In this document: positions 1 through 64,000 of the stretch, one piece after another
How positions within the stretch are numbered: position 1 is the first letter of the stretch
Layout: every line of letters starts with the position of its first letter
From: a virus
Strand: one strand, 5' to 3'
Length of the DNA stretch: 64,000 nt
Virus record (IMG/VR): IMGVR_UViG_3300025073_000028
Span: 1 to 64,000 of that record
Position numbers and translations under genes: made by a program
The notes under the pieces: generated by a model
Seen by the model: only the letters and a program-made list of their open reading frames with translations
Databases searched by the model: none
Told to the model about the DNA's origin: nothing

Positions 1-123
1 GATAGAAGCTTCGTCCATACAATATGTTTCAAATATTGCTGTAATGGTCGGAAGGGTTGCAACTCCAGTAGACCCTATGTCTGGTATATTTGGAGGACTA
101 ACGACTGGTGTAATATCTGCCAT
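1..123 (-). CDS. Partial virion-region protein, 5' end only
   Basis: The start codon is at 123 on the minus strand, preceded by AAGGAA, and the frame runs off the left edge after 41 codons. The visible N-terminus (MADITPVVSPPNIPDIGST...) is rich in Pro, Thr and Val and has no recognisable motif. It is the last visible gene of the leftward head operon, 8 bases downstream of the preceding gene. A virion protein is inferred from position only. Confidence 0.6.
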   Translation of the reverse strand, partial: MADITPVVSPPNIPDIGSTGVATLPTITAIFETYCMDEASI

Positions 124-131
124 AATATTCC

Positions 132-659
132 TTATTCAAAATCTATTGTTTGACTCAACATATAAGTACCGGTATTATCATTTATTTCTATAAAAGATAT
201 AGAATCTTTAATTGCTTTCATAAGTAAGGAAACGACAGTCTTGCGCGCGCGATTTTTACGTTCAAGATCTAACATGCAACGCAAAACCATAAGTTCGTCA
301 TTATCTACTAAATCTCGGATAAGCCTCTTTAATTTACCTAATGAATTATTTATTAATTCTTCTGCTTTTGCTTTATGCTCTGCAGTAAGAAACATATTTT
401 GTTTTTGCTTCTTAATTTTTTGCAAATCACTTTCTAAAACTTTTGCGATTTCCGTATCAGAGGTTAAGACACCTTCTTTTAAACCCTGTTGTACCTGTCT
501 AAGTAATTCAGCGGGAATATCATCTAAATCTAATTCAATGGGACCCGGATTAGACATTGTTAATAAACATTTTTTTGCTAGATCAGACCAAGATTTATCG
601 TACACTGGTCTTGGAGCCCACAAAGGAGGCTCTTTCAAACAAATGAGAATTCGATTCAT
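132..659 (-). CDS. Hypothetical protein downstream of major capsid gene
   Basis: 175 residues, not recognised. The N-terminal part is loop-like with a DLDDIPAELL segment. The middle (about residues 50-125) is highly charged and predicted helical (KIKKQKQNM, KAKAEELINN). The C-terminus is more hydrophobic. The start has GGGGG just upstream and lies 12 bases beyond the U-run of the terminator that follows the capsid gene, so expression is probably lower than that of the capsid. A head-completion or connector role is possible from position but nothing in the sequence proves it. The overlapping plus-strand frame is rejected as a shadow. Confidence 0.75.
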   Translation of the reverse strand: MNRILICLKEPPLWAPRPVYDKSWSDLAKKCLLTMSNPGPIELDLDDIPAELLRQVQQGLKEGVLTSDTEIAKVLESDLQKIKKQKQNMFLTAEHKAKAEELINNSLGKLKRLIRDLVDNDELMVLRCMLDLERKNRARKTVVSLLMKAIKDSISFIEINDNTGTYMLSQTIDFE

Positions 660-670
660 TTTTCCCCCAT

Positions 671-706
671 AAAAAAAGGGGAGGAGGAAGCAAGTCCCCC
701 CTCCCC
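671..706 (-). terminator. Intrinsic terminator after the major capsid gene
   Basis: Read on the minus strand, GGGGAGG pairs with CCTCCCC around a short loop and is followed by seven T residues. It sits between the capsid stop codon and the next gene, so it should end or attenuate the strongly expressed capsid transcript. Confidence 0.8.
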
Positions 707-731
707 ATCTAGAGTCACTTACCTAGGGGTA

Positions 732-2078
732 TTATACCACAGCAGTACGGAGATCAAGTTCGTCAATTGAAGCACCCGAACCAACTTCAATCTGAGCCTG
801 AGCAGGTAGAACTACCTGGTTAGCAATAACTTTGATGTTGGCAAAAGTAGCGACAGCCTGACCCTCATTTTTAATCATAAGATTATATCTTTCACGGAAT
901 TTAATCTTTTGAATATCACGAGCAGGATCTTCCCACTGTTGGCTAGTGAGTTCTTCGTCTTGAAGAATGACACCTAATTCTCCTGACTCAAAGAGATAAA
1001 TCTCAGTGAGATCACGGATAGGATCATGAGTTACAAACGGAGAAACAACAATGCGCAACGGGAACGGGAAGTAAGAAGGAAGAACAGGAGCACTGGTTAG
1101 GTTCTGACTGTAATTCTCGACTTCACTATAATTAGGATTAATCATAGTTCCGCGACCCATACCAATACCATTAGCAGGTTGGCTGCCCCAAGGATTAGTA
1201 TTTGAGAAGGAACCATTATAAGTAGCGAAATAAGTTCCGCCACCTGAATTTAGCATCATCATACGCATAATAGGATCACGCATAAACATGTTCCAAGTAA
1301 GAGGATGCATAAGTAAAGTATCGGGACTATAACCTTTGCTGACTAAATGAGTATAAGCGTCAAATAAGTCATCAACAGTTAAAGAACCATTGGCTGAGCC
1401 AGTAAGGCCACGGCCAGTAGTGATACCAAATACTGAACTAGCTGGAGTGGCATTATCGAATACCGTTTCACCCAGACTCGAAATCATGGCAAAAATATTT
1501 GATTCTTTCGCGCGAGCGAAGGCACGACCCACAGCACGGATATGCATAGCAATAATATCGTACTGCGAATAACGAAGCATTTCATCGGAGAATTTAACAG
1601 CTAAGCCGAATTTCCCAATACTATCAAATACAGTTCCGCCACCCATCTGGAGGCTGACTTCTGGATATTCTTCCATGTCTGCCATTCTCTTTACGCCGCC
1701 AAGAGCACCAATAGCATTAGGTAAAAATACCTGCATACCTGGTTTCCATTGGATACGGTCAAGAAGAGCAGTACCAATTAAAAGGGGTTCCTGAGCTTCA
1801 CGAGCAAGATTTACAATAGTTTTCGGGAAAACGATTGAAGCATCTTGAGCATTTAAAGCGTCGGTGATAGGAACATATTCCCCTTCGGGAGAAAGACCAT
1901 CATTCCTGAATAGGTGTGAACACCATTCAACGCGATCTTCATAAACTTTGTTAGCATCTTTAGCAACTAATTTACCGTTTTCGCCTTTGGTTTCTTTGCG
2001 CGCTAAATTCTGTAGAACTTTGTCATCAGAATATACGGCTACTTTGTCGCTAATAGTTACTTTAAAACTCTTATCCAT
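732..2078 (-). CDS. Major capsid protein
   Basis: 448 residues, the size of HK97-fold capsid proteins of large phages. It follows protease and portal genes in the canonical order, has a perfect AGGAGGAG ribosome binding site and is followed by a strong terminator, all typical of the most abundant virion protein. Sequence hints include a charged N-terminal stretch (about residues 1-55) ending near LSPEGEYVP, which could be a removable delta-type region, then an E-loop/spine-like segment rich in aromatic and Met residues (LLMHPLTWNMFMRDPIMRMM). The fold is inferred from context and overall character; no HK97 signature is long enough to be decisive by eye. Confidence 0.85.
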   Translation of the reverse strand: MDKSFKVTISDKVAVYSDDKVLQNLARKETKGENGKLVAKDANKVYEDRVEWCSHLFRNDGLSPEGEYVPITDALNAQDASIVFPKTIVNLAREAQEPLLIGTALLDRIQWKPGMQVFLPNAIGALGGVKRMADMEEYPEVSLQMGGGTVFDSIGKFGLAVKFSDEMLRYSQYDIIAMHIRAVGRAFARAKESNIFAMISSLGETVFDNATPASSVFGITTGRGLTGSANGSLTVDDLFDAYTHLVSKGYSPDTLLMHPLTWNMFMRDPIMRMMMLNSGGGTYFATYNGSFSNTNPWGSQPANGIGMGRGTMINPNYSEVENYSQNLTSAPVLPSYFPFPLRIVVSPFVTHDPIRDLTEIYLFESGELGVILQDEELTSQQWEDPARDIQKIKFRERYNLMIKNEGQAVATFANIKVIANQVVLPAQAQIEVGSGASIDELDLRTAVV

Positions 2079-2090
2079 TTACTCCTCCTA

Positions 2091-3596
2091 TTAGCGGGTT
2101 ATGAGGTTAATATGAACGACTCCGGTATCGGCATCGCCACCAGCTAAATACACGTTAGCAGGTAGACCACCAGTTGCACTACCGGGCATACGATCAACAG
2201 TACGTTCGGCCCCAGTTGACGGATCAATTACGACACCATTAACATTAGGATCGAAAGCGGTACGAACACGATCAAGATAATCTTTGGGGAAGTCTACGTC
2301 ATAGCGAAGAATCTGACCTAAAACTTCCGCTGATTTAGCTTTGAGTCTATTTCCAAACAGAACAAAGTCAGCTCCAAGAGACTCTTCTAAAGAAGCTCCA
2401 CTTACTATACCGGCATCTAATGCACTTGTTGCCGTGACAAAACCATGATGACCGTCATATACGAGATCAGTGGCGGCTGTAAAACTCCAATCTGGATCCA
2501 TAATAAAGTTGCCAGTAGTATCATAAGTGACCATTCCACCGACAGTAGGAGTCCCACGGAAAGTAGTAAGGCCAGCATATGGTTGACTATAGGTAGCACT
2601 TACTTGATAAATGAAATCGACCAAGAAGGTATCAGCAGCGTTTCCGAGGAAGAAAACTTTGTCAGGAGAAGCGTCAGTCCAATAGTAATAAATATCTTCG
2701 TCTCCGGCGACTAAAGCAGACCCCTTATCTTGTAAACGGACTCCGTTCTTGGTGACAACAAAACTAGACTGAATAGTAGTAGTATAACCAGTCAAAGAAC
2801 CGCTGATAGAGACATCTACAGCACCAATAGCACTAATATCTAAAGTGACATCAGCATCACTAGTAGCTGCGGGTAATGCACAGAATGAAGCCTGAGCACG
2901 GTTATAAGGTTCAACTGGAAGTTGAATCACGTAATCACAGAGAACTACAGCAGCAGTTTGCTCAATTAAGTTATGGTATTGATAAGTAGCAGGATTGTAA
3001 GAATTATATGAGCTAGTCCTACCTGCGGCTTGCTTAACATCGTAAGGTACGATACCAAGGCACGAAGAGAACGGATTAGCAATAGCATGAATGTCTAATG
3101 GTGTTGCCGAGTAAGCAGCTGCAGTAAACAATGAATAAATGACCGGTTCATTGGTAGTAACGACAACCCCACGAGAGTTTAACATTCCAGTAGTAGTATC
3201 ATCAGCACCATAACGGTCTAGAGTTGCGCCCGCATAATCAACCGAGAAATCGAGAGTATTACCAGTGAGAGCGCCACCGCTGAAAGTCAAGCCAGCAATA
3301 CTCATATCTAAAAGCATTTGAGCTTGACGACGAAGACCTGCGGGAACTAAGAAACTGTTAGAATCTGTACAAACCGGTTTACCGGCTCCAATTACAACCC
3401 AACTCCTAGTATAGTCGTCATAACGAACGACTTTAAGGTAAGGAGCGGGCACGAAAGAATCTGGACGAATACCTTCATTCAACTCAATATTAGGAGTGAT
3501 AGGAGTAGTTTCTCTCCACCCTTTAAAGCGAGCTGAATAGGTATTATAACCATTGGCACTATTAATCATGCCAGAATATTGGCGTTGAATAGTCAT
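2091..3596 (-). CDS. Virion protein, head-associated, function unknown
   Basis: 501 residues, rich in Ser, Thr, Ala, Gly and Tyr and almost free of Lys, the composition of beta-rich structural proteins. It lies directly between the protease-scaffold and major capsid genes, separated by 12-13 bases on each side, so it is translated with them. The second half contains repeated beta-type segments (DVTLDISAIGAVDVSISGS). A head fibre, decoration or minor capsid protein is the best guess from composition and position. No family was recognised. Confidence 0.8.
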   Translation of the reverse strand: MTIQRQYSGMINSANGYNTYSARFKGWRETTPITPNIELNEGIRPDSFVPAPYLKVVRYDDYTRSWVVIGAGKPVCTDSNSFLVPAGLRRQAQMLLDMSIAGLTFSGGALTGNTLDFSVDYAGATLDRYGADDTTTGMLNSRGVVVTTNEPVIYSLFTAAAYSATPLDIHAIANPFSSCLGIVPYDVKQAAGRTSSYNSYNPATYQYHNLIEQTAAVVLCDYVIQLPVEPYNRAQASFCALPAATSDADVTLDISAIGAVDVSISGSLTGYTTTIQSSFVVTKNGVRLQDKGSALVAGDEDIYYYWTDASPDKVFFLGNAADTFLVDFIYQVSATYSQPYAGLTTFRGTPTVGGMVTYDTTGNFIMDPDWSFTAATDLVYDGHHGFVTATSALDAGIVSGASLEESLGADFVLFGNRLKAKSAEVLGQILRYDVDFPKDYLDRVRTAFDPNVNGVVIDPSTGAERTVDRMPGSATGGLPANVYLAGGDADTGVVHINLITR

Positions 3597-3609
3597 TAGT
3601 TAACTCCTA

Positions 3610-5859
3610 TTAGTTTTTTGATTTAAAAATACCCTTTTCTACCATTAGCTGATGGAACCTATCTGCTTTGATAGAATTGGTCTTCTGTAAGCGCTTATAT
3701 TTCTTTAACGCTTCCTGTGCTTCACTATCACCGTCGTCTTTTATTTCCTGTTTATCTTCTACTTTAGGTACTGAGGGAACAGTATCTTTAATAGGAGAAT
3801 CTTCGGGTTTAATTTCAGGAGGAGTTTCTTGGTTCAGCTTTTTCTGAATTTCATTAACAGAAACCTTTTTTCTCAAATCGTTAATACTGTCTTTTAAGGA
3901 TTCCATTGTACGTTCTTCAAAAGTTTTCATAAGTTCCACCTGATCTTTTACCGATTCAGGACCTTCTGCAATAGCCTTTAGTTGAATTAACGAATCAACA
4001 AGGAGGGTCTTGTTTTCTTTGTTTAATTCTTCTAGTTCCATTCCGAGGCTATCATGTAAATAATTTAACACTTTTATATGTTGTTGTAAAGTTAAACATT
4101 CCTGACAGGGTTCATTTGCTTTAATTAAACCTTCGGTCTTGAGGGAGTCAATCAGAATCATTTTCTGTTCCTGGGTTAAAATTGGCATAGTATCCTGTTT
4201 GGTTTCTTCTTTCGGAATTATAACCTTATCTTCACTCTTATCACAACCCATTTGTTTGGCTTTTCTATTAACACAGGCTAAAATTGCTTCTTTAGAGCCA
4301 GGACCTTTATATCTCCCAATTAGACGTCTGGCCGCAACGATATGCTGACAGTCAGAGCATGGGAAACTTCTATTGGGACCACAGAAGCTCTTTGAATTCA
4401 ACTTCTTACGTTGTTCGGCTGATAACTTTGCGTCTTCAGAATATAGATCCTTGTCTTTTAAACTATCGAATAATCCTGCCTGAATCAGTTCTTTTTTAAA
4501 GACATCCCAACCTTTTTCTGGATCTGTCAAGTCCATAATATCAGTTTCGCCATATTTCTTTATAAAAAAGTCTTCTATCGAAGTAAGAATAAGATCTGCA
4601 ATTTCGACTCCATCTTTTTGAGGAAGGGCATTTAAATATTCTTTACATTCTTTTTCTTCGTCTTTGGTGGGATAAAATTCAGCTAAAACATCCTCTATAA
4701 TTTGGGTGGCATTTTCTCCATCAACTAAAAGCTTAGGAGTTTCATCTTTTACTTCAGCTTTAGGAGTTGTCATTTTTTCTACGGTTGTCTTCAGTAATTC
4801 AGTCATCTTATCTTCAGGAAGTTTTAAGAAATCTTTTTCTTCCATCGATGACATTTCAACTTCTAATAACTTAATTAAAGCCTGCAATATTGCACCCGGA
4901 TCTTTATCTTCGGGCTTCTCTATATTAGCAGAGATAGAAGAATAATCTTCTCCGTATAAGGTTATATAGAGAGAGCGCACTTTGTCTTGTAAGTTCATCA
5001 AATCCTCCTGTTTATCTCCTAATATAAGACTATCATTCAATTCTAATAAATCACTACCTTTTTGGCGGAAAGCTTTAAAGGAATATTCAAGCATTGGTGT
5101 TTCTTTAACAGAATCAACCAGCATTTCATCTTTAGAGACGCCAATAATTTTAGCGAATGGATTGGCTCCTTGATTTACGCAAGATATTTCATTGTAGAAA
5201 AAATCACCAGCAATTAAGAAGGCTTTTTTACCATCATAAACCGATCCGGGCTTGTGTTCACAAATTCCGTCTTCGTCCAACCAATCTTGAAAGCAAATAG
5301 AACAAATAGCTTGGTTAGTCCTTTGTGAAGAAGAGACTGGCAAATAACGTTCATCTAGTATTTTTCGGATGGCATCGGGATCGGTGATCTTGGCTTTGAC
5401 TAAAATAAAGCCCATTCCACGCCAATTGTCTTGTGTCAGATAATTTTTACTAAAATGATTAACGGCTTTTTGTAAGGATTTTCCACTGAGAGATCCATAA
5501 TTAATTGCTTCTATAACTGAATCTGTAATACCTAACCCTTTAGTCGTATCTATATATTCAGCAGATATGATTCTTCCAATTGGATCTTTAGAATCGTCAT
5601 GTCCAACTAGGATAGGAATACAATAATCTCTTTTTGCATTAGGGAGCATTGTATAAACAGAATTGCGCATTCTACTTGGCAGATATAAAGCATTATGCCA
5701 AGTTACCACCCCGGCAAACGTAGCTGCCATTTCAACGATCAATGAGTGGCCGGTTTCAGAGGTGGCATCTTTAGTTTCAAAGAAGAATCGTTTATGCGGT
5801 TCTAAATTAGAGATAGGTTTTAAAAGCACCCTATCAAAAAGCTCTAAATATTTTTCCAT
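3610..5859 (-). CDS. Prohead maturation protease fused to scaffold-like region
   Basis: 749 residues in several parts. Residues 1-250 resemble phage head-maturation proteases: VGHDDSKDPIGRIISAEYID, a zinc-type pattern CSICFQDWLDEDGICEHKPG, and a following EISCVNQGANPFAKI strand. Residues about 260-490 are acidic and helical. Near residue 500 there is a Cys-rich phage motif (SFCGPNRSFPCSDCQH followed by AARRLIGRYKG). The rest is Lys/Glu-rich coiled coil with a PEIKPEDSP linker, like a scaffold. It sits between portal and capsid genes, where protease-scaffold fusions are common. The catalytic residues cannot be fixed by eye. This enzyme is also a candidate for cutting the polyprotein described at 19655. 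Confidence 0.75.
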   Translation of the reverse strand: MEKYLELFDRVLLKPISNLEPHKRFFFETKDATSETGHSLIVEMAATFAGVVTWHNALYLPSRMRNSVYTMLPNAKRDYCIPILVGHDDSKDPIGRIISAEYIDTTKGLGITDSVIEAINYGSLSGKSLQKAVNHFSKNYLTQDNWRGMGFILVKAKITDPDAIRKILDERYLPVSSSQRTNQAICSICFQDWLDEDGICEHKPGSVYDGKKAFLIAGDFFYNEISCVNQGANPFAKIIGVSKDEMLVDSVKETPMLEYSFKAFRQKGSDLLELNDSLILGDKQEDLMNLQDKVRSLYITLYGEDYSSISANIEKPEDKDPGAILQALIKLLEVEMSSMEEKDFLKLPEDKMTELLKTTVEKMTTPKAEVKDETPKLLVDGENATQIIEDVLAEFYPTKDEEKECKEYLNALPQKDGVEIADLILTSIEDFFIKKYGETDIMDLTDPEKGWDVFKKELIQAGLFDSLKDKDLYSEDAKLSAEQRKKLNSKSFCGPNRSFPCSDCQHIVAARRLIGRYKGPGSKEAILACVNRKAKQMGCDKSEDKVIIPKEETKQDTMPILTQEQKMILIDSLKTEGLIKANEPCQECLTLQQHIKVLNYLHDSLGMELEELNKENKTLLVDSLIQLKAIAEGPESVKDQVELMKTFEERTMESLKDSINDLRKKVSVNEIQKKLNQETPPEIKPEDSPIKDTVPSVPKVEDKQEIKDDGDSEAQEALKKYKRLQKTNSIKADRFHQLMVEKGIFKSKN

Positions 5860-5860
5860 T

Positions 5861-7879
5861 TTAACCTACTGGTGTAATTTCACATTTACAATTAAAATGC
5901 CATGGAGGGATGTCGGTTACACTAACCCCATTCTTTATATATAATAACTTGTCTTTATAATCTAGACAAGTTTGACATCCATCCGAAGCTACTATTTTAA
6001 CATAATCTTTACCTAATAATCTCTGATCTAAGACTACTATATAATTTTTTGTTTGTGCAGGAACAGTATTATTAAGGAATTTAATCATATAATCAAGACT
6101 ATCAATAGAATCTATTAAAGTATTTGTTTCTAATTTTTTTCTCAATTTAGTCGCGAAATATTCTAAAGAACTCAAGACGATTTTATCCATCTCTTTTTGC
6201 GCAATACCTATCATAGATTGAACTTCTGATTTTTTTAGATCATGATGTCTAAGGTTATTTTTGAATGTCAGCAAGACATTCTCATGATAAATATCAGCTA
6301 AATTGCTGGCAGCCATTTCAATAATTATTCTCTTCCAATCTTTAGAAGATGAATAATTTGACATATCTTTAAGTTCTTTTACTAACTCTGATATTACTGA
6401 ATCTGTGGCACTATCCATAAAATCTGTATGTTGATTTCTAGGCTTTGCTCTAGAAGTTGCCATTTTGCTTGCACCTTCTGTCTTATTTACATTTGTTTCT
6501 AGTTTTACCTTTAATTTAGGAATCTCGACTAAATAAACGAATGTTTCTTTTTGCTGTCTTTCATTCAATACATCTCTACCTAATTGCACTCGTGCTTCGT
6601 CCTGAGTTGTCAAACCGCCTTGATAAAGTGTCATTTCGTGATTTTCTAATTTAATCTTTTTGTCTATATCGATTTCATTAAAACGAAAATGCACTATATT
6701 ATCTTTTGAAAGAGGATCAGAGAACCCACCTTCCAATAGAAGCTCGTAGATAAAATTCTCATTCATGAATATCTCGAATTCACGCTGGACACCTTTTACA
6801 AGGTCAACTAAATTCTTAGAAATATTTTCCGCTGTAGATCTATTTGCCGAATCTCCAAGACCGAGGTCTACCTCAGATATTCCTAACCCTATAATTACGC
6901 GCTTAAGGAAATACTGTAAGTATTCTTGGACTTCTAACGCTTTTCCTTCTGCTCCAATAGCTCTTATTTCATGTCGATGAGAGGTAATAAACATTCCTTC
7001 AGGTGGAATATCTTCTATCTTAACTTTTGCGCGCTCAATTTCATCATATCCATCTGTTCCTTTATTTTCTCGCGCTGGCATTCCATCGGTACCAATCCGA
7101 TAATGATATAAAGGATAAATGTGTTGATAAATTAATAATTCAACATTTTGTTCTATACGCCTGAGAGCACGAATATCGTCAAGGATAGGGACTAAATCAG
7201 GAGTTCCAAGAACAAACCCTGCTTTGCGACTTCTATAGAAATGTAGAACGTCACCTGGACCCCATACACCTGAGTCTCTATTGCTGACTGTATAAGTAGA
7301 CCATAATACTTGATCAGAACCATCTAATGTCCGAGGGTCTTGACCCCAGGCTACTACTTGATTATTCTTCTTCTTATAACAAATTGTTTCAGAAGGAATT
7401 TCGAAAAGAGCAGAAATCGGTTGAATATCTTTTCCATTAGCTTTTCTGACTTTGCCACCAGAATTTTTTGCGTTACGAACTTTTAATGCAAAAGCGTTAC
7501 TATTTCTGAAAAAAGAGCGCGCTAATTCTCGAATTAATAAGTCCATTGGTTGTTGTTGAGCAACACCCAACTGACGAAAACGCTCTCTAATATAATCGAC
7601 TCGATCTGCATTTGAACCGACTAATACATACCCTTCCTTAAACATCAAGGTATGTTTAAGTTCTATAGATCGTTTAACTAGACTTTCAACATCTGCGGCC
7701 TTTCCATTTTCTGCAAAATTATATTCTGGACTTCTGAACATATCAGAATTTTCAATAAATCCTTCAACCTTTTTACGTTCAGGTTTGAGGTCAGCAATAG
7801 TCCTTACAGTATAAACAGCAGCAGGCGCATCTAACAGAGAATACTTGTTTAAATATAACTTGGTAATAGGCTCTATCAT
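5861..7879 (-). CDS. Portal protein with C-terminal MuF-like head-morphogenesis motif
   Basis: 672 residues. The body (about 1-420) has portal-type features: the region around SFFRNSNAFALKVRN, WGPGDVLHFYRSRK, and a long wing/stem helix region with LLIYQHIYPLYHYRIG. Residues 440-600 are helical and charged. The last 45 residues carry the signature of Mu gpF-like proteins: GCQTCLDYKDKLLY followed by PPWHFNCKCEI, the conserved C..C and PP.H..C.C pattern. A portal joined to MuF in one chain is less common than two adjacent genes. It starts 4 bases inside the end of the upstream gene, so the two are translationally coupled. TerL lies upstream and protease downstream, as expected. Confidence 0.85.
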   Translation of the reverse strand: MIEPITKLYLNKYSLLDAPAAVYTVRTIADLKPERKKVEGFIENSDMFRSPEYNFAENGKAADVESLVKRSIELKHTLMFKEGYVLVGSNADRVDYIRERFRQLGVAQQQPMDLLIRELARSFFRNSNAFALKVRNAKNSGGKVRKANGKDIQPISALFEIPSETICYKKKNNQVVAWGQDPRTLDGSDQVLWSTYTVSNRDSGVWGPGDVLHFYRSRKAGFVLGTPDLVPILDDIRALRRIEQNVELLIYQHIYPLYHYRIGTDGMPARENKGTDGYDEIERAKVKIEDIPPEGMFITSHRHEIRAIGAEGKALEVQEYLQYFLKRVIIGLGISEVDLGLGDSANRSTAENISKNLVDLVKGVQREFEIFMNENFIYELLLEGGFSDPLSKDNIVHFRFNEIDIDKKIKLENHEMTLYQGGLTTQDEARVQLGRDVLNERQQKETFVYLVEIPKLKVKLETNVNKTEGASKMATSRAKPRNQHTDFMDSATDSVISELVKELKDMSNYSSSKDWKRIIIEMAASNLADIYHENVLLTFKNNLRHHDLKKSEVQSMIGIAQKEMDKIVLSSLEYFATKLRKKLETNTLIDSIDSLDYMIKFLNNTVPAQTKNYIVVLDQRLLGKDYVKIVASDGCQTCLDYKDKLLYIKNGVSVTDIPPWHFNCKCEITPVG

Positions 7880-9768
7880 TTTACACCTTGTAATTCACTC
7901 ATCATTTGTCTCAACTCGGCAAACTCAGATTTACTTAGAGAGCCGGTACATTTAAAAGTCTTTGGATTAACGACTAACTGATAAGAACTAAATCCTGAAG
8001 GATTAGTCACAACTTTTAATTTTAATCCTGTTGTTAAATCTATCTGACCATCGGTGGCCAATCCGTCTCTTATTTCTTCTTCAGTGGGAGGAGAAAATTC
8101 CTCAGGAGAAGAAGAATTATCAATAGGAGTCCAATTGATTTTAGATTCTGGACTATAAAGTTCTTCTACTGAAATAGGATTATTTCTGTTGCTAGTTCCT
8201 CCTTCTATAAAATATCCCTTTTTTACTAATTCATTGGCGATCTCTTCATTGCTAATATCTGATTTATCTTTATCACAAAATTTTAGTCCTTTGTCCCATA
8301 TTTCCTTGAGGGTCTTAAGAAGGGTAATGAGACTAATAATTCTTTGGATAGTTGTTAGAATTTTATAATCTTCTTCTAACTGAGATTTAAGAGAAGATTG
8401 GATATCGGCCAACATTCTTTCTAGACTTGCCACGTAAGTTACGATTGATTCTTTGGAAGTTTTAATTGCGTCTCGGACTACCCATAATATGGAAGCAACA
8501 TTATCCATAGATGTTTCACTTAATACTGCCCAGTCATCTACCATTCTTTGGGTCGCGGCTTTATTTGTTTGAGTTAGGTTTTCCGCTCTTTGTGGCATAT
8601 TGATCCGGTCAATCAATTTTTGGTGAAATGCCGCTTCACTTTTCTTTTCCCAGTTTGAATAATCCTCTTTAGGTTCTGGAGGAGCAGGATTATTTTTAGC
8701 TTTTTCAGCTAAATCCCTAGCTTGCTTCTCTCTCATATCTTGTTCTGCTCTTCGTATTTGTCCATCAGCACTTGTACGTTGAGCCATAGTTACACTACCG
8801 GCCGTAATTACTTCAGCTTCTCTCGAAGCTGTTTCTGGAGTCCCTTTAAACATTACATCTAAAGACTTAAGTTTAAATTCTGGCAGTTTAGAGAGTTGGA
8901 GGTCGATAGAATTGATAATGCATTCGAGGGGAGCAGTTAATTTATCTAGAATAGATTTTAGCCAAGCAGATATTTTGAAGAATAAAGGAGCAAGCAAAGT
9001 AGAGAGTAACGCCATTCCTAATGAAGCCATTCCTATGTTTAGGCTATTTGCCAATTGAAACATAAGAAAAGATAAGGCGGCTAAAATCGCCATAAAATCT
9101 GGAATACAATTAAAATGCCCCATAAAAAGGTCTTTTAATAATTCCAATAAACGACAGATATTAAATTTCCAAAAATCATTATTTAGCAATGACTTTAATT
9201 TCTGGATCATTGCCTTCATGTCTTCATACCATTTTAAGAACGGAGCCAACATTGCTTTGACTAGATCTTTTCCTAGTTTTTTCCAATCTCCAAGTTCTTT
9301 GAACAAGGCCCAATCGCGGTCTAGACAAGGAATACAGTTCTCTTTAATATTGTCCCACTTTAAACTGTTCCCTCTATCTTTTGCATAGTCCATGATTTTA
9401 TCCCATGTATCTTGACCAGGAAGATCAATATCAGGGGTTAAATTAGATTTAACTGCATCTTGAAGTTTTTCAATTTCTTTATTAACTTTATCTTTAGCAA
9501 CATCTAATATTCCAGTTGCTTTATCTTTGGCTTGTGCTTGTATTTCAGGAGACAGACTTAAAGAGGCAGAAGGATTATTGGGGTCACGCAAGAATTTAAC
9601 TACATCATTTTGGAAAGACGTGAGATGGCGGGCATCTTTAGTTTTTCGGTAAAGAGCTACACTTATAGCATCTTGACTAGTTGTCACTTTAGATCGAATA
9701 AACTCTTCGTATTCTATTATGATTTTTTCCGCGTGCGCGCGAATCTCTAATAAAGCAGGAGAAATCAT
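7876..9768 (-). CDS. Large helical protein with hydrophobic core, virion or ejection protein
   Basis: 630 residues, not recognised. Residues 60-130 and 310-480 are predicted amphipathic helices or coiled coils. Residues about 215-270 form a hydrophobic stretch (FMAILAALSFLMFQLAN, then LLSTLLAPLFF) able to cross or insert in a membrane. It overlaps both neighbours by 4 bases and sits directly before the portal. A protein with long helices and a membrane-active stretch beside the portal could be an internal ejection or connector protein; this is inference. Confidence 0.7.
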   Translation of the reverse strand: MISPALLEIRAHAEKIIIEYEEFIRSKVTTSQDAISVALYRKTKDARHLTSFQNDVVKFLRDPNNPSASLSLSPEIQAQAKDKATGILDVAKDKVNKEIEKLQDAVKSNLTPDIDLPGQDTWDKIMDYAKDRGNSLKWDNIKENCIPCLDRDWALFKELGDWKKLGKDLVKAMLAPFLKWYEDMKAMIQKLKSLLNNDFWKFNICRLLELLKDLFMGHFNCIPDFMAILAALSFLMFQLANSLNIGMASLGMALLSTLLAPLFFKISAWLKSILDKLTAPLECIINSIDLQLSKLPEFKLKSLDVMFKGTPETASREAEVITAGSVTMAQRTSADGQIRRAEQDMREKQARDLAEKAKNNPAPPEPKEDYSNWEKKSEAAFHQKLIDRINMPQRAENLTQTNKAATQRMVDDWAVLSETSMDNVASILWVVRDAIKTSKESIVTYVASLERMLADIQSSLKSQLEEDYKILTTIQRIISLITLLKTLKEIWDKGLKFCDKDKSDISNEEIANELVKKGYFIEGGTSNRNNPISVEELYSPESKINWTPIDNSSSPEEFSPPTEEEIRDGLATDGQIDLTTGLKLKVVTNPSGFSSYQLVVNPKTFKCTGSLSKSEFAELRQMMSELQGVK

Positions 9769-10268
9769 ACGACTGTACCTTCAGTTTTTCCACCTGTTGC
9801 ATTTTCAACTGCAACAAGTCCTGCTTTAGATTTTGTATTTTCTGTTTTAGCATTAGTATAGAGTTTATCTTGATTCGTTTTTGGAGGTTCGACTAGAACA
9901 GGTTGAGATTGTTTTGTCCAATTAACTTTTCCTATAACAGTTTTCAAGGCAGTACCTAATGCTACGAATTTTGCCGCACCTCCATCTGAAGGAACAGGAG
10001 GAACTAGAACAGCAGCATTTAAAGCTCCTATAATAGCCTGCAATTGGGTTGTAATTTCTAGACTAAACTTTAAAAAAGCAGTTTCGTATTTATTTTCAAT
10101 CTCTTCTATCTTTTTGTTTAAAGATTTATGACACTCGGTACAGTCACCTCGGTTCATCATTTCTTTAAGAAAGTCAGTATCAGCTTTAAGTTTAGTTAAA
10201 GTTTTACTATCTCTATCTTTAGAAACTTCACCTGCTGTAGTAGCCGCAATTAAAGGATCAACTGGCAT
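9765..10268 (-). CDS. Hypothetical head/connector-region protein
   Basis: 167 residues. The N-terminal half is charged and helical and contains a single CTECH motif (about residue 40). The middle is Ala/Val-rich (IIGALNAAVLVPPVP). It overlaps the upstream gene by 11 bases and the downstream gene by 4. Not recognised; kept as a real gene because of tight coupling and a normal start. Confidence 0.65.
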   Translation of the reverse strand: MPVDPLIAATTAGEVSKDRDSKTLTKLKADTDFLKEMMNRGDCTECHKSLNKKIEEIENKYETAFLKFSLEITTQLQAIIGALNAAVLVPPVPSDGGAAKFVALGTALKTVIGKVNWTKQSQPVLVEPPKTNQDKLYTNAKTENTKSKAGLVAVENATGGKTEGTVV

Positions 10269-10719
10269 AAGCTGTTAAACTCCCATCCATTTGTTGTTGT
10301 CCTAAAAGGAGATCGAGTTCTTGTCTTAATTCAATAGCTTTCTTATACATTTCAAAAGTTATTCTATCTCTAAGATTCGAACCAAATACTGCAGTAACAC
10401 TTACGGAAAGATCTGGTTTTTTATTTTCATCAAACACATAGGTTAGATTTTTGCCGCGATCTTCCATTTCCCTAAGAATGATATCAAAATCTTTTAAAAC
10501 CTCTTCTCCCATTTCTATTGTTTGATTGAAAATATCTTCGCCCGTTTCTTCTTTGATAGTATTTTCATCAAGAATAGTTTGAGTTGTTAAAACTTCACTA
10601 CGTTTGATTTGAAAGTCTAAATTCCTTTCTAGTTTATAACGATCCTCTTGGGATATCTGCTTTGCCGCAGAACCTCGACTAGAAATAATAACAACATCTA
10701 TATATTTATTAGTTGTCAT
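10258..10719 (-). CDS. Hypothetical virion-region protein
   Basis: 153 residues with alternating helical and beta-prone segments (VIISSRGSAAKQISQEDRYK; LSVSVTAVFGSNLRDR). It overlaps both neighbours, which suggests stoichiometric translation with the connector genes. A head-tail connector subunit is plausible by position between terminase and portal; no family is claimed. Confidence 0.65.
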   Translation of the reverse strand: MTTNKYIDVVIISSRGSAAKQISQEDRYKLERNLDFQIKRSEVLTTQTILDENTIKEETGEDIFNQTIEMGEEVLKDFDIILREMEDRGKNLTYVFDENKKPDLSVSVTAVFGSNLRDRITFEMYKKAIELRQELDLLLGQQQMDGSLTAYAS

Positions 10720-11171
10720 GCACTGAACTCTTCAAATGAAAGTTGAAGTTGTATATTACGGTTTTCTCCGATTCTTAGATTGGCCGGAGTTTCAAGCCGC
10801 ACCCAAAAACTATGATCACTAGTATCTGGTGCGCTGATCGCTCCAATAGACCCAACAGAAGCAATGTTTCCTGGCTCTACGGCATCCCATTCTAATTCCG
10901 TAGGTTCTCCTGCTTGAACTAAGATCTTGACTTTAAAAGGAGCTTGAGGATAGCTAGGATTTCCTTTGCTTGCTAATTCTTTAGGGATAGCAGAAAGAAA
11001 AACATTAACATAGTATTTATTACCATCATCATTTGTTAGATAAAGTTGTTTGTCTACTTTATCTCCATAGTCTCCATTGGGATTGAAAACGATAGGATTG
11101 TCAAAATCTCCATTTTCACTTTTTTCTTGAAGAACAGAAGTAACGACATTTCGCTCGAAAATATTTAACAT
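10716..11171 (-). CDS. Hypothetical beta-rich virion-region protein
   Basis: 151 residues, beta-rich (VKILVQAGEPTELEWDAVE, NIQLQLSFEEFSA). The start is preceded by GAGGATTTT. A roughly 60-base AT-rich gap separates it from the terminase stop codon and shows no hairpin. Possibly a tail-terminator or connector-type protein by size and position; not recognised. Confidence 0.65.
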   Translation of the reverse strand: MLNIFERNVVTSVLQEKSENGDFDNPIVFNPNGDYGDKVDKQLYLTNDDGNKYYVNVFLSAIPKELASKGNPSYPQAPFKVKILVQAGEPTELEWDAVEPGNIASVGSIGAISAPDTSDHSFWVRLETPANLRIGENRNIQLQLSFEEFSA

Positions 11172-11231
11172 AAAATCCTCATTTAGAAGATGATTATTGA
11201 CTAGTATTAATTTTACTATATTTGAGAAGAA

Positions 11232-13196
11232 TTAGCAATTAGTTCTACGTGTCTTAGGTTGATTGCGTTTTTTTACAATATATGACTGAATAAAATTGCC
11301 ATGTTCATCTTTTTCATCAGAAGCTTTTGTAAAATCGTCTGGATGATTAATAATCCGTTTTTCTTTAGGTTGATTTGTTATAGATTGCCGACTATAAATA
11401 TCATCTTTTACTGGGCGTCCTTGACCAGTTGCTTCTCTGTCTTTATATAGATTATGATCTTCCATGTATTGCATCGTATCCGTAACTCTAATATTCAAAA
11501 GGTCACTATTCTCAAGAGTAATCCCAACTAGAGCCAAGGCTAGAGAGTCAAGACTATGGTCGCCTATGTTGGCATCTCTACAAGCATAAATAGGTTGTCC
11601 CGTAGATGATACGTGTTTAATGATATAATTTCCCATTTGTTTAATGAGAGTTGTATCGATATCTGAAATCAAACATTTTTGTTGTTCAAAAAAACGGACT
11701 ATATTTTCAATAAGAAACGGTTTGGCGCGCTTTTTAATCTTTTCTGTTGTTAAAGGATCTATGACATCAATAGTAGATGAAAAATTATAAGCTTTAATAA
11801 TGTCTTTTAAACGTGCGGTTTGTAAATTGTGTTGTTCTGGATTGTTAGAGGCCGCAATACCAACAGTTTTTAATATTTCTATTTGGTAGGCTCCATAACC
11901 TTCGTCTAAGTATATAAACTCTGGTTTCCAGAAAGTATTTAGCCTAATGACTTCATTTACTGCTGCAGACTGGTTCCAGTCTTTTTTACTGATGATAGAT
12001 TCGTGTACTTTTCTAGCACTTGCAGTAAAAGGATTAAATTCTACAACTGTGAAAGTAGAACCATTTTTTTCGTCGTTCCAATCTCCACCAATAAAGTAGA
12101 AAAGATTTCTATTAGGGACACAAGTCGCATAATTATACGGAGCCTGAGCGCTTTCAATATATTTAGGCTGAAAAACACCAGCTTCTAATTCTCCAAAAAG
12201 TGCCAATATTTCTCTCTGATATGCGCTCTCTGTTAATTGAACTCTATGTTCTTGATCTAATTGTGGCGTCCATGTATCGCTAACATGAGAAGGAAAATGA
12301 AACTCTTTATAAGTAGGATCATTAGATTTGTTATAAAGAATCCCACGCGCGCCCGAGGGAGTTGAACTTCCTAGTAGACAACCATCTTTAACAGTACCTA
12401 ATACAGGGTTAATAGCATCTACGTCTTCTTGGTTTAAATAATCCATTTCGTCCATAATAAGGAAATGGACGTCTTGACCACGAGAAGATGCCGCACCAGA
12501 ATTACTATTAGATCCGGCAGAGAATCCTTTAATACGAGATCCATTACTAAATACAATTTCTTGAATTGGAGTTTTGACATCTCTTGCAATAGAATTCATT
12601 AAAGTAGAACTATTTTCTATAAATTCTCGGATTCGTTTGAAAACTTCATCTACCTGCGTTTTGTATGGACACAAAACCATTATTTCGCTTAAGCCTCTTG
12701 CCCATTCATTGCTCTTATCTTTTCTCCTTGCTCGGGGAGAATTGGTGAAAGCATAAAAAAGTGCTTTAATTGCAAGGACATCCGTTTTTCCACTGCGCCG
12801 CCCTAGTCTACACACTATACGATTAGCATTACAACGGAGCATCATCTCTTGATATTTAAGTCCAGCACAAGCAGTTCCTTTTTGAGCCACTCGTGATTCC
12901 CAAGGAGTCTTATCTGGTCTAATGATATTTCTGTAAGCCCAATGAGCAGGGTTGCCAATTTGTTTTATTAAATCTATATGGTCTTCAGAGAATTGTCCAA
13001 CTTTTTTTAAATCGTCTTCAGAGATTATTTTTCCGTCAAATAGTACATACCCATCTTTGGGTATGCCACTACAGTCGATAACAAAGTCTCCTTTTTTATG
13101 TATAACCTTGCCTTCTAGAACGACAGTTTCTTGAACTATTCGCTCCTTGCGACACTGTTTACAATATGGGTGAAGAAACTCGTCTTTTATTTTCAT
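11232..13196 (-). CDS. terL: Terminase large subunit (TerL), packaging ATPase and nuclease
   Basis: 654 residues. Walker A is LGRRSGKTD near residue 131, Walker B is HFLIMDEMDYL near 245, and the coupling motif LGSSTPSGARG follows. The C-terminal RNase H-like nuclease shows three spaced acidic sites: FIGGDWNDEKNGSTF, FIYLDEGYGAYQIE and GDHSLDSLALALVG. It translocates DNA into the prohead through the portal and makes the headful or cohesive cut. The N-terminus has an extra CKQC segment and about 100 residues before the ATPase core. It overlaps the stop codon of the upstream glycine-zipper gene. The small subunit is not certain; the Cys-rich gene at 15708 is one candidate. Confidence 0.95.
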   Translation of the reverse strand: MKIKDEFLHPYCKQCRKERIVQETVVLEGKVIHKKGDFVIDCSGIPKDGYVLFDGKIISEDDLKKVGQFSEDHIDLIKQIGNPAHWAYRNIIRPDKTPWESRVAQKGTACAGLKYQEMMLRCNANRIVCRLGRRSGKTDVLAIKALFYAFTNSPRARRKDKSNEWARGLSEIMVLCPYKTQVDEVFKRIREFIENSSTLMNSIARDVKTPIQEIVFSNGSRIKGFSAGSNSNSGAASSRGQDVHFLIMDEMDYLNQEDVDAINPVLGTVKDGCLLGSSTPSGARGILYNKSNDPTYKEFHFPSHVSDTWTPQLDQEHRVQLTESAYQREILALFGELEAGVFQPKYIESAQAPYNYATCVPNRNLFYFIGGDWNDEKNGSTFTVVEFNPFTASARKVHESIISKKDWNQSAAVNEVIRLNTFWKPEFIYLDEGYGAYQIEILKTVGIAASNNPEQHNLQTARLKDIIKAYNFSSTIDVIDPLTTEKIKKRAKPFLIENIVRFFEQQKCLISDIDTTLIKQMGNYIIKHVSSTGQPIYACRDANIGDHSLDSLALALVGITLENSDLLNIRVTDTMQYMEDHNLYKDREATGQGRPVKDDIYSRQSITNQPKEKRIINHPDDFTKASDEKDEHGNFIQSYIVKKRNQPKTRRTNC

Positions 13197-14191
13197 CTAC
13201 GTTGATTCTTTTTTGGTTGTTTATTCTTACGCTGTTTTTTAAGAGATGGACTATTTGTTAAATTTCCCTCCTTTAATGACTTTGTAGCCACTTTAGTTGC
13301 TTCTTTGGCAGCTTTCAACCCACTTACATCTTTAAAGAGATCAAATAAATCTCTCTCAAGATCTCCAACGCCTTTGTTTATTTGATCTTCTGTATATGTC
13401 GGCAAAAATGACTGTTGCATATGAGATAAAATAGTATTCTTTCTTGTTTCAAACTCAGGAGGTAATGTTTTATTGAGCATACTACTATATTTATCTTTAA
13501 GTCTCTTTGTTGACGAATCTATAAGTTCTTGACTCTCTGCAACTCCCCAAACTCCCGTAGAAGTTTCTTTAATTGCCTGAATTGTATTTGCTACACTAGA
13601 AGCAGTTGGAATAACAGGAGCAGGAGAAGCGACTGCAGAAGGAGCGGGAGCGGCAGCCGCAGCAGCACGCTCGGCAGCAAGACGCTTTTTGTCAGCAAGA
13701 AAACCATGCAGGCCTTCATCAAATAAACCTCTATAGTCGACATCTCCTGGTGTAGATGTCATTACCTCAGAACCCATTTCCCGATTAATGTCTCGTTGGT
13801 TCTTACTTGCTAAGGACTCAGCAGCAGGAGTACCAGCAGCAGCGGCCTTTTTTTTCCACCAACCTAAGTGTGTGCCTCCAGCATGGATACCTCCACCAAT
13901 CGCACCACCCATGACAGCCCCACCTAGGATAGTTTGGTTGTCTTTGATACCACCATAAATACCACCAGCAATAGCGCCACCCATGATACCTTTAGTAGCT
14001 TGACCAGACCCTAGTCCAGCGCCAAGTAAAGCACCTTTAAAGGCTCCTCCAAGGAATGATGTCCTATCGCTACCTAAGGAGTAGGTAGCACCACCAACGG
14101 CTCCTACGCCTGCTCCAATAGCCATACCTTTGCCTATTGGACCTACTGCGATCTCTTGAGCAGCATTCCAAGCTGTATTATACCAAGCCAT
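13193..14191 (-). CDS. Glycine-zipper membrane-active protein
   Basis: 332 residues. Residues 15-110 are a run of glycine-zipper repeats (AIGAGVGAVGGATY, GALLGAGLGSGQATKG, GGAVMGGAIGGGIHAGG), a pattern that inserts in membranes. Residues 170-215 are Ala/Pro-rich and the C-terminus is basic (KKQRKNKQPKKNQRR). It ends inside the terminase start. In a virion operon such proteins are often ejected or form a conduit; that role is inferred. Confidence 0.75.
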   Translation of the reverse strand: MAWYNTAWNAAQEIAVGPIGKGMAIGAGVGAVGGATYSLGSDRTSFLGGAFKGALLGAGLGSGQATKGIMGGAIAGGIYGGIKDNQTILGGAVMGGAIGGGIHAGGTHLGWWKKKAAAAGTPAAESLASKNQRDINREMGSEVMTSTPGDVDYRGLFDEGLHGFLADKKRLAAERAAAAAAPAPSAVASPAPVIPTASSVANTIQAIKETSTGVWGVAESQELIDSSTKRLKDKYSSMLNKTLPPEFETRKNTILSHMQQSFLPTYTEDQINKGVGDLERDLFDLFKDVSGLKAAKEATKVATKSLKEGNLTNSPSLKKQRKNKQPKKNQRR

Positions 14192-14817
14192 TACATTCCT
14201 CCATGATAAAATTCAGCTTCTCTTCCCATCAAAGAGTTAATAGCGAAAAGACCCTGACTTTTTTGCATATTTCTAATAAACTCACCTTGAGTTCTTAGTG
14301 TTTCCATACTACCACCGGTTTTAGACATTTTAACACCAGTAGACTTATTTATTAAATCAAATCCATAGCTCAACCCACTATATCCAGCATACCATCCAAG
14401 GAATGGTAGTCCATATTTAAATGCTTTTGCAACACCAAAACCAAGAGATCTTAATCCTCCTTTAGCAAAGCTTTTCGATCCTTGTCTAATAGCCTTCCAA
14501 GTTTCAGGAGTTTTAAAGCCATGACCTTGAACTTCTTTGAAAGACTCTACTCCTTCTTTGAAGTTTGTCATAGCACTCTTCCCATTAAAACCTGGAGTTT
14601 TCTCACTCCATTTAGGAAATGCACGACCTATAGTGGCTCCACCAAGTGTAGTGACTCCTGTTGCGGCATAATAACCGGCAGAACCACCAAGAACCATATT
14701 AACACTATCTAAAGTGTTTTCTCCACCAAAGATAGGAAGACCAGCAGTAGCAACTTCTATCTGCATATTTAACTTGAAGTCACTAATAGCTTTTGCGAAT
14801 CTTGACTGTTGACTCAT
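14191..14817 (-). CDS. Gly-rich hydrophobic protein, partner of the glycine-zipper gene
   Basis: 208 residues with several Gly/Ala-rich hydrophobic segments (LGGSAGYYAATGVTTLGGATIG; LPFLGWYAGYSGLSYGFD). Start and stop codons interlock with both neighbours. Probably a second membrane-associated virion component. No family recognised. Confidence 0.7.
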   Translation of the reverse strand: MSQQSRFAKAISDFKLNMQIEVATAGLPIFGGENTLDSVNMVLGGSAGYYAATGVTTLGGATIGRAFPKWSEKTPGFNGKSAMTNFKEGVESFKEVQGHGFKTPETWKAIRQGSKSFAKGGLRSLGFGVAKAFKYGLPFLGWYAGYSGLSYGFDLINKSTGVKMSKTGGSMETLRTQGEFIRNMQKSQGLFAINSLMGREAEFYHGGM

Positions 14818-14818
14818 A

Positions 14819-15736
14819 TTACTCGCTTAAAGAAAAAGAAGAATTTGGTTGGAATTTGTTGCGATTTTCCCATAATGCTATTGGTAACCCTGCTGTATTC
14901 CCTATCTCTTCATTATACCAACTTTGAACTTGCCTGGCGACCAACTCTTCTTGTGATATTTGCATACCAGATTGTTTTAATCGTCTTTGCATTCTTGTAT
15001 TTTGAAATTGATGAAAATATAGATACGCCTGATCTTCTAAATTAGCTTGAGCAGTATATGTTTCTTCTCTAGAAGTTTCTGTCAACTGTTTGACTGACAT
15101 TCTACCGGGACTATATTTCTTAACCCCATATAGGTCTTGCTCTGTCTCAACTTGCTCTCTTGCTCTCTGTACTTTCTCTACAGATTTTTTATAAAGTTCT
15201 GGATCGAACTTAGTATTAATGCCAATTCTAACGGCAGGATTATCTTGCAAAGTATACATAAGCTGCGTATTAGGATATCCCATTCTTCCAGCATAATAAT
15301 TTGTTTGCGCGATACCTGACTTAGAAGGACCATACCGAAACAAATTTTCCATACTACCGGCATTAAGAGATTTTACGTCTCCTAAAATACCTGCTTTAGT
15401 TTGGTAGTCTGAAGTTCCGACGATCCCACCTTCATAGTAATATGAGAAATCTTCGACACTTTGAGCAGTACCTTGTTTTAGGAATAAACCTTCATAAAAC
15501 CTATGGAGTGTCGTTCCTAAGGCGGCTTCAGACAAAGGTTCATCCTGTTGACCTTGTCCTTGGCGTGAAAACGCACTAGCATAAGAACCACCACCACTTA
15601 ATTGCCCTCGAATAGCTCCAAGACTATATCCAATCGAAGATGCACCAAATCTTTCGGTTGCTCTAATAGGATAATAGTCTCTTTGATCCCGCTCATGTTG
15701 ATAGAGCTTATTCTGTATAAGTTGAGGAAACAGCAT
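14819..15736 (-). CDS. PD-(D/E)XK nuclease, RecB/Cas4-like fold
   Basis: 305 residues. The order of motifs matches the RecB/Cas4-type nuclease fold: GTTLHRFYEGLFL (motif I His, about residue 94), GIVGTSDYQTKAGILGDVKS (the Asp and D-x-K pair, about 128-147), then QTNYYAGRMGY (QxxxY motif). The C-terminal third is helical and charged. It overlaps the upstream gene by 29 bases. In a head operon such an enzyme may trim or process DNA during packaging or recombination. Family assignment rests on motif order and spacing only. Confidence 0.65.
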   Translation of the reverse strand: MLFPQLIQNKLYQHERDQRDYYPIRATERFGASSIGYSLGAIRGQLSGGGSYASAFSRQGQGQQDEPLSEAALGTTLHRFYEGLFLKQGTAQSVEDFSYYYEGGIVGTSDYQTKAGILGDVKSLNAGSMENLFRYGPSKSGIAQTNYYAGRMGYPNTQLMYTLQDNPAVRIGINTKFDPELYKKSVEKVQRAREQVETEQDLYGVKKYSPGRMSVKQLTETSREETYTAQANLEDQAYLYFHQFQNTRMQRRLKQSGMQISQEELVARQVQSWYNEEIGNTAGLPIALWENRNKFQPNSSFSLSE

Positions 15737-16499
15737 CTATTTGTTTTGATTCCAATATCTTATTAAGTGATTCTCTCATTGCAGTCATATTCTTAGAAGC
15801 ATCACTATCTTTCTTCTGTTTTAAGGCTGCATCGCGCTTGTACTTTTCTTGTGGAGTCCCTACAAGACTACTCAAAATCTTTTGTTTCTTATTGGTCAGT
15901 TTATCAATAAGAGATAATAAAGGATGAGTGGCTAATTCATAGGTTCTTCCTATCTCTGTTTCCATAGTTGTCATGATAGTTCCATCTTGGAACTCTCTAA
16001 TGGGAATTTCGTGATCTTCTAATCCTAGATGTCGGAATTGAGCTTGACGCATATCAGGATTTCCTAAGGAGTTATAAGCTCTCTTTAAGAGAATATCTAT
16101 GGTTACTAAATCATCTATTAAAGATAATTGCGCGAATTCTCCTGGTTGAATATCAAATTCGATTATATATCTCTTATAGAAGTCTTCTATCATGTTTAGT
16201 TCTATGAGGCATTTTCTTCCTATAGGGAGTTTATTTATCTCATAAAGGGGGCAATCAGATACATGTGGACATTTTTCGCCTAGACAAGTAAGAGGTAAAG
16301 AAGCAAATACTCCTGTGGACATTCTTGCTATAGAAACCTTTATTCTTCTTACTTCTTCTTTAGTAAGACTTATATCGGCATATTTGCCCGCTTCTATTTC
16401 TTTTATTGCTTGATAGTATTCTGGAGAATGAGGATGAGGATCTTCAGTAGTTGTTACTAAAGCATTTACTCCAAAAGTCTCTTCATTTAATTCTGACAT
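15708..16499 (-). CDS. Cys-cluster protein, possible terminase-associated factor
   Basis: 263 residues. A four-cysteine cluster (CLGEKCPHVSDCPLYE followed by RKC, about residues 72-97) looks like a metal site. The rest is helical, and the C-terminus is Lys-rich and low-complexity. It overlaps the nuclease gene by 29 bases and the upstream gene by 13. A small-terminase or DNA-binding role is possible by position; not demonstrated. Confidence 0.65.
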   Translation of the reverse strand: MSELNEETFGVNALVTTTEDPHPHSPEYYQAIKEIEAGKYADISLTKEEVRRIKVSIARMSTGVFASLPLTCLGEKCPHVSDCPLYEINKLPIGRKCLIELNMIEDFYKRYIIEFDIQPGEFAQLSLIDDLVTIDILLKRAYNSLGNPDMRQAQFRHLGLEDHEIPIREFQDGTIMTTMETEIGRTYELATHPLLSLIDKLTNKKQKILSSLVGTPQEKYKRDAALKQKKDSDASKNMTAMRESLNKILESKQIDAVSSTYTE

Positions 16500-16798
16500 A
16501 ATAACCTATATAATTCTTGATATTCTTCTCTGTCTTTTGTTAGTTCTTTGAATAGATCTTTACAGGTATATCCTTTATATTTCTCGTCTAACCACGTAAA
16601 ATATACAGATGCGCCAATATCCATCATAGAGTAATGATTATATACTACTTTTACAAGTTGGCATTTTTTGTTTCCCTTGTACAAAGTACTGAATCTTTCA
16701 CTATGAGGTTGTTTTAGTATTAATTCTTCTAATAAGTCTTTAGGAGTTTGTCCTTCTAACTTTTTTCTTAAATATTCTATATAATGTAGATCTTCCAT
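16487..16798 (-). CDS. Small hypothetical protein
   Basis: 103 residues, helical, with two similar halves around short LL-K/E repeats (KLEGQTPKDLLEELI and KYKGYTCKDLFKELT), suggesting an internal duplication. It starts one base after the upstream stop codon. Function unknown. Confidence 0.6.
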   Translation of the reverse strand: MEDLHYIEYLRKKLEGQTPKDLLEELILKQPHSERFSTLYKGNKKCQLVKVVYNHYSMMDIGASVYFTWLDEKYKGYTCKDLFKELTKDREEYQELYRLLCQN

Positions 16799-17491
16799 TT
16801 ATTCACTTTCTGCCAATAATAGGTTAGCTGTAAAATTATAAGTTTCATTTTTTTGGATCTGTCTAGAATAGACAATTTGTTCATCTGTATCTATTTTTCT
16901 TAAAACTACATTCTCTAAATGCAAATATCCAAAATCCATTGAGTATTTGATATCTATATCTCCAATACAGACAAAATTGCCGAAATTATAATCTTTAACA
17001 GTCATAAACCCAGAGATGCTTTTAGCATTAAGTTGAAAAGATTTAAATAATAATGTTAAACTTTTCACTTGCCCAACTTCTTGACCGTTCCAAGACCAAA
17101 CGGGAGATACGCAATTATAAGGAAGCCAAGGAGAAAAACATTTTCCAAGAAACATTATTTCTCCGATAGAAGTAAAGTCTCTTAATCGGATGGGGTCTCC
17201 ATTAGGATCAGAAATTAAAATTTCTGAAGCAATCTTATAGAGAGTGTCTTCGCCGACTTGTTTTACTATTACAACACTATACGTTTCATCTAAATAAGAT
17301 GAATGATTTTTTTCGGGCATAATTGTTGTGAGAAACCCAAAACTAACTCCGGTAGGGCGTCCGATCCCAATACAGATATTATCATCTTCAGTGAATTCTA
17401 GAGTCTTAAACTTGCAGAGAGTATATTGATGTTCGTATAAAAGTTTGAGAGTTACAGAATCTCCATCTTGATAGCCATTCTCAAATCCCAT
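16799..17491 (-). CDS. Hypothetical beta-rich protein
   Basis: 230 residues, beta-rich with many aromatic residues; no motif recognised. It follows the HTH gene by one base and precedes the next gene directly, so it is part of the same transcript. Confidence 0.6.
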   Translation of the reverse strand: MGFENGYQDGDSVTLKLLYEHQYTLCKFKTLEFTEDDNICIGIGRPTGVSFGFLTTIMPEKNHSSYLDETYSVVIVKQVGEDTLYKIASEILISDPNGDPIRLRDFTSIGEIMFLGKCFSPWLPYNCVSPVWSWNGQEVGQVKSLTLLFKSFQLNAKSISGFMTVKDYNFGNFVCIGDIDIKYSMDFGYLHLENVVLRKIDTDEQIVYSRQIQKNETYNFTANLLLAESE

Positions 17492-17492
17492 T

Positions 17493-17855
17493 TCATTGAT
17501 TCCGGCCTAGAAATTTTACGAATTCTTTATATTTCTCATCTTCTACTTTATGACCACGGAATAAACAAAAAAGAGTGGGCAACCAATCAAATATTTCTTC
17601 TGATAAACAATCAGATGGTATGCGCCCATTTTCTGCATAGGCTAAATCAAAGAATAAATACCATTCTGGAGTTAAAGGTCTTAACTGGAGAGCTTCGGCA
17701 TGTCTATTTAAAACATTAGGCCACTTAGGAGGGTCAATTAATCCTCTCTCTAGTTTAGAAAGATTACCAGTATCCATCCCCACTAATTCTGCAAAGTCTT
17801 TTAATACAGGTTCTATCTGTTCTCTTCTATCTCGGAAAAACTCATAAAATCGCAT
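17493..17855 (-). CDS. XRE-type helix-turn-helix protein
   Basis: 120 residues. Residues 15-60 form a Cro/C1-type HTH: VLKDFAELVGMDTGNLSKLE followed by RGLIDPP, the usual turn and recognition helix of this family. The C-terminal half is aromatic and acidic. Position near the start of the leftward operon suggests a regulator of that operon or of the divergent region. An antitoxin-like role is not supported, as no toxin partner is evident. Confidence 0.75.
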   Translation of the reverse strand: MRFYEFFRDRREQIEPVLKDFAELVGMDTGNLSKLERGLIDPPKWPNVLNRHAEALQLRPLTPEWYLFFDLAYAENGRIPSDCLSEEIFDWLPTLFCLFRGHKVEDEKYKEFVKFLGRNQ

Positions 17856-17878
17856 ACAAACCTCTGTTTTTCTTTTTA

Positions 17879-18331
17879 TTATAACATGTCATTAAGAATT
17901 AGTTGAATGAGCTTCGGTGCGTTTTGTAATTTACATACATAACCGACTGAATTCCAAACCCAAGGTGTAATAGTCATGGTATCTAGTATCCCAACGATAG
18001 GAATATCTTTAGACCTAGCATATGCGATTTCTAGGTATTTAGATCCTTGAGACATCCTATCTAGTTCGACAATAAAGACATTTGATAGATCTATAAGATG
18101 CTGTTGATATTCCTGGATCAGACTAGTATCTTTAGGATAGAGAGTTTCTTGTTCAATAAAAGGAGAATCTTTCATGACATTAGCAAACAACACAGATCGA
18201 GTGCAATTTTCTTTTAATGTTAAACGAGGATTATAAATCGCACAATCTCTCTGAAAAGCAGATTCAATAAACTCAACAAAAGGATGAGGTTCAGCAAAAC
18301 CTCCCATCGACATGGATAAATATAACATCAT
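17879..18331 (-). CDS. Nucleoside 2-deoxyribosyltransferase-like protein
   Basis: 150 residues. It has an N-terminal strand LYLSMSMGGF, a central DLSNVFIVELDRMSQGSKYL segment followed by EIAYARSKDIPIVGI. This is the layout of nucleoside deoxyribosyltransferase/TIR-like Rossmann proteins: Asp, variable strand, S-x-G, then Glu in the x-Y-A helix. It could modify or scavenge nucleosides or nucleotide signals. The catalytic Glu (EIAYA) is present; substrate unknown. It overlaps the upstream gene by 4 bases. Confidence 0.6.
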   Translation of the reverse strand: MMLYLSMSMGGFAEPHPFVEFIESAFQRDCAIYNPRLTLKENCTRSVLFANVMKDSPFIEQETLYPKDTSLIQEYQQHLIDLSNVFIVELDRMSQGSKYLEIAYARSKDIPIVGILDTMTITPWVWNSVGYVCKLQNAPKLIQLILNDML

Positions 18332-18969
18332 AATATTTCCTCTTCTATTTCATTGAAAGCAATTTTATATAAGGTTTTCACAAATGTTTCGTCGGTAGTA
18401 ACTAGCCCCGTAACAATAGAAAACAAGTGCTGCTTCTCGTAACCAATATTATTGAAGTTTTGAACAAACCCAATCAAACCTAGTAAAGCAAAGAGAAGAT
18501 CTGTATATTTTCGTTCTACTACTAATACTCCAGCGATTAAATGTTTCTTAATCTCAAAATAGGCAATACGCATTTTTGCAGGCATAGTGGCAAGTAATAC
18601 TTCAGTTTCTTTTTCTGTCATCCTCGCTAAGTAATTTGTAGCATTGAAACTTCTAAGGTTAACTGTTTCGACGCCATTCACATCTTGATAAATAAAAGGA
18701 TATCTTTCTGCACCGATTCCACTATTAGTACCATCAATATAAATATATTGCATTCTTGCTGCGCTCATCGCGTTAGTGTCGCCTGCAGCTATTACGAGAT
18801 CTCCTGTTATATAAGTTTGGGAATAGTCCTCTGTTGTTCCAGTTATTGTATAACCTTCTGCTGCTGTTGTCTGAGGATGCTCATATACTGTCCAGAGGGG
18901 ACTATTGGTAAAAGTTGAAGCAGTTATTGTCCCTTCAAGATTTGTAGAATTCGCAAGTTCTGTTGTCAT
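18328..18969 (-). CDS. First gene of the leftward operon, hypothetical
   Basis: 213 residues. The N-terminal half is Thr/Ser-rich and beta-like (structural style); the C-terminal half has hydrophobic helices (LLFALLGLIGFVQNF). The start codon lies about 32 bases left of a sigma-70-like -10 box, so this is the promoter-proximal gene of the head operon. Function unknown. Confidence 0.65.
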   Translation of the reverse strand: MTTELANSTNLEGTITASTFTNSPLWTVYEHPQTTAAEGYTITGTTEDYSQTYITGDLVIAAGDTNAMSAARMQYIYIDGTNSGIGAERYPFIYQDVNGVETVNLRSFNATNYLARMTEKETEVLLATMPAKMRIAYFEIKKHLIAGVLVVERKYTDLLFALLGLIGFVQNFNNIGYEKQHLFSIVTGLVTTDETFVKTLYKIAFNEIEEEIL

Positions 18970-19000
18970 ATGTTTACTTAAGTGTTGTTCAATTGTAAAT

Positions 19001-19029
19001 ATTATACTAAATCGCCCTTATAAAGTAAA
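19001..19029 (-). promoter_or_regulatory. Sigma-70-like promoter for the leftward head operon
   Basis: Read on the minus strand: TTTACT, a 17-base spacer, then a perfect TATAAT, about 30 bases before the first start codon. Box quality and spacing are what a host sigma-70 holoenzyme needs. It lies in the divergent gap between the two main transcription directions. Confidence 0.75.
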
Positions 19030-19070
19030 TACCCAGGAAAAATATTTTTTGATATTCCCAAGTGTAGGGA

Positions 19071-19259
19071 ATGAATGAAAATAGAGAGAGGCAAGATTCA
19101 AATTACATGGATGGAATGCTTTTAGAGAAGGATCCCATGAGTGAAAAATTCCTACGGAAAATAAAGTTTGAAATAAATTTAGAAGGGGAAGAATCTGTAA
19201 TTTTCCTATATGAAAATAAATCTGGAAATAATTTAGAAGGAGTACCCAGTGAAGTATGA
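19071..19259 (+). CDS. Small hypothetical protein upstream of the leader RNA
   Basis: 62 codons from the first ATG; internal Met codons at 19107 and 19128-19140 are alternative starts. The C-terminal part (EKFLRKIKFEINLEGEESV) looks like a normal acidic beta protein. It ends immediately before the folded leader RNA. A perfect 6-bp hairpin (ATTCCC/GGGAAT) lies just upstream of the first ATG. No ribosome binding site is strong, so coding status is moderate. Confidence 0.4.
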   Translation: MNENRERQDSNYMDGMLLEKDPMSEKFLRKIKFEINLEGEESVIFLYENKSGNNLEGVPSEV

Positions 19260-19631
19260 GGGTGAGAAACATCGGCGTTCGATGCCCACCCCCCTCTCTC
19301 CGGAAGTTTTGGGGCGCTACCGGAGAGGCATGAGAGTAACCCCACGTTTTCACCGGGAAGGGAGGGTGAGTGAGACCGTCTAGTCACTCATCTTAGGTCT
19401 TACCCCCTCTTCCTGGTGAAAAATAGGGGCTTGAGACGAACCCCGAAGAAAAAATCGTCTCATATATCTCCACTCAAGGAGGAGTGGTTGCGGATTTCTC
19501 CCTCATGATGAGCGGTGGAGAATCCGAAACAGGGCGACGTGAGCCAGAATCACGAGGCTGCCGGGAGTCCATAACCCCGGCGGGCACAAGATGCCCAAAC
19601 TTCTGGGTACCTAATGGTTCGGGGCCAGAAG
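19260..19631 (+). ncRNA. Highly structured leader RNA of the giant ORF
   Basis: About 370 GC-rich bases with at least seven strong local helices: 19260-19291; 19296-19327 (CTCTCCGG/CCGGAGAG); 19347-19422 (a long arm TTTTCACC../..GGTGAAAA with an inner GAGTGA/TCACTC hairpin); 19433-19461 (GAGACGA/TCGTCTC); 19470-19487; 19561-19596; 19600-19631 (CTTCTGG/CCAGAAG). The giant ORF can be extended in frame to 19484, but the ribosome binding site GGAGG with ATG at 19655 is far better, which leaves this block non-coding. It could be a cis-regulatory RNA or a trans-acting ornate RNA. No known riboswitch or intron core was recognised. Confidence 0.6.
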
Positions 19632-19654
19632 TCAACCCTCTTTATGGAGGAAAT

Positions 19655-22600
19655 ATGAACCAGCAATTAGTCTTAAGTAACACCCTTAAACATCACGGTC
19701 TGACCAAGACCGTGATCAACGAAGTGTGCGACGTCCTGTTCGACACCCGGGCCTCGGTCCGGAGTTGGGTCAAGGTGAAGAGAGCCATTGCGGCTCTCAA
19801 CGGGTTAAGTGTCAGCCGTGGCCACATGATAACGTTGACCAAGGCGTGCCACACCTGGAAGGATATCGAGAACGAAATCTGGTTGAGGGCTAAGGCCCAA
19901 GACCAGATCATGCGACGGCGCAGCAGGAATCCCCAGACCGGCGCGGTTATCGACATCCCGGCCTCCAAGACCGTGATCAAGGAGGTCATCCCGGCCTCCA
20001 AGATCACGAAAGAGAGCCGCTGGGTGAGGCGTCAACGACGCATCAGCAGCGTCAAGAGCACCCAGAAGATCACCAAGGTGATGAAGATGGTCGCCGCCCT
20101 CCCCACCCTCACCTGGGGGGGCGAGGTTAACCTCGCCAAGGTGACAAAGCGGTTCACCAATCCCGGCTTCGGTACCTGGACGGTGAAGAAGAGGGCCGCC
20201 CGAACCGTTCGCAATCCGCAAACCGGCGACACCGTCAAGATCAAAGAAGTCATGGATATGACTTCCATCAACCTGGAGGTCTCCGGCACTACCTTGCCCA
20301 AGATCTCTTCCAAAATCAGGGAGACCATGGCCATGGTCAAGTCCCTGACCATTGGCGTTGAGGAGAGCAAGAGTGCTCTGGTCAATGCCAAGGAAATCGC
20401 TGTCCAGGAGTTCGCCAACGCCTGGTACGACGACCTCGGCATGATCAAAGCCGAGAAGAAGGTGGTCAATCTCCGCAGGGAGATCAGGGTCAATACCCTG
20501 GCCTTGACAAAGACCAGGAAGCTCTTGATCTGCCTCCGTCAAAGGAAGACGGAAGTCAAGGGTTTGGCCCTGGCTTTCACCAAGGCTCGTCAGTCTTGGG
20601 AGAAGGCCGTCGCCAACCTCACCTTCGCCAAGAAGGTTGAGGCCAAGGCCGTGGCCAAACTTCAGGCCAATGCCAACCGCCTGGGCAGGAAGTACAACGT
20701 CACCTTCAAGCACAGCGAGAGCATTGACGCTCCCGCCAGGCTGACCGGTGGCATTGCTTACTACCGCGCCGACGCCAACGTGGCTGACCTCCTCCACGAG
20801 ATTGGCCACATCCTGCGTGGCAGCAGCGAAGTGGCTGCGGACGCTTGGATGAACTTCCGGGCAGGTGTGTCCGGATGGACCAGGCAAGGTCTGGTCGTCC
20901 GTGACCTCTCCTGGAAGAAGGCTGAAGCCTGGTACGAAGCCCATCGTAGGAATGGTAAGTATCAGGACGCAGTCCTGGCCTCCGAGGGACACCGCTCCCT
21001 GTACTTGGTGACGACCGACAGTCGCCAAGAGCAGGTTCAAAAGCGGTTGACGTTCCTCCAGAGGGAGTTGGACTTCTCTGAAGATCCAGTTGTCCTCAAA
21101 GCCGCTCAGTCGGAGATCAACATGATCGATGCTGAGTTAGATATGGAGGAATTAGACCTGTGCTCGGAAGGGCATGACGTTATCCGTGGTGGCATCTATC
21201 GCCACTTCAAGGGTAACGAATACCAGGTCCTCGGGTTTGCCGAGGGGATGTTCGGCGAATCGTATGTCGTCTACATGAAGATGTATGGCGACTATGGACG
21301 TTGGATCCGGCCCATTGACATGTGGTCGGACCGTCCCGAGGCAGCGAACGGTAGCCGGAGGTTTGAGTATCTCTACAAAGAGGAACTCAACATGTCGGCG
21401 ATTGGAATCGGACACCATAGCGAGTCGGAAGGCTCGATTACGGTGTTCGAGGGGAATGGTAAGTTATTGGTTGCGCCTCGTTTGCAGCCATTGACGAAGC
21501 CGTCCTTCAAATCCGAGGGGCATAAAGAGGACCCAATCCCGGTGGGTAACCGGGTTAACGCTCATAGGAGAATTACCATGAGCAACTTTGACATTCTGTG
21601 GGATGAGAGCTTCCGTGACTTGGCAGGCATCAACAATCCGTGGAATCGGGTTGTTAACGCCATTAAGTCGGAAGTTCCCGACGAGGAAGATCCCGACAAC
21701 AGTGAGATCCTTCACGAGGTTGAGGAAGGTAGTGAAGACGCCAACGAACAGGCGATCTTCGACGCTGCCGTCCGCGAACACCGTGGGAATCTCACCCGGC
21801 TCAACGAAGTTCTCTTCGATGAGTACGGTGTCTGTCGGGACATTCCTCGGTGTTATCCGAAGACCCGCGAACTTGGTGCCATCATTGGTACCGTCCGTGG
21901 GTTCAAGAAGTACATCGACGATGATAAGGGACGTCTTGTTGTCGTCGAATACGAGAAGGAGTTCTGGTTGTCGGACCTGAATTCCTTCGAGGGCGGAGAT
22001 GAGTCCGTCCAAGTCAAGAGGCTGAATCCCTGGCAGCACAGGGAAGCAATCTTGGGAGCGAAGACCAATGACGGTCGCCGTTTCTATGATGCCGTACTCG
22101 GCTTCAAGAAACACACCGCTTCCGAGTTGCTTAAGGTGCTGCCTTGGGCAACCAGCAAGGTCATTCAGACCAAACTGGGAGACTCACCTCTCGGTGTCCT
22201 CTGGAACGAGAAACTCACCGGGCCAGTCTTCATCGCAATGATGAAGATAATCAAAGAGAGTAACGTCTCTCTGGTCCGTGAGGTCGTGGACATCCTCTCG
22301 ATCTACCATGTCCAAATCAAACGGGCATGGTTGCATAGGATCTTCTCCGATCAGGAGATCACCGAGATCGAGAACCAGGGTAACCGTGTTGTTTTTGATG
22401 GCAACAAATATGGTTACGATCCCGACTTCCAGGAGCGCATCAATGAAATGATGCAAAACTTCCTGGAAGAGACAAACTCCAACCCACTCGAACCTTGGCA
22501 GATGCTCAAGGCTATCGACGCGGAGATCCAGTTCGGACGTTGTCTGGAAGTCCTGAACTCCTATAGTAGGAGTACTCAAGAGGACTACGGACGTGAGTTC

Positions 22601-25600
22601 GAAGTCTGGACAAATGTCGAGGATGACAAGGCCACGTATCTCCAACGTGTCTTTGTTGCGAAGGCGTTCCAATTGGCGGAAACTGCGGAGCCTACTTTGG
22701 CGAAAGTCAAGGTAGAGGATGCAGCGAAATTCATGTGCCAGTTAGGGTTGGCGCTCGATCCTATCATCGATGCGCTGGCCACTGACAAGGACGCCCCACT
22801 CGGAAACGAGTTGGCGGGGTATCTCGTGTCTGCCCTCAAGCATGGGGTGCAGTCCAACGAGAAGTACTTCCGCCGGACTCTTCGGGCGGTGCAGTCCTTC
22901 GACCTCCCCGAACTGTATAACCACATGAAGGGTTATCGGTTCCACAAGGGAGGGTTGGAATATGTCAACCGAGCTGAGGATGGTACGAGTCTCCATGCGA
23001 AAGCGTTGTGGGACGATATGTACCACCAAATGCTCGGTAGTCTCACGACTCGCCAGCTTCTCCGCTGGTTCCGGGCTCGTGACACCATGGGCCTCTACGC
23101 CTTCGTCATGACTGACGAGGTGTTGCGGTCCATTGGTGCTCTCGCTTTGCTCAACGATAGGCGTTGGGCAAAATATGAGGCGGCCCTCCACGCTGTGAAG
23201 CGGACGGAGAAGCAGGTTGACCTGATTGAGGACCTCCGGAACATCGGAGTTGCTCCTCAAACCAGGTGTGACCTGTTCCACCTGTTCGGCGGGGAGTACG
23301 CCGTCATCGCTGAGAACGTGCTCATCGCGAACGAGAAAGGTCGTTCGCCTGAGCCGCCTCACGGTGGGCTGACCGAGATGTCCGAGGAGGAATTCAACGC
23401 CTTGGCATCTATGGCCAGTGAAGGGCACGAGAATGACATCCATGTCTTTAGGGATGTCTGGATTGTTTACGGGAGTGAACATATCCATAATCGTCCCTTA
23501 AGGAGTAAGGGGTTGTCCAAGGAGGATATCGAGGAGATCGATTCTCCTTTGGACACCGTTACTCCAGGGCAACAGATTGCCTTGGTCTGGCAGAAGGGAA
23601 TAGTCCTCAACCCCTCCCTGGAACTAAGGGACTATATCCTGTCTGAGATAAAGAGGACAGATGAATATCTCTGTCCTTCTGAGACCAGAGCAACTGTAGT
23701 CTCGGCAATTTACAGTTACTATATTCCAGGGTTGACAAACGGGATATATACGACCCAAAATTTGTCCTCGGAATATATTGACTGGCTTATTGCCGAAGGA
23801 TACAATGGGAGTAATTTAGGTTGCTGGTTTAACATAGAAAAAGCCAGCAAAATAGACTCTCCCATCTCTAGGAGGAAGTATCTTGGCATCGCGAAAATGC
23901 TGAGAGAAACCTTCCATTGGGCAACAACGCCCTTGCAAGGAGAAAAAGTACTAGAGATGTCTCTTTCATTCCTTGATGACCATTTGGTTGCCTGGCAGGC
24001 AATGCAAATGTACTCGGAGCTTGAGAGGATCTTCTTGGCCGGTACATTGTTACATGCCGGTCTTCCTCTTGAAACTCTGGGAGACATCTCCAGGGTGGAG
24101 ATTCTCTCCATTAGGAATCTCATCTCTTGGGGAACGGATGGTCAACTCCCCCAAAGCGTTCTCGCTTATAAGAGAGCGCTTAACTGGAGAGACAATCCAC
24201 ATCACGTCGAAGCGTATTGGATGAATACCTTCGGGCGTGTTCCTCAGGCGAAAGCTATCATAGATGGCATTCGCGACAGGAAGGAGATTGTGGCCCTGAA
24301 ATCGAACTGGAGGTTTTTCCAATTTGGTTGGAAATCTTTGCTGGAAGACAACCAGACGGCTATCGTTGCCCGTATGTTGTCAAAATATGCTAAATACGGC
24401 AAGGAAGGAGTGGATCTCTTTCTCTCCAGAATACACGATGTCGGAGTCCAGACAATGGAAACCGAGGTGTACCTTTTGGAAAAGAAGGAAATCTTCCAGT
24501 TATACTGGAAGTTCCGCAACTGTTCCAAACTGGACTGGTTGCAACCCCTCCGGTCTTGGACTGAGGATATTCCCATTGAGGAGTATCTACTCCTCAAGAA
24601 AGAAGATCTACAGGCAGAGATCTGTAGGAAGGGGGTTGAGAACTCCTACGGGAAAGTAGTTCCAGAACTACTCCCGTTAGCGACAGAGGCTTATCAGGCT
24701 GGAGTTAGCGACTTCAATACGCTGACTCAGTACTGGTTCAATAAGTCTCCAGTCAAGAGTATCCCTTGGGTTAATGTCTCTGAAGGGACTTACACCCTGA
24801 AGACTCTTGATGTTAATGATCCCCGGGGACCATTCCTTGGTAGGTATACTGGCTGTTGTCAGAGCTACGAAGGATTTGCCTCGGAGTGTGCTATCCATGG
24901 AATGGCCAGCAAAGATGGCTGTTTCTGGGTGGTATTCAATAGCAAACGCCTTGTTGCTCAGGCGTGGGTGTGGGTATCTAACCGCATCCTTGTTATTGAT
25001 AACATCGAAGGAGCAAGTGGCGACCCCACGGTTTATGACCTCTTCAAGAGGGCAGTAAAATCCGTGAGGGCCGACGGCATCGGCGCCGTCTATTGCGGAC
25101 TCGGATACAATAAGTATTCCGAGAAGCTGCAAGAGGAGTACCAGGTCACTCGTCTCCCGGTATCGGCCCCAGTTAACTATACCGACACCGCTGAGGGTGT
25201 CGTGAAACTGGCGTCGGAGGGACACCAAGATATCAACTTCGATCTGATCGTTCGGATCGAGGAATTGGCATATCCAGAATTCATGCGATCCTACAAGGCA
25301 GAAGAGTTCAGCCTTGAAGGCATCTGTGAATATCTGGAGTGTGAACCCAGTGAGATCTTGGCTATGACAGAGGGCGATTCTGCTTATCTGCTTGGAAGCA
25401 TCCAAGGAGATGAGGCAGAGATTGCTGACCTGGCAAAAATTCCAGGATCTCCTTCCTCTTGCGTTGCTCGCTTGATCACTCGCTGTATGCGGGTACTCAA
25501 GCAGAATAATGTGAAGACTGTCACAATGGACTGTAGGAGCACTTCCTCCCCAATCGTGAAGTCATTAGTTAATCGTATGGGGTTGACCATGACTGAAGAG

Positions 25601-28600
25601 ACTTGGGATTGGGAGGGTGAAGAAATGACTGAAATCACCGTCTCAATGGCCAGTGAAGGTCATGACGAAGACTTTGGGGTTGACCTTGGTGATGTGGAAG
25701 TTTTGCTTCAAGACCTTTGGTCTGTCAAAGCAAAGACTCTCCTCATCGGAGGAGCAGTCATTGACCGCATCCAAGGTCGACAGATCAAGGATTGGGACAT
25801 TGAGGTCTATGGACTTTCAATGAAACAACTCCAAGATTACCTGGAAGAATGGGGATATAAGGCAGATATGGTTGGTGCTGCCTTTGGAATTATTAAGGTC
25901 AAAGTCGGGACTACTGACATAGATCTTAATGTTCCTCGACTGGAGAATCGTTGTGGTGTAGGCCACAAAGGTTTCCAAGTTGAGTTACTCCCCAATCTTA
26001 CTCCTGAAGAAGCGGGGAAGAGAAGGGATCTTACAATTAACTCTATGTATGTAAATTTGCATACCGGAGAAGTTGTAGATCACTTCGGTGGAATGAAGGA
26101 TTTGAATGAAGGGATTTTGCGCGCCACTTGCGCAGAAACTTTCATTGAAGATCCATTGCGCGTTTTGCGCATCATGCAACTTCTGCCTCGTAAAGGTAAG
26201 AAGGTAGCCTCTGAGACCATCGAGTTATGTCGCTCGATGCAATCAGAATATCCTACCCTGCCTAAGGAGAGGATCTTTGAAGAGTTCAAGAAACTCCTAC
26301 TGAAAGCTAATAAGCCTTCTATGGGATTAGAATTCCTCAAGGATTGTGGTTGGATTAAGTGGTTCTTGGCTCTGGAAGCCTTGATCGGTTGCCAGCAAAA
26401 TCCTGAGCACCATCCTGAGGGTGATGCTTGGGTCCATACCTTGATGGTATTGGATAATGCGGCAATTCTCAAGGATCAAGTACCAGAGCCCTGGAAGCTT
26501 GCTTACATGTTTGGAGCTATGCTTCATGACGTAGGTAAACCACAGACCACTGATCGCGAAACTTTGACGGCATACGGGCATGACCAAGTAGGTATACCTA
26601 TTGCTCGTCAATTCATGGAATCTATGACCAATGAAGTCGATCTTATTAATAAGGTTGAACTCATTGTTGGAAATCATATGATGCCCGGTCAATTCCACCA
26701 ATCAGGGGCAGGAGTTGCAGCTTGGCGTCGTCTCCACAATAGAATCCGCTTGGATGTTATTGGATTAATGTCTAAGGCAGATTCTTGCGGCCGGAAAGGT
26801 TATTCCTTAAACGATCCACATATTCCTTCTCAAATGGCATTTGGCTATTTCGAATCGTTCGGAGAAGGGAAAATCGAGCCTATCTTAATGGGTAGACACT
26901 TAGTCTCTAGGGGATATAAGCAAGGAAAAGAAATGGGCTTAATCCTCAAGAGGGCTTATGAGCATCAGATTGAAACCGGCGAAACTGATGTAAATAAGTT
27001 ATTTAATGCTGGCATCTCACTCAATTCGGAGGGACATCAGATTAGTAAGATAATTGAACAACTCAATAAACATGGATTGTTTATTGGAGATGAACATCCT
27101 AATACTCCAACTCCTCCCGAACAGGCCAATGTTAAGTATTGGGCTTTGTGTATGTATACTCACCTACGAAATACTAGATATTATTGGTTCCCTATTTGTG
27201 AGGGCCAAAAAGAATCTTGCCTAGAAGATCAGGTAAAAGCCCTTACAGATAAAGATATACCACTCTACAAAATTCTAGTGCTTTTAGAAAAGGACATTTA
27301 CGTTGACTTAACCACCAGCAACCTCGAACAAAAGGACTTCTTTGGACACTGGAGGCACAAAGATCTAGGACATAATCCAATGGTAAGAAATAAGAATTCA
27401 TACTATATAGGAATGAAAAAGGATAAGGAAAAAGGCCGACTCCCAAAAGACTTCCCTCTCATAAGGACCTTCCATATTAAATGGGCGGCCTCTATATTGA
27501 ATAGTTTCTCTCCTCTTAGTTTTAAAGAACTACTGCAAGTTTCCTGTCGGACACAGAAGCCGTTTAAGGATTGCTATGTAGCAATGTGGGACCTCGACTA
27601 TCCTACGGACTTATTGAAAGTCCCAGCGGGTTATGCTCGGTGGTTAATAGATACAGTAGCTCTAAGGGATTCTCTTTATGCAAGCAACAAGATGCCTTTT
27701 GGAAAACACGCTCCTAAGAACATAGAGAAGTTGCGGTTTTTACCCATTCCTAGCATAGATATCCCGTCTGAAGCTCTTAATAGTAGACATGATTACTATG
27801 TATGGCTTCTAACTAATTCTACTAGATACTACGACCTTTCATCAGATTACTCTTTGCTTACTCCCCGTGAGATAAGAGCTACTGTTATAGGGCTAAAGGT
27901 TATTTCTAGCAAGACTGCATACAAACAATTCTGCAATGAAGTCTTGCATGTTAAAGCAATCCCATCTATGAAAAAGATGGATATGCTAATAAGGTTTATT
28001 AAAGATGGTGCTCAACTCTTAAATGACGATATTCCTGGTACTCGCAGATACAATGGATCTCCCGTCAGAATATTAGAAACGGCAATCTGGAATCATCAGC
28101 GTGCAATAGAGAACGATCTCTCTACAAATATTCCAATGCCCAATGAAGTTATGCCATGTAATAAGACCCTGCCTCCAAGTTGGGAAGATCTTAGGATCAA
28201 GACAAAATTAGACATGGTAAAGATAGGATCCGAGATGCGTCATTGTTTAGGAAGTTACAAAGACTCGCGCGACTTATTTTTCCGCAAAGGAACTGTCTGC
28301 GCGCAAGTGAGTGTCCAGACAGGCAAGGTAGTTCAGTGTTTTGACATGAGCAATCGGATCACTTCTGCTTCTAAAGACTTTGCTCAACAACTGAAGAAGG
28401 TCAAGAAATATATAGTAGACCCTAACACTCCTCAAATAAAAGATAAGATCGACGAAGATGAAGATTTTTTGGACGAAGACTTTTACTCGGAGGGACATAT
28501 GGATTCTACTTTAGATCAAGAGATTTTTGAAGCTTGGACAGAGTGGAGCCGCTCTCGTAATTACCATGGCTCAGAAGGATTGAGTCCCGAAGAAATTCTT

Positions 28601-29437
28601 GCACTCAAGCAAGAACTTAACAAGTTAGGGGAAAACGACCCCATAACTATAGATATGGCAAGATCTCTTGCTGATGACTATGGCTTTAGGGTGAGGATCA
28701 ATTCATACCTAACCCTTTGCGATGGAGCTTATAACCCTGCCATGAGAACAATTGACTTGGCAACTGACCCAACCAAGAGAATTCTCTTCCATGAGGTTGG
28801 ACATCATTTAGATAGATTGGCCAACCATTATTGGAGGCAAGACTTTACAACAGATTCAGAAACGCCAGAATCTGTAGGCATACTGGAACTAATAGCAGAA
28901 ATGTGGGCAGTAGCTATGTGTCAACGATATACAGATGAAAGTAAAATATATCAAACAGCTTTATGGAGAAACTACAACGTAATCCGACACTATAAAGTTA
29001 GAGGAAAGTTAATGGTTTTACCTCCTTTTGTAAATGTTAAACCCCAATGGGATAGAGTAAAAGATTTATTGGTAAGTGCAAAGAAGCAGCACATAACAGT
29101 ATTTATGGCCGCCAAGATTCTTAATGAAATGGATTATAACAATATTCTAAAGCAAACAAGTACCAGTACCGATACAGAATATAATGCCGCTCCGTCACCG
29201 CACCCTTCCTCCCGCTCCGTAACCTCTCCTCGGTTCTCGTTCAACCGCTCCTCACTCGCTGGCGCTCGCTCGTCGCTATCCTACACCTATAGGGCTGAGA
29301 CTCTACCTATTCGCTCCGTATCCAACCCTACAAAAAAGAAAAGTAGCAAAACTCAAAAAGAGAAACCAGCGCTCGCTCGCTGGCGCTCGCTCGCTGAAAA
29401 AGTAAAAGCTCTCCTCGGTTATTCGTCTTTGACATAA
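19655..29437 (+). CDS. Giant modular polyprotein with eight SEGH junctions, including a CCA-adding enzyme
   Basis: About 3260 residues from the ATG with GGAGG upstream. S-E-G-H occurs at residues 443, 504, 620, 1255, 1854, 2000, 2458 and 2945, dividing the chain into modules. 1-444: HU/IHF-like arm segments (RNPQTG at 91 and 186, GFGTWTVKKRAAR at 171), a helical stretch, zincin HEIGH at 381. 506-620: DUF1653 (YRHFKGNEY...WIRPIDMW). 622-1254: unknown helical module. 1257-1853: unknown, ending in a TGCCQSYEG...AQAWVWV domain. 1856-1999: GNAT-like (LLGSIQGDEAEIADLA). 2002-2457: tRNA nucleotidyltransferase with GGAVIDR at 2032, KDWDIEVYG at 2045, RRDLTINSMY, EDPLRVLRIMQ and HD at 2291. 2460-2944: PcfJ-like (MRHCLGSY, His at 2863). 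2947-3260: second zincin HEVGH at 3046 and a basic low-complexity tail. Synonymous codon variety at the SEGH sites shows protein-level conservation; cleavage after Glu is inferred. Confidence 0.85.
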   Translation: MNQQLVLSNTLKHHGLTKTVINEVCDVLFDTRASVRSWVKVKRAIAALNGLSVSRGHMITLTKACHTWKDIENEIWLRAKAQDQIMRRRSRNPQTGAVIDIPASKTVIKEVIPASKITKESRWVRRQRRISSVKSTQKITKVMKMVAALPTLTWGGEVNLAKVTKRFTNPGFGTWTVKKRAARTVRNPQTGDTVKIKEVMDMTSINLEVSGTTLPKISSKIRETMAMVKSLTIGVEESKSALVNAKEIAVQEFANAWYDDLGMIKAEKKVVNLRREIRVNTLALTKTRKLLICLRQRKTEVKGLALAFTKARQSWEKAVANLTFAKKVEAKAVAKLQANANRLGRKYNVTFKHSESIDAPARLTGGIAYYRADANVADLLHEIGHILRGSSEVAADAWMNFRAGVSGWTRQGLVVRDLSWKKAEAWYEAHRRNGKYQDAVLASEGHRSLYLVTTDSRQEQVQKRLTFLQRELDFSEDPVVLKAAQSEINMIDAELDMEELDLCSEGHDVIRGGIYRHFKGNEYQVLGFAEGMFGESYVVYMKMYGDYGRWIRPIDMWSDRPEAANGSRRFEYLYKEELNMSAIGIGHHSESEGSITVFEGNGKLLVAPRLQPLTKPSFKSEGHKEDPIPVGNRVNAHRRITMSNFDILWDESFRDLAGINNPWNRVVNAIKSEVPDEEDPDNSEILHEVEEGSEDANEQAIFDAAVREHRGNLTRLNEVLFDEYGVCRDIPRCYPKTRELGAIIGTVRGFKKYIDDDKGRLVVVEYEKEFWLSDLNSFEGGDESVQVKRLNPWQHREAILGAKTNDGRRFYDAVLGFKKHTASELLKVLPWATSKVIQTKLGDSPLGVLWNEKLTGPVFIAMMKIIKESNVSLVREVVDILSIYHVQIKRAWLHRIFSDQEITEIENQGNRVVFDGNKYGYDPDFQERINEMMQNFLEETNSNPLEPWQMLKAIDAEIQFGRCLEVLNSYSRSTQEDYGREFEVWTNVEDDKATYLQRVFVAKAFQLAETAEPTLAKVKVEDAAKFMCQLGLALDPIIDALATDKDAPLGNELAGYLVSALKHGVQSNEKYFRRTLRAVQSFDLPELYNHMKGYRFHKGGLEYVNRAEDGTSLHAKALWDDMYHQMLGSLTTRQLLRWFRARDTMGLYAFVMTDEVLRSIGALALLNDRRWAKYEAALHAVKRTEKQVDLIEDLRNIGVAPQTRCDLFHLFGGEYAVIAENVLIANEKGRSPEPPHGGLTEMSEEEFNALASMASEGHENDIHVFRDVWIVYGSEHIHNRPLRSKGLSKEDIEEIDSPLDTVTPGQQIALVWQKGIVLNPSLELRDYILSEIKRTDEYLCPSETRATVVSAIYSYYIPGLTNGIYTTQNLSSEYIDWLIAEGYNGSNLGCWFNIEKASKIDSPISRRKYLGIAKMLRETFHWATTPLQGEKVLEMSLSFLDDHLVAWQAMQMYSELERIFLAGTLLHAGLPLETLGDISRVEILSIRNLISWGTDGQLPQSVLAYKRALNWRDNPHHVEAYWMNTFGRVPQAKAIIDGIRDRKEIVALKSNWRFFQFGWKSLLEDNQTAIVARMLSKYAKYGKEGVDLFLSRIHDVGVQTMETEVYLLEKKEIFQLYWKFRNCSKLDWLQPLRSWTEDIPIEEYLLLKKEDLQAEICRKGVENSYGKVVPELLPLATEAYQAGVSDFNTLTQYWFNKSPVKSIPWVNVSEGTYTLKTLDVNDPRGPFLGRYTGCCQSYEGFASECAIHGMASKDGCFWVVFNSKRLVAQAWVWVSNRILVIDNIEGASGDPTVYDLFKRAVKSVRADGIGAVYCGLGYNKYSEKLQEEYQVTRLPVSAPVNYTDTAEGVVKLASEGHQDINFDLIVRIEELAYPEFMRSYKAEEFSLEGICEYLECEPSEILAMTEGDSAYLLGSIQGDEAEIADLAKIPGSPSSCVARLITRCMRVLKQNNVKTVTMDCRSTSSPIVKSLVNRMGLTMTEETWDWEGEEMTEITVSMASEGHDEDFGVDLGDVEVLLQDLWSVKAKTLLIGGAVIDRIQGRQIKDWDIEVYGLSMKQLQDYLEEWGYKADMVGAAFGIIKVKVGTTDIDLNVPRLENRCGVGHKGFQVELLPNLTPEEAGKRRDLTINSMYVNLHTGEVVDHFGGMKDLNEGILRATCAETFIEDPLRVLRIMQLLPRKGKKVASETIELCRSMQSEYPTLPKERIFEEFKKLLLKANKPSMGLEFLKDCGWIKWFLALEALIGCQQNPEHHPEGDAWVHTLMVLDNAAILKDQVPEPWKLAYMFGAMLHDVGKPQTTDRETLTAYGHDQVGIPIARQFMESMTNEVDLINKVELIVGNHMMPGQFHQSGAGVAAWRRLHNRIRLDVIGLMSKADSCGRKGYSLNDPHIPSQMAFGYFESFGEGKIEPILMGRHLVSRGYKQGKEMGLILKRAYEHQIETGETDVNKLFNAGISLNSEGHQISKIIEQLNKHGLFIGDEHPNTPTPPEQANVKYWALCMYTHLRNTRYYWFPICEGQKESCLEDQVKALTDKDIPLYKILVLLEKDIYVDLTTSNLEQKDFFGHWRHKDLGHNPMVRNKNSYYIGMKKDKEKGRLPKDFPLIRTFHIKWAASILNSFSPLSFKELLQVSCRTQKPFKDCYVAMWDLDYPTDLLKVPAGYARWLIDTVALRDSLYASNKMPFGKHAPKNIEKLRFLPIPSIDIPSEALNSRHDYYVWLLTNSTRYYDLSSDYSLLTPREIRATVIGLKVISSKTAYKQFCNEVLHVKAIPSMKKMDMLIRFIKDGAQLLNDDIPGTRRYNGSPVRILETAIWNHQRAIENDLSTNIPMPNEVMPCNKTLPPSWEDLRIKTKLDMVKIGSEMRHCLGSYKDSRDLFFRKGTVCAQVSVQTGKVVQCFDMSNRITSASKDFAQQLKKVKKYIVDPNTPQIKDKIDEDEDFLDEDFYSEGHMDSTLDQEIFEAWTEWSRSRNYHGSEGLSPEEILALKQELNKLGENDPITIDMARSLADDYGFRVRINSYLTLCDGAYNPAMRTIDLATDPTKRILFHEVGHHLDRLANHYWRQDFTTDSETPESVGILELIAEMWAVAMCQRYTDESKIYQTALWRNYNVIRHYKVRGKLMVLPPFVNVKPQWDRVKDLLVSAKKQHITVFMAAKILNEMDYNNILKQTSTSTDTEYNAAPSPHPSSRSVTSPRFSFNRSSLAGARSSLSYTYRAETLPIRSVSNPTKKKSSKTQKEKPALARWRSLAEKVKALLGYSSLT
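21564..21580 (+). promoter_or_regulatory. Internal ribosome binding site within the giant ORF
   Basis: ATAGGAG lies 7 bases before an in-frame ATG (21578, Met642), shortly after the third SEGH site. It could allow separate translation of module 4 onward, or be a relic of gene fusion. Confidence 0.45.
28487..28501 (+). promoter_or_regulatory. SEGH codons doubling as ribosome binding site before the last module
   Basis: The last SEGH is encoded by TCGGAGGGACAT directly followed by ATG (Met2949). The GGAGG is correctly spaced for initiation, so the C-terminal zincin module could also be made alone. Confidence 0.4.
29369..29396 (+). repeat. Tandem GC-rich 14-mer inside the giant ORF tail
   Basis: GCGCTCGCTCGCTG is repeated twice head to tail; a related CTCGCTGGCGCTCGCTCG copy occurs near 29255. 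It encodes the ALARWRSLAEK region of the basic tail. It stands out from the AT-rich surroundings. Confidence 0.6.
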
Positions 29438-29460
29438 AAATATCCGTGAAATAAAAAAAG
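29430..29460 (+). promoter_or_regulatory. TGACATAAA-type intergenic motif, copy 1
   Basis: TGACATAAA, 8 bases, then TGAAATAAAA, directly before the ribosome binding site of the next gene. The stop codon of the giant ORF lies inside the motif. Probably a phage promoter; see the finding on this motif. Confidence 0.45.
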
Positions 29461-29474
29461 AAAAAGAGGCGCGC

Positions 29475-29660
29475 ATGAGACTTTACAATGCGATTTACGA
29501 AGATACGTGCGCAAAATCTCATAAGCTCCTCGCATTGATAGACGACGCGAGCAGAAAGAAATATTTCGATTTATATAGGCTCTTCGTATTTTGTCGAGAA
29601 ATCGACGAAGACGTAGATCCAGGAGATCATCCCTGTTACTACACAGGGTATGGTCTGTGA
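29475..29660 (+). CDS. Small acidic protein
   Basis: 61 residues, ATG preceded by AGAGGCGCGC. Residues are Asp/Tyr-rich with three Cys (DTCAKSH, VFCREID, HPCYYTG). It lies between two copies of the TGACATAAA motif, the second overlapping its stop codon. Not recognised. Confidence 0.55.
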   Translation: MRLYNAIYEDTCAKSHKLLALIDDASRKKYFDLYRLFVFCREIDEDVDPGDHPCYYTGYGL

Positions 29661-29690
29661 CATAAATCTTATTTCGAAAATTAAAATAGA
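29658..29690 (+). promoter_or_regulatory. TGACATAAA-type intergenic motif, copy 2
   Basis: TGACATAAA, then CGAAAATTAAAA after 8 bases, then AGAGG and the next ATG. Same arrangement as the other copies. Confidence 0.45.
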
Positions 29691-29699
29691 GAGGTACAT

Positions 29700-29897
29700 A
29701 TGCGCTACGAACCACAATATATTTCTCGAGCGATGGACGAAGCTCATAAATTCGGAGGTGACGAGTTTAGGGCAGCGCAATCCGCTGCTTACAACAAACT
29801 CGTAACAGATCAAAACCGGCAACACATCTCTCGTGTGTTAGGCCGGGCAATTTTCGCCACTCCCGACCTCCAAGCCCTCCTCGCTCTGATCGAGTGA
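29700..29897 (+). CDS. Small helical protein
   Basis: 65 residues, predicted helical, basic/Ala-rich (FRAAQSAAYNKLV, ISRVLGRAIF). AGAGG precedes the ATG. Codon use is GC-leaning like the tail of the giant ORF. Function unknown. Confidence 0.6.
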   Translation: MRYEPQYISRAMDEAHKFGGDEFRAAQSAAYNKLVTDQNRQHISRVLGRAIFATPDLQALLALIE

Positions 29898-30244
29898 TTT
29901 CCTTGACGCACTGCATTTTCACATTTTTATTCCCCCTTAGGGATTTTTGATACCTTGGTTTCGTAAGGGTCAGAAATCATTGAGAGGGAAAAAGAGTGTG
30001 GCTCCGTAGGGATCAGGAAGATTCCCTAACGCAGTGCAACATAAACAAGAAAAGTAGCAGATTCCCTGAGAAAATCACATAGAAAGTGATAAGACTTGGG
30101 GTAGAGAAGGTAGTCAGATAGGCACTTTTGCAGAAGACAACCGACCAAAACTAGATAAGACTGGCAGTTTTATAGTAAGACGGCTGTTTGCCAAGGTAAG
30201 ACGGCTGTTTTGTAGTCAAACAAGCACTTTTGCAGGAGAGGAAT
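29898..30244 (+). repeat. Non-coding stretch with short direct repeats
   Basis: 347 bases without a gene. GTAAGACGGCTGTTT occurs at 30175 and 30196 (21-base period) with a diverged copy (ATAAGACTGGCAGTTTT) just before. GCACTTTTGCAG occurs at 30122 and 30224, flanking them. A weak promoter-like TTGACG with 17-base spacer and TTTATT lies at 29903-29931. The repeats end at the ribosome binding site of the next gene. Iteron-like operator or origin is possible; nothing decides. Confidence 0.5.
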
Positions 30245-30781
30245 ATGTGTCAATCAGCAAGTTTTGTTGTTACGAAGAACGAAGTATTCTTCTCCGAAAG
30301 TGGTGATAGCCATGAGCATATCATTGATGAGAATCATCTCAATCATATCGATGGTTTACGAAATGGTCTGGTTCGCTGCGAAATAACACCGCCTGACGAA
30401 AATTACCGCCTACCACTGGAACAATGGGTATTCCATGTGGATCAAACTTATTTACCGGAATGGGCTAATCCAAAAGAGATGGAAGAAGCTTGCCGCGCCA
30501 AACTTCCTGCCTGGTGCAAAGCACACTTTGTACTGGAGGGGGAAATTGACGTAAAACATGGCATGACCCGGATTTTCTTTGGGAAAACCATCGGAAACCA
30601 ATACGGTGGGCGCGCTTGGTATTACGATCAAACCATCGGAAACCTATTCATGGGAGTAGCTCTATACCACGGAGACTCCATTGGCCGTCAAAGAGGCGGA
30701 CATGCACAGTACTATGATGACTCCACCAAAAACCATACCGGAGGCTCTTTCTCTGATTATAGAAAATACCCTAAAATATAA
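30245..30781 (+). CDS. Hypothetical protein with Gly/Tyr C-terminal repeats
   Basis: 178 residues, start chosen at ATG with AGGAGAGG upstream. The N-terminus (MCQSASFVVTKNEVFFSES) begins like a set of small phage proteins of unknown role. Residues 110-170 contain three imperfect repeats of GN-x-GG-x-A-x-YYD (GNQYGGRAWYYD, GRQRGGHAQYYD), suggesting a short beta-solenoid. It follows a 350-base repeat-bearing gap. Confidence 0.65.
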   Translation: MCQSASFVVTKNEVFFSESGDSHEHIIDENHLNHIDGLRNGLVRCEITPPDENYRLPLEQWVFHVDQTYLPEWANPKEMEEACRAKLPAWCKAHFVLEGEIDVKHGMTRIFFGKTIGNQYGGRAWYYDQTIGNLFMGVALYHGDSIGRQRGGHAQYYDDSTKNHTGGSFSDYRKYPKI

Positions 30782-30801
30782 ACAAATCAATAGAGGGAAA
30801 T

Positions 30802-30987
30802 ATGTGTTATAGATATCTTGTTTCACTAAGTAACTATGACTCAATGGCAGACCTTCATGCTGCTGTTAAACTCATGGAAGATATCTATGGCGCAATTAGA
30901 TATGGTCTATCAACAGAATTAACAATTGGATTTATTTGCGAAACTAAACATCCGATCCCTAAAAGGGATGTAGAGGCTCTGGAATAA
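30802..30987 (+). CDS. Small hypothetical protein
   Basis: 61 residues with AGAGGGAAAT before the ATG. Mixed alpha/beta, begins MCYRYLVSLSNYDS. The start MCxx is shared by several small proteins of this region. Function unknown. Confidence 0.55.
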   Translation: MCYRYLVSLSNYDSMADLHAAVKLMEDIYGAIRYGLSTELTIGFICETKHPIPKRDVEALE

Positions 30988-31020
30988 TTGAATTCAACTA
31001 AACTCAAAGGAGCAAATAAC

Positions 31021-31530
31021 ATGGATACTTACTTTTTATTTTCGATAGGTCTAAAAATTTGTCTTATCGTAAGTGTAATATACCTCGAGATTAGCCGTCG
31101 CAAGGAAATAAAGAAGACAGAGGCTTGGAAACAAACAAGCGCAAAAACCTGGGAACTATATAACAAAATGGATCACTCACTTAAAGAATTGAAACGAGTT
31201 ACAGAAACTACATATAATCCTGCGGAATTTGCTTACCAACAAGTCTTGGAGAACAGAAGGCGCAAAATTTTTAATACAATACAGGCTGCCATTGGAGTTG
31301 GACACTTTGGATGTAAAGTTCCGGCAGATATTCCTTTACTCATTCAAGAACTAAGAGATCAGGGTTATAAAGTTACTCCTATTTCAGATACAGATCCTGA
31401 TATATATATTTCATGGCTTCATGAAGGCAAAAACTTAATATCAAAAGAAAAAATGACTTTTGAAGAAGCCAAAGACTGGGCGGAAAAACAAGGAGGAAGA
31501 TTACCAACAAAAGCAGAGCTTGAGAAATAA
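31021..31530 (+). CDS. Membrane-anchored protein ending in a truncated DUF1566/Lcl fold
   Basis: 169 residues; ATG with AAAGGAG upstream (a TTG at 30988 is less likely). Residues 3-22 are a membrane anchor, 25-75 a charged helix, 80-120 a globular part. The last 40 residues (MTFEEAKDWAEKQGGRLPTK) match the first half of the DUF1566/Lcl repeats found from 37.6 kb onward, but the chain stops right after AELEK, before the WSSS core. So this is a truncated paralogue or a donor fragment. Confidence 0.65.
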   Translation: MDTYFLFSIGLKICLIVSVIYLEISRRKEIKKTEAWKQTSAKTWELYNKMDHSLKELKRVTETTYNPAEFAYQQVLENRRRKIFNTIQAAIGVGHFGCKVPADIPLLIQELRDQGYKVTPISDTDPDIYISWLHEGKNLISKEKMTFEEAKDWAEKQGGRLPTKAELEK

Positions 31531-31580
31531 GTAGATTATGGCGCGCGATTTTTTTTCTTAAAAGCACAAGGAGTTCTACA

Positions 31581-31868
31581 ATGAATAGCGCAGAAATTTT
31601 AAAAGACATCAAAGAACTCCAAGCAGAACTCACTACTGAGAATGCGATACGCAAAGCCAATACTGCCAAAAGGCATCGAAGCGCAACTTTACTGAATATA
31701 AAAGAATTAATGGAATGCATAAACTACAGTATCCAATCAACGAACTTCCAAATAATAACCAACTTCATCAAGCTAGAAGCAAATAATAATAATCCTATTG
31801 CACTAGAAATTCTTGAATTACAAGAGACAATACTTCAATATATGGAAACAATAAAGAAAGGACTCTAA
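31581..31868 (+). CDS. Small helical protein
   Basis: 95 residues, nearly all helical, with heptad-like Leu/Ile spacing in residues 5-25 and 70-90. AAGGAG precedes the ATG. Function unknown. Confidence 0.6.
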   Translation: MNSAEILKDIKELQAELTTENAIRKANTAKRHRSATLLNIKELMECINYSIQSTNFQIITNFIKLEANNNNPIALEILELQETILQYMETIKKGL

Positions 31869-31884
31869 ATAAGTTGAGGTAATT

Positions 31885-31950
31885 ATGTGGATTCTTGCTT
31901 TCTCTATCGCACTAATAATAATAATCTTATTCGTTTTTTCTTTAGGTTGA
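31885..31950 (+). CDS. 21-residue membrane micropeptide
   Basis: GAGG before the ATG; the product MWILAFSIALIIIILFVFSLG is a single membrane segment. One of a series of such peptides in this region. Confidence 0.45.
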   Translation: MWILAFSIALIIIILFVFSLG

Positions 31951-31982
31951 CTAGATATTAGTTCTTGCGCGTTTTTCACTTT

Positions 31983-32016
31983 TGACATAAAAGAATCATA
32001 AAATTTAAAAATAGAG
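31983..32016 (+). promoter_or_regulatory. TGACATAAA-type intergenic motif, copy 3
   Basis: TGACATAAA, 8 bases, AAAATTTAAAA, then AGAG and an ATG at 32024. Confidence 0.45.
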
Positions 32017-32023
32017 AAAAACA

Positions 32024-32104
32024 ATGGAAATAGAAACCTTACGCGCTATTTACATCATAATAGGGCTAGGCTCTATTGTGTGTCTAACAGCAATCCTAAA
32101 CTAA
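32024..32104 (+). CDS. 26-residue membrane micropeptide
   Basis: Product MEIETLRAIYIIIGLGSIVC plus LTAILN: short acidic head and one membrane segment. Weak AGAG site upstream, behind motif copy 3. Confidence 0.4.
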   Translation: MEIETLRAIYIIIGLGSIVCLTAILN

Positions 32105-32114
32105 GAAGAATACC

Positions 32115-32231
32115 ATGAGCGATTTATTGACCATCGTCCTCGTTATCGCAGGAACAGTAATCACATACGCTATCGTCTCGGGAATTATCGCACTCATCGC
32201 CTTCAACAAAATCACTCGCAATTTCAAATAA
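32115..32231 (+). CDS. 38-residue membrane micropeptide
   Basis: AAGAAG before the ATG; residues 4-31 are hydrophobic (LTIVLVIAGTVITYAIVSGI), ending in a basic tail (NKITRNFK), so the C-terminus should face the cytoplasm. Confidence 0.5.
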   Translation: MSDLLTIVLVIAGTVITYAIVSGIIALIAFNKITRNFK

Positions 32232-32239
32232 GAGGAACT

Positions 32240-32302
32240 ATGGACGTCATAGCATTTTTATTGGCTCTAATAGCTACCATAATCTGCATAGCTGAATGTT
32301 AA
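32240..32302 (+). CDS. 20-residue membrane micropeptide
   Basis: AGAGGAAC precedes the ATG. MDVIAFLLALIATIICIAEC is one membrane span. The next gene begins 21 bases after the stop. Confidence 0.45.
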   Translation: MDVIAFLLALIATIICIAEC

Positions 32303-32322
32303 AACTTCCTCAGGAGAATATC

Positions 32323-32652
32323 ATGCCTCAAGACACTTACATCTTGACATTAGCCGGGAAAAATTCTCCTGAAATATCCCAAAACATCTCCGACTGCTTC
32401 ACTAAATGGGCATTACCCGGCGACCATTTGTATACCTGGAAAGATGAAAATGAAGTCATCATCAACATTCGCACACACAAAGAGGTCGAAATCGCAGAGA
32501 TTTCAAATCTTGGCCTTCGGTTTGCTAGACTCGTCAAAGTTCAGCTTACTCCAGAACTCATCTGGTCAATACACTTCTTTACAACCAAAGAACATGAAGA
32601 ACATAAAGTAAGATGTCTCATAGCTGATATGCTCTCAGAATCACGAAGTTAA
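32323..32652 (+). CDS. Small globular hypothetical protein
   Basis: 109 residues; ATG with CAGGAG upstream preferred over an earlier in-frame ATG. Alpha/beta pattern with a conserved-looking THKEVEIAEISNLGLRF centre. Not recognised. Confidence 0.6.
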   Translation: MPQDTYILTLAGKNSPEISQNISDCFTKWALPGDHLYTWKDENEVIINIRTHKEVEIAEISNLGLRFARLVKVQLTPELIWSIHFFTTKEHEEHKVRCLIADMLSESRS

Positions 32653-32653
32653 T

Positions 32654-32740
32654 ATGTGGCACGATTTTATGTTTTTCATCATGACAATATGGATTGTGGC
32701 GCCAATTACTTGGGTCATGACTCATTGTGACAAAAAATAA
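32654..32740 (+). CDS. 28-residue membrane micropeptide
   Basis: Product MWHDFMFFIMTIWIVAPITW then VMTHCDKK. Aromatic membrane span with a basic tail. The start follows the previous stop codon directly, suggesting coupling. Confidence 0.4.
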   Translation: MWHDFMFFIMTIWIVAPITWVMTHCDKK

Positions 32741-32760
32741 TTATTGAAATTAAAAATAAG
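32728..32760 (+). promoter_or_regulatory. TGACATAAA-type intergenic motif, copy 4 (variant)
   Basis: TGACAAAAA, 7 bases, TTGAAATTAAAA, then AAGAGG and an ATG at 32770. One-base variant of the same motif. Confidence 0.4.
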
Positions 32761-32769
32761 AGGTATACC

Positions 32770-33081
32770 ATGTTTTACATTGTTACGCCAAGTTCAAATT
32801 GCTGGCAACATGGCAATACCGTCCTCACTGGTATCTACTGGGTCGAAGGCATGAACTTCGACGAACAAAATCAATGGCTCCTACAAGCGACCGCAGGTAT
32901 GTACCATCTCAACATCGAAGAAAAGGTACACGAACTACCGGGTCACTTAACTCACGTCGGAGAAGCTTTCACAGAGATTCTCCATCTCACCGAAGCTCAT
33001 CCCGATTGCCCAAGCTGCAACGGAACCGGCAAAGTCCAGGGTTTCACCTGTGGCACCTGCCGCGAATACATCATCCTGTGA
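32770..33081 (+). CDS. Small zinc-ribbon protein
   Basis: 103 residues. The C-terminus has a DnaJ-type zinc pattern CPSCNGTGKVQGFTCGTC (residues 79-96). The N-terminal 75 residues are aromatic and beta-like. AAGAGG precedes the start. Probably metal-binding; partner unknown. The overlapping +1 frame is a shadow. Confidence 0.65.
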   Translation: MFYIVTPSSNCWQHGNTVLTGIYWVEGMNFDEQNQWLLQATAGMYHLNIEEKVHELPGHLTHVGEAFTEILHLTEAHPDCPSCNGTGKVQGFTCGTCREYIIL

Positions 33082-33108
33082 CATAAATCATTTTTGAAAA
33101 TAAAAAAA
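33079..33108 (+). promoter_or_regulatory. TGACATAAA-type intergenic motif, copy 5, before tRNA-Lys
   Basis: TGACATAAA, 6 bases, TTGAAAATAAAA, ending exactly at the first base of tRNA-Lys. As no start codon follows, this copy supports a transcriptional rather than translational role. Confidence 0.5.
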
Positions 33109-33181
33109 GACTCAGTAGCTCAGTTGGTAGAGCACCTGACTTTTAATCAGGTGGCCATGGGTTCAAGTCCCATCTGAGTCA
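33109..33181 (+). tRNA. tRNA-Lys(UUU)
   Basis: Complete cloverleaf: acceptor GACTCAG/CTGAGTC, D-arm GCTC/GAGC, anticodon stem CCTGA/TCAGG with loop CTTTTAA (anticodon UUU), T-arm with TTCAAGT. No CCA encoded; discriminator A. Confidence 0.95.
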
Positions 33182-33202
33182 TAATCGACCTAGGAGAAAG
33201 TT

Positions 33203-33415
33203 ATGTGCATCATCGTCACACGCAAAGGAACAGAGCACACAGATTGCAAGTGCAACAAAATCGTGTGCGTGAAATATAGTGCCAAAGGACTAGCGAAAGG
33301 AGCACTCGACGGTTTTAACGAGTGTATTCACTCAACCGCCGGTGCAAAACCAACGCTGGATGAGACAGAAAACATTGTTTACAGCGCCAAATATCGTAAA
33401 TCTCACAGGATATGA
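33203..33415 (+). CDS. Small Cys-rich protein
   Basis: 70 residues; N-terminal half has MCIIVTRKGTEHTDCKCNKI, a CxC plus further Cys. AGGAG upstream. It overlaps the next reading frame slightly. Function unknown. Confidence 0.55.
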   Translation: MCIIVTRKGTEHTDCKCNKIVCVKYSAKGLAKGALDGFNECIHSTAGAKPTLDETENIVYSAKYRKSHRI

Positions 33416-33423
33416 GGTGTTCT

Positions 33424-33798
33424 ATGTGTAACGAAAACTGCAAAGACACTTGTAATTGCAATAACGAAGAAATGCGAGAACTCACTCCTGAAGAACTCCA
33501 AGACATGGAAGACGAGTTCTTCTACGAGCCCGACATGGAAGCTCTTGAAGTTGCAAAGAAATGCGGAGAATTCGATTGCAGCGAATCGCTCCGTGACATC
33601 TATATCGGCGAAACTGGCATCACCAACCAGACAGAACTCAACGCAGAACTCGCGCAAAAAATCTGCTTCTGGTTGCTCCAACGTCACATTCCGAAAGAAC
33701 ATGCAGAGCGGCCCGATACTCGTGAAGGGTACTACATGGGCATCTTCAACACCTGTAGTAAATTCTGGCACGAGAATTACAAAGAGGTAAAACAATGA
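33424..33798 (+). CDS. Acidic Cys-containing hypothetical protein
   Basis: 124 residues; start at MCNENCKDTCNCNN with GAGGTG upstream. Four Cys in the first 12 residues, then a Glu-rich segment, then a helical globular part with WLLQRHIPKEHAE. It overlaps the next gene by 4 bases. Not recognised. Confidence 0.6.
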   Translation: MCNENCKDTCNCNNEEMRELTPEELQDMEDEFFYEPDMEALEVAKKCGEFDCSESLRDIYIGETGITNQTELNAELAQKICFWLLQRHIPKEHAERPDTREGYYMGIFNTCSKFWHENYKEVKQ

Positions 33799-34112
33799 AA
33801 ACTACAGTAGTCAACTTGCGGAACAGTGCATACGATGTTTACATCGGAAGAGCTGGTCATGGCAAAAGTGGCTACTTCGGTAATCCAATCATTCGCGGAA
33901 AAAAATGCCAAGAATGTGGAGAAATTCACTGGAATGATGGCGACACTCTTCAATGTTATAGACAATACTTTGAATCGCGCCTTCATTTTGACAAGGCATT
34001 CAAAGACTTAATACTAGGATTACGCGGTAAGATCTTGGGTTGCTTCTGTAAACCAAAACCTTGCCACGGCGACATTATCGCAGAATATCTTAACCAAGAG
34101 GTAAAATCATGA
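33795..34112 (+). CDS. DUF4326 domain protein
   Basis: 105 residues. It matches the DUF4326 layout: VYIGRAGHGKSGYFGNPI near the start, a central CYRQYFESR helix, and LRGKILGCFCKPKPCHGDII at the end. A CQECGEIHW zinc-type loop is inserted after the GNP motif. Function of the family is unknown; it is common in phages. Overlaps both neighbours by 4 bases. Confidence 0.8.
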   Translation: MKTTVVNLRNSAYDVYIGRAGHGKSGYFGNPIIRGKKCQECGEIHWNDGDTLQCYRQYFESRLHFDKAFKDLILGLRGKILGCFCKPKPCHGDIIAEYLNQEVKS

Positions 34113-34396
34113 ACGACAACATGAACGACGTCAACATGCACAAGGCAGCAGGCGAGATCATCCTTATCTTAGGCAAAAACTTCCCTGAGATGGATCTCAT
34201 CAACTACTTTCCTACGCTCATGACTTCTCTCGCGGCATGTTTCATCACCGAATTCCCCATTCTCGGATGGGAAGACCTCAAGAAGATAATTAATCTTCCA
34301 GAAGCCGACCTTGCTATGGAAGCCACCTTCAAGAGAATGAAAGAATTCGCCAAGAAAATTCCGTCTCTCAATACGATCAACGACCTTCCGATGTAA
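34109..34396 (+). CDS. Small helical protein, paralogue of 45819
   Basis: 95 residues, helical. The C-terminal half (GWEDLKKIINLPEADLAMEA ... NTINDLPM) aligns with that of the gene at 45819 (TWKEIKEKLQNPDFDEAFEI ... NTINNIPV), so these are diverged copies. Function unknown. Confidence 0.6.
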   Translation: MNDNMNDVNMHKAAGEIILILGKNFPEMDLINYFPTLMTSLAACFITEFPILGWEDLKKIINLPEADLAMEATFKRMKEFAKKIPSLNTINDLPM

Positions 34397-34431
34397 CAGA
34401 AAATAACCACGATTTCTCACTGGAGAATACC

Positions 34432-34953
34432 ATGGACATCGCCCAAGCACAAAACATCCTCTCGCTCATTCAAGAGATCACCAACACGCTCAAGGAGCAT
34501 GGATTCTGGCCCAATGAAGAACTCATTTCCAACAAAGTTCCCGAACAAAACAAAACTTTACTCGATAAAATTGACAGCCAACAAGATGTCATCGAATCAC
34601 TCAAATACTCGCTAATACAAGAAGAAAAAAAAGGTGACCAATACTACCAGACAATCACAAACCTCAAAAAAAGAATAAGCAACGCTATTACAGACAACCA
34701 ATACCCGTTACTCATCAGCTTGATCATGACACTCGCCCCCTCAACCGCAACCGACAAACTGATCGCAAAAACACTCTACGACTACTTCTACGGTGAGGCA
34801 CGCAACAAAAAGATCATCTGGATCAAAAACTACAAGCAACTCACCAACACACATTTGAAAGACGCCAAAGATATCGTCGAAACGATCACTGGTCCATACG
34901 TTCCTGAACCAACCAAAATCGACCTCGAAAAGGACGAAGAATGGCCACAATAA
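34432..34953 (+). CDS. Protein with C-terminal ribosomal L7/L12-CTD-like segment
   Basis: 173 residues. Residues 1-75 are helical and coiled-coil-like (TLLDKIDSQQDVIESLKYS). Residues about 125-155 (KKIIWIKNYKQLTNTHLKDA then KDIVETI) match the core of the bL12 C-terminal domain (IK-x-x-x-x-x-T-x-x-x-LK-x-AKD-x-VE). In ribosomes that surface recruits translational GTPases; similar segments also occur in proteins of unrelated function. The presence of a GTPase-associated-centre RNA 3 kb downstream makes the match worth testing. Overlaps the start of the next micropeptide. Confidence 0.6.
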   Translation: MDIAQAQNILSLIQEITNTLKEHGFWPNEELISNKVPEQNKTLLDKIDSQQDVIESLKYSLIQEEKKGDQYYQTITNLKKRISNAITDNQYPLLISLIMTLAPSTATDKLIAKTLYDYFYGEARNKKIIWIKNYKQLTNTHLKDAKDIVETITGPYVPEPTKIDLEKDEEWPQ

Positions 34954-35021
34954 TTAGTGTTGCAACAACAATTGTACTTGGCTTAGCAATCTGCTGGTTA
35001 GGACAACAAGGGAAAAAATGA
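34941..35021 (+). CDS. 26-residue membrane micropeptide
   Basis: Starts inside the previous gene (AAGGACGAAGA upstream). MATIISVATTIVLGLAICWL followed by GQQGKK: one span, basic tail. Its stop overlaps a following ATG. Confidence 0.45.
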   Translation: MATIISVATTIVLGLAICWLGQQGKK

Positions 35022-35080
35022 TCGTTGATCTTTGCTTCGTACCACTGGAAGAAATTCCAGACACCATACAAGGAGAAAAT

Positions 35081-35365
35081 ATGAGCTACATCTCCAAGAT
35101 CATCGACAATATGATCGGAGAAAAAATCGAGCCACGTACCGCAATGAAATTACTCAACTGTGGCCTAGGATATCAAGGAACACTATCGCATCTCATGGAT
35201 CTCATCAAGGAGAAAGAGCTTGCGGCGCGAAAACACCCAAGTCTCTACCTCAAAGAACTAAACCTTGCGCGCTCTTACAAGGAGGAACTCAAACAACTTC
35301 AACAATACTACGACAACTACGAAGACGAACAATGTCAATGCGGCACTTGCAAATGTCAAGATTGA
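35081..35365 (+). CDS. Small helical protein with Cys tail
   Basis: 94 residues from the ATG with AAGGAGAA; an upstream in-frame ATG at 35018 (overlapping the previous stop) would add 21 residues. Helical, ending DEQCQCGTCKCQD, a likely metal-binding tail. Function unknown. Confidence 0.6.
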   Translation: MSYISKIIDNMIGEKIEPRTAMKLLNCGLGYQGTLSHLMDLIKEKELAARKHPSLYLKELNLARSYKEELKQLQQYYDNYEDEQCQCGTCKCQD

Positions 35366-35390
35366 CATAAAATAAACTTGAAACCTAACA
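35363..35390 (+). promoter_or_regulatory. TGACATAAA-type intergenic motif, copy 6
   Basis: TGACATAAA, 6 bases, TTGAAACCTAAC, then AGGAG and an ATG at 35401. The stop codon of the previous gene lies in the motif. Confidence 0.4.
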
Positions 35391-35400
35391 GGAGAAAATC

Positions 35401-35649
35401 ATGAGCACTAAAGTAGTAGTAGCATGGATCCTATATATGCTCACCATGATCTTCGCTGGACCCTACATCATCTGGTGGTTAGCAACATTCTCATACTGGG
35501 CACTGGTTGCTATCAGCATCGGTATGGCGTGCCTCGGAGGCATCACAGGCGCTATCTACGCTATCATTCACAATAGAAACGCAGTTATCAAGAGCATGTA
35601 CAAAAGTCTCGAACAAGAAAGACAAAACAAACTTCACGTCGTTGAGTGA
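35401..35649 (+). CDS. Two-span membrane protein
   Basis: 82 residues: spans at about 5-27 and 30-55 (WALVAISIGMACLGGITGAI), then a basic cytoplasmic tail. AGGAG upstream. Holin-like topology, but no family evidence. Confidence 0.55.
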   Translation: MSTKVVVAWILYMLTMIFAGPYIIWWLATFSYWALVAISIGMACLGGITGAIYAIIHNRNAVIKSMYKSLEQERQNKLHVVE

Positions 35650-35687
35650 CAAAAAATTTCTGGCATTTAAACAAAACGAGGTGTCCG

Positions 35688-35879
35688 ATGCAGTTCATCC
35701 TAGACTCAATCATCTGGTTGGTGATAACAGCGCTTGGAACTTTCCTAGGACTTCTAGGATTCAAGGCAGTAGGCGGTCCACTGGCCGTCAAAGCATCGCA
35801 AGTAGGCAAACCACTCAGGGATAAGCTCAACGAAAAATTCCCTGAAAAACAAGGCGACTCAACGCCACCAACTCTGTAA
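35688..35879 (+). CDS. Membrane peptide, paralogue of the gene at 47461
   Basis: 63 residues. The N-terminus MQFILDSIIWLVITALGTFL aligns with MQWAVDTLIWIGVTALGTIV at 47461. One membrane span, then a basic and Pro-rich tail. GAGGTG upstream. Both copies lie next to a SLOG-domain gene, suggesting a duplicated gene pair. Confidence 0.55.
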   Translation: MQFILDSIIWLVITALGTFLGLLGFKAVGGPLAVKASQVGKPLRDKLNEKFPEKQGDSTPPTL

Positions 35880-35881
35880 AA

Positions 35882-35995
35882 AAAAGCGGGCAAAAGCTCG
35901 CAAGGCAAGGCTTACACCTTAGAACTGATCACTCAAAAGGTCGTTCAGGCAGGAAAGCCACGATAACGAGCGGGAGGGGGCTCTTATCACTTTTT
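35882..35995 (+). ncRNA. Structured RNA ending in an intrinsic terminator
   Basis: Between genes: hairpins GCGGG/CTCGC, GAACTGATC/GGTCGTTC and a strong final stem (GATAA..GAGC/GCTC..TTATC, 35962-35988) followed by ACTTTTTG. This looks like a small RNA with terminator, or the 3' end of the upstream transcript. Confidence 0.5.
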
Positions 35996-36000
35996 GTCCT

Positions 36001-36091
36001 GGGTATGACATAAAAGGCCCTGGGGTGGAGAATTGAAACCTCGTGTAGAAATGTCTAGAACGCCAGGGGAGGAACCCTTATGACACTACCC
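36001..36091 (+). ncRNA. Long-range closed RNA structure
   Basis: GGGTA (36001) pairs with TACCC (36087), CATAA with TTATG, and CCCTGG with CCAGGG inside, with smaller inner hairpins (TAGA/TCTA). A TGACATAAA motif is embedded in the 5' strand. Not recognised as a known family. Confidence 0.5.
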
Positions 36092-36159
36092 GACGGCTAA
36101 GTAAGCTCAGCAAGGAGCATAAATAGTTATAATACTAAGAGTTCTCAATGATATAAAAA

Positions 36160-36243
36160 CAAGTGAAGGTAGTTTAAAGCTAAAACACATCAAAGTATGA
36201 GATCTCGGTAAAAAGTAAATCCGAGCCTTCACTTGCCTTTTTT
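36160..36243 (+). ncRNA. Three-way-junction RNA with U-tail
   Basis: A perfect 10-bp stem CAAGTGAAGG/CCTTCACTTG encloses TAG/CTA and CTCGG/CCGAG hairpins and is followed by CCTTTTTT. It can act as a terminator or be a small stable RNA. It ends 14 bases before the SLOG gene. Confidence 0.55.
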
Positions 36244-36257
36244 CCAAGGAGTAAACC

Positions 36258-36761
36258 ATGAAAGCTTACGCAGGAATTGGCTCGCGCGAAACTCCAAAAG
36301 AAATCTGTGACTTCATGACCCAAATTGCCAAAGTATTTGAGGCGAAGGGTTATACACTCTACAGCGGAGCAGCACAAGGAGCCGATGCTGCATTTGAAGC
36401 AGGCGTAAGTAATCCAGAAAACAAAAACATCTTCCTTCCTTGGCCAAAATTTAATGATCACACTTCGAGCGACTTCCATATAACCGAAGAAGCTCTCAAG
36501 ATGGCCAAATCATTTCACCCAAATTGGGATGCACTACGACTTGGAGGCAAAAAACTCCAAGCACGAACCTGTAACCAAATTCTAGGACCAAACCTAGACC
36601 AACCTGTAAAATTCGTAATCTGCTGGACCAAAAATGCAAAAGAAGTCGGAGGGACAGAACAAGCTCTCAGAATGGCCAAACACTATAACATCAAAATCTA
36701 CAACTTGGCAGACCCAGAAACCCTGGCAAAAGCCAAGAAATACGTAGAGGAAAACAAATGA
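36258..36761 (+). CDS. SLOG/DprA-like nucleotide-binding protein
   Basis: 167 residues. N-terminal Rossmann motif MKAYAGIGSRETP, then LYSGAAQGADAAFEAG and a C-terminal GGTEQALRMAKHYNIK, the layout of phage SLOG proteins related to DprA and LOG. These bind nucleotides or nucleotide-derived signals. A shorter-motif paralogue is at 46850. AAGGAG upstream; its stop overlaps the next start. Confidence 0.8.
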   Translation: MKAYAGIGSRETPKEICDFMTQIAKVFEAKGYTLYSGAAQGADAAFEAGVSNPENKNIFLPWPKFNDHTSSDFHITEEALKMAKSFHPNWDALRLGGKKLQARTCNQILGPNLDQPVKFVICWTKNAKEVGGTEQALRMAKHYNIKIYNLADPETLAKAKKYVEENK

Positions 36762-36901
36762 AAGATGACCACTTCATCATCATCATGGTCATTCTCACTA
36801 CTATTCTCCTTACACTTATTTTGACTACAGCAAAAAACATAATAGAATTAAGAAAACCAACACAACAATGTCAATGTCTTGACGATCAGGGGACCAAATG
36901 A
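36758..36901 (+). CDS. 47-residue membrane micropeptide
   Basis: ATGA overlap with the SLOG stop. Acidic head, one span (MVILTTILLTLILTT), tail with CQCLDD. Translationally coupled to the SLOG gene. Confidence 0.5.
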   Translation: MKDDHFIIIMVILTTILLTLILTTAKNIIELRKPTQQCQCLDDQGTK

Positions 36902-37029
36902 ACCCACAAAAATACTTCCTCGCTGTAGCATCAATCATTCTTGGTACATTTCTCATATTCACCACGATACTCGTGTCAACAATACCGAAACAACAATACC
37001 AACATTCGGAATCAAATGAAAACAAATAA
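36898..37029 (+). CDS. 43-residue membrane micropeptide
   Basis: ATGA overlap with the previous gene. MNPQKYFLAVASIILGTFLI then a polar tail: single-span, type II-like. Third gene of a coupled chain. Confidence 0.5.
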   Translation: MNPQKYFLAVASIILGTFLIFTTILVSTIPKQQYQHSESNENK

Positions 37030-37168
37030 AATTCTCATCTTCCTATTTCTCTTCAGTATCACAATGGGATTGTTCTTCGTAAGTATCTATCCAAAACCAG
37101 TATGTCAAGAAACTCAAGCAAACTTACAAGGAATAGATGAAACGAACCCCGGCGAGACTCTGAAATAA
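37016..37168 (+). CDS. 50-residue membrane or secreted peptide
   Basis: Starts inside the previous gene. MKTNKILIFLFLFSITMGLF resembles a signal peptide; the remainder (YPKPVCQETQANLQ) is polar with one Cys. Could be exported. Confidence 0.5.
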   Translation: MKTNKILIFLFLFSITMGLFFVSIYPKPVCQETQANLQGIDETNPGETLK

Positions 37169-37243
37169 AAAAATTTCACGAGCCGAGTTAACTATATACA
37201 TATAATTCTTAAAGTATTACTCAATAAATAAGGACACCATATA

Positions 37244-37549
37244 ATGGCTGCACATCTTTTAGCATTTATTACTATAGGTGTAATTTTTTACCTTATTCAC
37301 TCATTTTATAAAAAGGTAAATAAAATGGTCGTTTTTAACGAATTACCTAAAATAGAAGGAATAAAGAAAAGCTTACCATATCTATTAAAACAAACCATAG
37401 TAACTATAGTTCCAATAACTATAGGATTGGCAATTATAGAAATACATTTCGCGTTGGCGTTTTTAACAGTTTTTGCGGTTTTATTTATTAGTATTATAGC
37501 TATAACGTGCATCTGCTATTGTGATAGTGAATACGATAATTTTAATTAA
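37244..37549 (+). CDS. Multi-span membrane protein
   Basis: 101 residues with spans at about 3-22, 48-66 and 67-92 and a basic loop between the first two. Ends CICYCDSEYDNFN. Weak ribosome binding site (AAGGAC). Function unknown. Confidence 0.55.
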   Translation: MAAHLLAFITIGVIFYLIHSFYKKVNKMVVFNELPKIEGIKKSLPYLLKQTIVTIVPITIGLAIIEIHFALAFLTVFAVLFISIIAITCICYCDSEYDNFN

Positions 37550-37608
37550 TATAAAATACTTATATTCTTCAAAAAAAATAAAAAACTCTTTATTTTACGA
37601 GGAAAATC

Positions 37609-37989
37609 ATGACTTGTAAAATACTTGAAAAACTACAGGAACTATGTCAAGAATGCGAACACAATCAACCGGTTAAAGAAACAACTTGGCAAAAAGATCC
37701 TAAAACAGGACTGAAATGGGGACCAATTGCTGAAAAACCAATGGCTTGGCAAGAAGCCATGGATTGGGCAAAAGAACAAGGAGGGAGACTTCCCGAAAGA
37801 GGTGAACTCATTCAACTCTTTGATTCTAATTTGAAAAATATTATTATATCAATGTATCCAAAGATATTCTGGTCGTCGTCGTTCCTCGTCGGCTACACCG
37901 ACTACGCATGGGACGTGAATTTCAACTACGGCTACGTCCGCTACGACAATAAGACTATCGACTTCTACGCGCGTTGTGTGTGGCCGTGA
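37609..37989 (+). CDS. DUF1566/Lcl-fold protein with DGR-like variable end
   Basis: 126 residues. A leader MTCKILEKLQELCQECEHNQ is shared almost base for base with copies at 48487, 49960, 51898 and 53405. Then KDPKTGLKWGPI, AMDWAKEQGGRLP and the core FWSSSFLVGYTDYAWDVNFN ... ARCVWP, the C-type-lectin-related fold used by many retroelement targets. The last 40 codons are GC-rich with variable NNC codons. It may be a receptor-binding or other ligand-binding protein; no virion signal is visible. Confidence 0.8.
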   Translation: MTCKILEKLQELCQECEHNQPVKETTWQKDPKTGLKWGPIAEKPMAWQEAMDWAKEQGGRLPERGELIQLFDSNLKNIIISMYPKIFWSSSFLVGYTDYAWDVNFNYGYVRYDNKTIDFYARCVWP

Positions 37990-38010
37990 TTTTTTTGAAA
38001 ATTTGAAACT
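37867..38010 (+). repeat. DGR-type variable repeat, copy A, with conserved 3' tail
   Basis: From TTCTGG to the tail TTTTTTTGAAAATTTGAAACT. Differs from copies C and D almost only at codon positions 1 and 2 of NNC/NNT codons; A-free codons (TCG, GCG, GTG, GTC, GGC) are constant. Confidence 0.75.
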
Positions 38011-38018
38011 AAAAAATA

Positions 38019-38300
38019 GTGGTTATCCGGGAAGTGGGCTTAGAAGCAGCCATCTTTTAAAGAGTGGCCCCTTAACATTGCAAAGGCGTTTAAGAGTTCG
38101 GCAGCTTGCTGGCGCGTCAGTGAATAAAAACAAGACCTGAGCTTGTATGCGTACTGCTCGTCTGTTCGACGGAACAGATGACTCAAGCCATGAAAATGGG
38201 ATTGTCAGGATGTTTAAGTAGGTAGTTAAACTGACAATTTGGGGTGTTAACCTACTAATGGTAGACTGGCCTTTGGCGTAATAGCACACCTGATAACTAC
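38019..38300 (+). ncRNA. RNA resembling the 23S rRNA GTPase-associated centre, with an insert
   Basis: 38030-38065 reads GGAAGUGGGCUUAGAAGCAG then CCAUCUUUUAAAGAGU, and 38276-38290 reads GCGUAAUAGCACACC. This is the L11-binding region (E. coli 23S about 1051-1108; bacterial consensus GGCUUAGAAGCAGCCAUC and AAAGAGUGCGUAAUAGCUCAC). The two parts are separated by 210 bases placed inside the hairpin-44 stem. The whole is closed by a 9-bp helix GUGGUUAUC (38019) with GAUAACUAC (38292) that differs from rRNA but pairs. In helix 43, AUG/CAU of E. coli is AAG/CUU here, a compensatory change. It lies between a lectin-fold gene and tRNA-His. Role unknown: decoy for L11, translational GTPases or RelA, or thiostrepton-type drugs. 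Confidence 0.85.
38066..38275 (+). other. Insert in the rRNA-like RNA, possible intron
   Basis: Removing this segment restores AAAGAGU-GCGUAAUAGC, the bacterial consensus. The 5' boundary follows U and the last base is G, as for group I introns. Inside are hairpins TCTGTTC/GAACAGA, GTTTAA/TTAAAC with loop GTAGGTAG able to pair to downstream ACCTAC. No group I P7/IGS set could be identified. Confidence 0.5.
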
Positions 38301-38311
38301 TTTTATAGATG

Positions 38312-38383
38312 GTGACCGTAGTTCAACGGCTAGAATTTTGGGTTGTGGTCCCAAAGATGTGGGTTCGATTCCCACCGGTCACA
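38312..38383 (+). tRNA. tRNA-His(GUG)
   Basis: Acceptor GTGACCG/CGGTCAC, anticodon stem TTGGG/CCCAA with loop TTGTGGT, T-arm GTGGG-TTCGATT-CCCAC. A G precedes position 1, as expected for the extra G of tRNA-His. No CCA encoded. Confidence 0.92.
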
Positions 38384-38419
38384 TTAATTAAACAAAACAT
38401 CTTCGATTGGGAGAATGAT

Positions 38420-38668
38420 ATGCGCCAACAATTCAAAATCGGAGATGAAGTATTCTTAACCGATGGTAACGTCTATCTCATGAATACAGATGAAGTCAAA
38501 GGGACACTAATTATAAAAGATTATCTAAAAAATCAGCAAAAATATACAATAACACAAACCGGTGAAAATTTAGACTTTCTACATTGGTATCGATTGAACA
38601 GAAACACATATTGGATTCACGTTAGTCAATTCATTCCTATCACAGAAATAGAAGTTATAATTCTATGA
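38420..38668 (+). CDS. FKIGD-family small protein, copy 1
   Basis: 82 residues. Begins RQQFKIGDEVFLTDGNVYLM and ends with IHVSQFIPITEIEVIIL; the pattern F-x-IGD-x-V ... Y/W-H-x-SQ ... E-x-E-x-x-x-L recurs at 38675, 40104 and 54403. Beta-rich, SH3-like in style. GGGAGAA upstream. Function unknown. Confidence 0.65.
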   Translation: MRQQFKIGDEVFLTDGNVYLMNTDEVKGTLIIKDYLKNQQKYTITQTGENLDFLHWYRLNRNTYWIHVSQFIPITEIEVIIL

Positions 38669-38674
38669 GGTTAT

Positions 38675-38911
38675 ATGCCGCAATTTAAAATTGGAGACCA
38701 AGTATTTCTTACAAATAGAAATATTTATCGTGTGACTCTTACAAAGCGAGGAAGATCCTACGGAGAAGGAGCCTTAAAACCTTATCAAATATATACTGTA
38801 ATGAGTTGTTACGAAAAATACCCTGATTGGGTTATGTTAAATGGTAGTCCAGCTTATTATCATAGAAGTCAATTTAAACTTCTTAATGAAATGGAAACTA
38901 TAACCTTATAA
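38675..38911 (+). CDS. FKIGD-family small protein, copy 2
   Basis: 78 residues: MPQFKIGDQVFLTNRNIYRV ... YYHRSQFKLLNEMETITL. Tandem with copy 1 (6-base gap), with an extra GRSYGEGALKPYQIYTV stretch that is also seen in the 54403 copy. Confidence 0.65.
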   Translation: MPQFKIGDQVFLTNRNIYRVTLTKRGRSYGEGALKPYQIYTVMSCYEKYPDWVMLNGSPAYYHRSQFKLLNEMETITL

Positions 38912-38915
38912 AGTA

Positions 38916-38998
38916 GCCCGAATGGGGGAATGGTATACCCGGAAGACTTAAAATCTTCTGACCAATAGGTCGTGTCGGTTCAAGTCCGACTTCGGGCA
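38916..38998 (+). tRNA. tRNA-Leu(UAA)
   Basis: Acceptor GCCCGAA/TTCGGGC, anticodon stem GAAGA/TCTTC with loop CTTAAAA, long variable arm (TGACCAATAGGTCG), T-arm with TTCAAGT. Class II shape confirms Leu. No CCA encoded. Confidence 0.92.
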
Positions 38999-39013
38999 TT
39001 ACATAAAAATTAG

Positions 39014-39088
39014 GGCATCATAGTTTAAAAGGGAGAACGTCCGGCCCTTATGCTGTTGAAAATCTAGGTTCGAATCCTAGTGATGCCG
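39014..39088 (+). tRNA. tRNA-like gene, anticodon not assignable
   Basis: Acceptor GGCATCA/TGATGCC, D-arm GTTT/GAAC and T-arm CTAGG-TTCGAAT-CCTAG are intact. The anticodon arm only forms CGGC/GCTG with a 6-base loop CCTTAT, so the decoding identity is unclear. Second member of a duplicated tRNA pair. Confidence 0.7.
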
Positions 39089-39110
39089 TCTTTTTCTTAA
39101 AAAAAAAGTA

Positions 39111-39190
39111 GCCCGAATGGGAGGAATGGTATCTCCAGGGTTAAAATATCCTGGCTAATGAGCCTATCGGTTCAAACCCGACTTCGGGCA
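39111..39190 (+). tRNA. tRNA-Leu-like, diverged copy of 38916
   Basis: Same acceptor GCCCGAA/TTCGGGC, TTAAAAT still present, but the anticodon helix CCAGG/CCTGG competes with the D-stem and gives an irregular loop. Probably a duplicated and decaying tRNA-Leu(UAA), or one with altered folding. Confidence 0.7.
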
Positions 39191-39198
39191 TAAAAAAT

Positions 39199-39269
39199 GG
39201 CATCATAGCTCAAAGGAGAGAGCCTCTGGTGTCTACCAGAAGATCTAAGTATGAATCTTAGTGATGCCG
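39199..39269 (+). tRNA. tRNA-like gene, possible Asp(GUC), six-base anticodon loop
   Basis: Acceptor GGCATCA/TGATGCC as in 39014; D-arm GCTC/GAGC; anticodon stem TCTGG/CCAGA encloses only TGTCTA (GUC if U33 is the first base); T-arm CTAAG-TATGAAT-CTTAG lacks the usual TTC. Diverged copy in the duplicated pair. Confidence 0.65.
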
Positions 39270-39290
39270 TCTTCAAAAAAAAGGAAATAC

Positions 39291-39396
39291 TGCCTTCGCT
39301 AATATATTTATAAAATACTGAAGGCAAGATTCCATAACGGGTTGGGTGGGCTTCGATTAATACTGCATACTGAAGCTCCATCTGACCCATTTTCTT
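39291..39396 (+). terminator. Hairpins closing the tRNA cluster
   Basis: TGCCTTC/GAAGGCA (39291-39326) and a nested stem TGGGT..GGGCTTC/GAAGCTCC..ACCCA (39343-39389) followed by TTTTCTT. It probably terminates the tRNA transcript just before the next gene. Confidence 0.55.
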
Positions 39397-39405
39397 GGAG
39401 TAACT

Positions 39406-39975
39406 ATGCTTATTCAAAAACAAAAAAATCTATACCATCAAGTCTTAAAAGAAGAAACTAAAAGAAAAAATTATCCTCAATATAAAGTACTGGCCGAATT
39501 TCCTCTTAAAAAAGGAATATTCGATGCTCCGCATATTTATATTTGCTTTTCTAAAAATTCTCAACCCTTTGTTGTAAAGGGTAACCATATAGAATGTAAG
39601 AGATTTCTTACTCATTATAAAGAACGATTACTCGTTCATGAAATTCATACAATGAGTAATAATCTGATTACAATTTCATTAATGGGGCAAGGGAGATCAT
39701 TTAATCTTAATAGAAGCGCTAGTTGCGCATTTCTTGACGATCGAGATTCATACTTAAAATGTATGCTTAAAAGAAATCCATTAATTGTTTCCAATATAGA
39801 TACTGCAACAAAATTCAAAATGAATTCTAAGGGTTCTTTTTCACGCCCTTATCTTAAAGGGCATCGTTGTTATCATACAGTAAGTAAAGACATCGTCATT
39901 CATTTACATTGCAGAACAACTCCCCGAGGATGGAGACCAGAGTTTGATCAACTATGGGATCATCCTCTCAAATAA
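39406..39975 (+). CDS. Hypothetical basic protein
   Basis: 189 residues, basic, His/Lys/Arg-rich, alpha/beta. The two halves share a short pattern (FVVKGNHIECKRFLTHYKER; the later FSRPYLKGHRCYHTV). It follows the tRNA cluster. TTGGAG upstream. Nucleic-acid binding is plausible by charge; not recognised. Confidence 0.6.
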   Translation: MLIQKQKNLYHQVLKEETKRKNYPQYKVLAEFPLKKGIFDAPHIYICFSKNSQPFVVKGNHIECKRFLTHYKERLLVHEIHTMSNNLITISLMGQGRSFNLNRSASCAFLDDRDSYLKCMLKRNPLIVSNIDTATKFKMNSKGSFSRPYLKGHRCYHTVSKDIVIHLHCRTTPRGWRPEFDQLWDHPLK

Positions 39976-40103
39976 ATCATTTCTTCCTTTCTTCTCTCCT
40001 CAATAAAATCAACAATAATAACATTTTGTGCGCATTTTTATCCTTTAGAGGGATGAGAGTGGTCAGGAGAGAGAAGGGAGACTTTATCGTTTTAAGGAGA
40101 GAT

Positions 40104-40367
40104 ATGTCTCAAGAAACTAAATTTGAAATAGGAGATAAAGTTCTTTTACTAGATCCTTATATATACGTATTAAAAGATGAAAATCGTGGAAATAGAATAC
40201 CTGAACACACTCTTTTCCAACCGCGTTGTGAAAAACTAGAGCCAAGAATAAGCTATATAAGAGAGTCCCATCACATACCGAATTGGTATCGAATTAGTGA
40301 ATGGGGATATTGGTATCATAATAGTCAACTTATACATTTTGAACAACTAGAAATTGAAACCTTATAA
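40104..40367 (+). CDS. FKIGD-family small protein, copy 3
   Basis: 87 residues: TKFEIGDKVLLLDPYIYVLK ... YWYHNSQLIHFEQLEIETL. Start chosen at ATG with AAGGAG. The same family as the pair at 38.4-38.9 kb. Upstream 128 bases hold only pyrimidine-rich sequence. Confidence 0.65.
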   Translation: MSQETKFEIGDKVLLLDPYIYVLKDENRGNRIPEHTLFQPRCEKLEPRISYIRESHHIPNWYRISEWGYWYHNSQLIHFEQLEIETL

Positions 40368-40378
40368 AGGTGAAAAAC

Positions 40379-40447
40379 ATGTGTATCTTTTCATACATCA
40401 TAATATGTGTTGTTTTAGTTTTTCTTATTATATTTCTTACTGCTTAA
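40379..40447 (+). CDS. 22-residue membrane micropeptide
   Basis: AAGGTG upstream; MCIFSYIIICVVLVFLIIFL plus TA. Single span. Confidence 0.4.
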   Translation: MCIFSYIIICVVLVFLIIFLTA

Positions 40448-40491
40448 GATAATTTTTAATAAAAAAATAAATTCAACTTTTAGGAGAAATT

Positions 40492-40731
40492 ATGAAGATA
40501 GAATTTTTACTAAAAGACCTTGAATATAAAATCCCTACTGATAATGTATATAAAAAAATTGCAAAGATTTTAAGACAAGAAGTATCTAAATACGTTGTAG
40601 ATAACAACATTAAAGAAGAAATCAAATATGAAATTATTTTTGATAAAACAATAGTTACTTATTTATCTATACTCTTTAATTGTAAAAATGATTTTTCAGT
40701 GAAGTTAATAAAACAAGTATTTGCGCTTTAA
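40492..40731 (+). CDS. Small basic helical protein
   Basis: 79 residues, mostly helical and Lys-rich; TAGGAG upstream. Not recognised. Confidence 0.55.
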   Translation: MKIEFLLKDLEYKIPTDNVYKKIAKILRQEVSKYVVDNNIKEEIKYEIIFDKTIVTYLSILFNCKNDFSVKLIKQVFAL

Positions 40732-40782
40732 AAAATTAAACTTATAGATATCTCTAATAAAATAAAAGAGAGTTAAAACGAT

Positions 40783-41037
40783 ATGCAAACTGAAAATGTC
40801 TATGGCATTTGGTTTCCCGAAGTTAATTTATGGTATAACGACCATGCACGTAATCCTTCAGATTACATGACCTATATTCCTTCAACAAAACTTGCTGTAG
40901 TTGAAAGACGGGCTAAACATTGTTTGAATAATGAATATACTCAACGATGTTTGCGCCTAACTAAGCCTTTATTTATTCTTGAAGTTATAGAATTTAAACT
41001 TGTACAAGTAAATCATCGTATTGTTTTAGATAACTAG
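40783..41037 (+). CDS. Small hypothetical protein
   Basis: 84 residues beginning MQTENVYGIWFPEVNLWYND; alpha/beta, ends in a beta strand pair. AGAGAG upstream. Not recognised. Confidence 0.55.
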   Translation: MQTENVYGIWFPEVNLWYNDHARNPSDYMTYIPSTKLAVVERRAKHCLNNEYTQRCLRLTKPLFILEVIEFKLVQVNHRIVLDN

Positions 41038-41065
41038 GAATATTTCCTTACTTAAAAGGAGAAAT

Positions 41066-41158
41066 ATGGAAAGTGAAGATAAACTTCGTATGTGGATTGC
41101 TATAACGGGAATGATTTGTGGCACAATAATTTATACAATAAACACCCTTTGGGGATAA
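41066..41158 (+). CDS. 30-residue membrane micropeptide, duplicated at 41382
   Basis: AAGGAG upstream; acidic head then RMWIAITGMICGTIIYTINT and LWG. An 80-plus-base near-identical copy lies 290 bases downstream. Confidence 0.5.
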   Translation: MESEDKLRMWIAITGMICGTIIYTINTLWG

Positions 41159-41173
41159 ATTCTAGGAGAAACT

Positions 41174-41368
41174 ATGTGTTTTTGGTGTTCCATAATTCCT
41201 ATTTTACTTGTCCTTATAATTATATATTTAGGAGAACGAAAAGCTTTTAAAGAAGAATTTCAAAATTCAGGTATAAAAGAGAAAATTATGGGATGTAGCG
41301 AAGCACTAGCATTTTTAACTATATTTATTATGCTGCTTATAGCGTTTTCGTCTTTTACATCAAAGTGA
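41174..41368 (+). CDS. Two-span membrane protein
   Basis: 64 residues: spans at 3-21 and 42-60 with a charged loop (KAFKEEFQNSGIKEK). AGGAG upstream. Its 3' end runs into the duplicated block, so the duplication fused to its stop region. Confidence 0.5.
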   Translation: MCFWCSIIPILLVLIIIYLGERKAFKEEFQNSGIKEKIMGCSEALAFLTIFIMLLIAFSSFTSK

Positions 41369-41381
41369 AGATAAACTTCGC

Positions 41382-41453
41382 ATGTGGATTGCTATAACTG
41401 GAATAATTTGCGGCACAATAATTTATGCAATAAATACCATTTGGAGATGCTAA
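41382..41453 (+). pseudogene. Duplicate of the 41066 micropeptide, lacking its own start region
   Basis: The block 41368-41450 repeats 41072-41156 with few changes (MWIAITGIICGTIIYAINTI). The original ATG and ribosome binding site are absent, leaving only an internal Met. Remnant or weakly translated. Confidence 0.5.
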
Positions 41454-41494
41454 GAAAAAGGAAATAAAAATAAACTTAACTTTTAGGAGAAATT

Positions 41495-41722
41495 ATGTTT
41501 TCATGTTTTTTAACAATCATGTTTATTGGTGTCTCAATCTTTTTTATTTATATATGTTTACTTTATACTCTCCCAAAATCTTTTTATAAAGGGTATCGGA
41601 TAAATCCACCGCCATCTTTTCCAAAGCCACCTCCTCCACCTCCACCACCTCCACGTAAAAAAAGTGAGGCGGATACAATTGTAGAACTTCTTAATGAAAT
41701 TAAAGAGAAAAATAGAGGCTAA
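41495..41722 (+). CDS. Membrane protein with polyproline linker
   Basis: 75 residues: one span (residues 5-27), a proline run of nine within KPPPPPPPPPRKK, and a short charged helix. Anchor, rigid spacer and helix resemble spanin or surface-tether design, but no lipobox is present. AGGAG upstream. Confidence 0.55.
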   Translation: MFSCFLTIMFIGVSIFFIYICLLYTLPKSFYKGYRINPPPSFPKPPPPPPPPPRKKSEADTIVELLNEIKEKNRG

Positions 41723-41723
41723 T

Positions 41724-41984
41724 ATGTGCAATGAATGTGGCTATGAACAAGCTATTTTGGACTTATTTGATGAATTCGAAGAAGAAGCAAAGGCAATCAG
41801 CAAGGATCAGTTTGGCCTGCTTGAAACTAAATTTGACATTATTCTTAGACTTCTTAAACAATGTAGTTCTGATGGCAGATATTATTTGGCTTACAATAAA
41901 AGGTATCAATATATAAAGCAGACCTTTTCAGACAAGGGATATATAGGCTTTATCAACTCTCTTGTTTCTATGGAGGAAATATGA
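41724..41984 (+). CDS. Small acidic protein with N-terminal Cys
   Basis: 86 residues: MCNECGYEQAILDLFDEFEE, helical. The start follows the previous stop by one base with GAGGCTA. Its stop overlaps the next ATG. Function unknown. Confidence 0.55.
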   Translation: MCNECGYEQAILDLFDEFEEEAKAISKDQFGLLETKFDIILRLLKQCSSDGRYYLAYNKRYQYIKQTFSDKGYIGFINSLVSMEEI

Positions 41985-42170
41985 CAGAGCAACAAAAACA
42001 ACGGATTGAAATGCTTCGTATGAAGAATTATTATATAAATGGAGATTTGCACCAGCCGGTGATCCTTGGTTTCAAGGTGAAACTGGCAAGTATTACAGTA
42101 AAGTAATAGTAGAAAAAAAACGGACATGTGATCATGTCCAAGCCAGTAAAAATGTAGGCTGGGAAAAATA
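41981..42170 (+). pseudogene. Small gene with apparent frameshift
   Basis: The ATG frame gives MTEQQKQRIEMLRMKNYY and then reads unlikely sequence to a stop at 42106. The +2 frame from about 42031 reads WRFAPAGDPWFQGETGKYYS ... HVQASKNVGWEK to a stop at 42170, which looks like real protein. A one-base indel near 42030 (TTATATAAATGG) would join them. Could be decay, a sequencing error or programmed frameshifting. Confidence 0.5.
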
Positions 42171-42215
42171 AAAGTTTATGACAAAAGAAACAACCTTTTA
42201 TAATAGAAGTAAATT

Positions 42216-42605
42216 ATGAGATTAAGTATTCAGTTCATACAAGACTTATCTTCAGATGTTGCTCCTCCACGACAAGAACCTAAATATTATGTAGATCAAC
42301 AACAATTAGTTTTTGAATTCGGTTATTGGAATCAAGGGTCTTACTTTCAAGTAACACTTAAAGAACAAAGATTTCCAGAAAACGAAGGCCCATATTGGAA
42401 GGAAAAAACTTCTGTAACTTTTTATGATAAACATTATATGGCCTATAAAGAAATAATGGACATGCTGACTTCAGGAGAAATACGCGGTCCGTCTGCTATT
42501 TCAAGTGTTTATAAACTTTTATGGAATATTGTTCTCCCAAGTGAATTTATACAGCAAGTTCTTCCTCTCTATTATCAATATTATAAGACACATGAAAAAA
42601 ATTAA
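42216..42605 (+). CDS. Hypothetical protein
   Basis: 129 residues, alpha/beta with aromatic residues (FEFGYWNQGSYFQVTLKEQR). Weak upstream site (AGAAGT). Not recognised. Confidence 0.55.
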   Translation: MRLSIQFIQDLSSDVAPPRQEPKYYVDQQQLVFEFGYWNQGSYFQVTLKEQRFPENEGPYWKEKTSVTFYDKHYMAYKEIMDMLTSGEIRGPSAISSVYKLLWNIVLPSEFIQQVLPLYYQYYKTHEKN

Positions 42606-42626
42606 GTTTAACCTTGAGGAAAAACC

Positions 42627-42890
42627 ATGAATACTTATACTGATAGTGAATTGATTAATTGGTTAGAAGATCAAGAAGGCTATGCTCTTATCTCTGACGA
42701 CAGAGGACATTGGGCTATTTCTTCTTCTGGTTTCCAAGAATGTCCCATGGAAGTTCCAAGTGACCTTGTTACGACTTTCATTATTGAAAAAGAACAATGG
42801 AAAAAGACTATTCGAGAAGCAATTCTCTATGCGATACAAGAAAGAGAAGAAAATGAAGAAGAAGATAAACAAGACAAGGAGGCGAAATGA
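42627..42890 (+). CDS. Small acidic protein
   Basis: 87 residues; N-terminal globular part (LINWLEDQEGYALISDDRGH) and a Glu/Lys-rich helical tail. GAGG upstream. It overlaps the start of the next, GC-rich gene. Confidence 0.55.
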   Translation: MNTYTDSELINWLEDQEGYALISDDRGHWAISSSGFQECPMEVPSDLVTTFIIEKEQWKKTIREAILYAIQEREENEEEDKQDKEAK

Positions 42891-43138
42891 GCTTTACTGA
42901 AAATATTATCGATGACTTCAAGGAAAACCAAAGGCCCACAACCACATCCATCGACATGGAGCGGCTGATATGGGCGGCGGCGTTCATTGAAACACTGCGG
43001 TACAACGGGGGAGACATCTCCTGGGAAACCGCCGACAACGCGGTAACAGTGTACCGCAAGATCAAACAAGCCAAGGAGGCACAAGTCGCCGACGATGCCG
43101 TGAAACTGTACCAAGAAACAAGTAATCCAAGGAGATAG
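42887..43138 (+). CDS. Small helical phage protein, GC-rich
   Basis: 83 residues: MERLIWAAAFIETLRYN ... ADNAVTVYRKIKQAKEA. The composition and W-A-A-x-F-x-x-x-x pattern are common in small phage proteins of unknown role. Codons end mostly in C or G, unlike both flanks, suggesting recent acquisition. AAGGAGG upstream. Confidence 0.6.
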   Translation: MSFTENIIDDFKENQRPTTTSIDMERLIWAAAFIETLRYNGGDISWETADNAVTVYRKIKQAKEAQVADDAVKLYQETSNPRR

Positions 43139-43139
43139 C

Positions 43140-43550
43140 ATGTACGTGATCGACGCCGCACGGCAACACCGCGACGCGAACGGATACCACGGGCTCTACA
43201 GGATGGCGAGAGAAACACAGGAAGTAGTGTGTTCCTGCACGGCGATGGAGAGATGTGCTTTCATGTTAGGTTGCGAATACGGTTATCTCCAGCCCGACGG
43301 CAAGATCGGCCCGGACAATCCAGAGGGAGCCAACATGAACGTCAAAGGAATAACACTCCAACATCTGACCACCAACAACTTCGGTGGGTTGTACAATGAA
43401 GACGAGTGTGACAACGGGTGTACATTAGGTGACCTCATGCCCTGCTCATCTTGTTTGGTTGAAAATTGCAAACCAGGCTACCTCCAGCCAGACGGAAGCA
43501 TCGGCCCGGACAAGCTCGCCGCCACCGACATCAGGAGGACTGCGCCATAA
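43140..43550 (+). CDS. Cys-rich protein with GYLQPDG repeat
   Basis: 136 residues, GC-rich. GYLQPDGKIGPDNPEG and GYLQPDGSIGPDKLAAT are internal repeats. CSCTAMERC and DLMPCSSCLVENC are likely metal sites. It ends in RRTAP, encoded by the AGGAGGACTGCGCCAT block that recurs at two later junctions; here the ATG of that block is lost. Function unknown. Confidence 0.6.
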   Translation: MYVIDAARQHRDANGYHGLYRMARETQEVVCSCTAMERCAFMLGCEYGYLQPDGKIGPDNPEGANMNVKGITLQHLTTNNFGGLYNEDECDNGCTLGDLMPCSSCLVENCKPGYLQPDGSIGPDKLAATDIRRTAP

Positions 43551-43603
43551 TTAAGCACAAGCGAAGCAATGCGGAAAAGAACGAGCGATGGAGAAGAAGA
43601 ATC

Positions 43604-44044
43604 ATGAAGATTTGGATATTCCCAAGAACTTTCGTAAAAGAGATACTTGAAAAACAAGAATTTCGTCCTAATATTAATATCATTTCTATCAATGATACAT
43701 TAGAAGAAGCCGAAGTAATAAAAACTCTCGCACAAAATATAAGAATACTTTCTCTAGTGTTCTTCGATATTGATGAAACTGTTCCGGAACATCCTGAGTA
43801 TATTCTTTTTCAAGAAGAACATGCCAAACAAATCTTAGATTTTGTTAAAGGACATGAGACAGAAAATTTTGTCATACATTGTGCTGCTGGAATTTCTCGT
43901 TCTGGAGCAGTCGGAACATTTCTTAATGATCTTCACGGAGAGGAATACTCAGTTTTCAAAGAACGGAATCCTAATATCATACCTAACCAACACATAGTCA
44001 AAACAATGAGGAAAACTTATGACAATCTGGCAGAAAGATCCTAA
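43604..44044 (+). CDS. Dual-specificity-type protein phosphatase
   Basis: 146 residues. Signature HCAAGISRSGAVG with Cys93 and Arg99 (HCx5R). An upstream general-acid region FFDIDETVPEH contains Asp residues. This is the minimal size of phage tyrosine or dual-specificity phosphatases. It may act on host phosphoproteins or on RNA 5' ends; the substrate cannot be told. The end overlaps the next lectin-fold gene by 26 bases. Confidence 0.8.
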   Translation: MKIWIFPRTFVKEILEKQEFRPNINIISINDTLEEAEVIKTLAQNIRILSLVFFDIDETVPEHPEYILFQEEHAKQILDFVKGHETENFVIHCAAGISRSGAVGTFLNDLHGEEYSVFKERNPNIIPNQHIVKTMRKTYDNLAERS

Positions 44045-44327
44045 AACCGGATTAGAATGGGGACCTGAATCTAAAGAAAGGATGACCTGGGATGAGGCAG
44101 AAGCCTGGTGTAAGGAACTGGGTGGAAAGCAGGCTAAACCTTGGGAGTTGTGTTACCTCTTTCATGAAGGCCTAGAAGAGATTAAAGTAACAATGAAGGG
44201 GAAAATATTCTGGTCCTCATACGACGGTGGCCACACCGGCTGCGCGTGGTTCATGAATTTCAACTACGGCCTCGTCGACTACGTCAGTAAGGATAGCTAC
44301 AACTACGCGCGTTGTGTGCGGCCGTGA
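44019..44327 (+). CDS. DUF1566/Lcl-fold protein with variable end, short form
   Basis: 102 residues, lacking the MTCKILEKL leader and starting at MTIWQKDPKTGLEWGP. Core FWSSYDGGHTGCAWFMNFNY ... YNYARCVRP. The GC-rich end has NNC codons at the variable sites. Downstream tail is shorter than in other copies. Confidence 0.75.
   Translation: MTIWQKDPKTGLEWGPESKERMTWDEAEAWCKELGGKQAKPWELCYLFHEGLEEIKVTMKGKIFWSSYDGGHTGCAWFMNFNYGLVDYVSKDSYNYARCVRP
44208..44327 (+). repeat. DGR-type variable repeat, copy B
   Basis: TTCTGG to CGGCCGTGA. Aligns codon by codon with copies A, C and D; shares GCGTGG, AATTTCAACTACGGC and GCGCGTTGTGTGCGGCCG. Confidence 0.7.
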
Positions 44328-44352
44328 TCGGTCTTGATACCTGGGAGGAGCC

Positions 44353-44556
44353 ATGAGTGGCGATTTCGTCAACATTCGTATCATAATTTGGCACATCATC
44401 ATTGGCCCTGACGAGTGGCCAAGAATCCTAAAAAAGAATAGCTATTGGATCGGAAGGTGGCATAAAAATCCAATAGAAATAAACAAGTTTGACATCTTTG
44501 GATGTATAGGCTTTCTTCTGAAAAAGCTAAATCAGGCCAGGAGGACTGCTCCATGA
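44353..44556 (+). CDS. Small hypothetical protein ending in RRTAP
   Basis: 67 residues, aromatic and basic (IIIWHIIIGPDEWPRILKKN). GGGAGGAG upstream. Ends through the AGGAGGACTGCTCCATGA junction, which is the ribosome binding site and start of the next gene. Confidence 0.5.
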   Translation: MSGDFVNIRIIIWHIIIGPDEWPRILKKNSYWIGRWHKNPIEINKFDIFGCIGFLLKKLNQARRTAP

Positions 44557-44804
44557 GCGAGAGACTCAACGAATACATGAGGTGCAGGAAAAGTGGAGGA
44601 CACAATTGGCGTTACAATTACGACGTAAAAACATCGTCAAACCAGGCGTACCTGTTGGGACACTATCAGGGTTTGTTGGATGAGCTTATTGATTCGATTG
44701 GAATCAATATTGCCTTGGACCTTGTTTGTTCTATCAACGACATTGCTCACAAGATCAACAAACTGCGCGACGAAATCGATATAACCAAGAGGACCGCGCC
44801 ATGA
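44553..44804 (+). CDS. Small helical protein ending in KRTAP
   Basis: 83 residues, starts at the ATGA of the junction block. Helical (YLLGHYQGLLDELIDSIGIN). Ends through a second copy of the junction block. Function unknown. Confidence 0.55.
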   Translation: MSERLNEYMRCRKSGGHNWRYNYDVKTSSNQAYLLGHYQGLLDELIDSIGINIALDLVCSINDIAHKINKLRDEIDITKRTAP

Positions 44805-45108
44805 GCAAGTGGATCAAAGATATGGAAACCGGAAAAGAATGGGGACCAATCTCTGAGAAAAGAATGACATGGAACGAGGCTCAGGAGTGGGCAAAAAAGC
44901 AAGGAGGACGTGTAGCCAAACGGTGGGAACTGGTACAACTCTGTGACGAGTGGCCGGAGGAAATAGTTGGCCCATGCGCGATAAGAATTTCTGGTCGTCG
45001 TCGTCCCACGTCAACGACACCGACTACGCGTGGTACGTGGGTTTCGGCTACGGCTTCGTCAACTACGACTTTAAGGTTAACTACCTCTACGCGCGTTGTG
45101 TGCGGTAG
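44801..45108 (+). pseudogene. Frameshifted DUF1566/Lcl-fold gene with intact variable repeat
   Basis: From MSKWIKDMETGKEWGPISEK the frame follows the family until EEIVGP. A one-base loss (CCATGCGCGAT where CCAATGCGCGAT would fit) shifts it; the correct frame continues MRDKNFWSSSSHVNDTDYAW ... YARCVR and stops at 45108. The variable repeat itself is clean, so the lesion looks recent, or is an assembly error. Confidence 0.7.
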
Positions 45109-45132
45109 TGATCAGTTTGAAAATTTGAAACT
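44989..45132 (+). repeat. DGR-type variable repeat, copy C, with conserved 3' tail
   Basis: TTCTGG to TTTGAAAATTTGAAACTT. Relative to A and D: AAT to GGT, AAC to GGC, AAT to TTT, all at adenine-type positions; constant codons unchanged. Confidence 0.75.
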
Positions 45133-45143
45133 TGGAGAGAATC

Positions 45144-45533
45144 ATGATTACATGCACTCTTTATAATAAAGATAAATATGTATTAGATTGTTATAATCTT
45201 AATCTCGATATAAATCTTGACAAAAAATCTTTGTGCAAAAATTTACTAAAAAATAAAAATTTCATTGATTCTTGGCAACCAGGAACTTTTGCTAGGTTAC
45301 AAGACAATCTAAAAACAAAATGGGTTTGTGCGTCAAGACTTTTTCTAGCTATGAAAGATAATGTTGCACAAAAAATGGACAAAAATTATATTGAATATTT
45401 ACAAAGTAGACCTGGATGGGTCTTCGTTCCTGATGATTTAAAAACTAAACTAAACAATCTTAACTTCAATGATGCAGATCTTCAACATGCCTTAGATTAT
45501 GTATTGCAATATGAAGCAGGCTTAGGCCAATAA
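45144..45533 (+). CDS. Hypothetical protein
   Basis: 129 residues, Asn/Lys/Leu-rich, alpha-helical (KKSLCKNLLKNKNFIDSWQP). GGAGAG upstream of the chosen ATG. Not recognised. Confidence 0.55.
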   Translation: MITCTLYNKDKYVLDCYNLNLDINLDKKSLCKNLLKNKNFIDSWQPGTFARLQDNLKTKWVCASRLFLAMKDNVAQKMDKNYIEYLQSRPGWVFVPDDLKTKLNNLNFNDADLQHALDYVLQYEAGLGQ

Positions 45534-45548
45534 TCCGAGGAGGATTAT

Positions 45549-45809
45549 ATGTATACTTTAGTTGAAGAAAGCCTCTCTCAAACAATTAGTGCTGCGTTTT
45601 CTACTTGGACATCTCAACATCCGTTATGGATGACAGTACCTTTCCCATTTCTTATCCGTGGTCTTATCAAAGGATTTATCAAAGCCGTTATACTCGCAAA
45701 CATTGACAATGTAGACTTCGAGAAAGAAGTTCGTGATTTGTTGACAGAAGAATATATTGTTGAACTTTGCAAATATGGAAAAGACTATCAAAAACGCTTT
45801 CATCAATAA
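45549..45809 (+). CDS. Hypothetical protein with hydrophobic segment
   Basis: 86 residues; residues 28-50 are hydrophobic (MTVPFPFLIRGLIKGFIKAV), amphipathic rather than a clear membrane span. GAGGAGG upstream. Function unknown. Confidence 0.55.
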   Translation: MYTLVEESLSQTISAAFSTWTSQHPLWMTVPFPFLIRGLIKGFIKAVILANIDNVDFEKEVRDLLTEEYIVELCKYGKDYQKRFHQ

Positions 45810-45818
45810 GGAGCAAAT

Positions 45819-46133
45819 ATGCTTATTTTTAAAAATAACGAAGAAGTACAAAAAATGATTCTTGATGCAAAACACATGGCTGCTTCTCTCGCACTAGATA
45901 ATAGAAATGATCCTAATTCAATTGAACAAAGACTACTTACGCTAATAAATACTTATGCCTTTCTATGTTGTTTGGCGTACAAAAATATGACATGGAAAGA
46001 AATTAAAGAAAAATTACAAAATCCTGATTTTGACGAAGCATTTGAAATTACAGTTAAAAGCTTCAATCTAGAAATAGAGCAAATGGTAAAAGAAGAATTG
46101 ACAAAAAATACCATAAATAATATTCCTGTGTAA
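45819..46133 (+). CDS. Small helical protein, paralogue of 34109
   Basis: 104 residues; C-terminal half aligns with the gene at 34109 and both end in NTIN-x-x-P-x. AAGGAG upstream. Function unknown. Confidence 0.55.
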   Translation: MLIFKNNEEVQKMILDAKHMAASLALDNRNDPNSIEQRLLTLINTYAFLCCLAYKNMTWKEIKEKLQNPDFDEAFEITVKSFNLEIEQMVKEELTKNTINNIPV

Positions 46134-46141
46134 GGATTAAT

Positions 46142-46450
46142 ATGAAAACTACAGGTTCAGATTTTTATTATGTTTTTCTTGATGATCCTGATAACCCTGG
46201 AATGTTTACAATAAATATTTGTCCGGTTAAATTCTGGAATAAATATCGTTATTGTAAAAGCGAGGAAACATTTCAAGAATTTAAATATTTTGAAAGTATT
46301 GGACTTGTTAAAGAAATGGAATTTTGTTATAGCTTTGATAAAGTATTTTGGGATCCTTTTGATATTAACCAGGTAAGAATAGCGTTAGACCAAGAAGGTT
46401 TCCAAACTAATTCAGATTATACAGCTTTCATTTCAGGAGGTTATATCTAA
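46142..46450 (+). CDS. YSFYY-family small protein, copy 1
   Basis: 102 residues: GSDFYYVFLDDPDNPGMF ... a W/Y-rich middle ... QVRIALDQEGFQTN. The same layout occurs at 51601 and 52332 (SDFYYCLDNF; YSFYYSILEG), each just before or after a lectin-fold gene. Unknown function. Confidence 0.55.
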   Translation: MKTTGSDFYYVFLDDPDNPGMFTINICPVKFWNKYRYCKSEETFQEFKYFESIGLVKEMEFCYSFDKVFWDPFDINQVRIALDQEGFQTNSDYTAFISGGYI

Positions 46451-46451
46451 T

Positions 46452-46772
46452 ATGAAAGACTATACCAACAAAATTAGTAAACAATTTCAATGCACTTGGC
46501 AAGAGGCAATAAACCTTCCAACCAAGCTCAACGCAGAGAAGCACCTTGGCTTTGACGACTGGTATCTTCCGGGAGTCAATGAATTAATGAATGCCATTGA
46601 TAGGGAAACCGGGAAGACAGCTCCGGGGCTGGAGGGATTGAGAGGTCTATTCTGGTCGTCGTCGTCCTACGTCTACAACTCCGTCTTCGCGTGGTACGTG
46701 AATTTCGACTACGGCTACGTCGGCCTCGACAATAAGGATAACGACTACGACGCGCGTTGTGTGCGGCCGTGA
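46452..46772 (+). CDS. DUF1566/Lcl-fold protein, canonical form, with variable end
   Basis: 106 residues. This copy keeps the classical Lcl wording: TWQEAINLPTKLNAEKHLGF, DDWYLPGVNELM, then FWSSSSYVYNSVFAWYVNFD ... YDARCVRP. It lacks the leader of the other copies and is the closest to bacterial DUF1566 proteins, so it may be the ancestral target. It starts one base after the previous stop. Confidence 0.8.
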   Translation: MKDYTNKISKQFQCTWQEAINLPTKLNAEKHLGFDDWYLPGVNELMNAIDRETGKTAPGLEGLRGLFWSSSSYVYNSVFAWYVNFDYGYVGLDNKDNDYDARCVRP

Positions 46773-46790
46773 TCTTTTTGAAAATTCAAG
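46650..46790 (+). repeat. DGR-type variable repeat, copy D, with 3' tail
   Basis: TTCTGGTCGTCGTCGTCC to TTTTTGAAAATTCAAGT. Contains several AAC/AAT codons and the full GCGCGTTGTGTGCGGCCG block. Confidence 0.75.
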
Positions 46791-46795
46791 TATTG

Positions 46796-46819
46796 ACACA
46801 AAGATTTAATGCTTTGTGT
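46796..46819 (+). terminator. Hairpin after the lectin-fold gene
   Basis: ACACAAAG pairs perfectly with CTTTGTGT, followed by TGTTT. A weak terminator or RNA-stabilising stem between the variable gene and the SLOG gene. Confidence 0.4.
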
Positions 46820-46849
46820 TGTTTAAAAAGCTACCTGAGGAGGTAAGCC

Positions 46850-47446
46850 ATGCGTTTTTACACTGGTTCAGCAGATCGGGAAGTGAGTCAAGAAAATTTG
46901 GACCGTTTTACGGCGTTTGCCAAACGTCTCTCTAAGTTGGGATTTATTGCTCGACTTGGTGGAGAAACGAATGTCTCGAAAGCCTTTGAAGAAGGAGCGG
47001 GCTTTAGGTGTAGCGTATATTTGCCTTGGACAAACTTCAATAACCATCCCAGTCAACACAATAGGATTAGCCGTCAAGCCTACTGTATTGCAGAGCAAAA
47101 TTGGTATCGACTTGGTGTCAATGAAGAAGGCAACAATGTCGAAATCAACTGGTCTCATCTCAAAACGCCGACTCGCAAGATCATGGCACGCACTAGCTAC
47201 ATGATTCTTGGAGACAACTTGAACGATCCTAGTTCTTTTATGATCACTTGTTTCGAGAAAGATCCTACTGGTGACACTGCGCAACTTTGCCGTCTGGCTA
47301 AGAAAGCAGGGGTAAAAATTTACAATCTTGCCAATGCCAAGGACGGAAAAGACTTGGACAAGTATCTCCAAAGCCTTGAGTATCCAAACGAAACCAGTCT
47401 TGGTTTAGCGACTAATGATGCTCGCCTTCCTCTGCTAGAGGGTTAA
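46850..47446 (+). CDS. SLOG-like protein, second copy
   Basis: 198 residues. Shares LPWTNFNNH (LPWPKFNDH in 36258), the AxxxW/xxLG segment, MILGDNLNDPSSF and GVKIYNLA with the SLOG protein at 36258, but the N-terminal nucleotide loop is changed (MRFYTGSADREVSQ instead of AGIGSRETP). So the fold is kept while ligand binding may differ. GAGGAGG upstream. Confidence 0.7.
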   Translation: MRFYTGSADREVSQENLDRFTAFAKRLSKLGFIARLGGETNVSKAFEEGAGFRCSVYLPWTNFNNHPSQHNRISRQAYCIAEQNWYRLGVNEEGNNVEINWSHLKTPTRKIMARTSYMILGDNLNDPSSFMITCFEKDPTGDTAQLCRLAKKAGVKIYNLANAKDGKDLDKYLQSLEYPNETSLGLATNDARLPLLEG

Positions 47447-47460
47447 ATCAAGGAGTACAT

Positions 47461-47589
47461 ATGCAATGGGCCGTAGATACTCTAATCTGGATCGGAGTTA
47501 CTGCCTTGGGGACTATTGTCGGCATTTTAGGCTTAGATGCCGCTAGTCGAACATGCGGACATATCAAAGAACATCTCCACAAAGAATAA
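47461..47589 (+). CDS. Membrane peptide, paralogue of 35688
   Basis: 42 residues: MQWAVDTLIWIGVTALGTIV then a polar tail with HIKEHLHKE. AAGGAG upstream. Paired with a SLOG gene like its paralogue. Confidence 0.55.
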   Translation: MQWAVDTLIWIGVTALGTIVGILGLDAASRTCGHIKEHLHKE

Positions 47590-47620
47590 ACTTTCTTACA
47601 TAGGTAAATACCCTTGGCTT

Positions 47621-47649
47621 TTGACTCAAAAAGCTAGAGGATATATAGT
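47621..47649 (+). promoter_or_regulatory. Sigma-70-like promoter before a tRNA cluster
   Basis: TTGACT, 17-base spacer, TATAGT. It lies about 30 bases before the first tRNA-like gene, in a gene-free gap, with no TGACATAAA motif nearby. Confidence 0.7.
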
Positions 47650-47682
47650 ATGAGCGCGGAAGGGGCTACATACTAATTTTAT

Positions 47683-47749
47683 GGGGCACTCTGGGAGACG
47701 TTTTTGGCTACGGTCATGAACGGAGGTTGGTTCGATTCCAACGGCTCCA
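47683..47749 (+). tRNA. tRNA-like gene with enlarged anticodon loop
   Basis: Acceptor GGGGC/GCTCC (5 bp), small D-arm CTC/GAG, stem CGTTT/GAACG with a 14-base loop, and a normal T-arm GTTGG-TTCGATT-CCAAC. Only 67 bases. Either degenerate or an unusual tRNA; identity not assignable. Confidence 0.45.
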
Positions 47750-47759
47750 CTCTTCAAAA

Positions 47760-47827
47760 GACCATCAGCTCAAGAGAGAGCCCTACATGGTACGTAGGAA
47801 GGGATGGGGCAGTTCCACCGATGGTCA
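47760..47827 (+). tRNA. tRNA-like gene, possible Thr(GGU)
   Basis: Acceptor GACCATC/GATGGTC, D-arm CTC/GAG, anticodon stem CCTAC/GTAGG with loop ATGGTAC (anticodon GGU). The T-arm is imperfect (GATGG/CCACC with loop GGCAGTT instead of TTCRA). 68 bases. Probably decaying. Confidence 0.55.
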
Positions 47828-47850
47828 TCCTTTTTAAAATCTAAAATGAG

Positions 47851-48111
47851 TTAAAAATAAATCAAACTAAAATTGTAAAAGTAGCAGGTATCATTGCTAT
47901 AATTTTTGTAATTTTACTTGTTGGTTTTGAAATTAAAATGAAATCTAATTTTTATCATGAAACAAATTCTTATATTACGGAAGAATTCTTGATAAAAAAT
48001 CATTGCAAATATATATCTAAGGAAAAATTTCATCCTATAATTCCTTCATATCAATTAGGTTATTTGTGTCAAAATGGCATTATCCATTATAAAAAAGAAA
48101 TTCAATTCTAA
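47851..48111 (+). pseudogene. Membrane-anchored protein with disrupted start
   Basis: An open frame of 86 codons reads LKINQTKIVKVAGIIAIIFV and on to HYKKEIQF, with one span and a polar C-terminal domain (ITEEFLIKNHCKYISKEKF). It has no start codon; an ATG at 47846 is out of frame by one base and runs into a stop at once. A one-base deletion after the ATG explains this. Confidence 0.5.
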
Positions 48112-48133
48112 TATTATTAATAATTTTAAACAG

Positions 48134-48207
48134 GGTCCCATAGTAGTAATTGGTTAGCTATTCTGCCTTATAAGCAGAGAGTCTAGGTTCAAATCCTAGT
48201 GGGACCA
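48134..48207 (+). tRNA. tRNA-Ile(UAU)
   Basis: Acceptor GGTCCCA/TGGGACC, anticodon stem TCTGC/GCAGA with loop CTTATAA (anticodon UAU, reads AUA), T-arm CTAGG-TTCAAAT-CCTAG. A rare AUA-reading tRNA fits the AT-rich codon use here. No CCA encoded. Confidence 0.9.
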
Positions 48208-48221
48208 TCAAGAGAAAAAAA

Positions 48222-48460
48222 ATGAAGAAAGTTCGCATTGTCGAAAGAACGAGCATATACGGCAGCGTTACATATGTCATCCAACGCAGATTAATCTGTT
48301 TGCGTGGTCGTGGTGGGATGACGCGTCGTCCTATGATTCCTTCATATCATTAGATCCCCGATCCAAAAATACTTTCTCTTCCCTAGAAGAAGCAAAAAGA
48401 AATCTGTGTTATTTTGACGGTACAAAAGTACAAGAAAAGATTGTATTTGAAAACAACTAA
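48222..48460 (+). pseudogene. Frameshifted small phage gene
   Basis: The ATG frame reads MKKVRIVERTSIYGSVTYVI then loses sense; a second frame from about 48298 reads FAWSWWDDASSYDSFISLDP ... YFDGTKVQEKIVFENN. Together they make one plausible protein of about 78 residues. An indel near 48292-48298 is needed. Confidence 0.55.
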
Positions 48461-48486
48461 ATAATTAATTAATCAAGAGGAAAACC

Positions 48487-48867
48487 ATGACTTACAAAAT
48501 ACTTGAAAAACTACAAGAATTATGTCAAGAATGTGAATCTAATCAACCTGTTAAAGAAGTCATCTGGCAAAAAGATCCTAAAACAGGACTGGAATGGGGA
48601 CCAATTGCTGAAAAACCAATGGCTTGGGAAGAAGCCATGGACTGGGCTGAAAAACAAGGCGGAAGACTTCCAACAAGAGCAGAACTTCTCCAACTATTTG
48701 ATTTTGGACCAAAAAATATTGTTAAACCAATGAAATCAAATAAATTCTGGTCCTTGTTATCTTGCTTCTATTACGTCTATAATGCATGGTATGTAAACTT
48801 TAACTATAGTGATACTAACAACAACGATAAAATACGTGACTACGCGGTGCGTTGTGTACGGCCTTAG
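48487..48867 (+). CDS. DUF1566/Lcl-fold protein, AT-rich copy
   Basis: 126 residues with the MTYKILEKLQELCQECE leader. Core FWSLLSCFYYVYNAWYVNFN ... AVRCVRP. Protein-level match to the variable-repeat copies, but codons are AT-ending (TAT, AAT, GAT), so this end is not a recent copy of the same template. The 3' tail TTTTTGAAAATTTAAAGT is kept. Confidence 0.75.
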   Translation: MTYKILEKLQELCQECESNQPVKEVIWQKDPKTGLEWGPIAEKPMAWEEAMDWAEKQGGRLPTRAELLQLFDFGPKNIVKPMKSNKFWSLLSCFYYVYNAWYVNFNYSDTNNNDKIRDYAVRCVRP

Positions 48868-48901
48868 TCTTTTTGAAAATTTAAAGTTGGAGTTTAACGC
48901 C

Positions 48902-49348
48902 ATGAAAACTGTAAATATTTTCATTGGTATATCTGGTTCGGGTAAAAGTACTTACGCTAAAAATTTTCCCAATGCAGTAATATGTTCTGCAGATCACTTC
49001 TTTGAAAAAGATGGGACATATAATTGGGATCCAACAAAACTTGAACAAGCTCATAAAGCTTGTCAAAATAAATTTCATTTAGCATTATTTGCTAAAGCAG
49101 AAACTATTATCATAGATAATACAAATCTAACTAAATGGGCAATTGAACCTTATTATAATGCCGCAATAAAAGCAAATTATCAAGTTAATTTCTGTTACTT
49201 TGGTATAAGTGTAGAAGCTGCTCTTGCCCGAAATGTTCATACTGTTCCTCGTCATACTCTTGTTCGACAATCTAATAATTTAGATGAACTACTCATGAAT
49301 TGGCCATTATCTTGGCCTATACCCACATCCATAGGAGAAGCAATATGA
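48902..49348 (+). CDS. P-loop kinase of the polynucleotide-kinase type
   Basis: 148 residues. Walker A GISGSGKSTYA (residues 9-19), then SADHFFEKDGTYNWDP, AHKACQNKFHLAL and IIIDNTNLTKWAIEPYY, the wording of T4 Pnk-like/AAA_33 kinases. No phosphatase domain follows. With the RNA ligase at 54666 it would form an RNA end-healing and sealing pair. The following gene overlaps its stop (ATGA). Confidence 0.8.
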   Translation: MKTVNIFIGISGSGKSTYAKNFPNAVICSADHFFEKDGTYNWDPTKLEQAHKACQNKFHLALFAKAETIIIDNTNLTKWAIEPYYNAAIKANYQVNFCYFGISVEAALARNVHTVPRHTLVRQSNNLDELLMNWPLSWPIPTSIGEAI

Positions 49349-49716
49349 ATACACCATATAAAGTATTTTATTATAAAAACTACTTAACTTGTGTCATTTT
49401 AAATAATGGAATTATTGGATGGGCCGCATCTCATTCGGGTAATAAAAACACAAAACCAGATCAATTTTCAAAGAAATTAGGAACAAAAATAGCGCTTGGA
49501 AGAGCGCAAAAAGCTCAAGAATTAGTTGAGAAAGGGATGACACTAACAAAAACTTATCAACATCTTTATAATAAATATCCTAGTTTACTTTATGCTATTA
49601 ATTCTTACTTTGATGATAATGCAAAAGACCCTTGTAAAGACTTTAATAGCTATTATAAAAAAGTCTTAAATTGGGAAACTATTCCTTTAGAATATGATTT
49701 CCATAAAACAATTTAA
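49345..49716 (+). CDS. Hypothetical protein coupled to the kinase
   Basis: 123 residues, Lys/Asn/Tyr-rich; central helix KLGTKIALGRAQKAQELVEK. GGAGAAG upstream and ATGA overlap with the kinase. Not recognised. Confidence 0.6.
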   Translation: MNTPYKVFYYKNYLTCVILNNGIIGWAASHSGNKNTKPDQFSKKLGTKIALGRAQKAQELVEKGMTLTKTYQHLYNKYPSLLYAINSYFDDNAKDPCKDFNSYYKKVLNWETIPLEYDFHKTI

Positions 49717-49725
49717 TAAAAAACA

Positions 49726-49869
49726 ATGAAAATACATATAGGTTTATTAGGGTTAATAGTCCTTTCAATAATAATATTAATAATCATATATACAATTCCT
49801 TACCTATTATTAATTATTCCAACTATAATTTTAATTCGTGCTTTCATGGAACTATTCAAGTATATATGA
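49726..49869 (+). CDS. 47-residue membrane micropeptide
   Basis: Two hydrophobic segments (LLGLIVLSIIILIIIYTIPY; LLLIIPTIILI) and a short amphipathic tail. Weak ribosome binding site. Overlaps the next micropeptide. Confidence 0.45.
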   Translation: MKIHIGLLGLIVLSIIILIIIYTIPYLLLIIPTIILIRAFMELFKYI

Positions 49870-49949
49870 TAGGAACTATTTACTTATGTTTTTATATATC
49901 AATAATTATTTTTATTACTTCTTATTACATTATTAACTATTTCCAATAA
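49866..49949 (+). CDS. 27-residue membrane micropeptide
   Basis: ATGA overlap with the previous stop. MIGTIYLCFYISIIIFITSY then YIINYFQ. Single span. Confidence 0.4.
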   Translation: MIGTIYLCFYISIIIFITSYYIINYFQ

Positions 49950-49959
49950 AGGGAACTTT

Positions 49960-50340
49960 ATGACTTGCAAAATACTTGAAACACTACAAGGATTATGTCA
50001 AGAATGTGAATATAAACAACCTGTTAAAGAAGTAAACCAAATCAAGATACCCATTTCTACGTTAAAATGGGGACCAATTTCTAAGAAAGAAATGACTTGG
50101 GATGAAGCTGTAAAATGGTGTGAAAAACAAAAAGGAAGACTTCCAACAAGGGTAGAACTCCTTGAACTAATCAATAACCAAACTGAAGAGACTCAAAAAC
50201 GAATGGGAGATAATCGTTATTGGTCATCATCTCATGTAGGTGATAGCGATAGTGTTTGGGCTGCAAATTTTTATCTTAATCATTTATACTATGATAACAA
50301 AGATAACCTTTATCGTGTACGTTGCATATGTGGAGATTAA
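49960..50340 (+). CDS. DUF1566/Lcl-fold protein, diverged copy
   Basis: 126 residues with the leader MTCKILETLQGLCQECEYKQ. Core YWSSSHVGDSDSVWAANFYL ... YRVRCICGD. AT-rich end without a GC-rich repeat or the 3' tail, so probably no longer a variation target. Confidence 0.75.
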   Translation: MTCKILETLQGLCQECEYKQPVKEVNQIKIPISTLKWGPISKKEMTWDEAVKWCEKQKGRLPTRVELLELINNQTEETQKRMGDNRYWSSSHVGDSDSVWAANFYLNHLYYDNKDNLYRVRCICGD

Positions 50341-50341
50341 A

Positions 50342-50668
50342 ATGATTCAAGAAAATGATTATCGGGGATGGGATGAAGATTATAAAACTGGAATAAAATG
50401 GGGACCAATCGCAGACAAATTAATGAAATGGAAAGAGGCCATGGATTGGGCTGAAAAGCAAGGAGGACGACTCCCTAAACAGATAGAACTCTTTAACTTA
50501 TTTCAATTTGGACCGAAAGAAATTCAACTCCGTATGAAAGGTAAATATTTTTGGTCACTTCCTAATGAACCTGAAATATTAGGAACTAATCAAATAGGAT
50601 TATTATACGAAAACGTTAATAATATTATTAAAAGTGGAATTGGTAATGTAATCTGCGTAAAATACTAA
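50342..50668 (+). CDS. DUF1566/Lcl-fold protein, degenerate core
   Basis: 108 residues. Starts one base after the previous copy. N-terminal half matches (TGIKWGPIADKLMKWKEAMD, WAEKQGGRLPK), but WSSS is FWSLPNEP and the C-terminus ends VICVKY. Likely diverged beyond ligand-site function. Confidence 0.65.
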   Translation: MIQENDYRGWDEDYKTGIKWGPIADKLMKWKEAMDWAEKQGGRLPKQIELFNLFQFGPKEIQLRMKGKYFWSLPNEPEILGTNQIGLLYENVNNIIKSGIGNVICVKY

Positions 50669-50686
50669 TCCTGGGAGGGAAAAAGT

Positions 50687-50956
50687 ATGTGTTTCCGTTG
50701 TGAAAAATGTAATCATGTTATTCATGATACACCCGAAAAACTTATTACAGAAATTCGTCTTGTAGAGTATACAGTAAAAGATAAAGAGACATACGAAACT
50801 CTTAAGGTTACTAAAGGACACGAAGTAAATAAAGAGGGCTTGTTTTGTAAACAATGTGCCGCAAATATTACAACAAAATCCGTAGGAAACCCACTCCGTA
50901 AAACTCAATATGTAGAGACTCCAAAAGAAATTAACCTAGATGAGGTTATCTACTAA
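50687..50956 (+). CDS. Small zinc-binding protein
   Basis: 89 residues. MCFRCEKCNHVIHDT and LFCKQCAANI give two CxxC pairs about 55 residues apart, a split zinc ribbon. Its stop overlaps the next start by one base. GGGAGGG upstream. Confidence 0.65.
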   Translation: MCFRCEKCNHVIHDTPEKLITEIRLVEYTVKDKETYETLKVTKGHEVNKEGLFCKQCAANITTKSVGNPLRKTQYVETPKEINLDEVIY

Positions 50957-51225
50957 TGGCAATTTTCAGAGACGAACACAATGAAACTATAGAAAAAGTT
51001 AAACTTGTGTTAGAAAGAGTTCTTGAGTTACTAATTGAGAAAAATAAGAAATATGGAAACGCTGCCTTTGATCCTGTTCGTATATTTTCAAAAGCCGACA
51101 AAATAGAACAATTAAAGGTCAGAATCGATGATAAACTAAGTCGAATATTAAATCAAACCGAAGACAATGAAGATACTCTATTAGATTTAATTGGGTATCT
51201 AATTTTATTAAGAATAGCCGAATGA
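50956..51225 (+). CDS. MazG-like nucleotide pyrophosphohydrolase
   Basis: 89 residues: LLIEKNKKYGNAAFDPVRIF, LKVRIDDKLSRILNQ, EDNEDTLLDLIGYLILLRIA. This is the short all-alpha NTP pyrophosphohydrolase pattern with E/D metal ligands (EDTLLDLIGY). Such phage enzymes clean nucleotide pools or remove alarmone-type nucleotides. Confidence 0.7.
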   Translation: MAIFRDEHNETIEKVKLVLERVLELLIEKNKKYGNAAFDPVRIFSKADKIEQLKVRIDDKLSRILNQTEDNEDTLLDLIGYLILLRIAE

Positions 51226-51512
51226 ATATTCTATATAAATTAATCAATGTTATTTGGTTTGTGGGCATGGCATTTATATTAATGTTTAATGCTCCAGAAA
51301 TTCCATTGTATTTATGGTTGTTAACAATCTTTATAGGAATTGTTATATATAGATTTGGCCATTTATATTTTTTATACGAACTAAAAGGAACAGAACCATA
51401 TGAAGAACTTTCGTGTGTTTTGTTACTATTATCTTTATTGTGGCCTATGTGCTTTCCTTTCATTGTGCATAAGTGGATTAAATTTCTTGTCAAAAATCTT
51501 CGTAAACATTAA
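51222..51512 (+). CDS. Multi-span membrane protein
   Basis: 96 residues with three hydrophobic stretches (INVIWFVGMAFILMF; LYLWLLTIFIGIVIYRF; LLLLSLLWPMCFPFIV) and a basic tail. ATGA overlap with the MazG-like gene. Function unknown. Confidence 0.55.
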   Translation: MNILYKLINVIWFVGMAFILMFNAPEIPLYLWLLTIFIGIVIYRFGHLYFLYELKGTEPYEELSCVLLLLSLLWPMCFPFIVHKWIKFLVKNLRKH

Positions 51513-51600
51513 AGTTTCTCAAGAACATATTTTATATCTATTGAAAAATGAAAAAAATAAATTAAACAATAACGAAAATCAATCTCTTAAGAGAGGAACT

Positions 51601-51882
51601 ATGAAATATTCAGATTTCTATTATTGCTTAGACAATTTTGAGGCAGAGAATAGACAAGGGTATACAGTCACCATTGTTAGAAAAGATACATTCGATCTAT
51701 CTTTTGATTTACTTGATGATCTTGATGAAGATGAAATCTTCTTACTCGAAAATATTTTCGATGAAACCATCCTTACTGGTAATACCTATTGGATGGATGG
51801 GTCAGCAGATCAAATCCGTAAAACTCTTAATGATTTAGGATTTAAAGAGAATAATAGTATTAAAGAAGAATTACCTCTATAA
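51601..51882 (+). CDS. YSFYY-family small protein, copy 2
   Basis: 93 residues: MKYSDFYYCLDNFEAENRQG ... YWMDGSADQIRKTLNDLGF. GAGGAAC upstream. Sits 15 bases before a lectin-fold gene, like copy 1. Confidence 0.6.
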   Translation: MKYSDFYYCLDNFEAENRQGYTVTIVRKDTFDLSFDLLDDLDEDEIFLLENIFDETILTGNTYWMDGSADQIRKTLNDLGFKENNSIKEELPL

Positions 51883-51897
51883 CAACAGGAAAAAATC

Positions 51898-52281
51898 ATG
51901 ACTTGCAAAATACTTGAAAAATTACAAGAACTGTGTCAAGAATGTGAACATAATCAACCTGTTGAAGAAACAGTCTGGATCAAAGATCCTGCGACTGGAC
52001 TAAAGTGGGGACCAATTGCAAAAGAACGAATGACTTGGCAAAAATCTATGGCTTGGGCTAAAAAACAAGGAGGACGACTCCCAACTCAAATAGAACTTTT
52101 TGATTTATTTAAAAACGGATCAGAAGAAATCAAAAAACCAATGAAAGATAAAACATTCTGGTCGTCTGTGACTTCATGTGTTCTCAGACCGAACGACGCG
52201 TTTTACGTGAGTTTTTACGACGGTCTCGTTCTCTACGACTATCAACTTTACCACCTCTACGCGCGTTGTGTGCGGCCTTAG
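51898..52281 (+). CDS. DUF1566/Lcl-fold protein with partly GC-rich variable end
   Basis: 127 residues with the leader. Core FWSSVTSCVLRPNDAFYVSF ... LYARCVRP. The end mixes NNC codons (GAC, TAC, CTC) with NNT codons and keeps GCGCGTTGTGTGCGG and the 3' tail, so it looks like an intermediate between active and ameliorated copies. Confidence 0.75.
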   Translation: MTCKILEKLQELCQECEHNQPVEETVWIKDPATGLKWGPIAKERMTWQKSMAWAKKQGGRLPTQIELFDLFKNGSEEIKKPMKDKTFWSSVTSCVLRPNDAFYVSFYDGLVLYDYQLYHLYARCVRP

Positions 52282-52304
52282 TCTTTTTGAAAATTTGAAA
52301 CTTA
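52156..52304 (+). repeat. DGR-type variable repeat, copy E, with 3' tail
   Basis: TTCTGGTCG to TTTTTGAAAATTTGAAACTT. One codon longer than A, C and D in the first loop. Confidence 0.65.
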
Positions 52305-52331
52305 TTCATATATTTTAAAGGAGCTAGTTGA

Positions 52332-52640
52332 ATGATAAAAGAAAAAATTTCAGGATATAGTTTTTATTATTCTATTTTAGAAGGAAATGAACTCTTCTTT
52401 GACGAAGATCATTCCTTAACCGTTTTCTTTGTTGACAAAAATCGATGGGATGAAGAATTTTCGAATGAACTCACATCAGCTCAACAAGTCTGGTTATCAA
52501 AAAGACTAGGAGCAGATAACTGTGTATGTCCTGGAAAATATGTCATTGATATGTCCTATGATACATTAGTAGAATATCTTGAAGGAATAGGATGTCTTGA
52601 AAATGAAGAAATACAAGAACAATCTGAAGACCTTTCTTAA
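52332..52640 (+). CDS. YSFYY-family small protein, copy 3
   Basis: 102 residues: ISGYSFYYSILEGNELFFDE ... YVIDMSYDTLVEYLEGIGC. AAAGGAG upstream. Overlaps the deaminase start by about 38 bases. Confidence 0.6.
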   Translation: MIKEKISGYSFYYSILEGNELFFDEDHSLTVFFVDKNRWDEEFSNELTSAQQVWLSKRLGADNCVCPGKYVIDMSYDTLVEYLEGIGCLENEEIQEQSEDLS

Positions 52641-52992
52641 CCTTAAACCTCATATTTCTAATCAACATTATAATTTAGTTTGTATTCTTACGGATAAAAC
52701 CGGAAAAATTCTTTCAATTGGTTATAATTCTATGACCAAGACTCATCCTTTCCATTCTCAATATGCTATTCAAGCAGGACATCCATTAAGATCTACTTTA
52801 CATGCTGAAACTCATGCCCTATCTAGGTGTTCAGAAATACCTTATATGGCTACTGTATATAGATTACGAAGTTCTGGTTTGCTAGGACTTGCTAGGCCTT
52901 GTGAAATTTGCATGCTAGCTCTAAGAAAAAACGGAGTTCAAAAATTACAGTATTCAACGAATGAACAAACTTTCATAATAGAGGACCTATGA
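52603..52992 (+). CDS. Cytidine/deoxycytidylate deaminase-fold protein
   Basis: 129 residues. Zinc motifs HAETHAL (catalytic H-A-E) and ARPCEICMLAL (PCxxC) in correct order about 35 residues apart. An N-terminal strand pair LVCILTDKTGKILSIGYNS is typical. It may supply dUMP or act on another amino-purine/pyrimidine. Next gene overlaps the stop by 4 bases. Confidence 0.8.
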   Translation: MKKYKNNLKTFLNLKPHISNQHYNLVCILTDKTGKILSIGYNSMTKTHPFHSQYAIQAGHPLRSTLHAETHALSRCSEIPYMATVYRLRSSGLLGLARPCEICMLALRKNGVQKLQYSTNEQTFIIEDL

Positions 52993-53393
52993 TAGGCAAA
53001 ATACTTCAAGAATTCCAAGAACTATGCGAAAAACTATGCAAAAGATATGACCAGGAAGTTGATCTAGAAATACCAATTATTGTAATGAAAGAATGGTATA
53101 AAGATCCTCGAACTGGATTAGAATGGGGACTAATTTTAAAAAAAAGAACGACTTGGAAAAAAGCCAAAGATTGGGTTGAGGAACAAGGAGGAAGACTCCC
53201 AACAAGAGTAGAACTCATTGATTTGTTTGAAAATGGTCCAGAAGAAATTAAGAGTGGAATGAAAAATAAATATCTTTGGACATCATTGCCTCATCCTAAT
53301 ACAAAAGGTCTTTCAGAGTATGTATTTTTTAGTAAAGGTAAAATTTATTGGGATTATACAAATAGAAGTTTTGCGCGTTGTGTGCGACTTTAA
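52989..53393 (+). CDS. DUF1566/Lcl-fold protein, diverged copy
   Basis: 134 residues with a diverged leader (MIGKILQEFQELCEKLCKRY). Core YLWTSLPHPNTKGLSEYVFF ... SFARCVRL. AT-rich end; keeps TTTTGCGCGTTGTGTGCG. Coupled to the deaminase by ATGA. Confidence 0.7.
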   Translation: MIGKILQEFQELCEKLCKRYDQEVDLEIPIIVMKEWYKDPRTGLEWGLILKKRTTWKKAKDWVEEQGGRLPTRVELIDLFENGPEEIKSGMKNKYLWTSLPHPNTKGLSEYVFFSKGKIYWDYTNRSFARCVRL

Positions 53394-53404
53394 TAGGAGA
53401 AATC

Positions 53405-53782
53405 ATGACTTGTAAAATACTTGAAAAACTACAGGAACTATGTCAAGAATGCGAACATAATCAACCTGTTAAAGAAACAACTTGGATTAAAGATCCTGCG
53501 ACCGGATTAGAGTGGGGACCAATTGCAGAAAAATCAATGACTTGGGACGAAGCCATGGATTGGGCAAAAAAACAAGGGGGAAAACTTCCTACAAGATCAG
53601 AACTTACTAGTCTATTTGATGATGGACCTAAAGAAATCATCGAATCAATGAGAAATAAAAAGTTTTGGACAACAACATCTTGTAATGTTCTTCCCAGTGG
53701 TGTTTACCTTATTGATTTTAATAGAGGTTTCTCCAACTTCGATCTTAAAGATTTTTATCACTATGCGCGTTGTGTACGTTAA
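53405..53782 (+). CDS. DUF1566/Lcl-fold protein, recent leader duplication
   Basis: 125 residues. The first 60 bases are nearly identical to those at 37609, 16 kb away. Core FWTTTSCNVLPSGVYLIDFN ... YARCVR. The end is AT-rich, so leader and variable end have different histories. Confidence 0.75.
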   Translation: MTCKILEKLQELCQECEHNQPVKETTWIKDPATGLEWGPIAEKSMTWDEAMDWAKKQGGKLPTRSELTSLFDDGPKEIIESMRNKKFWTTTSCNVLPSGVYLIDFNRGFSNFDLKDFYHYARCVR

Positions 53783-53800
53783 ATAATCTTGGAAAATAAA

Positions 53801-54043
53801 ATGAAAAGACCAATACATTTTGGAACTTTTATACGAGTTCTTCGCAAAGAACAACATTTGACACAAAGTTTTATTGCAAAAAATTTAGATATTTCTCCTG
53901 CATATTATCAACAAATAGAATCGGGGAAAGTAAGCCCTTTCCCTTTTGAACAAGGATATTATGAGCCTCTTAGTCAATTGCTTTCTGTAAAAAAGAAAGT
54001 ATTAGTACGTTTAGCAGAAAAATACAGAAAAAATAAATTTTAG
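53801..54043 (+). CDS. XRE-type helix-turn-helix regulator
   Basis: 80 residues. TFIRVLRKEQHLTQSFIAKN then LDISPAYYQQIESGK is a standard Cro/C1 HTH. It lies in the middle of the lectin-fold array. A local repressor is likely; no operator identified. Confidence 0.75.
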   Translation: MKRPIHFGTFIRVLRKEQHLTQSFIAKNLDISPAYYQQIESGKVSPFPFEQGYYEPLSQLLSVKKKVLVRLAEKYRKNKF

Positions 54044-54052
54044 AGATCTAAT

Positions 54053-54406
54053 ATGTTTAAAGAAATCAATGGTTTTACAATTGACTTCAATAACAGATGG
54101 GTTTGGGGACCAACCCAAGGACTAATGACTTGGAATCAAGCCAAAGACTCAGAAGAAAATGGCTGGAGGTTACCAACAATTTTTGAGTTAAGACAAGCAT
54201 TTATAGATAAAGTTCCTGGATTTACAGAATGTTATTATTGGTCCTCATCGCGTGATCTTTTTCGTGAAGATTATATGTATCGTATATGTTCTAGTGAATA
54301 TTCAATACAAAGTCGTGTAAAAAGTTTTGTTTATCCAGTACGGTATATAAAAGCTTTTGACTTATCTATGTTAAAAGAGTTGGGTATTACACTGGAGATG
54401 CTATGA
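54053..54406 (+). CDS. DUF1566/Lcl-fold protein, compact divergent copy
   Basis: 117 residues. NNRWVWGPTQGLMTWNQAKD, GWRLPTIFELRQAF, YYWSSSRDLF; C-terminus YPVRYIKAF. No leader, no GC-rich repeat. Stop overlaps the next start. Confidence 0.7.
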   Translation: MFKEINGFTIDFNNRWVWGPTQGLMTWNQAKDSEENGWRLPTIFELRQAFIDKVPGFTECYYWSSSRDLFREDYMYRICSSEYSIQSRVKSFVYPVRYIKAFDLSMLKELGITLEML

Positions 54407-54654
54407 ACAGTCCAACAATTGATCATCGGAAATTATTCCAAAAAGGAGATAAGGTATTACTAACAGATAGTACTGTTTATTCATGTTCTTCTAACCGTGA
54501 AAAACATTATGGCAAAAGTGATTTAAAAGCCAATGAAATATATACAGTAAATGCCGTATATGAGTGGGGGGTATATTTACTAAGTGGTAAAAATATTTCT
54601 AGATGGCAATACTTTTATTATCAACTTCAAAAACTACAAAAAGAAATACTGTAA
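54403..54654 (+). CDS. FKIGD-family small protein, copy 4
   Basis: 83 residues: KLFQKGDKVLLTDSTVYSCS ... WQYFYYQLQKLQKEIL. ATGA overlap. Related to the copies at 38.4-40.4 kb. Confidence 0.6.
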   Translation: MNSPTIDHRKLFQKGDKVLLTDSTVYSCSSNREKHYGKSDLKANEIYTVNAVYEWGVYLLSGKNISRWQYFYYQLQKLQKEIL

Positions 54655-54665
54655 AGGAGAAAATT

Positions 54666-55922
54666 ATGTATTCGGCAATAGTTGTAGCCTTAAGAAATGT
54701 AAGACCTCACCCAAACGCTGATAAATTACAATTAGCTACAGTTTGTGGCGAAACTATTATTTTTGCTAATGCAAAAGAAGGAGATTTAGGTGTTTACTTT
54801 GGTCCTGATGGACAACTTTCGCATGAAATGTGTCTTATTAATAAATTATACCGCAAAGATCCTACCACAGGTGAACCGATGGGAGGATTTTTCGAGGACA
54901 ATAGAAGAGTCAGAGCCCTAACCCTACGAGGCGAAAAAAGTAATGGCTATTGGACTAAAATAGAATCTTTATTTTGGACAGGAAAAACAGATTTTGATGA
55001 AGGAGATTTAATTGATACTGTCAACGGTAAATTGATTTGTCAAAAGTATTATACTCCTGCCACTCTGCAAAGAATGAGTGGCCCAACCAACAAAAAGAAA
55101 AACAAGAAAAAGTTTTCTTACGAAATGTTAAAAGAACATTTCGAAACAACTCACCTTCAAAAGAATTTACATTCTTTGAAAGAAGGACAAGTCATTGTAA
55201 TTAGCGAGAAATTGCACGGAACCAGCGCAAGGACCGGATATATCAAGATTAATAAACCCTCTTGGGGGACAAAAATTCTTGAGAAATTTGACTTATCTTA
55301 TTCCAAATGGGAATATATTTCTGGAACACGTAGAACCATATTAAATCCAGAAGGAACAGGATATTATGGATCTAATCAATTTCGCCAAGATTGGCATAAC
55401 AAAATTAAAACAGCAGGGCTAAGAAAAGGAGAGATCCTTTATTACGAAATCGTAGGCTATTTGCCTAACGGAAAGGCCATTCAAGGACCTATTACAATAA
55501 AACCAAAAGATAAATCTTTATTCCCTGATTATGTCCATTTACAAGCAATGCCATTTCATTATGGTTGTCCTAATCAAACATGCGAAGCATATATCTATCG
55601 TATTGTTCAGGTAACTCCAGATGATAAAGAAATAGAATTAAATTGGCCTCAAGTCAAACAGCGTTGCCAAGAACTTGGTCTTAAACCAGTACCAGAACTC
55701 GAAACTTTTGTTTTGACACAAAATTCTATTGATTCTTTGGTAAAACGTTGTGAAACCCATTGCCAAACACCTTCGATATTAACTCCTCTTCATATTAAAG
55801 AGGGAGTATGCTTAAGAGTCGAAGAAAGAAATATCCTTAAGTATAAGTCATTTGAGTTTAATGTATTAGAAGGAAGAGCTAAAGAATCAGCTGACTATGT
55901 AGATACAGAAGAGGTATCTTAA
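54666..55922 (+). CDS. RNA ligase with N-terminal OB-like domain
   Basis: 418 residues; ATG with AAGGAG. Nucleotidyltransferase motif I is SEKLHGTSARTG (Lys near residue 182, KxHGTS form), followed by GTRRTI, YYEIVGYLPNGKAI (motif IV-like EIVG) and a C-terminal EGVCLRVE with KYKS (motif V). The N-terminal 100 residues (HPNADKLQLATVCG) resemble the OB-fold tRNA-binding type seen in the Deinococcus-type RNA ligase family. Likely seals broken tRNAs, working with the kinase at 48902. Confidence 0.85.
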   Translation: MYSAIVVALRNVRPHPNADKLQLATVCGETIIFANAKEGDLGVYFGPDGQLSHEMCLINKLYRKDPTTGEPMGGFFEDNRRVRALTLRGEKSNGYWTKIESLFWTGKTDFDEGDLIDTVNGKLICQKYYTPATLQRMSGPTNKKKNKKKFSYEMLKEHFETTHLQKNLHSLKEGQVIVISEKLHGTSARTGYIKINKPSWGTKILEKFDLSYSKWEYISGTRRTILNPEGTGYYGSNQFRQDWHNKIKTAGLRKGEILYYEIVGYLPNGKAIQGPITIKPKDKSLFPDYVHLQAMPFHYGCPNQTCEAYIYRIVQVTPDDKEIELNWPQVKQRCQELGLKPVPELETFVLTQNSIDSLVKRCETHCQTPSILTPLHIKEGVCLRVEERNILKYKSFEFNVLEGRAKESADYVDTEEVS

Positions 55923-56312
55923 ATGGAACAAAATAAACATATAATGTTTTATAAAGAACCAAAATTGTTATATCTAGAAAAAGAATACAAAAGAGCAACT
56001 TGGCAAAAAGATCCTCAAACTGGATTAATATGGAGTCCTGTCTCTAAAGAAAAAATGACTTGGTATGAAGCTCAAAATTGGGTTGAAGCGCAAGGAGGAA
56101 GATTACCTACCCGATTGGAATTATTTACTTTATTCGAAACTGGACCTAAAAGAATTACTAATATAATGAAAAAAGAGAGTTTTTGGTCTTCAATTCCATA
56201 CTATTATAATGATGATTTGGTGTGGACCGTAACTATTATTCGTAATTATCCTATGCATCCTGAAGATAAAAATCGTCTTAATCTTGTACGCTGTATAAAA
56301 GATATGTCTTAA
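55923..56312 (+). CDS. DUF1566/Lcl-fold protein, last copy
   Basis: 129 residues. ATWQKDPQTGLIWSPVSKEK, AQNWVEAQGGRLPTRLELF, SFWSSIPYYYNDDLVWTVTI, ending LVRCIKDMS. AT-rich and without the 3' tail. Starts directly after the ligase stop. Confidence 0.7.
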   Translation: MEQNKHIMFYKEPKLLYLEKEYKRATWQKDPQTGLIWSPVSKEKMTWYEAQNWVEAQGGRLPTRLELFTLFETGPKRITNIMKKESFWSSIPYYYNDDLVWTVTIIRNYPMHPEDKNRLNLVRCIKDMS

Positions 56313-56441
56313 AATCAAAATTCTATAAGAAGAATATTTTCAGATATAAATTTTAAGAGATAATATCCTTGTTTTCTTTGACAAAAATTTTTTGGATATA
56401 ACAAAACGTTTTTGTGGGTTTGAAATTGATACGGAGTTGCC

Positions 56442-57008
56442 ATGCTTGAATCTTTAGTTAACTATCATCCTTCTAGTAAAGACCATGTAACTCTATTAAC
56501 ATATTTAGAAGAGAGTGAAGGAACAGCAGAAAAAACTGAAGCTTTAATTCTATGGGCATTATTTAACGCATCAATTCCTGAAATTAGAATTCTCAATATG
56601 ACTCTTCAACGAAATTTTTTTTATATTGAAGGAATGGATTCTCCTAAGTCAATTCTTCCTTCTTGTTCGCTTAATTGGTTACAACTAGCTTGTAATTTAT
56701 ATCAAGTGACAAAAACTTCTCTATCATATACTGTTGCTTACAATGAATTTGATTGTATTTATCCTATAGAATTTGGAGAATGTGATGTTGCAGACTTAAC
56801 TGACATCTTTTTAGAAGTTTGGGAACATGAAGCATTTAACAAAACCGAAAATAATTTTTTTATTGATCCTATTGAATTAGGGATCTCTTCTCAAGATCCA
56901 GGTCTTTATATTGTTGTGTGCGAATATGATCCGGAAATTAACAAAATGCGTTTGGTAAAAAAGGGATCATTAACAGCCGATACAGTGACAGAAATTCAAA
57001 TCGACTAA
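56442..57008 (+). CDS. Hypothetical protein
   Basis: 188 residues, acidic, alpha/beta; Cys scattered. The upstream 130 bases contain TTGACAAAAATTTTTTGG..TATAACA, a weak promoter. ACGGAG precedes the start. Not recognised. Confidence 0.6.
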   Translation: MLESLVNYHPSSKDHVTLLTYLEESEGTAEKTEALILWALFNASIPEIRILNMTLQRNFFYIEGMDSPKSILPSCSLNWLQLACNLYQVTKTSLSYTVAYNEFDCIYPIEFGECDVADLTDIFLEVWEHEAFNKTENNFFIDPIELGISSQDPGLYIVVCEYDPEINKMRLVKKGSLTADTVTEIQID

Positions 57009-57059
57009 GCTATCAGTACATTATGTACTATAGATAAACACAAAACAAGGAGACACACA

Positions 57060-57590
57060 ATGGACAAGCACATCGCAACACTCAAGAACTTTACGTTGGA
57101 TCCTACTTGGAATGCTCCAGTTGATTTTGCTAAACCTCGTCATAACATCTGTCACTTTGACATTCAACTTCATGTAGATGAATCGCTTATCACTTTAAAT
57201 GATGCGCGACTCGTATCTTATGTCAAAAAGGATGAAAACGACGTAGTTCAAACTAGTTATTTTATTAATTCTACACCACGTTTTACTCAAGATCAGAACG
57301 GGAGGTCTCAAACCAGTCGTACTTTAGGCGACGGATCAACTGTCACGACCAAAGGAAATTGGGAACCCACTTGGGTTATCAATGACCCATATTTGCTTAA
57401 TGCAATTCTATCGGTCGCTACGGCTAAGTATCGCACACTCGCAAGCTTTGCTGCAGATTGTCCAATTGACTCACTCCCATTACTCAAAGAGATTAAGGTT
57501 CTTGCTCCGGAAAGACCGCAACACAATGCGGGCAAAATGGAGCTGAATCTGATTGAAGGGGCTACGACCCCAGAAGAACTGTTCACATGA
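57060..57590 (+). CDS. Hypothetical protein
   Basis: 176 residues; beta-rich N-terminal half (ICHFDIQLHVDESLITLNDA) and a helical centre (LLNAILSVATAKYRTLASF). More balanced base composition than its neighbours and AAGGAG upstream suggest good expression. Not recognised. Confidence 0.65.
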   Translation: MDKHIATLKNFTLDPTWNAPVDFAKPRHNICHFDIQLHVDESLITLNDARLVSYVKKDENDVVQTSYFINSTPRFTQDQNGRSQTSRTLGDGSTVTTKGNWEPTWVINDPYLLNAILSVATAKYRTLASFAADCPIDSLPLLKEIKVLAPERPQHNAGKMELNLIEGATTPEELFT

Positions 57591-57600
57591 TAGGAGGACT

Positions 57601-57888
57601 ATGACGAAGAAGAAGGAAAGCAATTCATTGTTTCAAAGTCGTGGGCGTATGATTACTTCTCGTTTGAAAAATAACGAAGCGCGAGGTCATACTACAGCTC
57701 TCCGTGAGGGTCCTTGTTGTGGATGGCCCATTTATTTATGCTCTGACCAATTACTGAAAAATAGCTACCTGAAGAACCCTACTTATAAAAAGGGGGTTAT
57801 GAAGGAGCTATCTATTCGTGCTCGACTGGTGAGCAGAACACTAGGTAAAGAGATCTCGACAGTAAAATATATCCAGGGGATCAAGTGA
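57601..57888 (+). CDS. Small basic protein
   Basis: 95 residues, Lys/Arg-rich (MTKKKESNSLFQSRGRMITS), with EGPCCGWPIYLC in the middle. AGGAGG upstream. Overlaps the next gene by 4 bases. Nucleic-acid binding possible by charge. Confidence 0.6.
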   Translation: MTKKKESNSLFQSRGRMITSRLKNNEARGHTTALREGPCCGWPIYLCSDQLLKNSYLKNPTYKKGVMKELSIRARLVSRTLGKEISTVKYIQGIK

Positions 57889-58073
57889 AAATCTACAACT
57901 TTGTTTGTCAAAATTCAGATTGCCCTACCAAGGGACAACAATTTGAAATTTTAACAAATGAGACATTACAATTTGGGGATCTCACCACATGCCCCCATTG
58001 TAATCAAAAAACTGCTATGAAAGATGTTAACGGCTACGCAAAACATGGTAGCTGGACAACAAATCCTATTTAA
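57885..58073 (+). CDS. Small zinc-ribbon protein
   Basis: 62 residues: FVCQNSDCPTKGQQFEI and DLTTCPHCNQKTAMKD, a two-knuckle zinc ribbon of the kind found in many phage and regulatory proteins. GGGGATC upstream. Confidence 0.7.
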   Translation: MKIYNFVCQNSDCPTKGQQFEILTNETLQFGDLTTCPHCNQKTAMKDVNGYAKHGSWTTNPI

Positions 58074-58080
58074 GGAGAAG

Positions 58081-58103
58081 GGAGGGGATGGTGAGTCCCC
58101 TCC
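58081..58103 (+). repeat. Perfect 7-bp hairpin between genes
   Basis: GGAGGGG pairs with CCCCTCC. It resembles the stem of the capsid-gene terminator but has no T-run after it, so attenuation is uncertain. Confidence 0.4.
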
Positions 58104-58113
58104 CCACTTACCT

Positions 58114-58368
58114 ATGAAAAATCCCGAACAACCAATATTTTTAGGACTTTATCATAAGTCTATTCCACTTTTTGAGGAATTACTTCCACAAAATGAAGGA
58201 TTAATTACAAATATTATTCAATCGTATAAAAAAAGAGTTGAAGATTTAGTAATCTTCGTTGATAATATAGAAATATCGTTCGATGTTTTGAATATAAAAC
58301 ACCTTTTATGTGAGAAAAAAAATGAAAGTTGGGAACAAAGCCAGACTAAAGACTCTTCCTCCTGGTAA
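58114..58368 (+). CDS. Hypothetical protein
   Basis: 84 residues: MKNPEQPIFLGLYHKSIPLF ... helical C-terminus. Poor ribosome binding site and a 47-base overlap with the next gene; moderate support. Confidence 0.45.
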   Translation: MKNPEQPIFLGLYHKSIPLFEELLPQNEGLITNIIQSYKKRVEDLVIFVDNIEISFDVLNIKHLLCEKKNESWEQSQTKDSSSW

Positions 58369-58639
58369 TGACGAAGTAGAAATTACAGCTAAAACTGGAG
58401 ATATTTATGTGGTCAGCCATAGTTACTATGGGCTAATTACTGTTGATGGAAATAAGTTAGAAGAACTTTCTCCGCAAAAAGTTCAGAAATCTTCAACAGT
58501 TGATCAACTCGACGACGAAACTAAACAATTACTAAAAGATTTTCTAGGTGAGGATGACGAGGAAGAAACTTTACCAGAAGAAAAAGAAGAATACGATGAA
58601 GATAATGAAGAGGATGATGAAATTGATTTAGATTTTTAA
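58322..58639 (+). CDS. Small protein with acidic tail
   Basis: 105 residues. Residues 1-60 look like a small beta barrel (KVGNKARLKTLPPGNDEVEI, GDIYVVSHSYYGLITVDGNK), distantly like the FKIGD family. The last 40 residues are nearly all Asp/Glu. DNA-mimic or chaperone-binding tails look like this; role unknown. Confidence 0.55.
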   Translation: MKVGNKARLKTLPPGNDEVEITAKTGDIYVVSHSYYGLITVDGNKLEELSPQKVQKSSTVDQLDDETKQLLKDFLGEDDEEETLPEEKEEYDEDNEEDDEIDLDF

Positions 58640-58655
58640 TTTTTTTAGGAGAGAC

Positions 58656-59426
58656 ATGATTAACACACATGCTAAACAAGTTAATTATAAAAAGAGCATA
58701 ATTAAAGAACTAAAAAAAACCGGAGAAAAAGGTATTGTACCTGATGACATACGTGTCCATATTACTATCAATGACAAAACCATTAAAGTCTATGGTGAAA
58801 TTTGCCAAGAATTAGCGGAACAAATTGAAGAAGATTTATCTATGTTAACTCCTCAGGAACCTCCATTATTATTAATAGATAGTCCAGGAGGAGATGTAGA
58901 TGCTATGTATCGAATAATAGATTCCATCCTTCTTTCCTCTCAAAATGCAACAGCAGTAATACAGGGAGAAGCCGCTAGTGCAGCAGGTATTATTGCTCTA
59001 TCAATGCCCCATCGACTAATTTACCCTTCAGCTCATATCATGTTACATGATATCTTCTTATATGCCGCAGAAACATATTCAAATTTACAAAATCATTTAC
59101 ATTTAGTAAATTATCAGCGTCAAAAATTTCTTACACTTATTTCCGAAAGAGTAAACCATCCTGTTTTTGATGTTGAAGAATGGTTAAGAACAGATCAATG
59201 GTTCACGGCAGAAGATGCATTAAGCCAAGGCTTAGCTGAAGCTATAGTAGAAGAAGTAACATATACTAATAAGCCTAAGGTAAAAAAACGTCAGATCAAT
59301 CTTTATGCAGAAGAAAGCTACGAAGAAGATAATTGCGAGTGCGACAAAGGAGGCTCACATGAATCTTGTAAAACTTCTGGATTACTATGCTCAAATTTAT
59401 CCCCATATATTTCGATATCTCATTAA
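58656..59426 (+). CDS. ClpP-like serine protease
   Basis: 256 residues. LLLIDSPGGDVDAMYRIIDS and GEAASAAGIIALSM (catalytic Ser near 110) and HIMLHDIFLYAAE (His near 132) match the ClpP/crotonase-type fold. ClpP-like proteins in phages often act as head proteases, but this one lies far from the head genes and beside the polymerase-like gene. Its last 68 bases overlap the next gene. Confidence 0.8.
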   Translation: MINTHAKQVNYKKSIIKELKKTGEKGIVPDDIRVHITINDKTIKVYGEICQELAEQIEEDLSMLTPQEPPLLLIDSPGGDVDAMYRIIDSILLSSQNATAVIQGEAASAAGIIALSMPHRLIYPSAHIMLHDIFLYAAETYSNLQNHLHLVNYQRQKFLTLISERVNHPVFDVEEWLRTDQWFTAEDALSQGLAEAIVEEVTYTNKPKVKKRQINLYAEESYEEDNCECDKGGSHESCKTSGLLCSNLSPYISISH

Positions 59427-62328
59427 TGATAAAAAAGTAGAATTATTATTCACTTCCCCGAACGGAGTTTATTCTCTTACTCTCCCCATGAATATTGACG
59501 GACAATTTGTCTGTAATCGAGTCATGCCTATGATTATGTTTACAGACAATACTAAAGCCTGGTATAGTGCCCAGGATATATTCTGTCAAATCTTAGATCA
59601 AAGACTCGAACAAATTTTACAACAAAAAGTACCTTTTATTAATTTATTAAAAGACGATATTCAACGTTTTGTTGAAATAGGCGCTTCGAGTATCCCTATT
59701 TCTGACAACAGTAAATTAAAATTTGAGAACAGAGTTAAGTTCATTCACCCTAGCAATCCTACGACAGGTGAAAAATGGCAATGTTTAGGTGATGCCTTTC
59801 GCACAGAATGGCAATCACTTAATGTTGTCCTCATGAAACAAATCCTAACTGAACTACCAGTACTATGTGGTAGTGAAAGTGGACCCACTCGTGGTCTTTT
59901 TACTCTTTATTTAAATAAGAAAAATTATAAAGCTATTGGTTATGACTTTGAGGGAAGTCAAGTAAAGACTATTTTTAATACTGATAAAAACGCTTCTCAA
60001 CTCCTGTCAAGGCATAAATCGTGTGTAGCTAATGACCACATAGAGTTCATCAAACAGTCAAAACCGGTTTTATCATGGGAAGATAATCCTGATGAAACTA
60101 CACACACTAAAAATTGTTTAATAGTATTTGACGAAATCAATACTACTACTTACGATTTATTAGGCGGAGAAATTGAAGCTGCTCGTTCATTTACTCAAAA
60201 CATAGTCAAACCAATTCGTTCTCAAGACTTAGAATTATCCGATGGGATAGAATTACCATTAATTGTAGGTCAAAAAGTACATAGCTCTACTGTTATCGCT
60301 CAAGATAAAGATGGTAAAGATATTCATATCCCTCAAGGATTGTTATCTGCAACAGTATTAGAGGTACATCCTAATTTAACCTATCGTAATAGTTACCATG
60401 TTATATGGGAAAGTCGTGCCCGTTTAAATTCTACGCGCATAGTTTCAGATACAGGTATCAAGGGCATGACTAAACCTGTTATAGATTTAGGTTATATCAT
60501 TTATCAAAACAAAACATATCCTATTGATCTAAGAATGGGACATAATAGTATCAAAGCCAAATATAATACCATTGCCTTGGCAAAATTAGGGCTAGACGCA
60601 ATGGTTAAAGGCAGTTCGTATAACATTAACAATATGTCCGAAGAACAAATTAACGATATTCAATCTAAGATTGAAAAAGTTACTTGGGTTAGAAAAATTA
60701 ATAATAAATGGGTAACTAAAACAGTATGGGCTGGAGTATTACCCATCCAAATTACAGAATTAGCTTCGGAATATTGTCGTGTAAAAGATGATCATAAGGT
60801 TCTACCAGAAGTTATTAAATATTTACATCATTATGGATACGATGAATTAGCTCTTCATCTCATGGAGAAAGAAGATAATAAAATTAAGAAAGATTGCGTT
60901 GTTGAATCTATTAAAATTCTTCAACAATATAATAAAGACATTCCTGTTTTCAATCATGAAGATTTACTCCAATGGATGGAAGGAATTAAATTCCCGATTA
61001 TTACTTTTGGAGATAAAGTTCCGAATGAAGGACTTTTAAATTTTGATAACAACGGTTTTATTTATAAACACAATGGATTGACAATCAGATTTCCCAGCGC
61101 ATATATGCTCAGGCTATTATCTGATGAAATTTATAGCGGAGAAGTTCGCTACACAACTATTTTTAGTAGAGCAAATAGATTACTCTTATCCCTAAGAGGG
61201 AAAAAGACTAACAATCAATTTATAACCAATAAAAAACAAATAGAAAATGCTCATGAAGCATATTTAGATGCTATCAAATCCGAATTGATAGGGAAGAATA
61301 AACTTATAAGTGCTAACTGTACAACTAGAATATTCGGACTATCAGCAAAACAACTTTACGATTGGAGAGTTCCTCGCACACATGTTGTTATTTTTCATCC
61401 TACTTTTAATAAACTTGTAATAGAAAATGGGCTAACCTATCATTGTGGAACAAGAAATCCAGTTATATGGCCTGGACAAATATTTATTCAAAAGATTATG
61501 ACAGCCGATGATTTTGAGTATTACTTAAATGAAATAGGCTGGAATATAAACGATGTTATTGACAAACAAGCTTGCGCATCTATTATATTACGTAATCCAT
61601 TGGATTGTCTTAATGACCAAAGCGATTGCGACGGAGATATATTCCCAATATTAGCTCCTAGTAGTATTGAGGGACAAAATTTATTAGAAAAGATATACGT
61701 TACAGATCCCGATAAAAACCTAAGACCATATGAGATAGACTGGATTAAACAATATACAAAAAAAGAACTAAGTAATTCAGCTCTTGATTTCCAACCTTTT
61801 AGATGGTACTATATTGATTATGATAAGTATAAACAAATATTTGCAGACAGCGCCATTGCTAAAACCCTTATGGGATTTGGAACATTACAATTATGGGAAT
61901 GGTATGGCTTATGCGAATGGACCTATGGCAAAAATTACATCGATAAAGAATTAATGCATGAATTAATTTTCATATATGCAAGATTAGTTCAAGATTGTTT
62001 AGTCCGAGGTATCAAACATGTTGAGGGCGGGAGTAAATTCTTTACGCCTTTCATACTGAAAAATATTCTTAAAAAAGAAAATATTGAGTACGTCATTAAT
62101 ACATTACAAAAGTTTAATTTATCAGAAGAAAAAATAAAAACATTTTTAAAGATCACAAAACTCCATGAAACCGAAATTGGAGAGTTAGTAAGCAATATTG
62201 TTGGAATGACCAACGGATACAAATTCAATCTTGAAGCGTTACAACATCAGGATGTTCATTTGTTTTTCCAAAATCAAATGCTTTCTTATATTAAAGATGA
62301 AATGGATATTATTAACCAGGAGGCTTAA
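59359..62328 (+). CDS. RNA polymerase beta'-like protein with DxDGD motif
   Basis: 989 residues; ATG with AAAGGAGG inside the end of the ClpP gene. Near residue 755, LDCLNDQSDCDGDIFPILAP matches the metal-binding loop of two-barrel RNA polymerases (NADFDGD in bacteria). Before it, a RVPRTHVVIFHPTFNKLVIE strand set and CGTRNPVIWPGQ resemble the beta' segment that contains R-x-P. This is also the motif style of YonO-like and other phage-type two-barrel polymerases. No clear beta subunit domain was seen in the first 500 residues, so the other barrel may be divergent or in another gene. Confidence 0.6.
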   Translation: MNLVKLLDYYAQIYPHIFRYLINDKKVELLFTSPNGVYSLTLPMNIDGQFVCNRVMPMIMFTDNTKAWYSAQDIFCQILDQRLEQILQQKVPFINLLKDDIQRFVEIGASSIPISDNSKLKFENRVKFIHPSNPTTGEKWQCLGDAFRTEWQSLNVVLMKQILTELPVLCGSESGPTRGLFTLYLNKKNYKAIGYDFEGSQVKTIFNTDKNASQLLSRHKSCVANDHIEFIKQSKPVLSWEDNPDETTHTKNCLIVFDEINTTTYDLLGGEIEAARSFTQNIVKPIRSQDLELSDGIELPLIVGQKVHSSTVIAQDKDGKDIHIPQGLLSATVLEVHPNLTYRNSYHVIWESRARLNSTRIVSDTGIKGMTKPVIDLGYIIYQNKTYPIDLRMGHNSIKAKYNTIALAKLGLDAMVKGSSYNINNMSEEQINDIQSKIEKVTWVRKINNKWVTKTVWAGVLPIQITELASEYCRVKDDHKVLPEVIKYLHHYGYDELALHLMEKEDNKIKKDCVVESIKILQQYNKDIPVFNHEDLLQWMEGIKFPIITFGDKVPNEGLLNFDNNGFIYKHNGLTIRFPSAYMLRLLSDEIYSGEVRYTTIFSRANRLLLSLRGKKTNNQFITNKKQIENAHEAYLDAIKSELIGKNKLISANCTTRIFGLSAKQLYDWRVPRTHVVIFHPTFNKLVIENGLTYHCGTRNPVIWPGQIFIQKIMTADDFEYYLNEIGWNINDVIDKQACASIILRNPLDCLNDQSDCDGDIFPILAPSSIEGQNLLEKIYVTDPDKNLRPYEIDWIKQYTKKELSNSALDFQPFRWYYIDYDKYKQIFADSAIAKTLMGFGTLQLWEWYGLCEWTYGKNYIDKELMHELIFIYARLVQDCLVRGIKHVEGGSKFFTPFILKNILKKENIEYVINTLQKFNLSEEKIKTFLKITKLHETEIGELVSNIVGMTNGYKFNLEALQHQDVHLFFQNQMLSYIKDEMDIINQEA

Positions 62329-62609
62329 TGCAGTTTAATGTAAAGTTTAGATGTAAACATAAAGAAGGGTCTAATTCAGAAGCTAGATGTGGACAAGAAA
62401 TCTCTGCCACTTTTGATTACATGGCAGATATTCAATGTGAAGCTTGTAAGAATAAGTGGCGACTAATTCATATCATCAAAACCGTTGATAGCACACCTAC
62501 TCATTATGCTATGGTACGTGATTTAACAGGCAATGTAGCAACATTTGAAATGGTATGTAAAGTGACAGAAGCCCCTGTTCCAGAAACGAAAAAGAAGAGG
62601 GATAAATGA
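62328..62609 (+). CDS. Small zinc-finger protein
   Basis: 93 residues. FRCKHKEG ... ARCGQEIS ... IQCEACKNKWR gives four Cys in a ribbon. Basic tail ETKKKRDK. One-base overlap with the polymerase-like gene suggests a partner of it. Confidence 0.65.
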   Translation: MQFNVKFRCKHKEGSNSEARCGQEISATFDYMADIQCEACKNKWRLIHIIKTVDSTPTHYAMVRDLTGNVATFEMVCKVTEAPVPETKKKRDK

Positions 62610-62938
62610 AAATCATTTGGAATGCAAAAGAAAAGGATCTTAAGAAAACATATTTTACTCCTGGTGGATTAAAATATCCATATCTCCATAATGAAGTTGG
62701 AGAAATTACATCTGTAAGATTACAAATGGTATTTGAACATCAAGATACTATATATTGTTTGGTATTAGATGGAACAACAAATATTCCTTATTTAAATAAA
62801 TACCCAATGAAGGTCTCTGAAGCTCGTTTTGCTTGGAATATTATAGATTTAATTTATCCAGACAAGCTGGAAGAAGTATCAGAAGAAGAATATATAGAGT
62901 TACAAAAAGCCATTGCAGAATTAGGATTAATAATCTAA
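62606..62938 (+). CDS. Hypothetical protein
   Basis: 110 residues; a beta-rich centre (ITSVRLQMVFEHQDTIYCLV) followed by an acidic helix. Overlaps the previous stop by 4 bases. Not recognised. Confidence 0.6.
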   Translation: MKIIWNAKEKDLKKTYFTPGGLKYPYLHNEVGEITSVRLQMVFEHQDTIYCLVLDGTTNIPYLNKYPMKVSEARFAWNIIDLIYPDKLEEVSEEEYIELQKAIAELGLII

Positions 62939-62946
62939 GAGGTTAT

Positions 62947-63288
62947 ATGAAAGAAATAAAAGAACTTAGTATTTATGAACGCTTATATATTACTTCTTTA
63001 GTCAGAGGACTAAAAGGTAGTACAGAAGATTTAGAATCTGGATTAAAAATTTTAAAAAAGATTACAATAAGCGAAGAAGAAGCAAAAGAGATAGAACTTG
63101 AAAGTTCTAATAATCATTTTCAATGGGATAAAGATAAATCTAAATCTTTAGATGTTAAACTTGAAGACAAAGATTATCAATATCTTCTAACAGTCTTCAC
63201 AAAAAAAGATCAAGATGCGTCTTGGGAAATGAATGAATTACTTTTAGATATGATCAAGAAGGTACGAGAAGCAAAAACATGCGATTAA
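62947..63288 (+). CDS. Hypothetical helical protein
   Basis: 113 residues, charged and helical (ERLYITSLVRGLKGSTEDLE). AGAGG upstream. Overlaps the following membrane-protein gene by 10 bases. Confidence 0.6.
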   Translation: MKEIKELSIYERLYITSLVRGLKGSTEDLESGLKILKKITISEEEAKEIELESSNNHFQWDKDKSKSLDVKLEDKDYQYLLTVFTKKDQDASWEMNELLLDMIKKVREAKTCD

Positions 63289-63626
63289 TACTTATTTCAT
63301 TATTTCTTTTTTGCAATTTAAGTTTTGCAGAGGAACCAGTTTATTTACAAAAAGGAGAAGATAGTCCTTATAATGGGTATTTATTATCAAGAGAAAAAGT
63401 ATTACAAATTCTCGAAACAAAAGATTTAAAAGATTTACTTATTCTTGAATATACTCAAACTATTAAACAAAACGAAAATTTGAAATATAATCTTATATTG
63501 TTAAAGAAACAATTAATTAGTAGTAAATCTCCGGCAATAAACGAAACCAAATGGTATGTAGTTTCATTTTTGAGTGGAGTTCTTTTTACATATTCAATCT
63601 TTTTTTTAGTTTTACAATCAGGTTAA
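63279..63626 (+). CDS. Exported protein with C-terminal membrane span
   Basis: 115 residues: signal peptide MRLILISLFLFCNLSFA, then EEPVYLQKGEDSPYNGYLLS (a pattern common in small phage envelope proteins), a coiled-coil region and a C-terminal span (VVSFLSGVLFTYSIFFLVL). Possibly a lysis-stage or envelope protein; not assigned to a spanin family. Confidence 0.65.
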   Translation: MRLILISLFLFCNLSFAEEPVYLQKGEDSPYNGYLLSREKVLQILETKDLKDLLILEYTQTIKQNENLKYNLILLKKQLISSKSPAINETKWYVVSFLSGVLFTYSIFFLVLQSG

Positions 63627-63629
63627 AAA

Positions 63630-63893
63630 ATGTTAAATAACATAAAAAAAAAGATATTAGAACTTTATCCTAGCTTAGAAGATAAAGACTTAACAATTTC
63701 AGAAGTTAATGAAACATATATCATTCTTATTAATAACGAAAAACTAAAACAATTATTACCAACACTAAAAGAAAATTTTACTTTAACTACTCCAGAAATA
63801 ATTAGAACACCAAATTTAAATGTAAGCACAATCACCATCGATAAAAATGAAATAACTTTTACTATAGATCATAGTATATTGAAGTTTGGTTAA
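63630..63893 (+). CDS. Hypothetical protein
   Basis: 87 residues, alpha then beta (STITIDKNEITFTIDHSI). Starts three bases after the previous stop; weak ribosome binding site. Not recognised. Confidence 0.5.
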   Translation: MLNNIKKKILELYPSLEDKDLTISEVNETYIILINNEKLKQLLPTLKENFTLTTPEIIRTPNLNVSTITIDKNEITFTIDHSILKFG

Positions 63894-63908
63894 CCAAAAG
63901 GAGGATTT

Positions 63909-64000
63909 ATGGTTAGTGCACGTTACAATGGTCAAACGTATGAACTCGCTTCCACTGCTACCCTTGAAGATGCAAGGGCAATTATTGTTGCGGTAAACGG
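63909..64000 (+). CDS. Partial protein at the right edge
   Basis: ATG with AAGGAGG upstream; about 30 codons (MVSARYNGQTYELASTATLE ...) continue past the window. Beta-hairpin then helix; too short to identify. Confidence 0.6.
   Translation, partial: MVSARYNGQTYELASTATLEDARAIIVAVN

Follow-up and report, generated by a model that had tools for sequence, protein, structure and literature searches.

The 64,000-nt stretch of viral DNA analysed here (hereafter the window) carries, immediately upstream of its largest gene, a short region so rich in predicted RNA structure that the first-pass annotation proposed that it may control translation or be a separate RNA. The question raised by this locus is what the region is, where its structure ends, and what such structure could be for. 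A single energy model, at 37°C and with pseudoknots left out, was used to predict secondary structure, and every structural statement made below is a prediction from one sequence.

The region (19260-19654, + strand) directly abuts at its 5' edge the stop codon of a 62-aa ORF (19071-19259, + strand), and its 3' edge is the ATG at 19655, which opens a gene of 3260 codons (19655-29437, + strand; a 9.8-kb message). The 62-aa ORF has a phage-like codon score of +0.09 (the two remaining forward frames score -1.2 to -1.4), and its GC content by codon position is 0.45/0.23/0.26; it gave no Pfam match and has no excess structure. An extension of the large gene into the region, from GTG 19484 or ATG 19505, was rejected by codon-position composition and codon score. 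Over the region, the frame of 19484 has a GC content of 0.58/0.64/0.46 by codon position, against a third-position GC (GC3) of 0.81 at the 5' end of the gene, and a codon score of -0.54, against +0.38 and +0.24 in the adjoining coding sequence. The region was therefore treated as a structured, non-coding leader of the mRNA of the large gene. It matched no family of Rfam 15 (best score 26.7 bits, for a miRNA model, against a cut-off of 80), and an Rfam scan of the 64-kb window returned tRNAs only; an independent ncRNA or a riboswitch was rejected for want of an Rfam match. No second copy of the leader was found elsewhere in the record. Upstream, no sigma-70-type promoter was found on the + strand, and a T4-late-like box was represented by a single one-mismatch match, of a kind that occurs 119 times across the window.

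Folding of positions 19255-19655 gave -171.8 kcal/mol, compared with -137.6 +/- 6.0 kcal/mol in dinucleotide shuffles (z -5.7; none of 100 shuffles was as good), and the leader taken as one 395-nt window gave -171 kcal/mol and a z of -5.5. The antisense strand of the same region has a z of -4.6, and the DNA upstream is unstructured, with z about 0 up to around 19250. Seven or more strong helices had been claimed for 370 bases here, and at least ten high-probability helices are predicted in the leader, all on the + strand. From the 5' end, they begin with a stacked hairpin of 6 bp and 5 bp at 19260-19291 (mean pair probability 0.93-0.97) and a 12-bp hairpin at 19295-19328 (0.93). The two-level arm that had been placed at 19347-19422 is predicted at exactly that position, with 19 bp (19347-19366/19404-19422) and then 8 bp (19370-19377/19396-19403) inside a 4-bp clamp (19340-19343/19426-19429), so that the whole clamped arm spans 19340-19429 (mean pair probability 0.90-0.98). 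It is followed by an 8-bp hairpin at 19432-19462 (0.96), a partly populated hairpin at 19470-19487, hairpins at 19491-19526 (10 bp and 4 bp, about 0.8), 19533-19559 (8 bp, 0.96), 19560-19581 (8 bp, 0.96) and 19582-19596 (5 bp, 0.94), and a hairpin of 9 bp and 3 bp at 19599-19632, whose outer stem has a mean pair probability of 0.92.

The start of the gene is itself covered in the predicted fold. The Shine-Dalgarno sequence GGAGG lies at 19646-19650, four bases 5' of ATG 19655, and in the ensemble of 19260-19900 it is paired with a probability of 0.89-0.99, mostly with CCCUC at 19636-19640. The hairpin CCCUCUUUAUGGAGG (19636-19650, + strand; -5.5 kcal/mol alone) accounts for 0.72 of this. An alternative partner for the anti-Shine-Dalgarno lies at 19479-19490. 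The hairpin at 19470-19487 (CCACTC-AAGGAG-GAGTGG), which presents a Shine-Dalgarno-like loop, has pair probabilities of about 0.5-0.9 and competes with the pairing 19479-19490/19633-19643. The segment CAACCCTCTTT (19633-19643) either forms 11 bp with the Shine-Dalgarno-like 19479-19490 (probability 0.18) or, through its CCCTC, pairs with the true Shine-Dalgarno (probability 0.72), and the two states are mutually exclusive. With such an alternative anti-Shine-Dalgarno partner, the start could be switchable.

Extension of the analysis beyond the start codon revealed that the leader is not the main object, as the same predicted structure runs without a break into the first ~7.1 kb of the gene. 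In 18 consecutive 395-nt coding windows (19655-26764), z ranges from -3.6 to -10.1, and 13 of them are at or below the -5.5 of the leader. The signal then ends, with z -1.6 at 26765-27159 and 0.1 at 27160, and since the strong 395-nt values stop at 26765-27160, the structured zone was defined as 19260 to ~26770 (+ strand; mean z -6.8 over 19 windows of 395 nt, leader included). The leader makes up about 5% of this 7.5-kb stretch and is not its peak: when the 64-kb window was scanned in 200-nt windows, 30 of the top 35 by structure began at 20201-26001, and z among them went as low as -8.5. The kilobase 21600-22599 reaches a z of -14.8, and its centroid structure lies within 5 kcal/mol of the minimum free energy. 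The 3' part of the gene (27026-29437, + strand) is without excess structure, its 395-nt z values being +0.4 to -3.0. Within the window the effect is strong in this gene only, the major capsid gene (732-2078, - strand) being a distant second (Stouffer -4.4, synonymous shuffles). Of the two roles first proposed for the leader, control of translation stays plausible given the paired Shine-Dalgarno, while the separate RNA does not agree with the lack of an Rfam family, the lack of any break between leader and gene, and the excess structure 7 kb into the coding sequence.

The contribution of codon usage was assessed using synonymous shuffles that change neither the protein nor the dinucleotides and keep the codon usage within each block. 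The mean z was -2.83 for 36 windows of 201 nt in 19655-27026, compared with -0.23 in 27026-29437; 185 windows taken from 80 other ORFs gave a mean of -0.55. For three 2.4-kb pieces of the zone, the same shuffles gave z of -12.0, -19.2 and -11.1, and controls subjected to the same test (lambda J and H, ME3 gp37, rpoB, rpoC and two other segments of the same genome) gave -0.6 to -5.6, with E. coli rpoB and rpoC at about -5 and the 3' end of the large gene at -1.6. Codon or amino-acid effects cannot explain the structure, because the leader is non-coding and yet equally structured, and for the same reason a single force acting on the RNA is the simplest cause for leader and gene together. GC alone is not the cause either. 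The GC3 of the gene is 0.81 over its first 1.2 kb and declines to 0.36-0.41 toward the 3' end (0.23-0.31 in five other large genes), and at 25.7-26.4 kb the structure is still strong at a GC3 of 0.41. By z, the sense strand is more extreme than the antisense strand in 30 of 36 windows (binomial p 7e-5). This bias points to RNA rather than DNA, although only modestly because GU pairs are not enriched; they are slightly under-represented. A message predicted to be folded as tightly as an RNA-virus genome would not be expected of a DNA phage, and it suggests that selection acts on the RNA itself and not on the protein alone.

As a yardstick, the ssRNA genome of phage MS2 was analysed under identical settings. 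The mean z of 395-nt windows is -6.81 for the zone and -5.43 for MS2, corresponding to an excess stability per 395 nt of -37 and -32 kcal/mol, respectively. T7 has a mean z of -0.90, and contig L004, whose terminase is 37% identical, one of -0.59. Three further 20-kb stretches of the virus's own genome, sampled every 790 nt, gave mean z of -0.5 to -1.3, and the effect is absent from 27-29.4 kb and from the sampled windows of 64-124 kb. A kilobase of MS2 has a z of -8.3, against -14.8 at 21600-22599. The zone is also compact. The maximum ladder distances of its pieces are 121, 137 and 148, against 230-250 in dinucleotide shuffles (z -2.2 to -3.0), and those of MS2 are 116 and 124 against about 226 (z -3.0), whereas the values of T7 and L004 exceed those of their shuffles. 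The compactness of the zone is weaker when the controls are synonymous shuffles (z -2.6, -1.2 and -1.9). Compactness of this kind in RNA viruses has been linked to packaging pressure (PMC4154850).

The product of the gene contains matches to HU-like segments, DUF1653, a GNAT-like domain, a CCA-adding enzyme and a PcfJ-like domain, together with two HExxH motifs. It also carries eight copies of the motif SEGH, in each of which a hydrophobic residue (L, M or F) stands two positions ahead of the S, and within the window these were found in this gene only. They are encoded on the + strand at 20981-20992, 21164-21175, 21512-21523, 23417-23428, 25214-25225, 25652-25663, 27026-27037 and 28487-28498, and the seventh lies near the 3' end of the structured zone. 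A DNA repeat was rejected because the codons of the motif vary, which makes SEGH a protein-level site. As the sites flank complete domains (the CCA enzyme domain, residues 2027-2438, sits between the sites at 2000 and 2458), the gene probably encodes a polyprotein that is cut at SEGH. No Peptidase_S78 was found in the genome, and a search for S77 was uninformative, as its control was silent. Two HU-arm-like 'RNPQTG' segments were observed in the N-terminal module (19655-20250), where they form an odd mosaic with 22 residues (127-148) that match the ATP synthase gamma N-terminus. At the 3' end of the gene, a near-perfect 22-base direct repeat, CTCGCTCGCTGGCGCTCGCTCG, is present within 29251-29393.

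Homologues of leader and gene were sought in phages, plasmids, IMG/VR (where the queries were the terminase, the entire gene and three of its pieces) and GTDB genomes, and the searches returned the same virus only. This sole relative is a 190-kb record, identical over 22 kb, with 100% identity in the leader. That one sequence occurs in two records speaks against an assembly error, although the records may stem from related samples. Beyond the same virus, a search with a 16-mer of the leader gave only short, chance-like matches. By terminase, L004 is the nearest of the other phages; its DNA gives no match to the polyprotein gene. The source of the best CCA-enzyme match (H13/L012) was rejected as a phage relative, being a bacterial-looking contig.

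Taken together, the reading that we favour, tentatively and with a probability of roughly 0.4, is that the locus produces a long, compact, nuclease-resistant mRNA ('armour') whose start would be throttled by the Shine-Dalgarno hairpin. This reading draws on computed features, namely how far the structure extends, how strong and compact it is, its bias to the sense strand, the gradient in codons and the predicted occlusion of the Shine-Dalgarno. Selection at synonymous sites would have given an RNA that is folded nearly everywhere into stable, branched, compact local domains, and the leader would be the 5' end of a 7.5-kb ordered stretch spanning itself and about the first seven modules. Paired RNA would leave few single-stranded sites for endonucleases and RNA-targeting defences, and the message may thus persist until its 3260 codons have been transcribed and translated as a single unit. 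The 5' part is made first and would have to last longest, which would fit both the GC3 gradient from 0.81 to 0.36 and the loss of structure at the 3' end. Initiation would be throttled at the leader, where a hairpin is predicted to hold the Shine-Dalgarno. We infer the nuclease protection, the argument from residence time and the throttle. Several points speak against this reading: the effect is strong in this gene only, the end of the zone near the module junction at 27026 could mark a late fusion rather than a time gradient, and the throttle alone could be the selected trait, given that in E. coli structure across the ORF correlates with low translation (rho -0.75) and is the best predictor of low efficiency (PMC5318159).

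The last point leads to the main rival, a pure translation throttle or folding pacer, in which a low and even flow of ribosomes would let the modules fold and be cut in sequence, with survival of the RNA not selected. The E. coli relationship, the occluded Shine-Dalgarno in the predicted fold and the eight SEGH sites that separate domains such as the CCA enzyme are all consistent with it. We nevertheless regard it as unlikely, as a weak start site would achieve the same far more cheaply, the window data have no clear dip or peak of structure at the SEGH sites, and the last two modules are unstructured.

It is improbable that the leader alone is the regulator, as a bistable Shine-Dalgarno switch or a separate small RNA, with the structure of the gene unrelated to it. 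The two exclusive pairings of 19633-19643, with the Shine-Dalgarno-like 19479-19490 or with the true Shine-Dalgarno, would suit such a switch, but the leader belongs to no Rfam family, is no more structured than the gene, is not separated from it by any boundary, and has no relative in which a conserved switch could be seen. Packaging of the RNA into the virion or an RNP, with selection for compactness as in the genomes of RNA phages, is also given a low probability. Stability and maximum ladder distance do match those of MS2, with T7 and L004 behaving in the opposite way, and the polyprotein begins with basic, HU-like segments that might bind nucleic acid. The compactness, however, is weaker against synonymous shuffles and may follow automatically from strong local pairing; a narrow literature search found no known case in tailed phages, and no RNA replicase was found, though the control of that search was also silent. 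In a related and slightly less probable version, the 7.5-kb RNA would be a compact functional object in its own right, with the shape of an RNA-phage genome. It would be packaged, delivered or maintained as an RNP while also encoding the polyprotein; a reverse transcriptase is encoded in the same genome. Recent acquisition of the gene from a GC-rich donor, with structure as a by-product, would agree with a GC3 that falls from 0.81 to 0.36 where other large genes have 0.23-0.31, but it is very improbable and largely refuted by z of -11 to -19 against shuffles preserving composition, dinucleotides and codon usage, by the mean z of -0.9 and -0.6 in the GC-rich controls lambda (0.57) and L004 (0.52), and by the strong structure at 25.7-26.4 kb despite its GC3 of 0.41.

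Several other features of the genome were recorded. A T4-type RNA ligase gene is located at 54603-55922 of the window (phrog_968, E 2e-59); alongside the tRNAs and the CCA-adding module, this suggests a set of genes for RNA repair, and ligase and CCA-adding module would fit a virus whose RNA is attacked. Two irregular tRNA-like genes with odd anticodons (aaaa, tc) and high structure z lie beside normal tRNAs at 39111-39271. The reverse transcriptase ORF (L007:3601-4755; 67601-68755 of the virus's own record) encodes 261 aa (RVT_1, E 1e-14), with RT types II-A and III-A as the best PADLOC models and a YVDN motif in place of the usual YxDD. Long self-complementary stretches (3715-3756, 3851-3967), as in retron RNA, occur in the 370 bases that precede the ORF, and no template repeat was found near it. 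Near the reverse transcriptase, there is also a multi-copy family of small proteins that resemble Lcl_C (Pfam PF07603, with scores below the cut-off; L007:6771, 11160 and 12353; L008:483, 1297 and 5404; window 54053), whose genes have the first ~200 bases and a short 3' part in common and differ in the middle, so that the family looks diversified.

If the mRNA is as ordered as predicted, then one message in a tailed DNA phage separates gene-wide RNA order from having an RNA genome. It would be a natural 'superfolded' long mRNA, presumably still translated, and its purpose becomes testable as nuclease or defence resistance, translation control, or packaging. In the open-access literature, RNA order as strong as this across a gene is known for viruses whose genome is RNA, and reports in closed journals could exist.

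Like MS2, the locus has kilobases of coding RNA far stabler than shuffles, with compact branching and an effect of equal size. Unlike the genomes of RNA viruses, it is carried by a dsDNA tailed phage with capsid, portal and terminase genes, and the effect is restricted to the leader and some three quarters of the gene. Studies of selection for folded coding sequences (PMC6544989; PMC7063772) put the affected ORFs at about 2-3% and DNA viruses as the least affected viruses, and for dsDNA viruses values near zero beyond the start region have been reported (PMC3072339); in the zone, z is -11 to -19 per 2.4 kb. Like the ORF-wide structures of E. coli operons (PMC5318159), the predicted fold treats the ORF as a structural unit that possibly sets the translation rate, but it is stronger than that of rpoB and rpoC (z about -5), takes in a long leader, and ends within the ORF, close to a module junction. 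With riboswitches and ribosomal-protein leaders it shares an anti-Shine-Dalgarno hairpin and an alternative anti-Shine-Dalgarno partner; it differs in having no Rfam match and no evidence for a ligand, and in structure that continues past the start codon. At the protein level, the SEGH sites resemble the cutting of SPN3US head proteins by the prohead protease at the motif AXE (PMC10052503), in that they are repeated, have a Glu before the presumed cut and lie between complete domains. Unlike SPN3US, the site reads (L/M/F)-x-S-E-G-H, occurs within the window in the polyprotein gene only, and is found in a genome in which Peptidase_S78 was not detected.

Follow-up and report, generated by a model that had tools for sequence, protein, structure and literature searches.

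An rRNA-like noncoding RNA gene in a tailed phage genome

The window analyzed here is the whole stretch of 64,000 nucleotides at positions 1 to 64,000 of IMG/VR record IMGVR_UViG_3300025073_000028, a record of 125,446 bases, and its capsid and terminase genes and several tRNAs mark it as part of a tailed phage. Starting 28 nt past the upstream stop codon and ending 10 nt before tRNA-His, a 284-nt RNA carries two segments of bacterial 23S rRNA with a structured domain between them. The features of the locus, all on the plus strand, are as follows.

38018..38301, +, whole RNA, with its ends set by the closing (outer) helix
38018..38029, +, outer helix 5' strand, sequence unlike rRNA, 11 of 12 positions pairing with 38290-38301
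38030..38065, +, copy of E. coli 23S rRNA 1055-1090 (RF02541 match, alignment, covariation)
38066..38271, +, inserted structured domain of 206 nt (closing pairs 1-4 covary; fold)
38201..38238, +, hairpin within the insert (ATTGTCAG/CTGACAAT), with the loop taken to form a pseudoknot
38272..38275, +, UUUG linker, shared across the family and absent from rRNA
38276..38289, +, copy of E. coli 23S rRNA 1091-1104 (sequence, family alignment, covariation)
38290..38301, +, outer helix 3' strand, pairing with 38018-38029
38312..38383, +, tRNA-His (GTG), same strand

The sequences GGAAGTGGGCTTAGAAGCAGCCATCTTTTAAAGAGT (38030-38065) and GCGTAATAGCACAC (38276-38289) are position-by-position counterparts of E. 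coli 1055-1090 and 1091-1104, respectively. The first comprises the helix 43 hairpin, the junction A1084-A1086 and the 5' strand of helix 44, and the second supplies the 3' part of helix 44 with its GUAAUA loop, including an A1101 that pairs with U1090. An earlier reading of this DNA from its letters alone (the sequence-only reading) had quoted three conserved rRNA pieces in rRNA order, and all three are present within these two segments. A single copy of the 34-nt core is present in the window, whereas its expected count in shuffled sequences is 0.00. A covariance-model search, as that reading had advised, found the window's only match to RF02541, the Rfam bacterial LSU model, at this locus (model positions 1097-1144, E=2e-4), with a score of 20.5 bits against a gathering threshold of 50, which places the locus outside LSU rRNA membership. 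As the rRNA pieces are split by the UUUG linker and the 206-nt insert, which is closed by a GGCC/GGCC helix and placed between E. coli 1090 and 1091, the window RNA is not a simple rRNA copy.

The sequence-only reading contained neither the structured insert nor the wider family described below. It correctly described a closing helix that is unlike rRNA yet paired, although this helix has 11 pairs and one C·U mismatch rather than 9 bp, so that the ends fall at 38018-38301 instead of 38019-38300. The tRNA-rich setting that it reported is also borne out, with tRNA-His probably co-transcribed with the RNA and no rRNA detected in the window by an Rfam scan.

A large and unannotated family of phage RNAs

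The window RNA belongs to a large phage RNA family that carries no annotation. An initial exact-pattern search returned 32 viral contigs and a scan by the 3' half returned at least 119 stretches; 108 distinct members from IMG/VR contigs, cultured phages and a few MAGs were aligned. The core was located by BLAST in the complete genomes of the cultured phages Aeromonas 4_4572, Pseudomonas pf16, UNO-G1W1, Astolliot, Milchi, Cronobacter GAP32, Serratia BF, Acinetobacter ME3 and Xanthomonas XaC1, XbC2 and XacN1, and in Vibrio 2.275.O, whose genome is partial, with more matches in Pectobacterium CBB and Erwinia phages. In total, the RNA is present in over ten complete genomes of cultured phages. It is unannotated in the records opened and occupies intergenic gaps, except in UNO-G1W1 and Milchi, where the annotation places small hypothetical CDSs on the opposite strand, overlapping or beside it.

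The carriers are unrelated tailed phages of Gram-negative hosts together with MAGs, Bacillota and Bacteroidota being among these. A search of 84,980 species genomes of bacteria and archaea found the 3' motif in only 8 contigs, mostly MAGs, so the RNA is essentially viral and an origin in bacterial chromosomes was rejected. BLAST matches in plasmids were dominated by rRNA. On one phage contig (L099), two rRNA-like cores lie close together on the minus strand, near 1361 and 1672.

Throughout the aligned set the order of parts is the same: outer helix, 1055-1090, an insert of 25-365 nt, UUUR, 1091-1104 and outer helix. The outer helix is variable, the rRNA part is a near-complete copy of helices 43/44 (E. 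coli 1055-1104), and the insertion point between 1090 and 1091 is identical in all 108 members. The UUU linker is present in 108/108 aligned members and in 21 of 21 distinct ones recovered through the 5' half alone. U1090 is paired with A1101, replaced by G in three members, throughout or nearly throughout the alignment; position 1101 of the sampled bacterial rRNAs is U, and their position 1090 is A or U.

Because the search patterns contain rRNA-like letters, the frequencies in the alignment are partly conditioned by the patterns and regular expressions, and the apparent conservation could be partly circular. An independent search was therefore conducted with a motif from the insert of one class only, CACCCCNKAANYGGTAAGG. 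This search yielded 63 distinct sites, 59 of which have the rRNA-like 3' half within 60 nt downstream and 53 of which also have the 5' half upstream, while the other 4 look like chance matches. This co-occurrence indicates that the insert and the rRNA-like part belong to one RNA. The insert-selected sample shows more variation than the pattern-selected set, with an alignment that is loose after 1080.

Covariation supports the fold and excludes contamination

Covariation was measured in 100 non-redundant members against 500 shuffles. The 1058-1080 pair of helix 43 occurs as six standard pair types and is paired in 100% of members compared to 46% in the shuffles; the compensatory change that the sequence-only reading had seen in this helix is at this pair, which is A-U in the window RNA and U-A in E. 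coli. Pairs 1057-1081 and 1064-1074 have changes on both sides. In the outer helix, pairs 2-10 show 5-6 standard pair types each and pair 1 shows 3, and the insert-closing pairs 1-4 show 2-6 types; pairing at outer-helix pairs 2-10 and insert-closing pairs 1-4 exceeds that in all 500 shuffles. The shuffles ignore relatedness, although the number of compensated pair types makes a phylogenetic artefact implausible. No covariation was found for 1061-1070. In the insert-selected sample, C1092-G1099 becomes U-A in several members, and C1064-G1074 becomes A-U. The earlier claim that structure is being kept, rather than a chance copy, therefore stands, with covariation across the family in helix 43, the outer helix and the insert helix.

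Structure prediction, also advised by the sequence-only reading, did not deliver these helices. The minimum-free-energy fold of the window RNA does not recover helices 43 and 44 (-88.5 kcal/mol unconstrained compared to -76.2 kcal/mol with both forced) under an energy model that ignores tertiary contacts. Plain minimum-free-energy folding was set aside as evidence, and as the energy model prefers another fold, the structural claim rests on covariation and homology.

The core match does resemble rRNA, and some phage records hold real rRNA: the GenBank record of Paenibacillus phage Pd_22F (MZ092003.1), which is probably a chimeric assembly, contains genuine bacterial 23S rRNA and was excluded from the family. 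As an account of the family, contamination by host rDNA, mis-assembly or a functionless rRNA fragment in decay is nevertheless refuted, with a negligible chance of being correct. The RNA occurs in dozens of phage genomes, including the complete cultured ones, its insertion site (absent from rRNA), UUU linker and U1090-A1101 pair are shared by all or nearly all aligned members, its helices covary strongly, and a second contig, of 190 kb (L011), carries the window RNA letter for letter. Contamination and mis-assembly of the window RNA, which the sequence-only reading had named among the outcomes that would defeat it, are excluded.

Gene context and tRNA clusters

Co-directional tRNAs are present at 74 of the 108 loci, with 597 tRNAs on the same strand as the RNA and 0 on the opposite strand. 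A tRNA lies within 200 nt at 50/108 loci, compared to 22% of positions drawn at random within these loci, and in seven cases (L001, L017, L085, L102, L118, L143 and L157) tRNAs flank the RNA on either side at a distance of about 15 nt or less. As such tRNAs abut a gene whose ends coincide with the outer helix, the RNA is probably processed from the tRNA-cluster transcript. In the window, the anticodons called for two tRNA-like genes beside normal tRNAs are odd (39111-39190, aaaa; 39198-39271, tc).

No L11 gene was detected in 55 RNA-carrying records, in a search that found L11 in 14/14 cellular genomes as a control. A phage-encoded L11 was thus rejected as the partner, and any bound L11 would be that of the host. 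A ribosomal protein leader was likewise rejected, as tRNA-His follows the RNA in the window, the neighbors vary and are often tRNAs, and none of the 55 records holds L11. A group I/II or other rRNA intron was also discarded, with no intron-model match at the locus and a location that is not inside rDNA.

Partial matches to the L12 C-terminal domain were found in 6 of the 55 records, including this genome, and four of them exceed the family cut-off. In the window, the 173-aa open reading frame at 34432-34953 (+) carries a C-terminal sequence, KKIIWIKNYKQLTNTHLKDAKDIVETI, with similarity to the segment of the bL12 C-terminal domain that binds factors (PF00542, E=1.2e-5, under the cut-off; matched stretch 34798-34887). 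Elsewhere in the window, a single open reading frame of 3317 aa (19484-29437, +) appears to consist of several distinct domains joined through repeated SEGH-containing linkers, as if it were a polyprotein cut at these linkers.

A constant core beneath drifting loops

G1059, U1060, C1079, A1085, G1087, A1088 and C1102 are identical in 108/108 aligned members, and the helix 43/44 pairs with U1060, A1088, A1085 and G1087-C1102 are found in all 108, with some of these positions being included in the selection patterns. Related phages therefore do keep the core of helices 43/44, as the sequence-only reading had proposed to check. This fold core is constant in the phage RNAs and alike in a small comparison set of 53 bacterial 23S loci (17 distinct, three phyla). 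Positions 1061, 1067, 1068, 1069, 1070, 1082, 1086 and 1096 are invariant in that rRNA sample and vary in the phage RNAs. A1061, one such natural variant present in 23 of 108 members, matches the substitution employed in laboratory studies of the 58-mer. Full-length L11 is bound in vitro by the isolated E. coli 58-mer carrying U1061A (PMC10161774).

An rRNA-like loop for translation factors and thiostrepton is not preserved across the family, with A1067 kept in 84/108 members (A1067G in 20) and A1096 in 79/108; A1095 is kept in 106/108. A1067 is central to thiostrepton binding, and together with A1070 and A1096 it belongs to the loops that face the translation factors and thiostrepton. As these loops vary while the core is constant, the signal being kept would be the fold that L11 recognizes. 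The simplest reading is that selection in the phages acts on the fold read by the RNA-binding domain of L11 and not on the factor interface, which favors L11, through its C-terminal domain, as the partner. The sequence-only reading had left the choice wider, between a decoy and a partner for L11, EF-G/EF-Tu, RelA or an antibiotic or toxin that targets this site; its L11 option gains from the drift of the tips over a constant core, and its decoy option at the A1067 loop loses.

In particular, this drift argues against a decoy for readers of the A1067 loop such as thiostrepton-like drugs, EF-G or the tRNA elbow. If a host effector, toxin, nuclease or drug attacks or reads the GTPase-associated center on ribosomes, a decoy for it would account for a faithful copy of a classic target site and for A1095, which is kept even in 57 of 59 insert-selected members, but it fits worse than L11 because the loops that such drugs and factors read are relaxed, with A1067, G1068, A1069, A1070 and A1096 all drifting. 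No anti-phage effector is known to us to cut here, and we regard such a decoy as improbable.

Helices 43/44 contact EF-G, EF-Tu, RF and RelA on ribosomes, and these proteins could be titrated directly in place of L11, a reading to which the partial L12 C-terminal-domain matches lend something. The factor-facing nucleotides are, however, the relaxed ones, helix 42 (the L10/L12 binding region) is not copied and the outer helix is unrelated in sequence, leaving direct titration very improbable.

A proposed role in capturing host L11

The best explanation for the locus is a phage-encoded, stand-alone noncoding RNA whose conserved half folds as the 58-nt L11-binding domain and whose variable half is a structured domain grafted into helix 44. 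We hold the overall account of L11 binding and capture tentatively, at somewhat less than an even chance, and its steps differ in strength. The folded domain would bind the RNA-binding C-terminal domain of host uL11 off the ribosome; from the conserved core, such binding outside the ribosome is reasonably probable, and L11 binding is the concrete prediction of the proposal. The likeliest consequence would be capture of free or exchangeable L11, leaving more of the host ribosomes without it, and these ribosomes would translate but fail to activate RelA, thereby blunting the stringent response.

L11 (rplK/relC) is essential for RelA activation by starved E. coli ribosomes (PMC7058999), so capture would give translating ribosomes without starvation signaling. 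Such ribosomes would be useful to phages that bring tRNAs of their own. A blunted stringent response while translation runs on is nonetheless well short of an even chance. The helix added between 1090 and 1091 might stand in the way of L11, and stripping L11 off thousands of ribosomes needs a very high abundance of the RNA.

In its broadest form, the family would be a widespread class of viral regulatory RNA derived from a captured ribosome domain, which strips L11 from host ribosomes or withholds it and so phenocopies relC, leaving ribosomes blind to uncharged tRNA. Translation would then persist through infection, and the grafted variable domain would fit the RNA to each host. We view this extension as unlikely, at the low end of what we allow for the stringent-response step. 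Faithful copies of the L11 docking site in many large bacterial viruses suggest L11 capture or other tampering with the host ribosome, and they raise the question of whether phages rewire the base of the host ribosome stalk and possibly silence RelA.

The insert domain and comparison with known RNAs

The inserts fall into 67 BLAST clusters among the 108 members, with individual classes holding conserved motifs of their own, such as GGCACCCCGKAAMYGGTAAGGC. In the window insert, the loop GTAGG (38218-38222) is complementary to CCTAC (38251-38255), and the same loop-to-downstream pairing recurs in the window class as CCTAA/TTAGG in the L002 group and CGGCGG/CCGCCG in L047. These complementarities were read by eye, the automatic complement search having returned the hairpin stem, and we take them as a pseudoknot kept by compensatory change in three separate lineages. 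Rfam searches gave no match beyond LSU for the window locus at E<=10 and none at E<=0.5 when the inserts from eight further loci were scanned. A second rRNA mimic, the sarcin-ricin loop, was sought in the inserts and its motif was not found. The variable domain may serve stability, oligomerization or the recruitment of a partner specific to the phage or the host.

The RNA falls under no Rfam 15 family, and no description was found in the open-access papers searched, in agreement with the sequence-only reading, which knew of no described phage RNA of this kind. To our knowledge, it would be the first stand-alone RNA family built from a captured functional 23S rRNA domain, and we know of no rRNA domain reported in GOLLD or ROOL. 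With the L11-binding domain of 23S rRNA (E. coli 1051-1108) it shares the nucleotide order, the helix 43/44 pairs and the U1060-A1088 long-range pair. Unlike that domain, it is a stand-alone phage gene with an unrelated outer helix, a 25-365 nt insert at 1090/1091, a UUUR linker, A1101 and relaxed tip nucleotides. Comparing the two offers a natural mutagenesis that separates the nucleotides of the fold from those of the translation factors.

Ribosomal protein leaders also imitate an r-protein binding site through rRNA mimicry, whereas they are cis-acting mRNA elements preceding r-protein genes and are not viral (PMC7247131). GOLLD and ROOL are large structured phage RNAs, often near tRNA islands, with variable and conserved parts (PMC12286853); the present RNA differs in that neither the window, nor a lax scan of the locus, nor the eight other loci match them in Rfam. 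OLE is a noncoding RNA proposed to hold bS21/RpsU via a ribosome-like pocket (PMC12286853, PMC12054373), and it is unrelated in sequence, resides mostly in Bacillota chromosomes and involves a different protein.

These systems provide precedents for parts of a further reading, an L11-anchored ribonucleoprotein in which L11 would stabilize or localize the RNA while the insert acts, by binding a phage protein or RNA or by assembling like GOLLD/ROOL. The tRNA-cluster setting shared with GOLLD/ROOL and the proposed sequestration of RpsU by OLE (PMC12286853) are consistent with it, as is an insert that diversifies into so many clusters and yet retains class-specific motifs and a compensated pseudoknot. 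Since the shortest inserts, in some members only 25-32 nt, leave little room for a complex effector, this ribonucleoprotein is possible but on the unlikely side. A minor observation concerns the L002 contig, which in addition to its L11-domain RNA has a match to YrlA (Y-RNA-like) at 6290-6382 (-), with E=4.6e-5 and under the gathering score.
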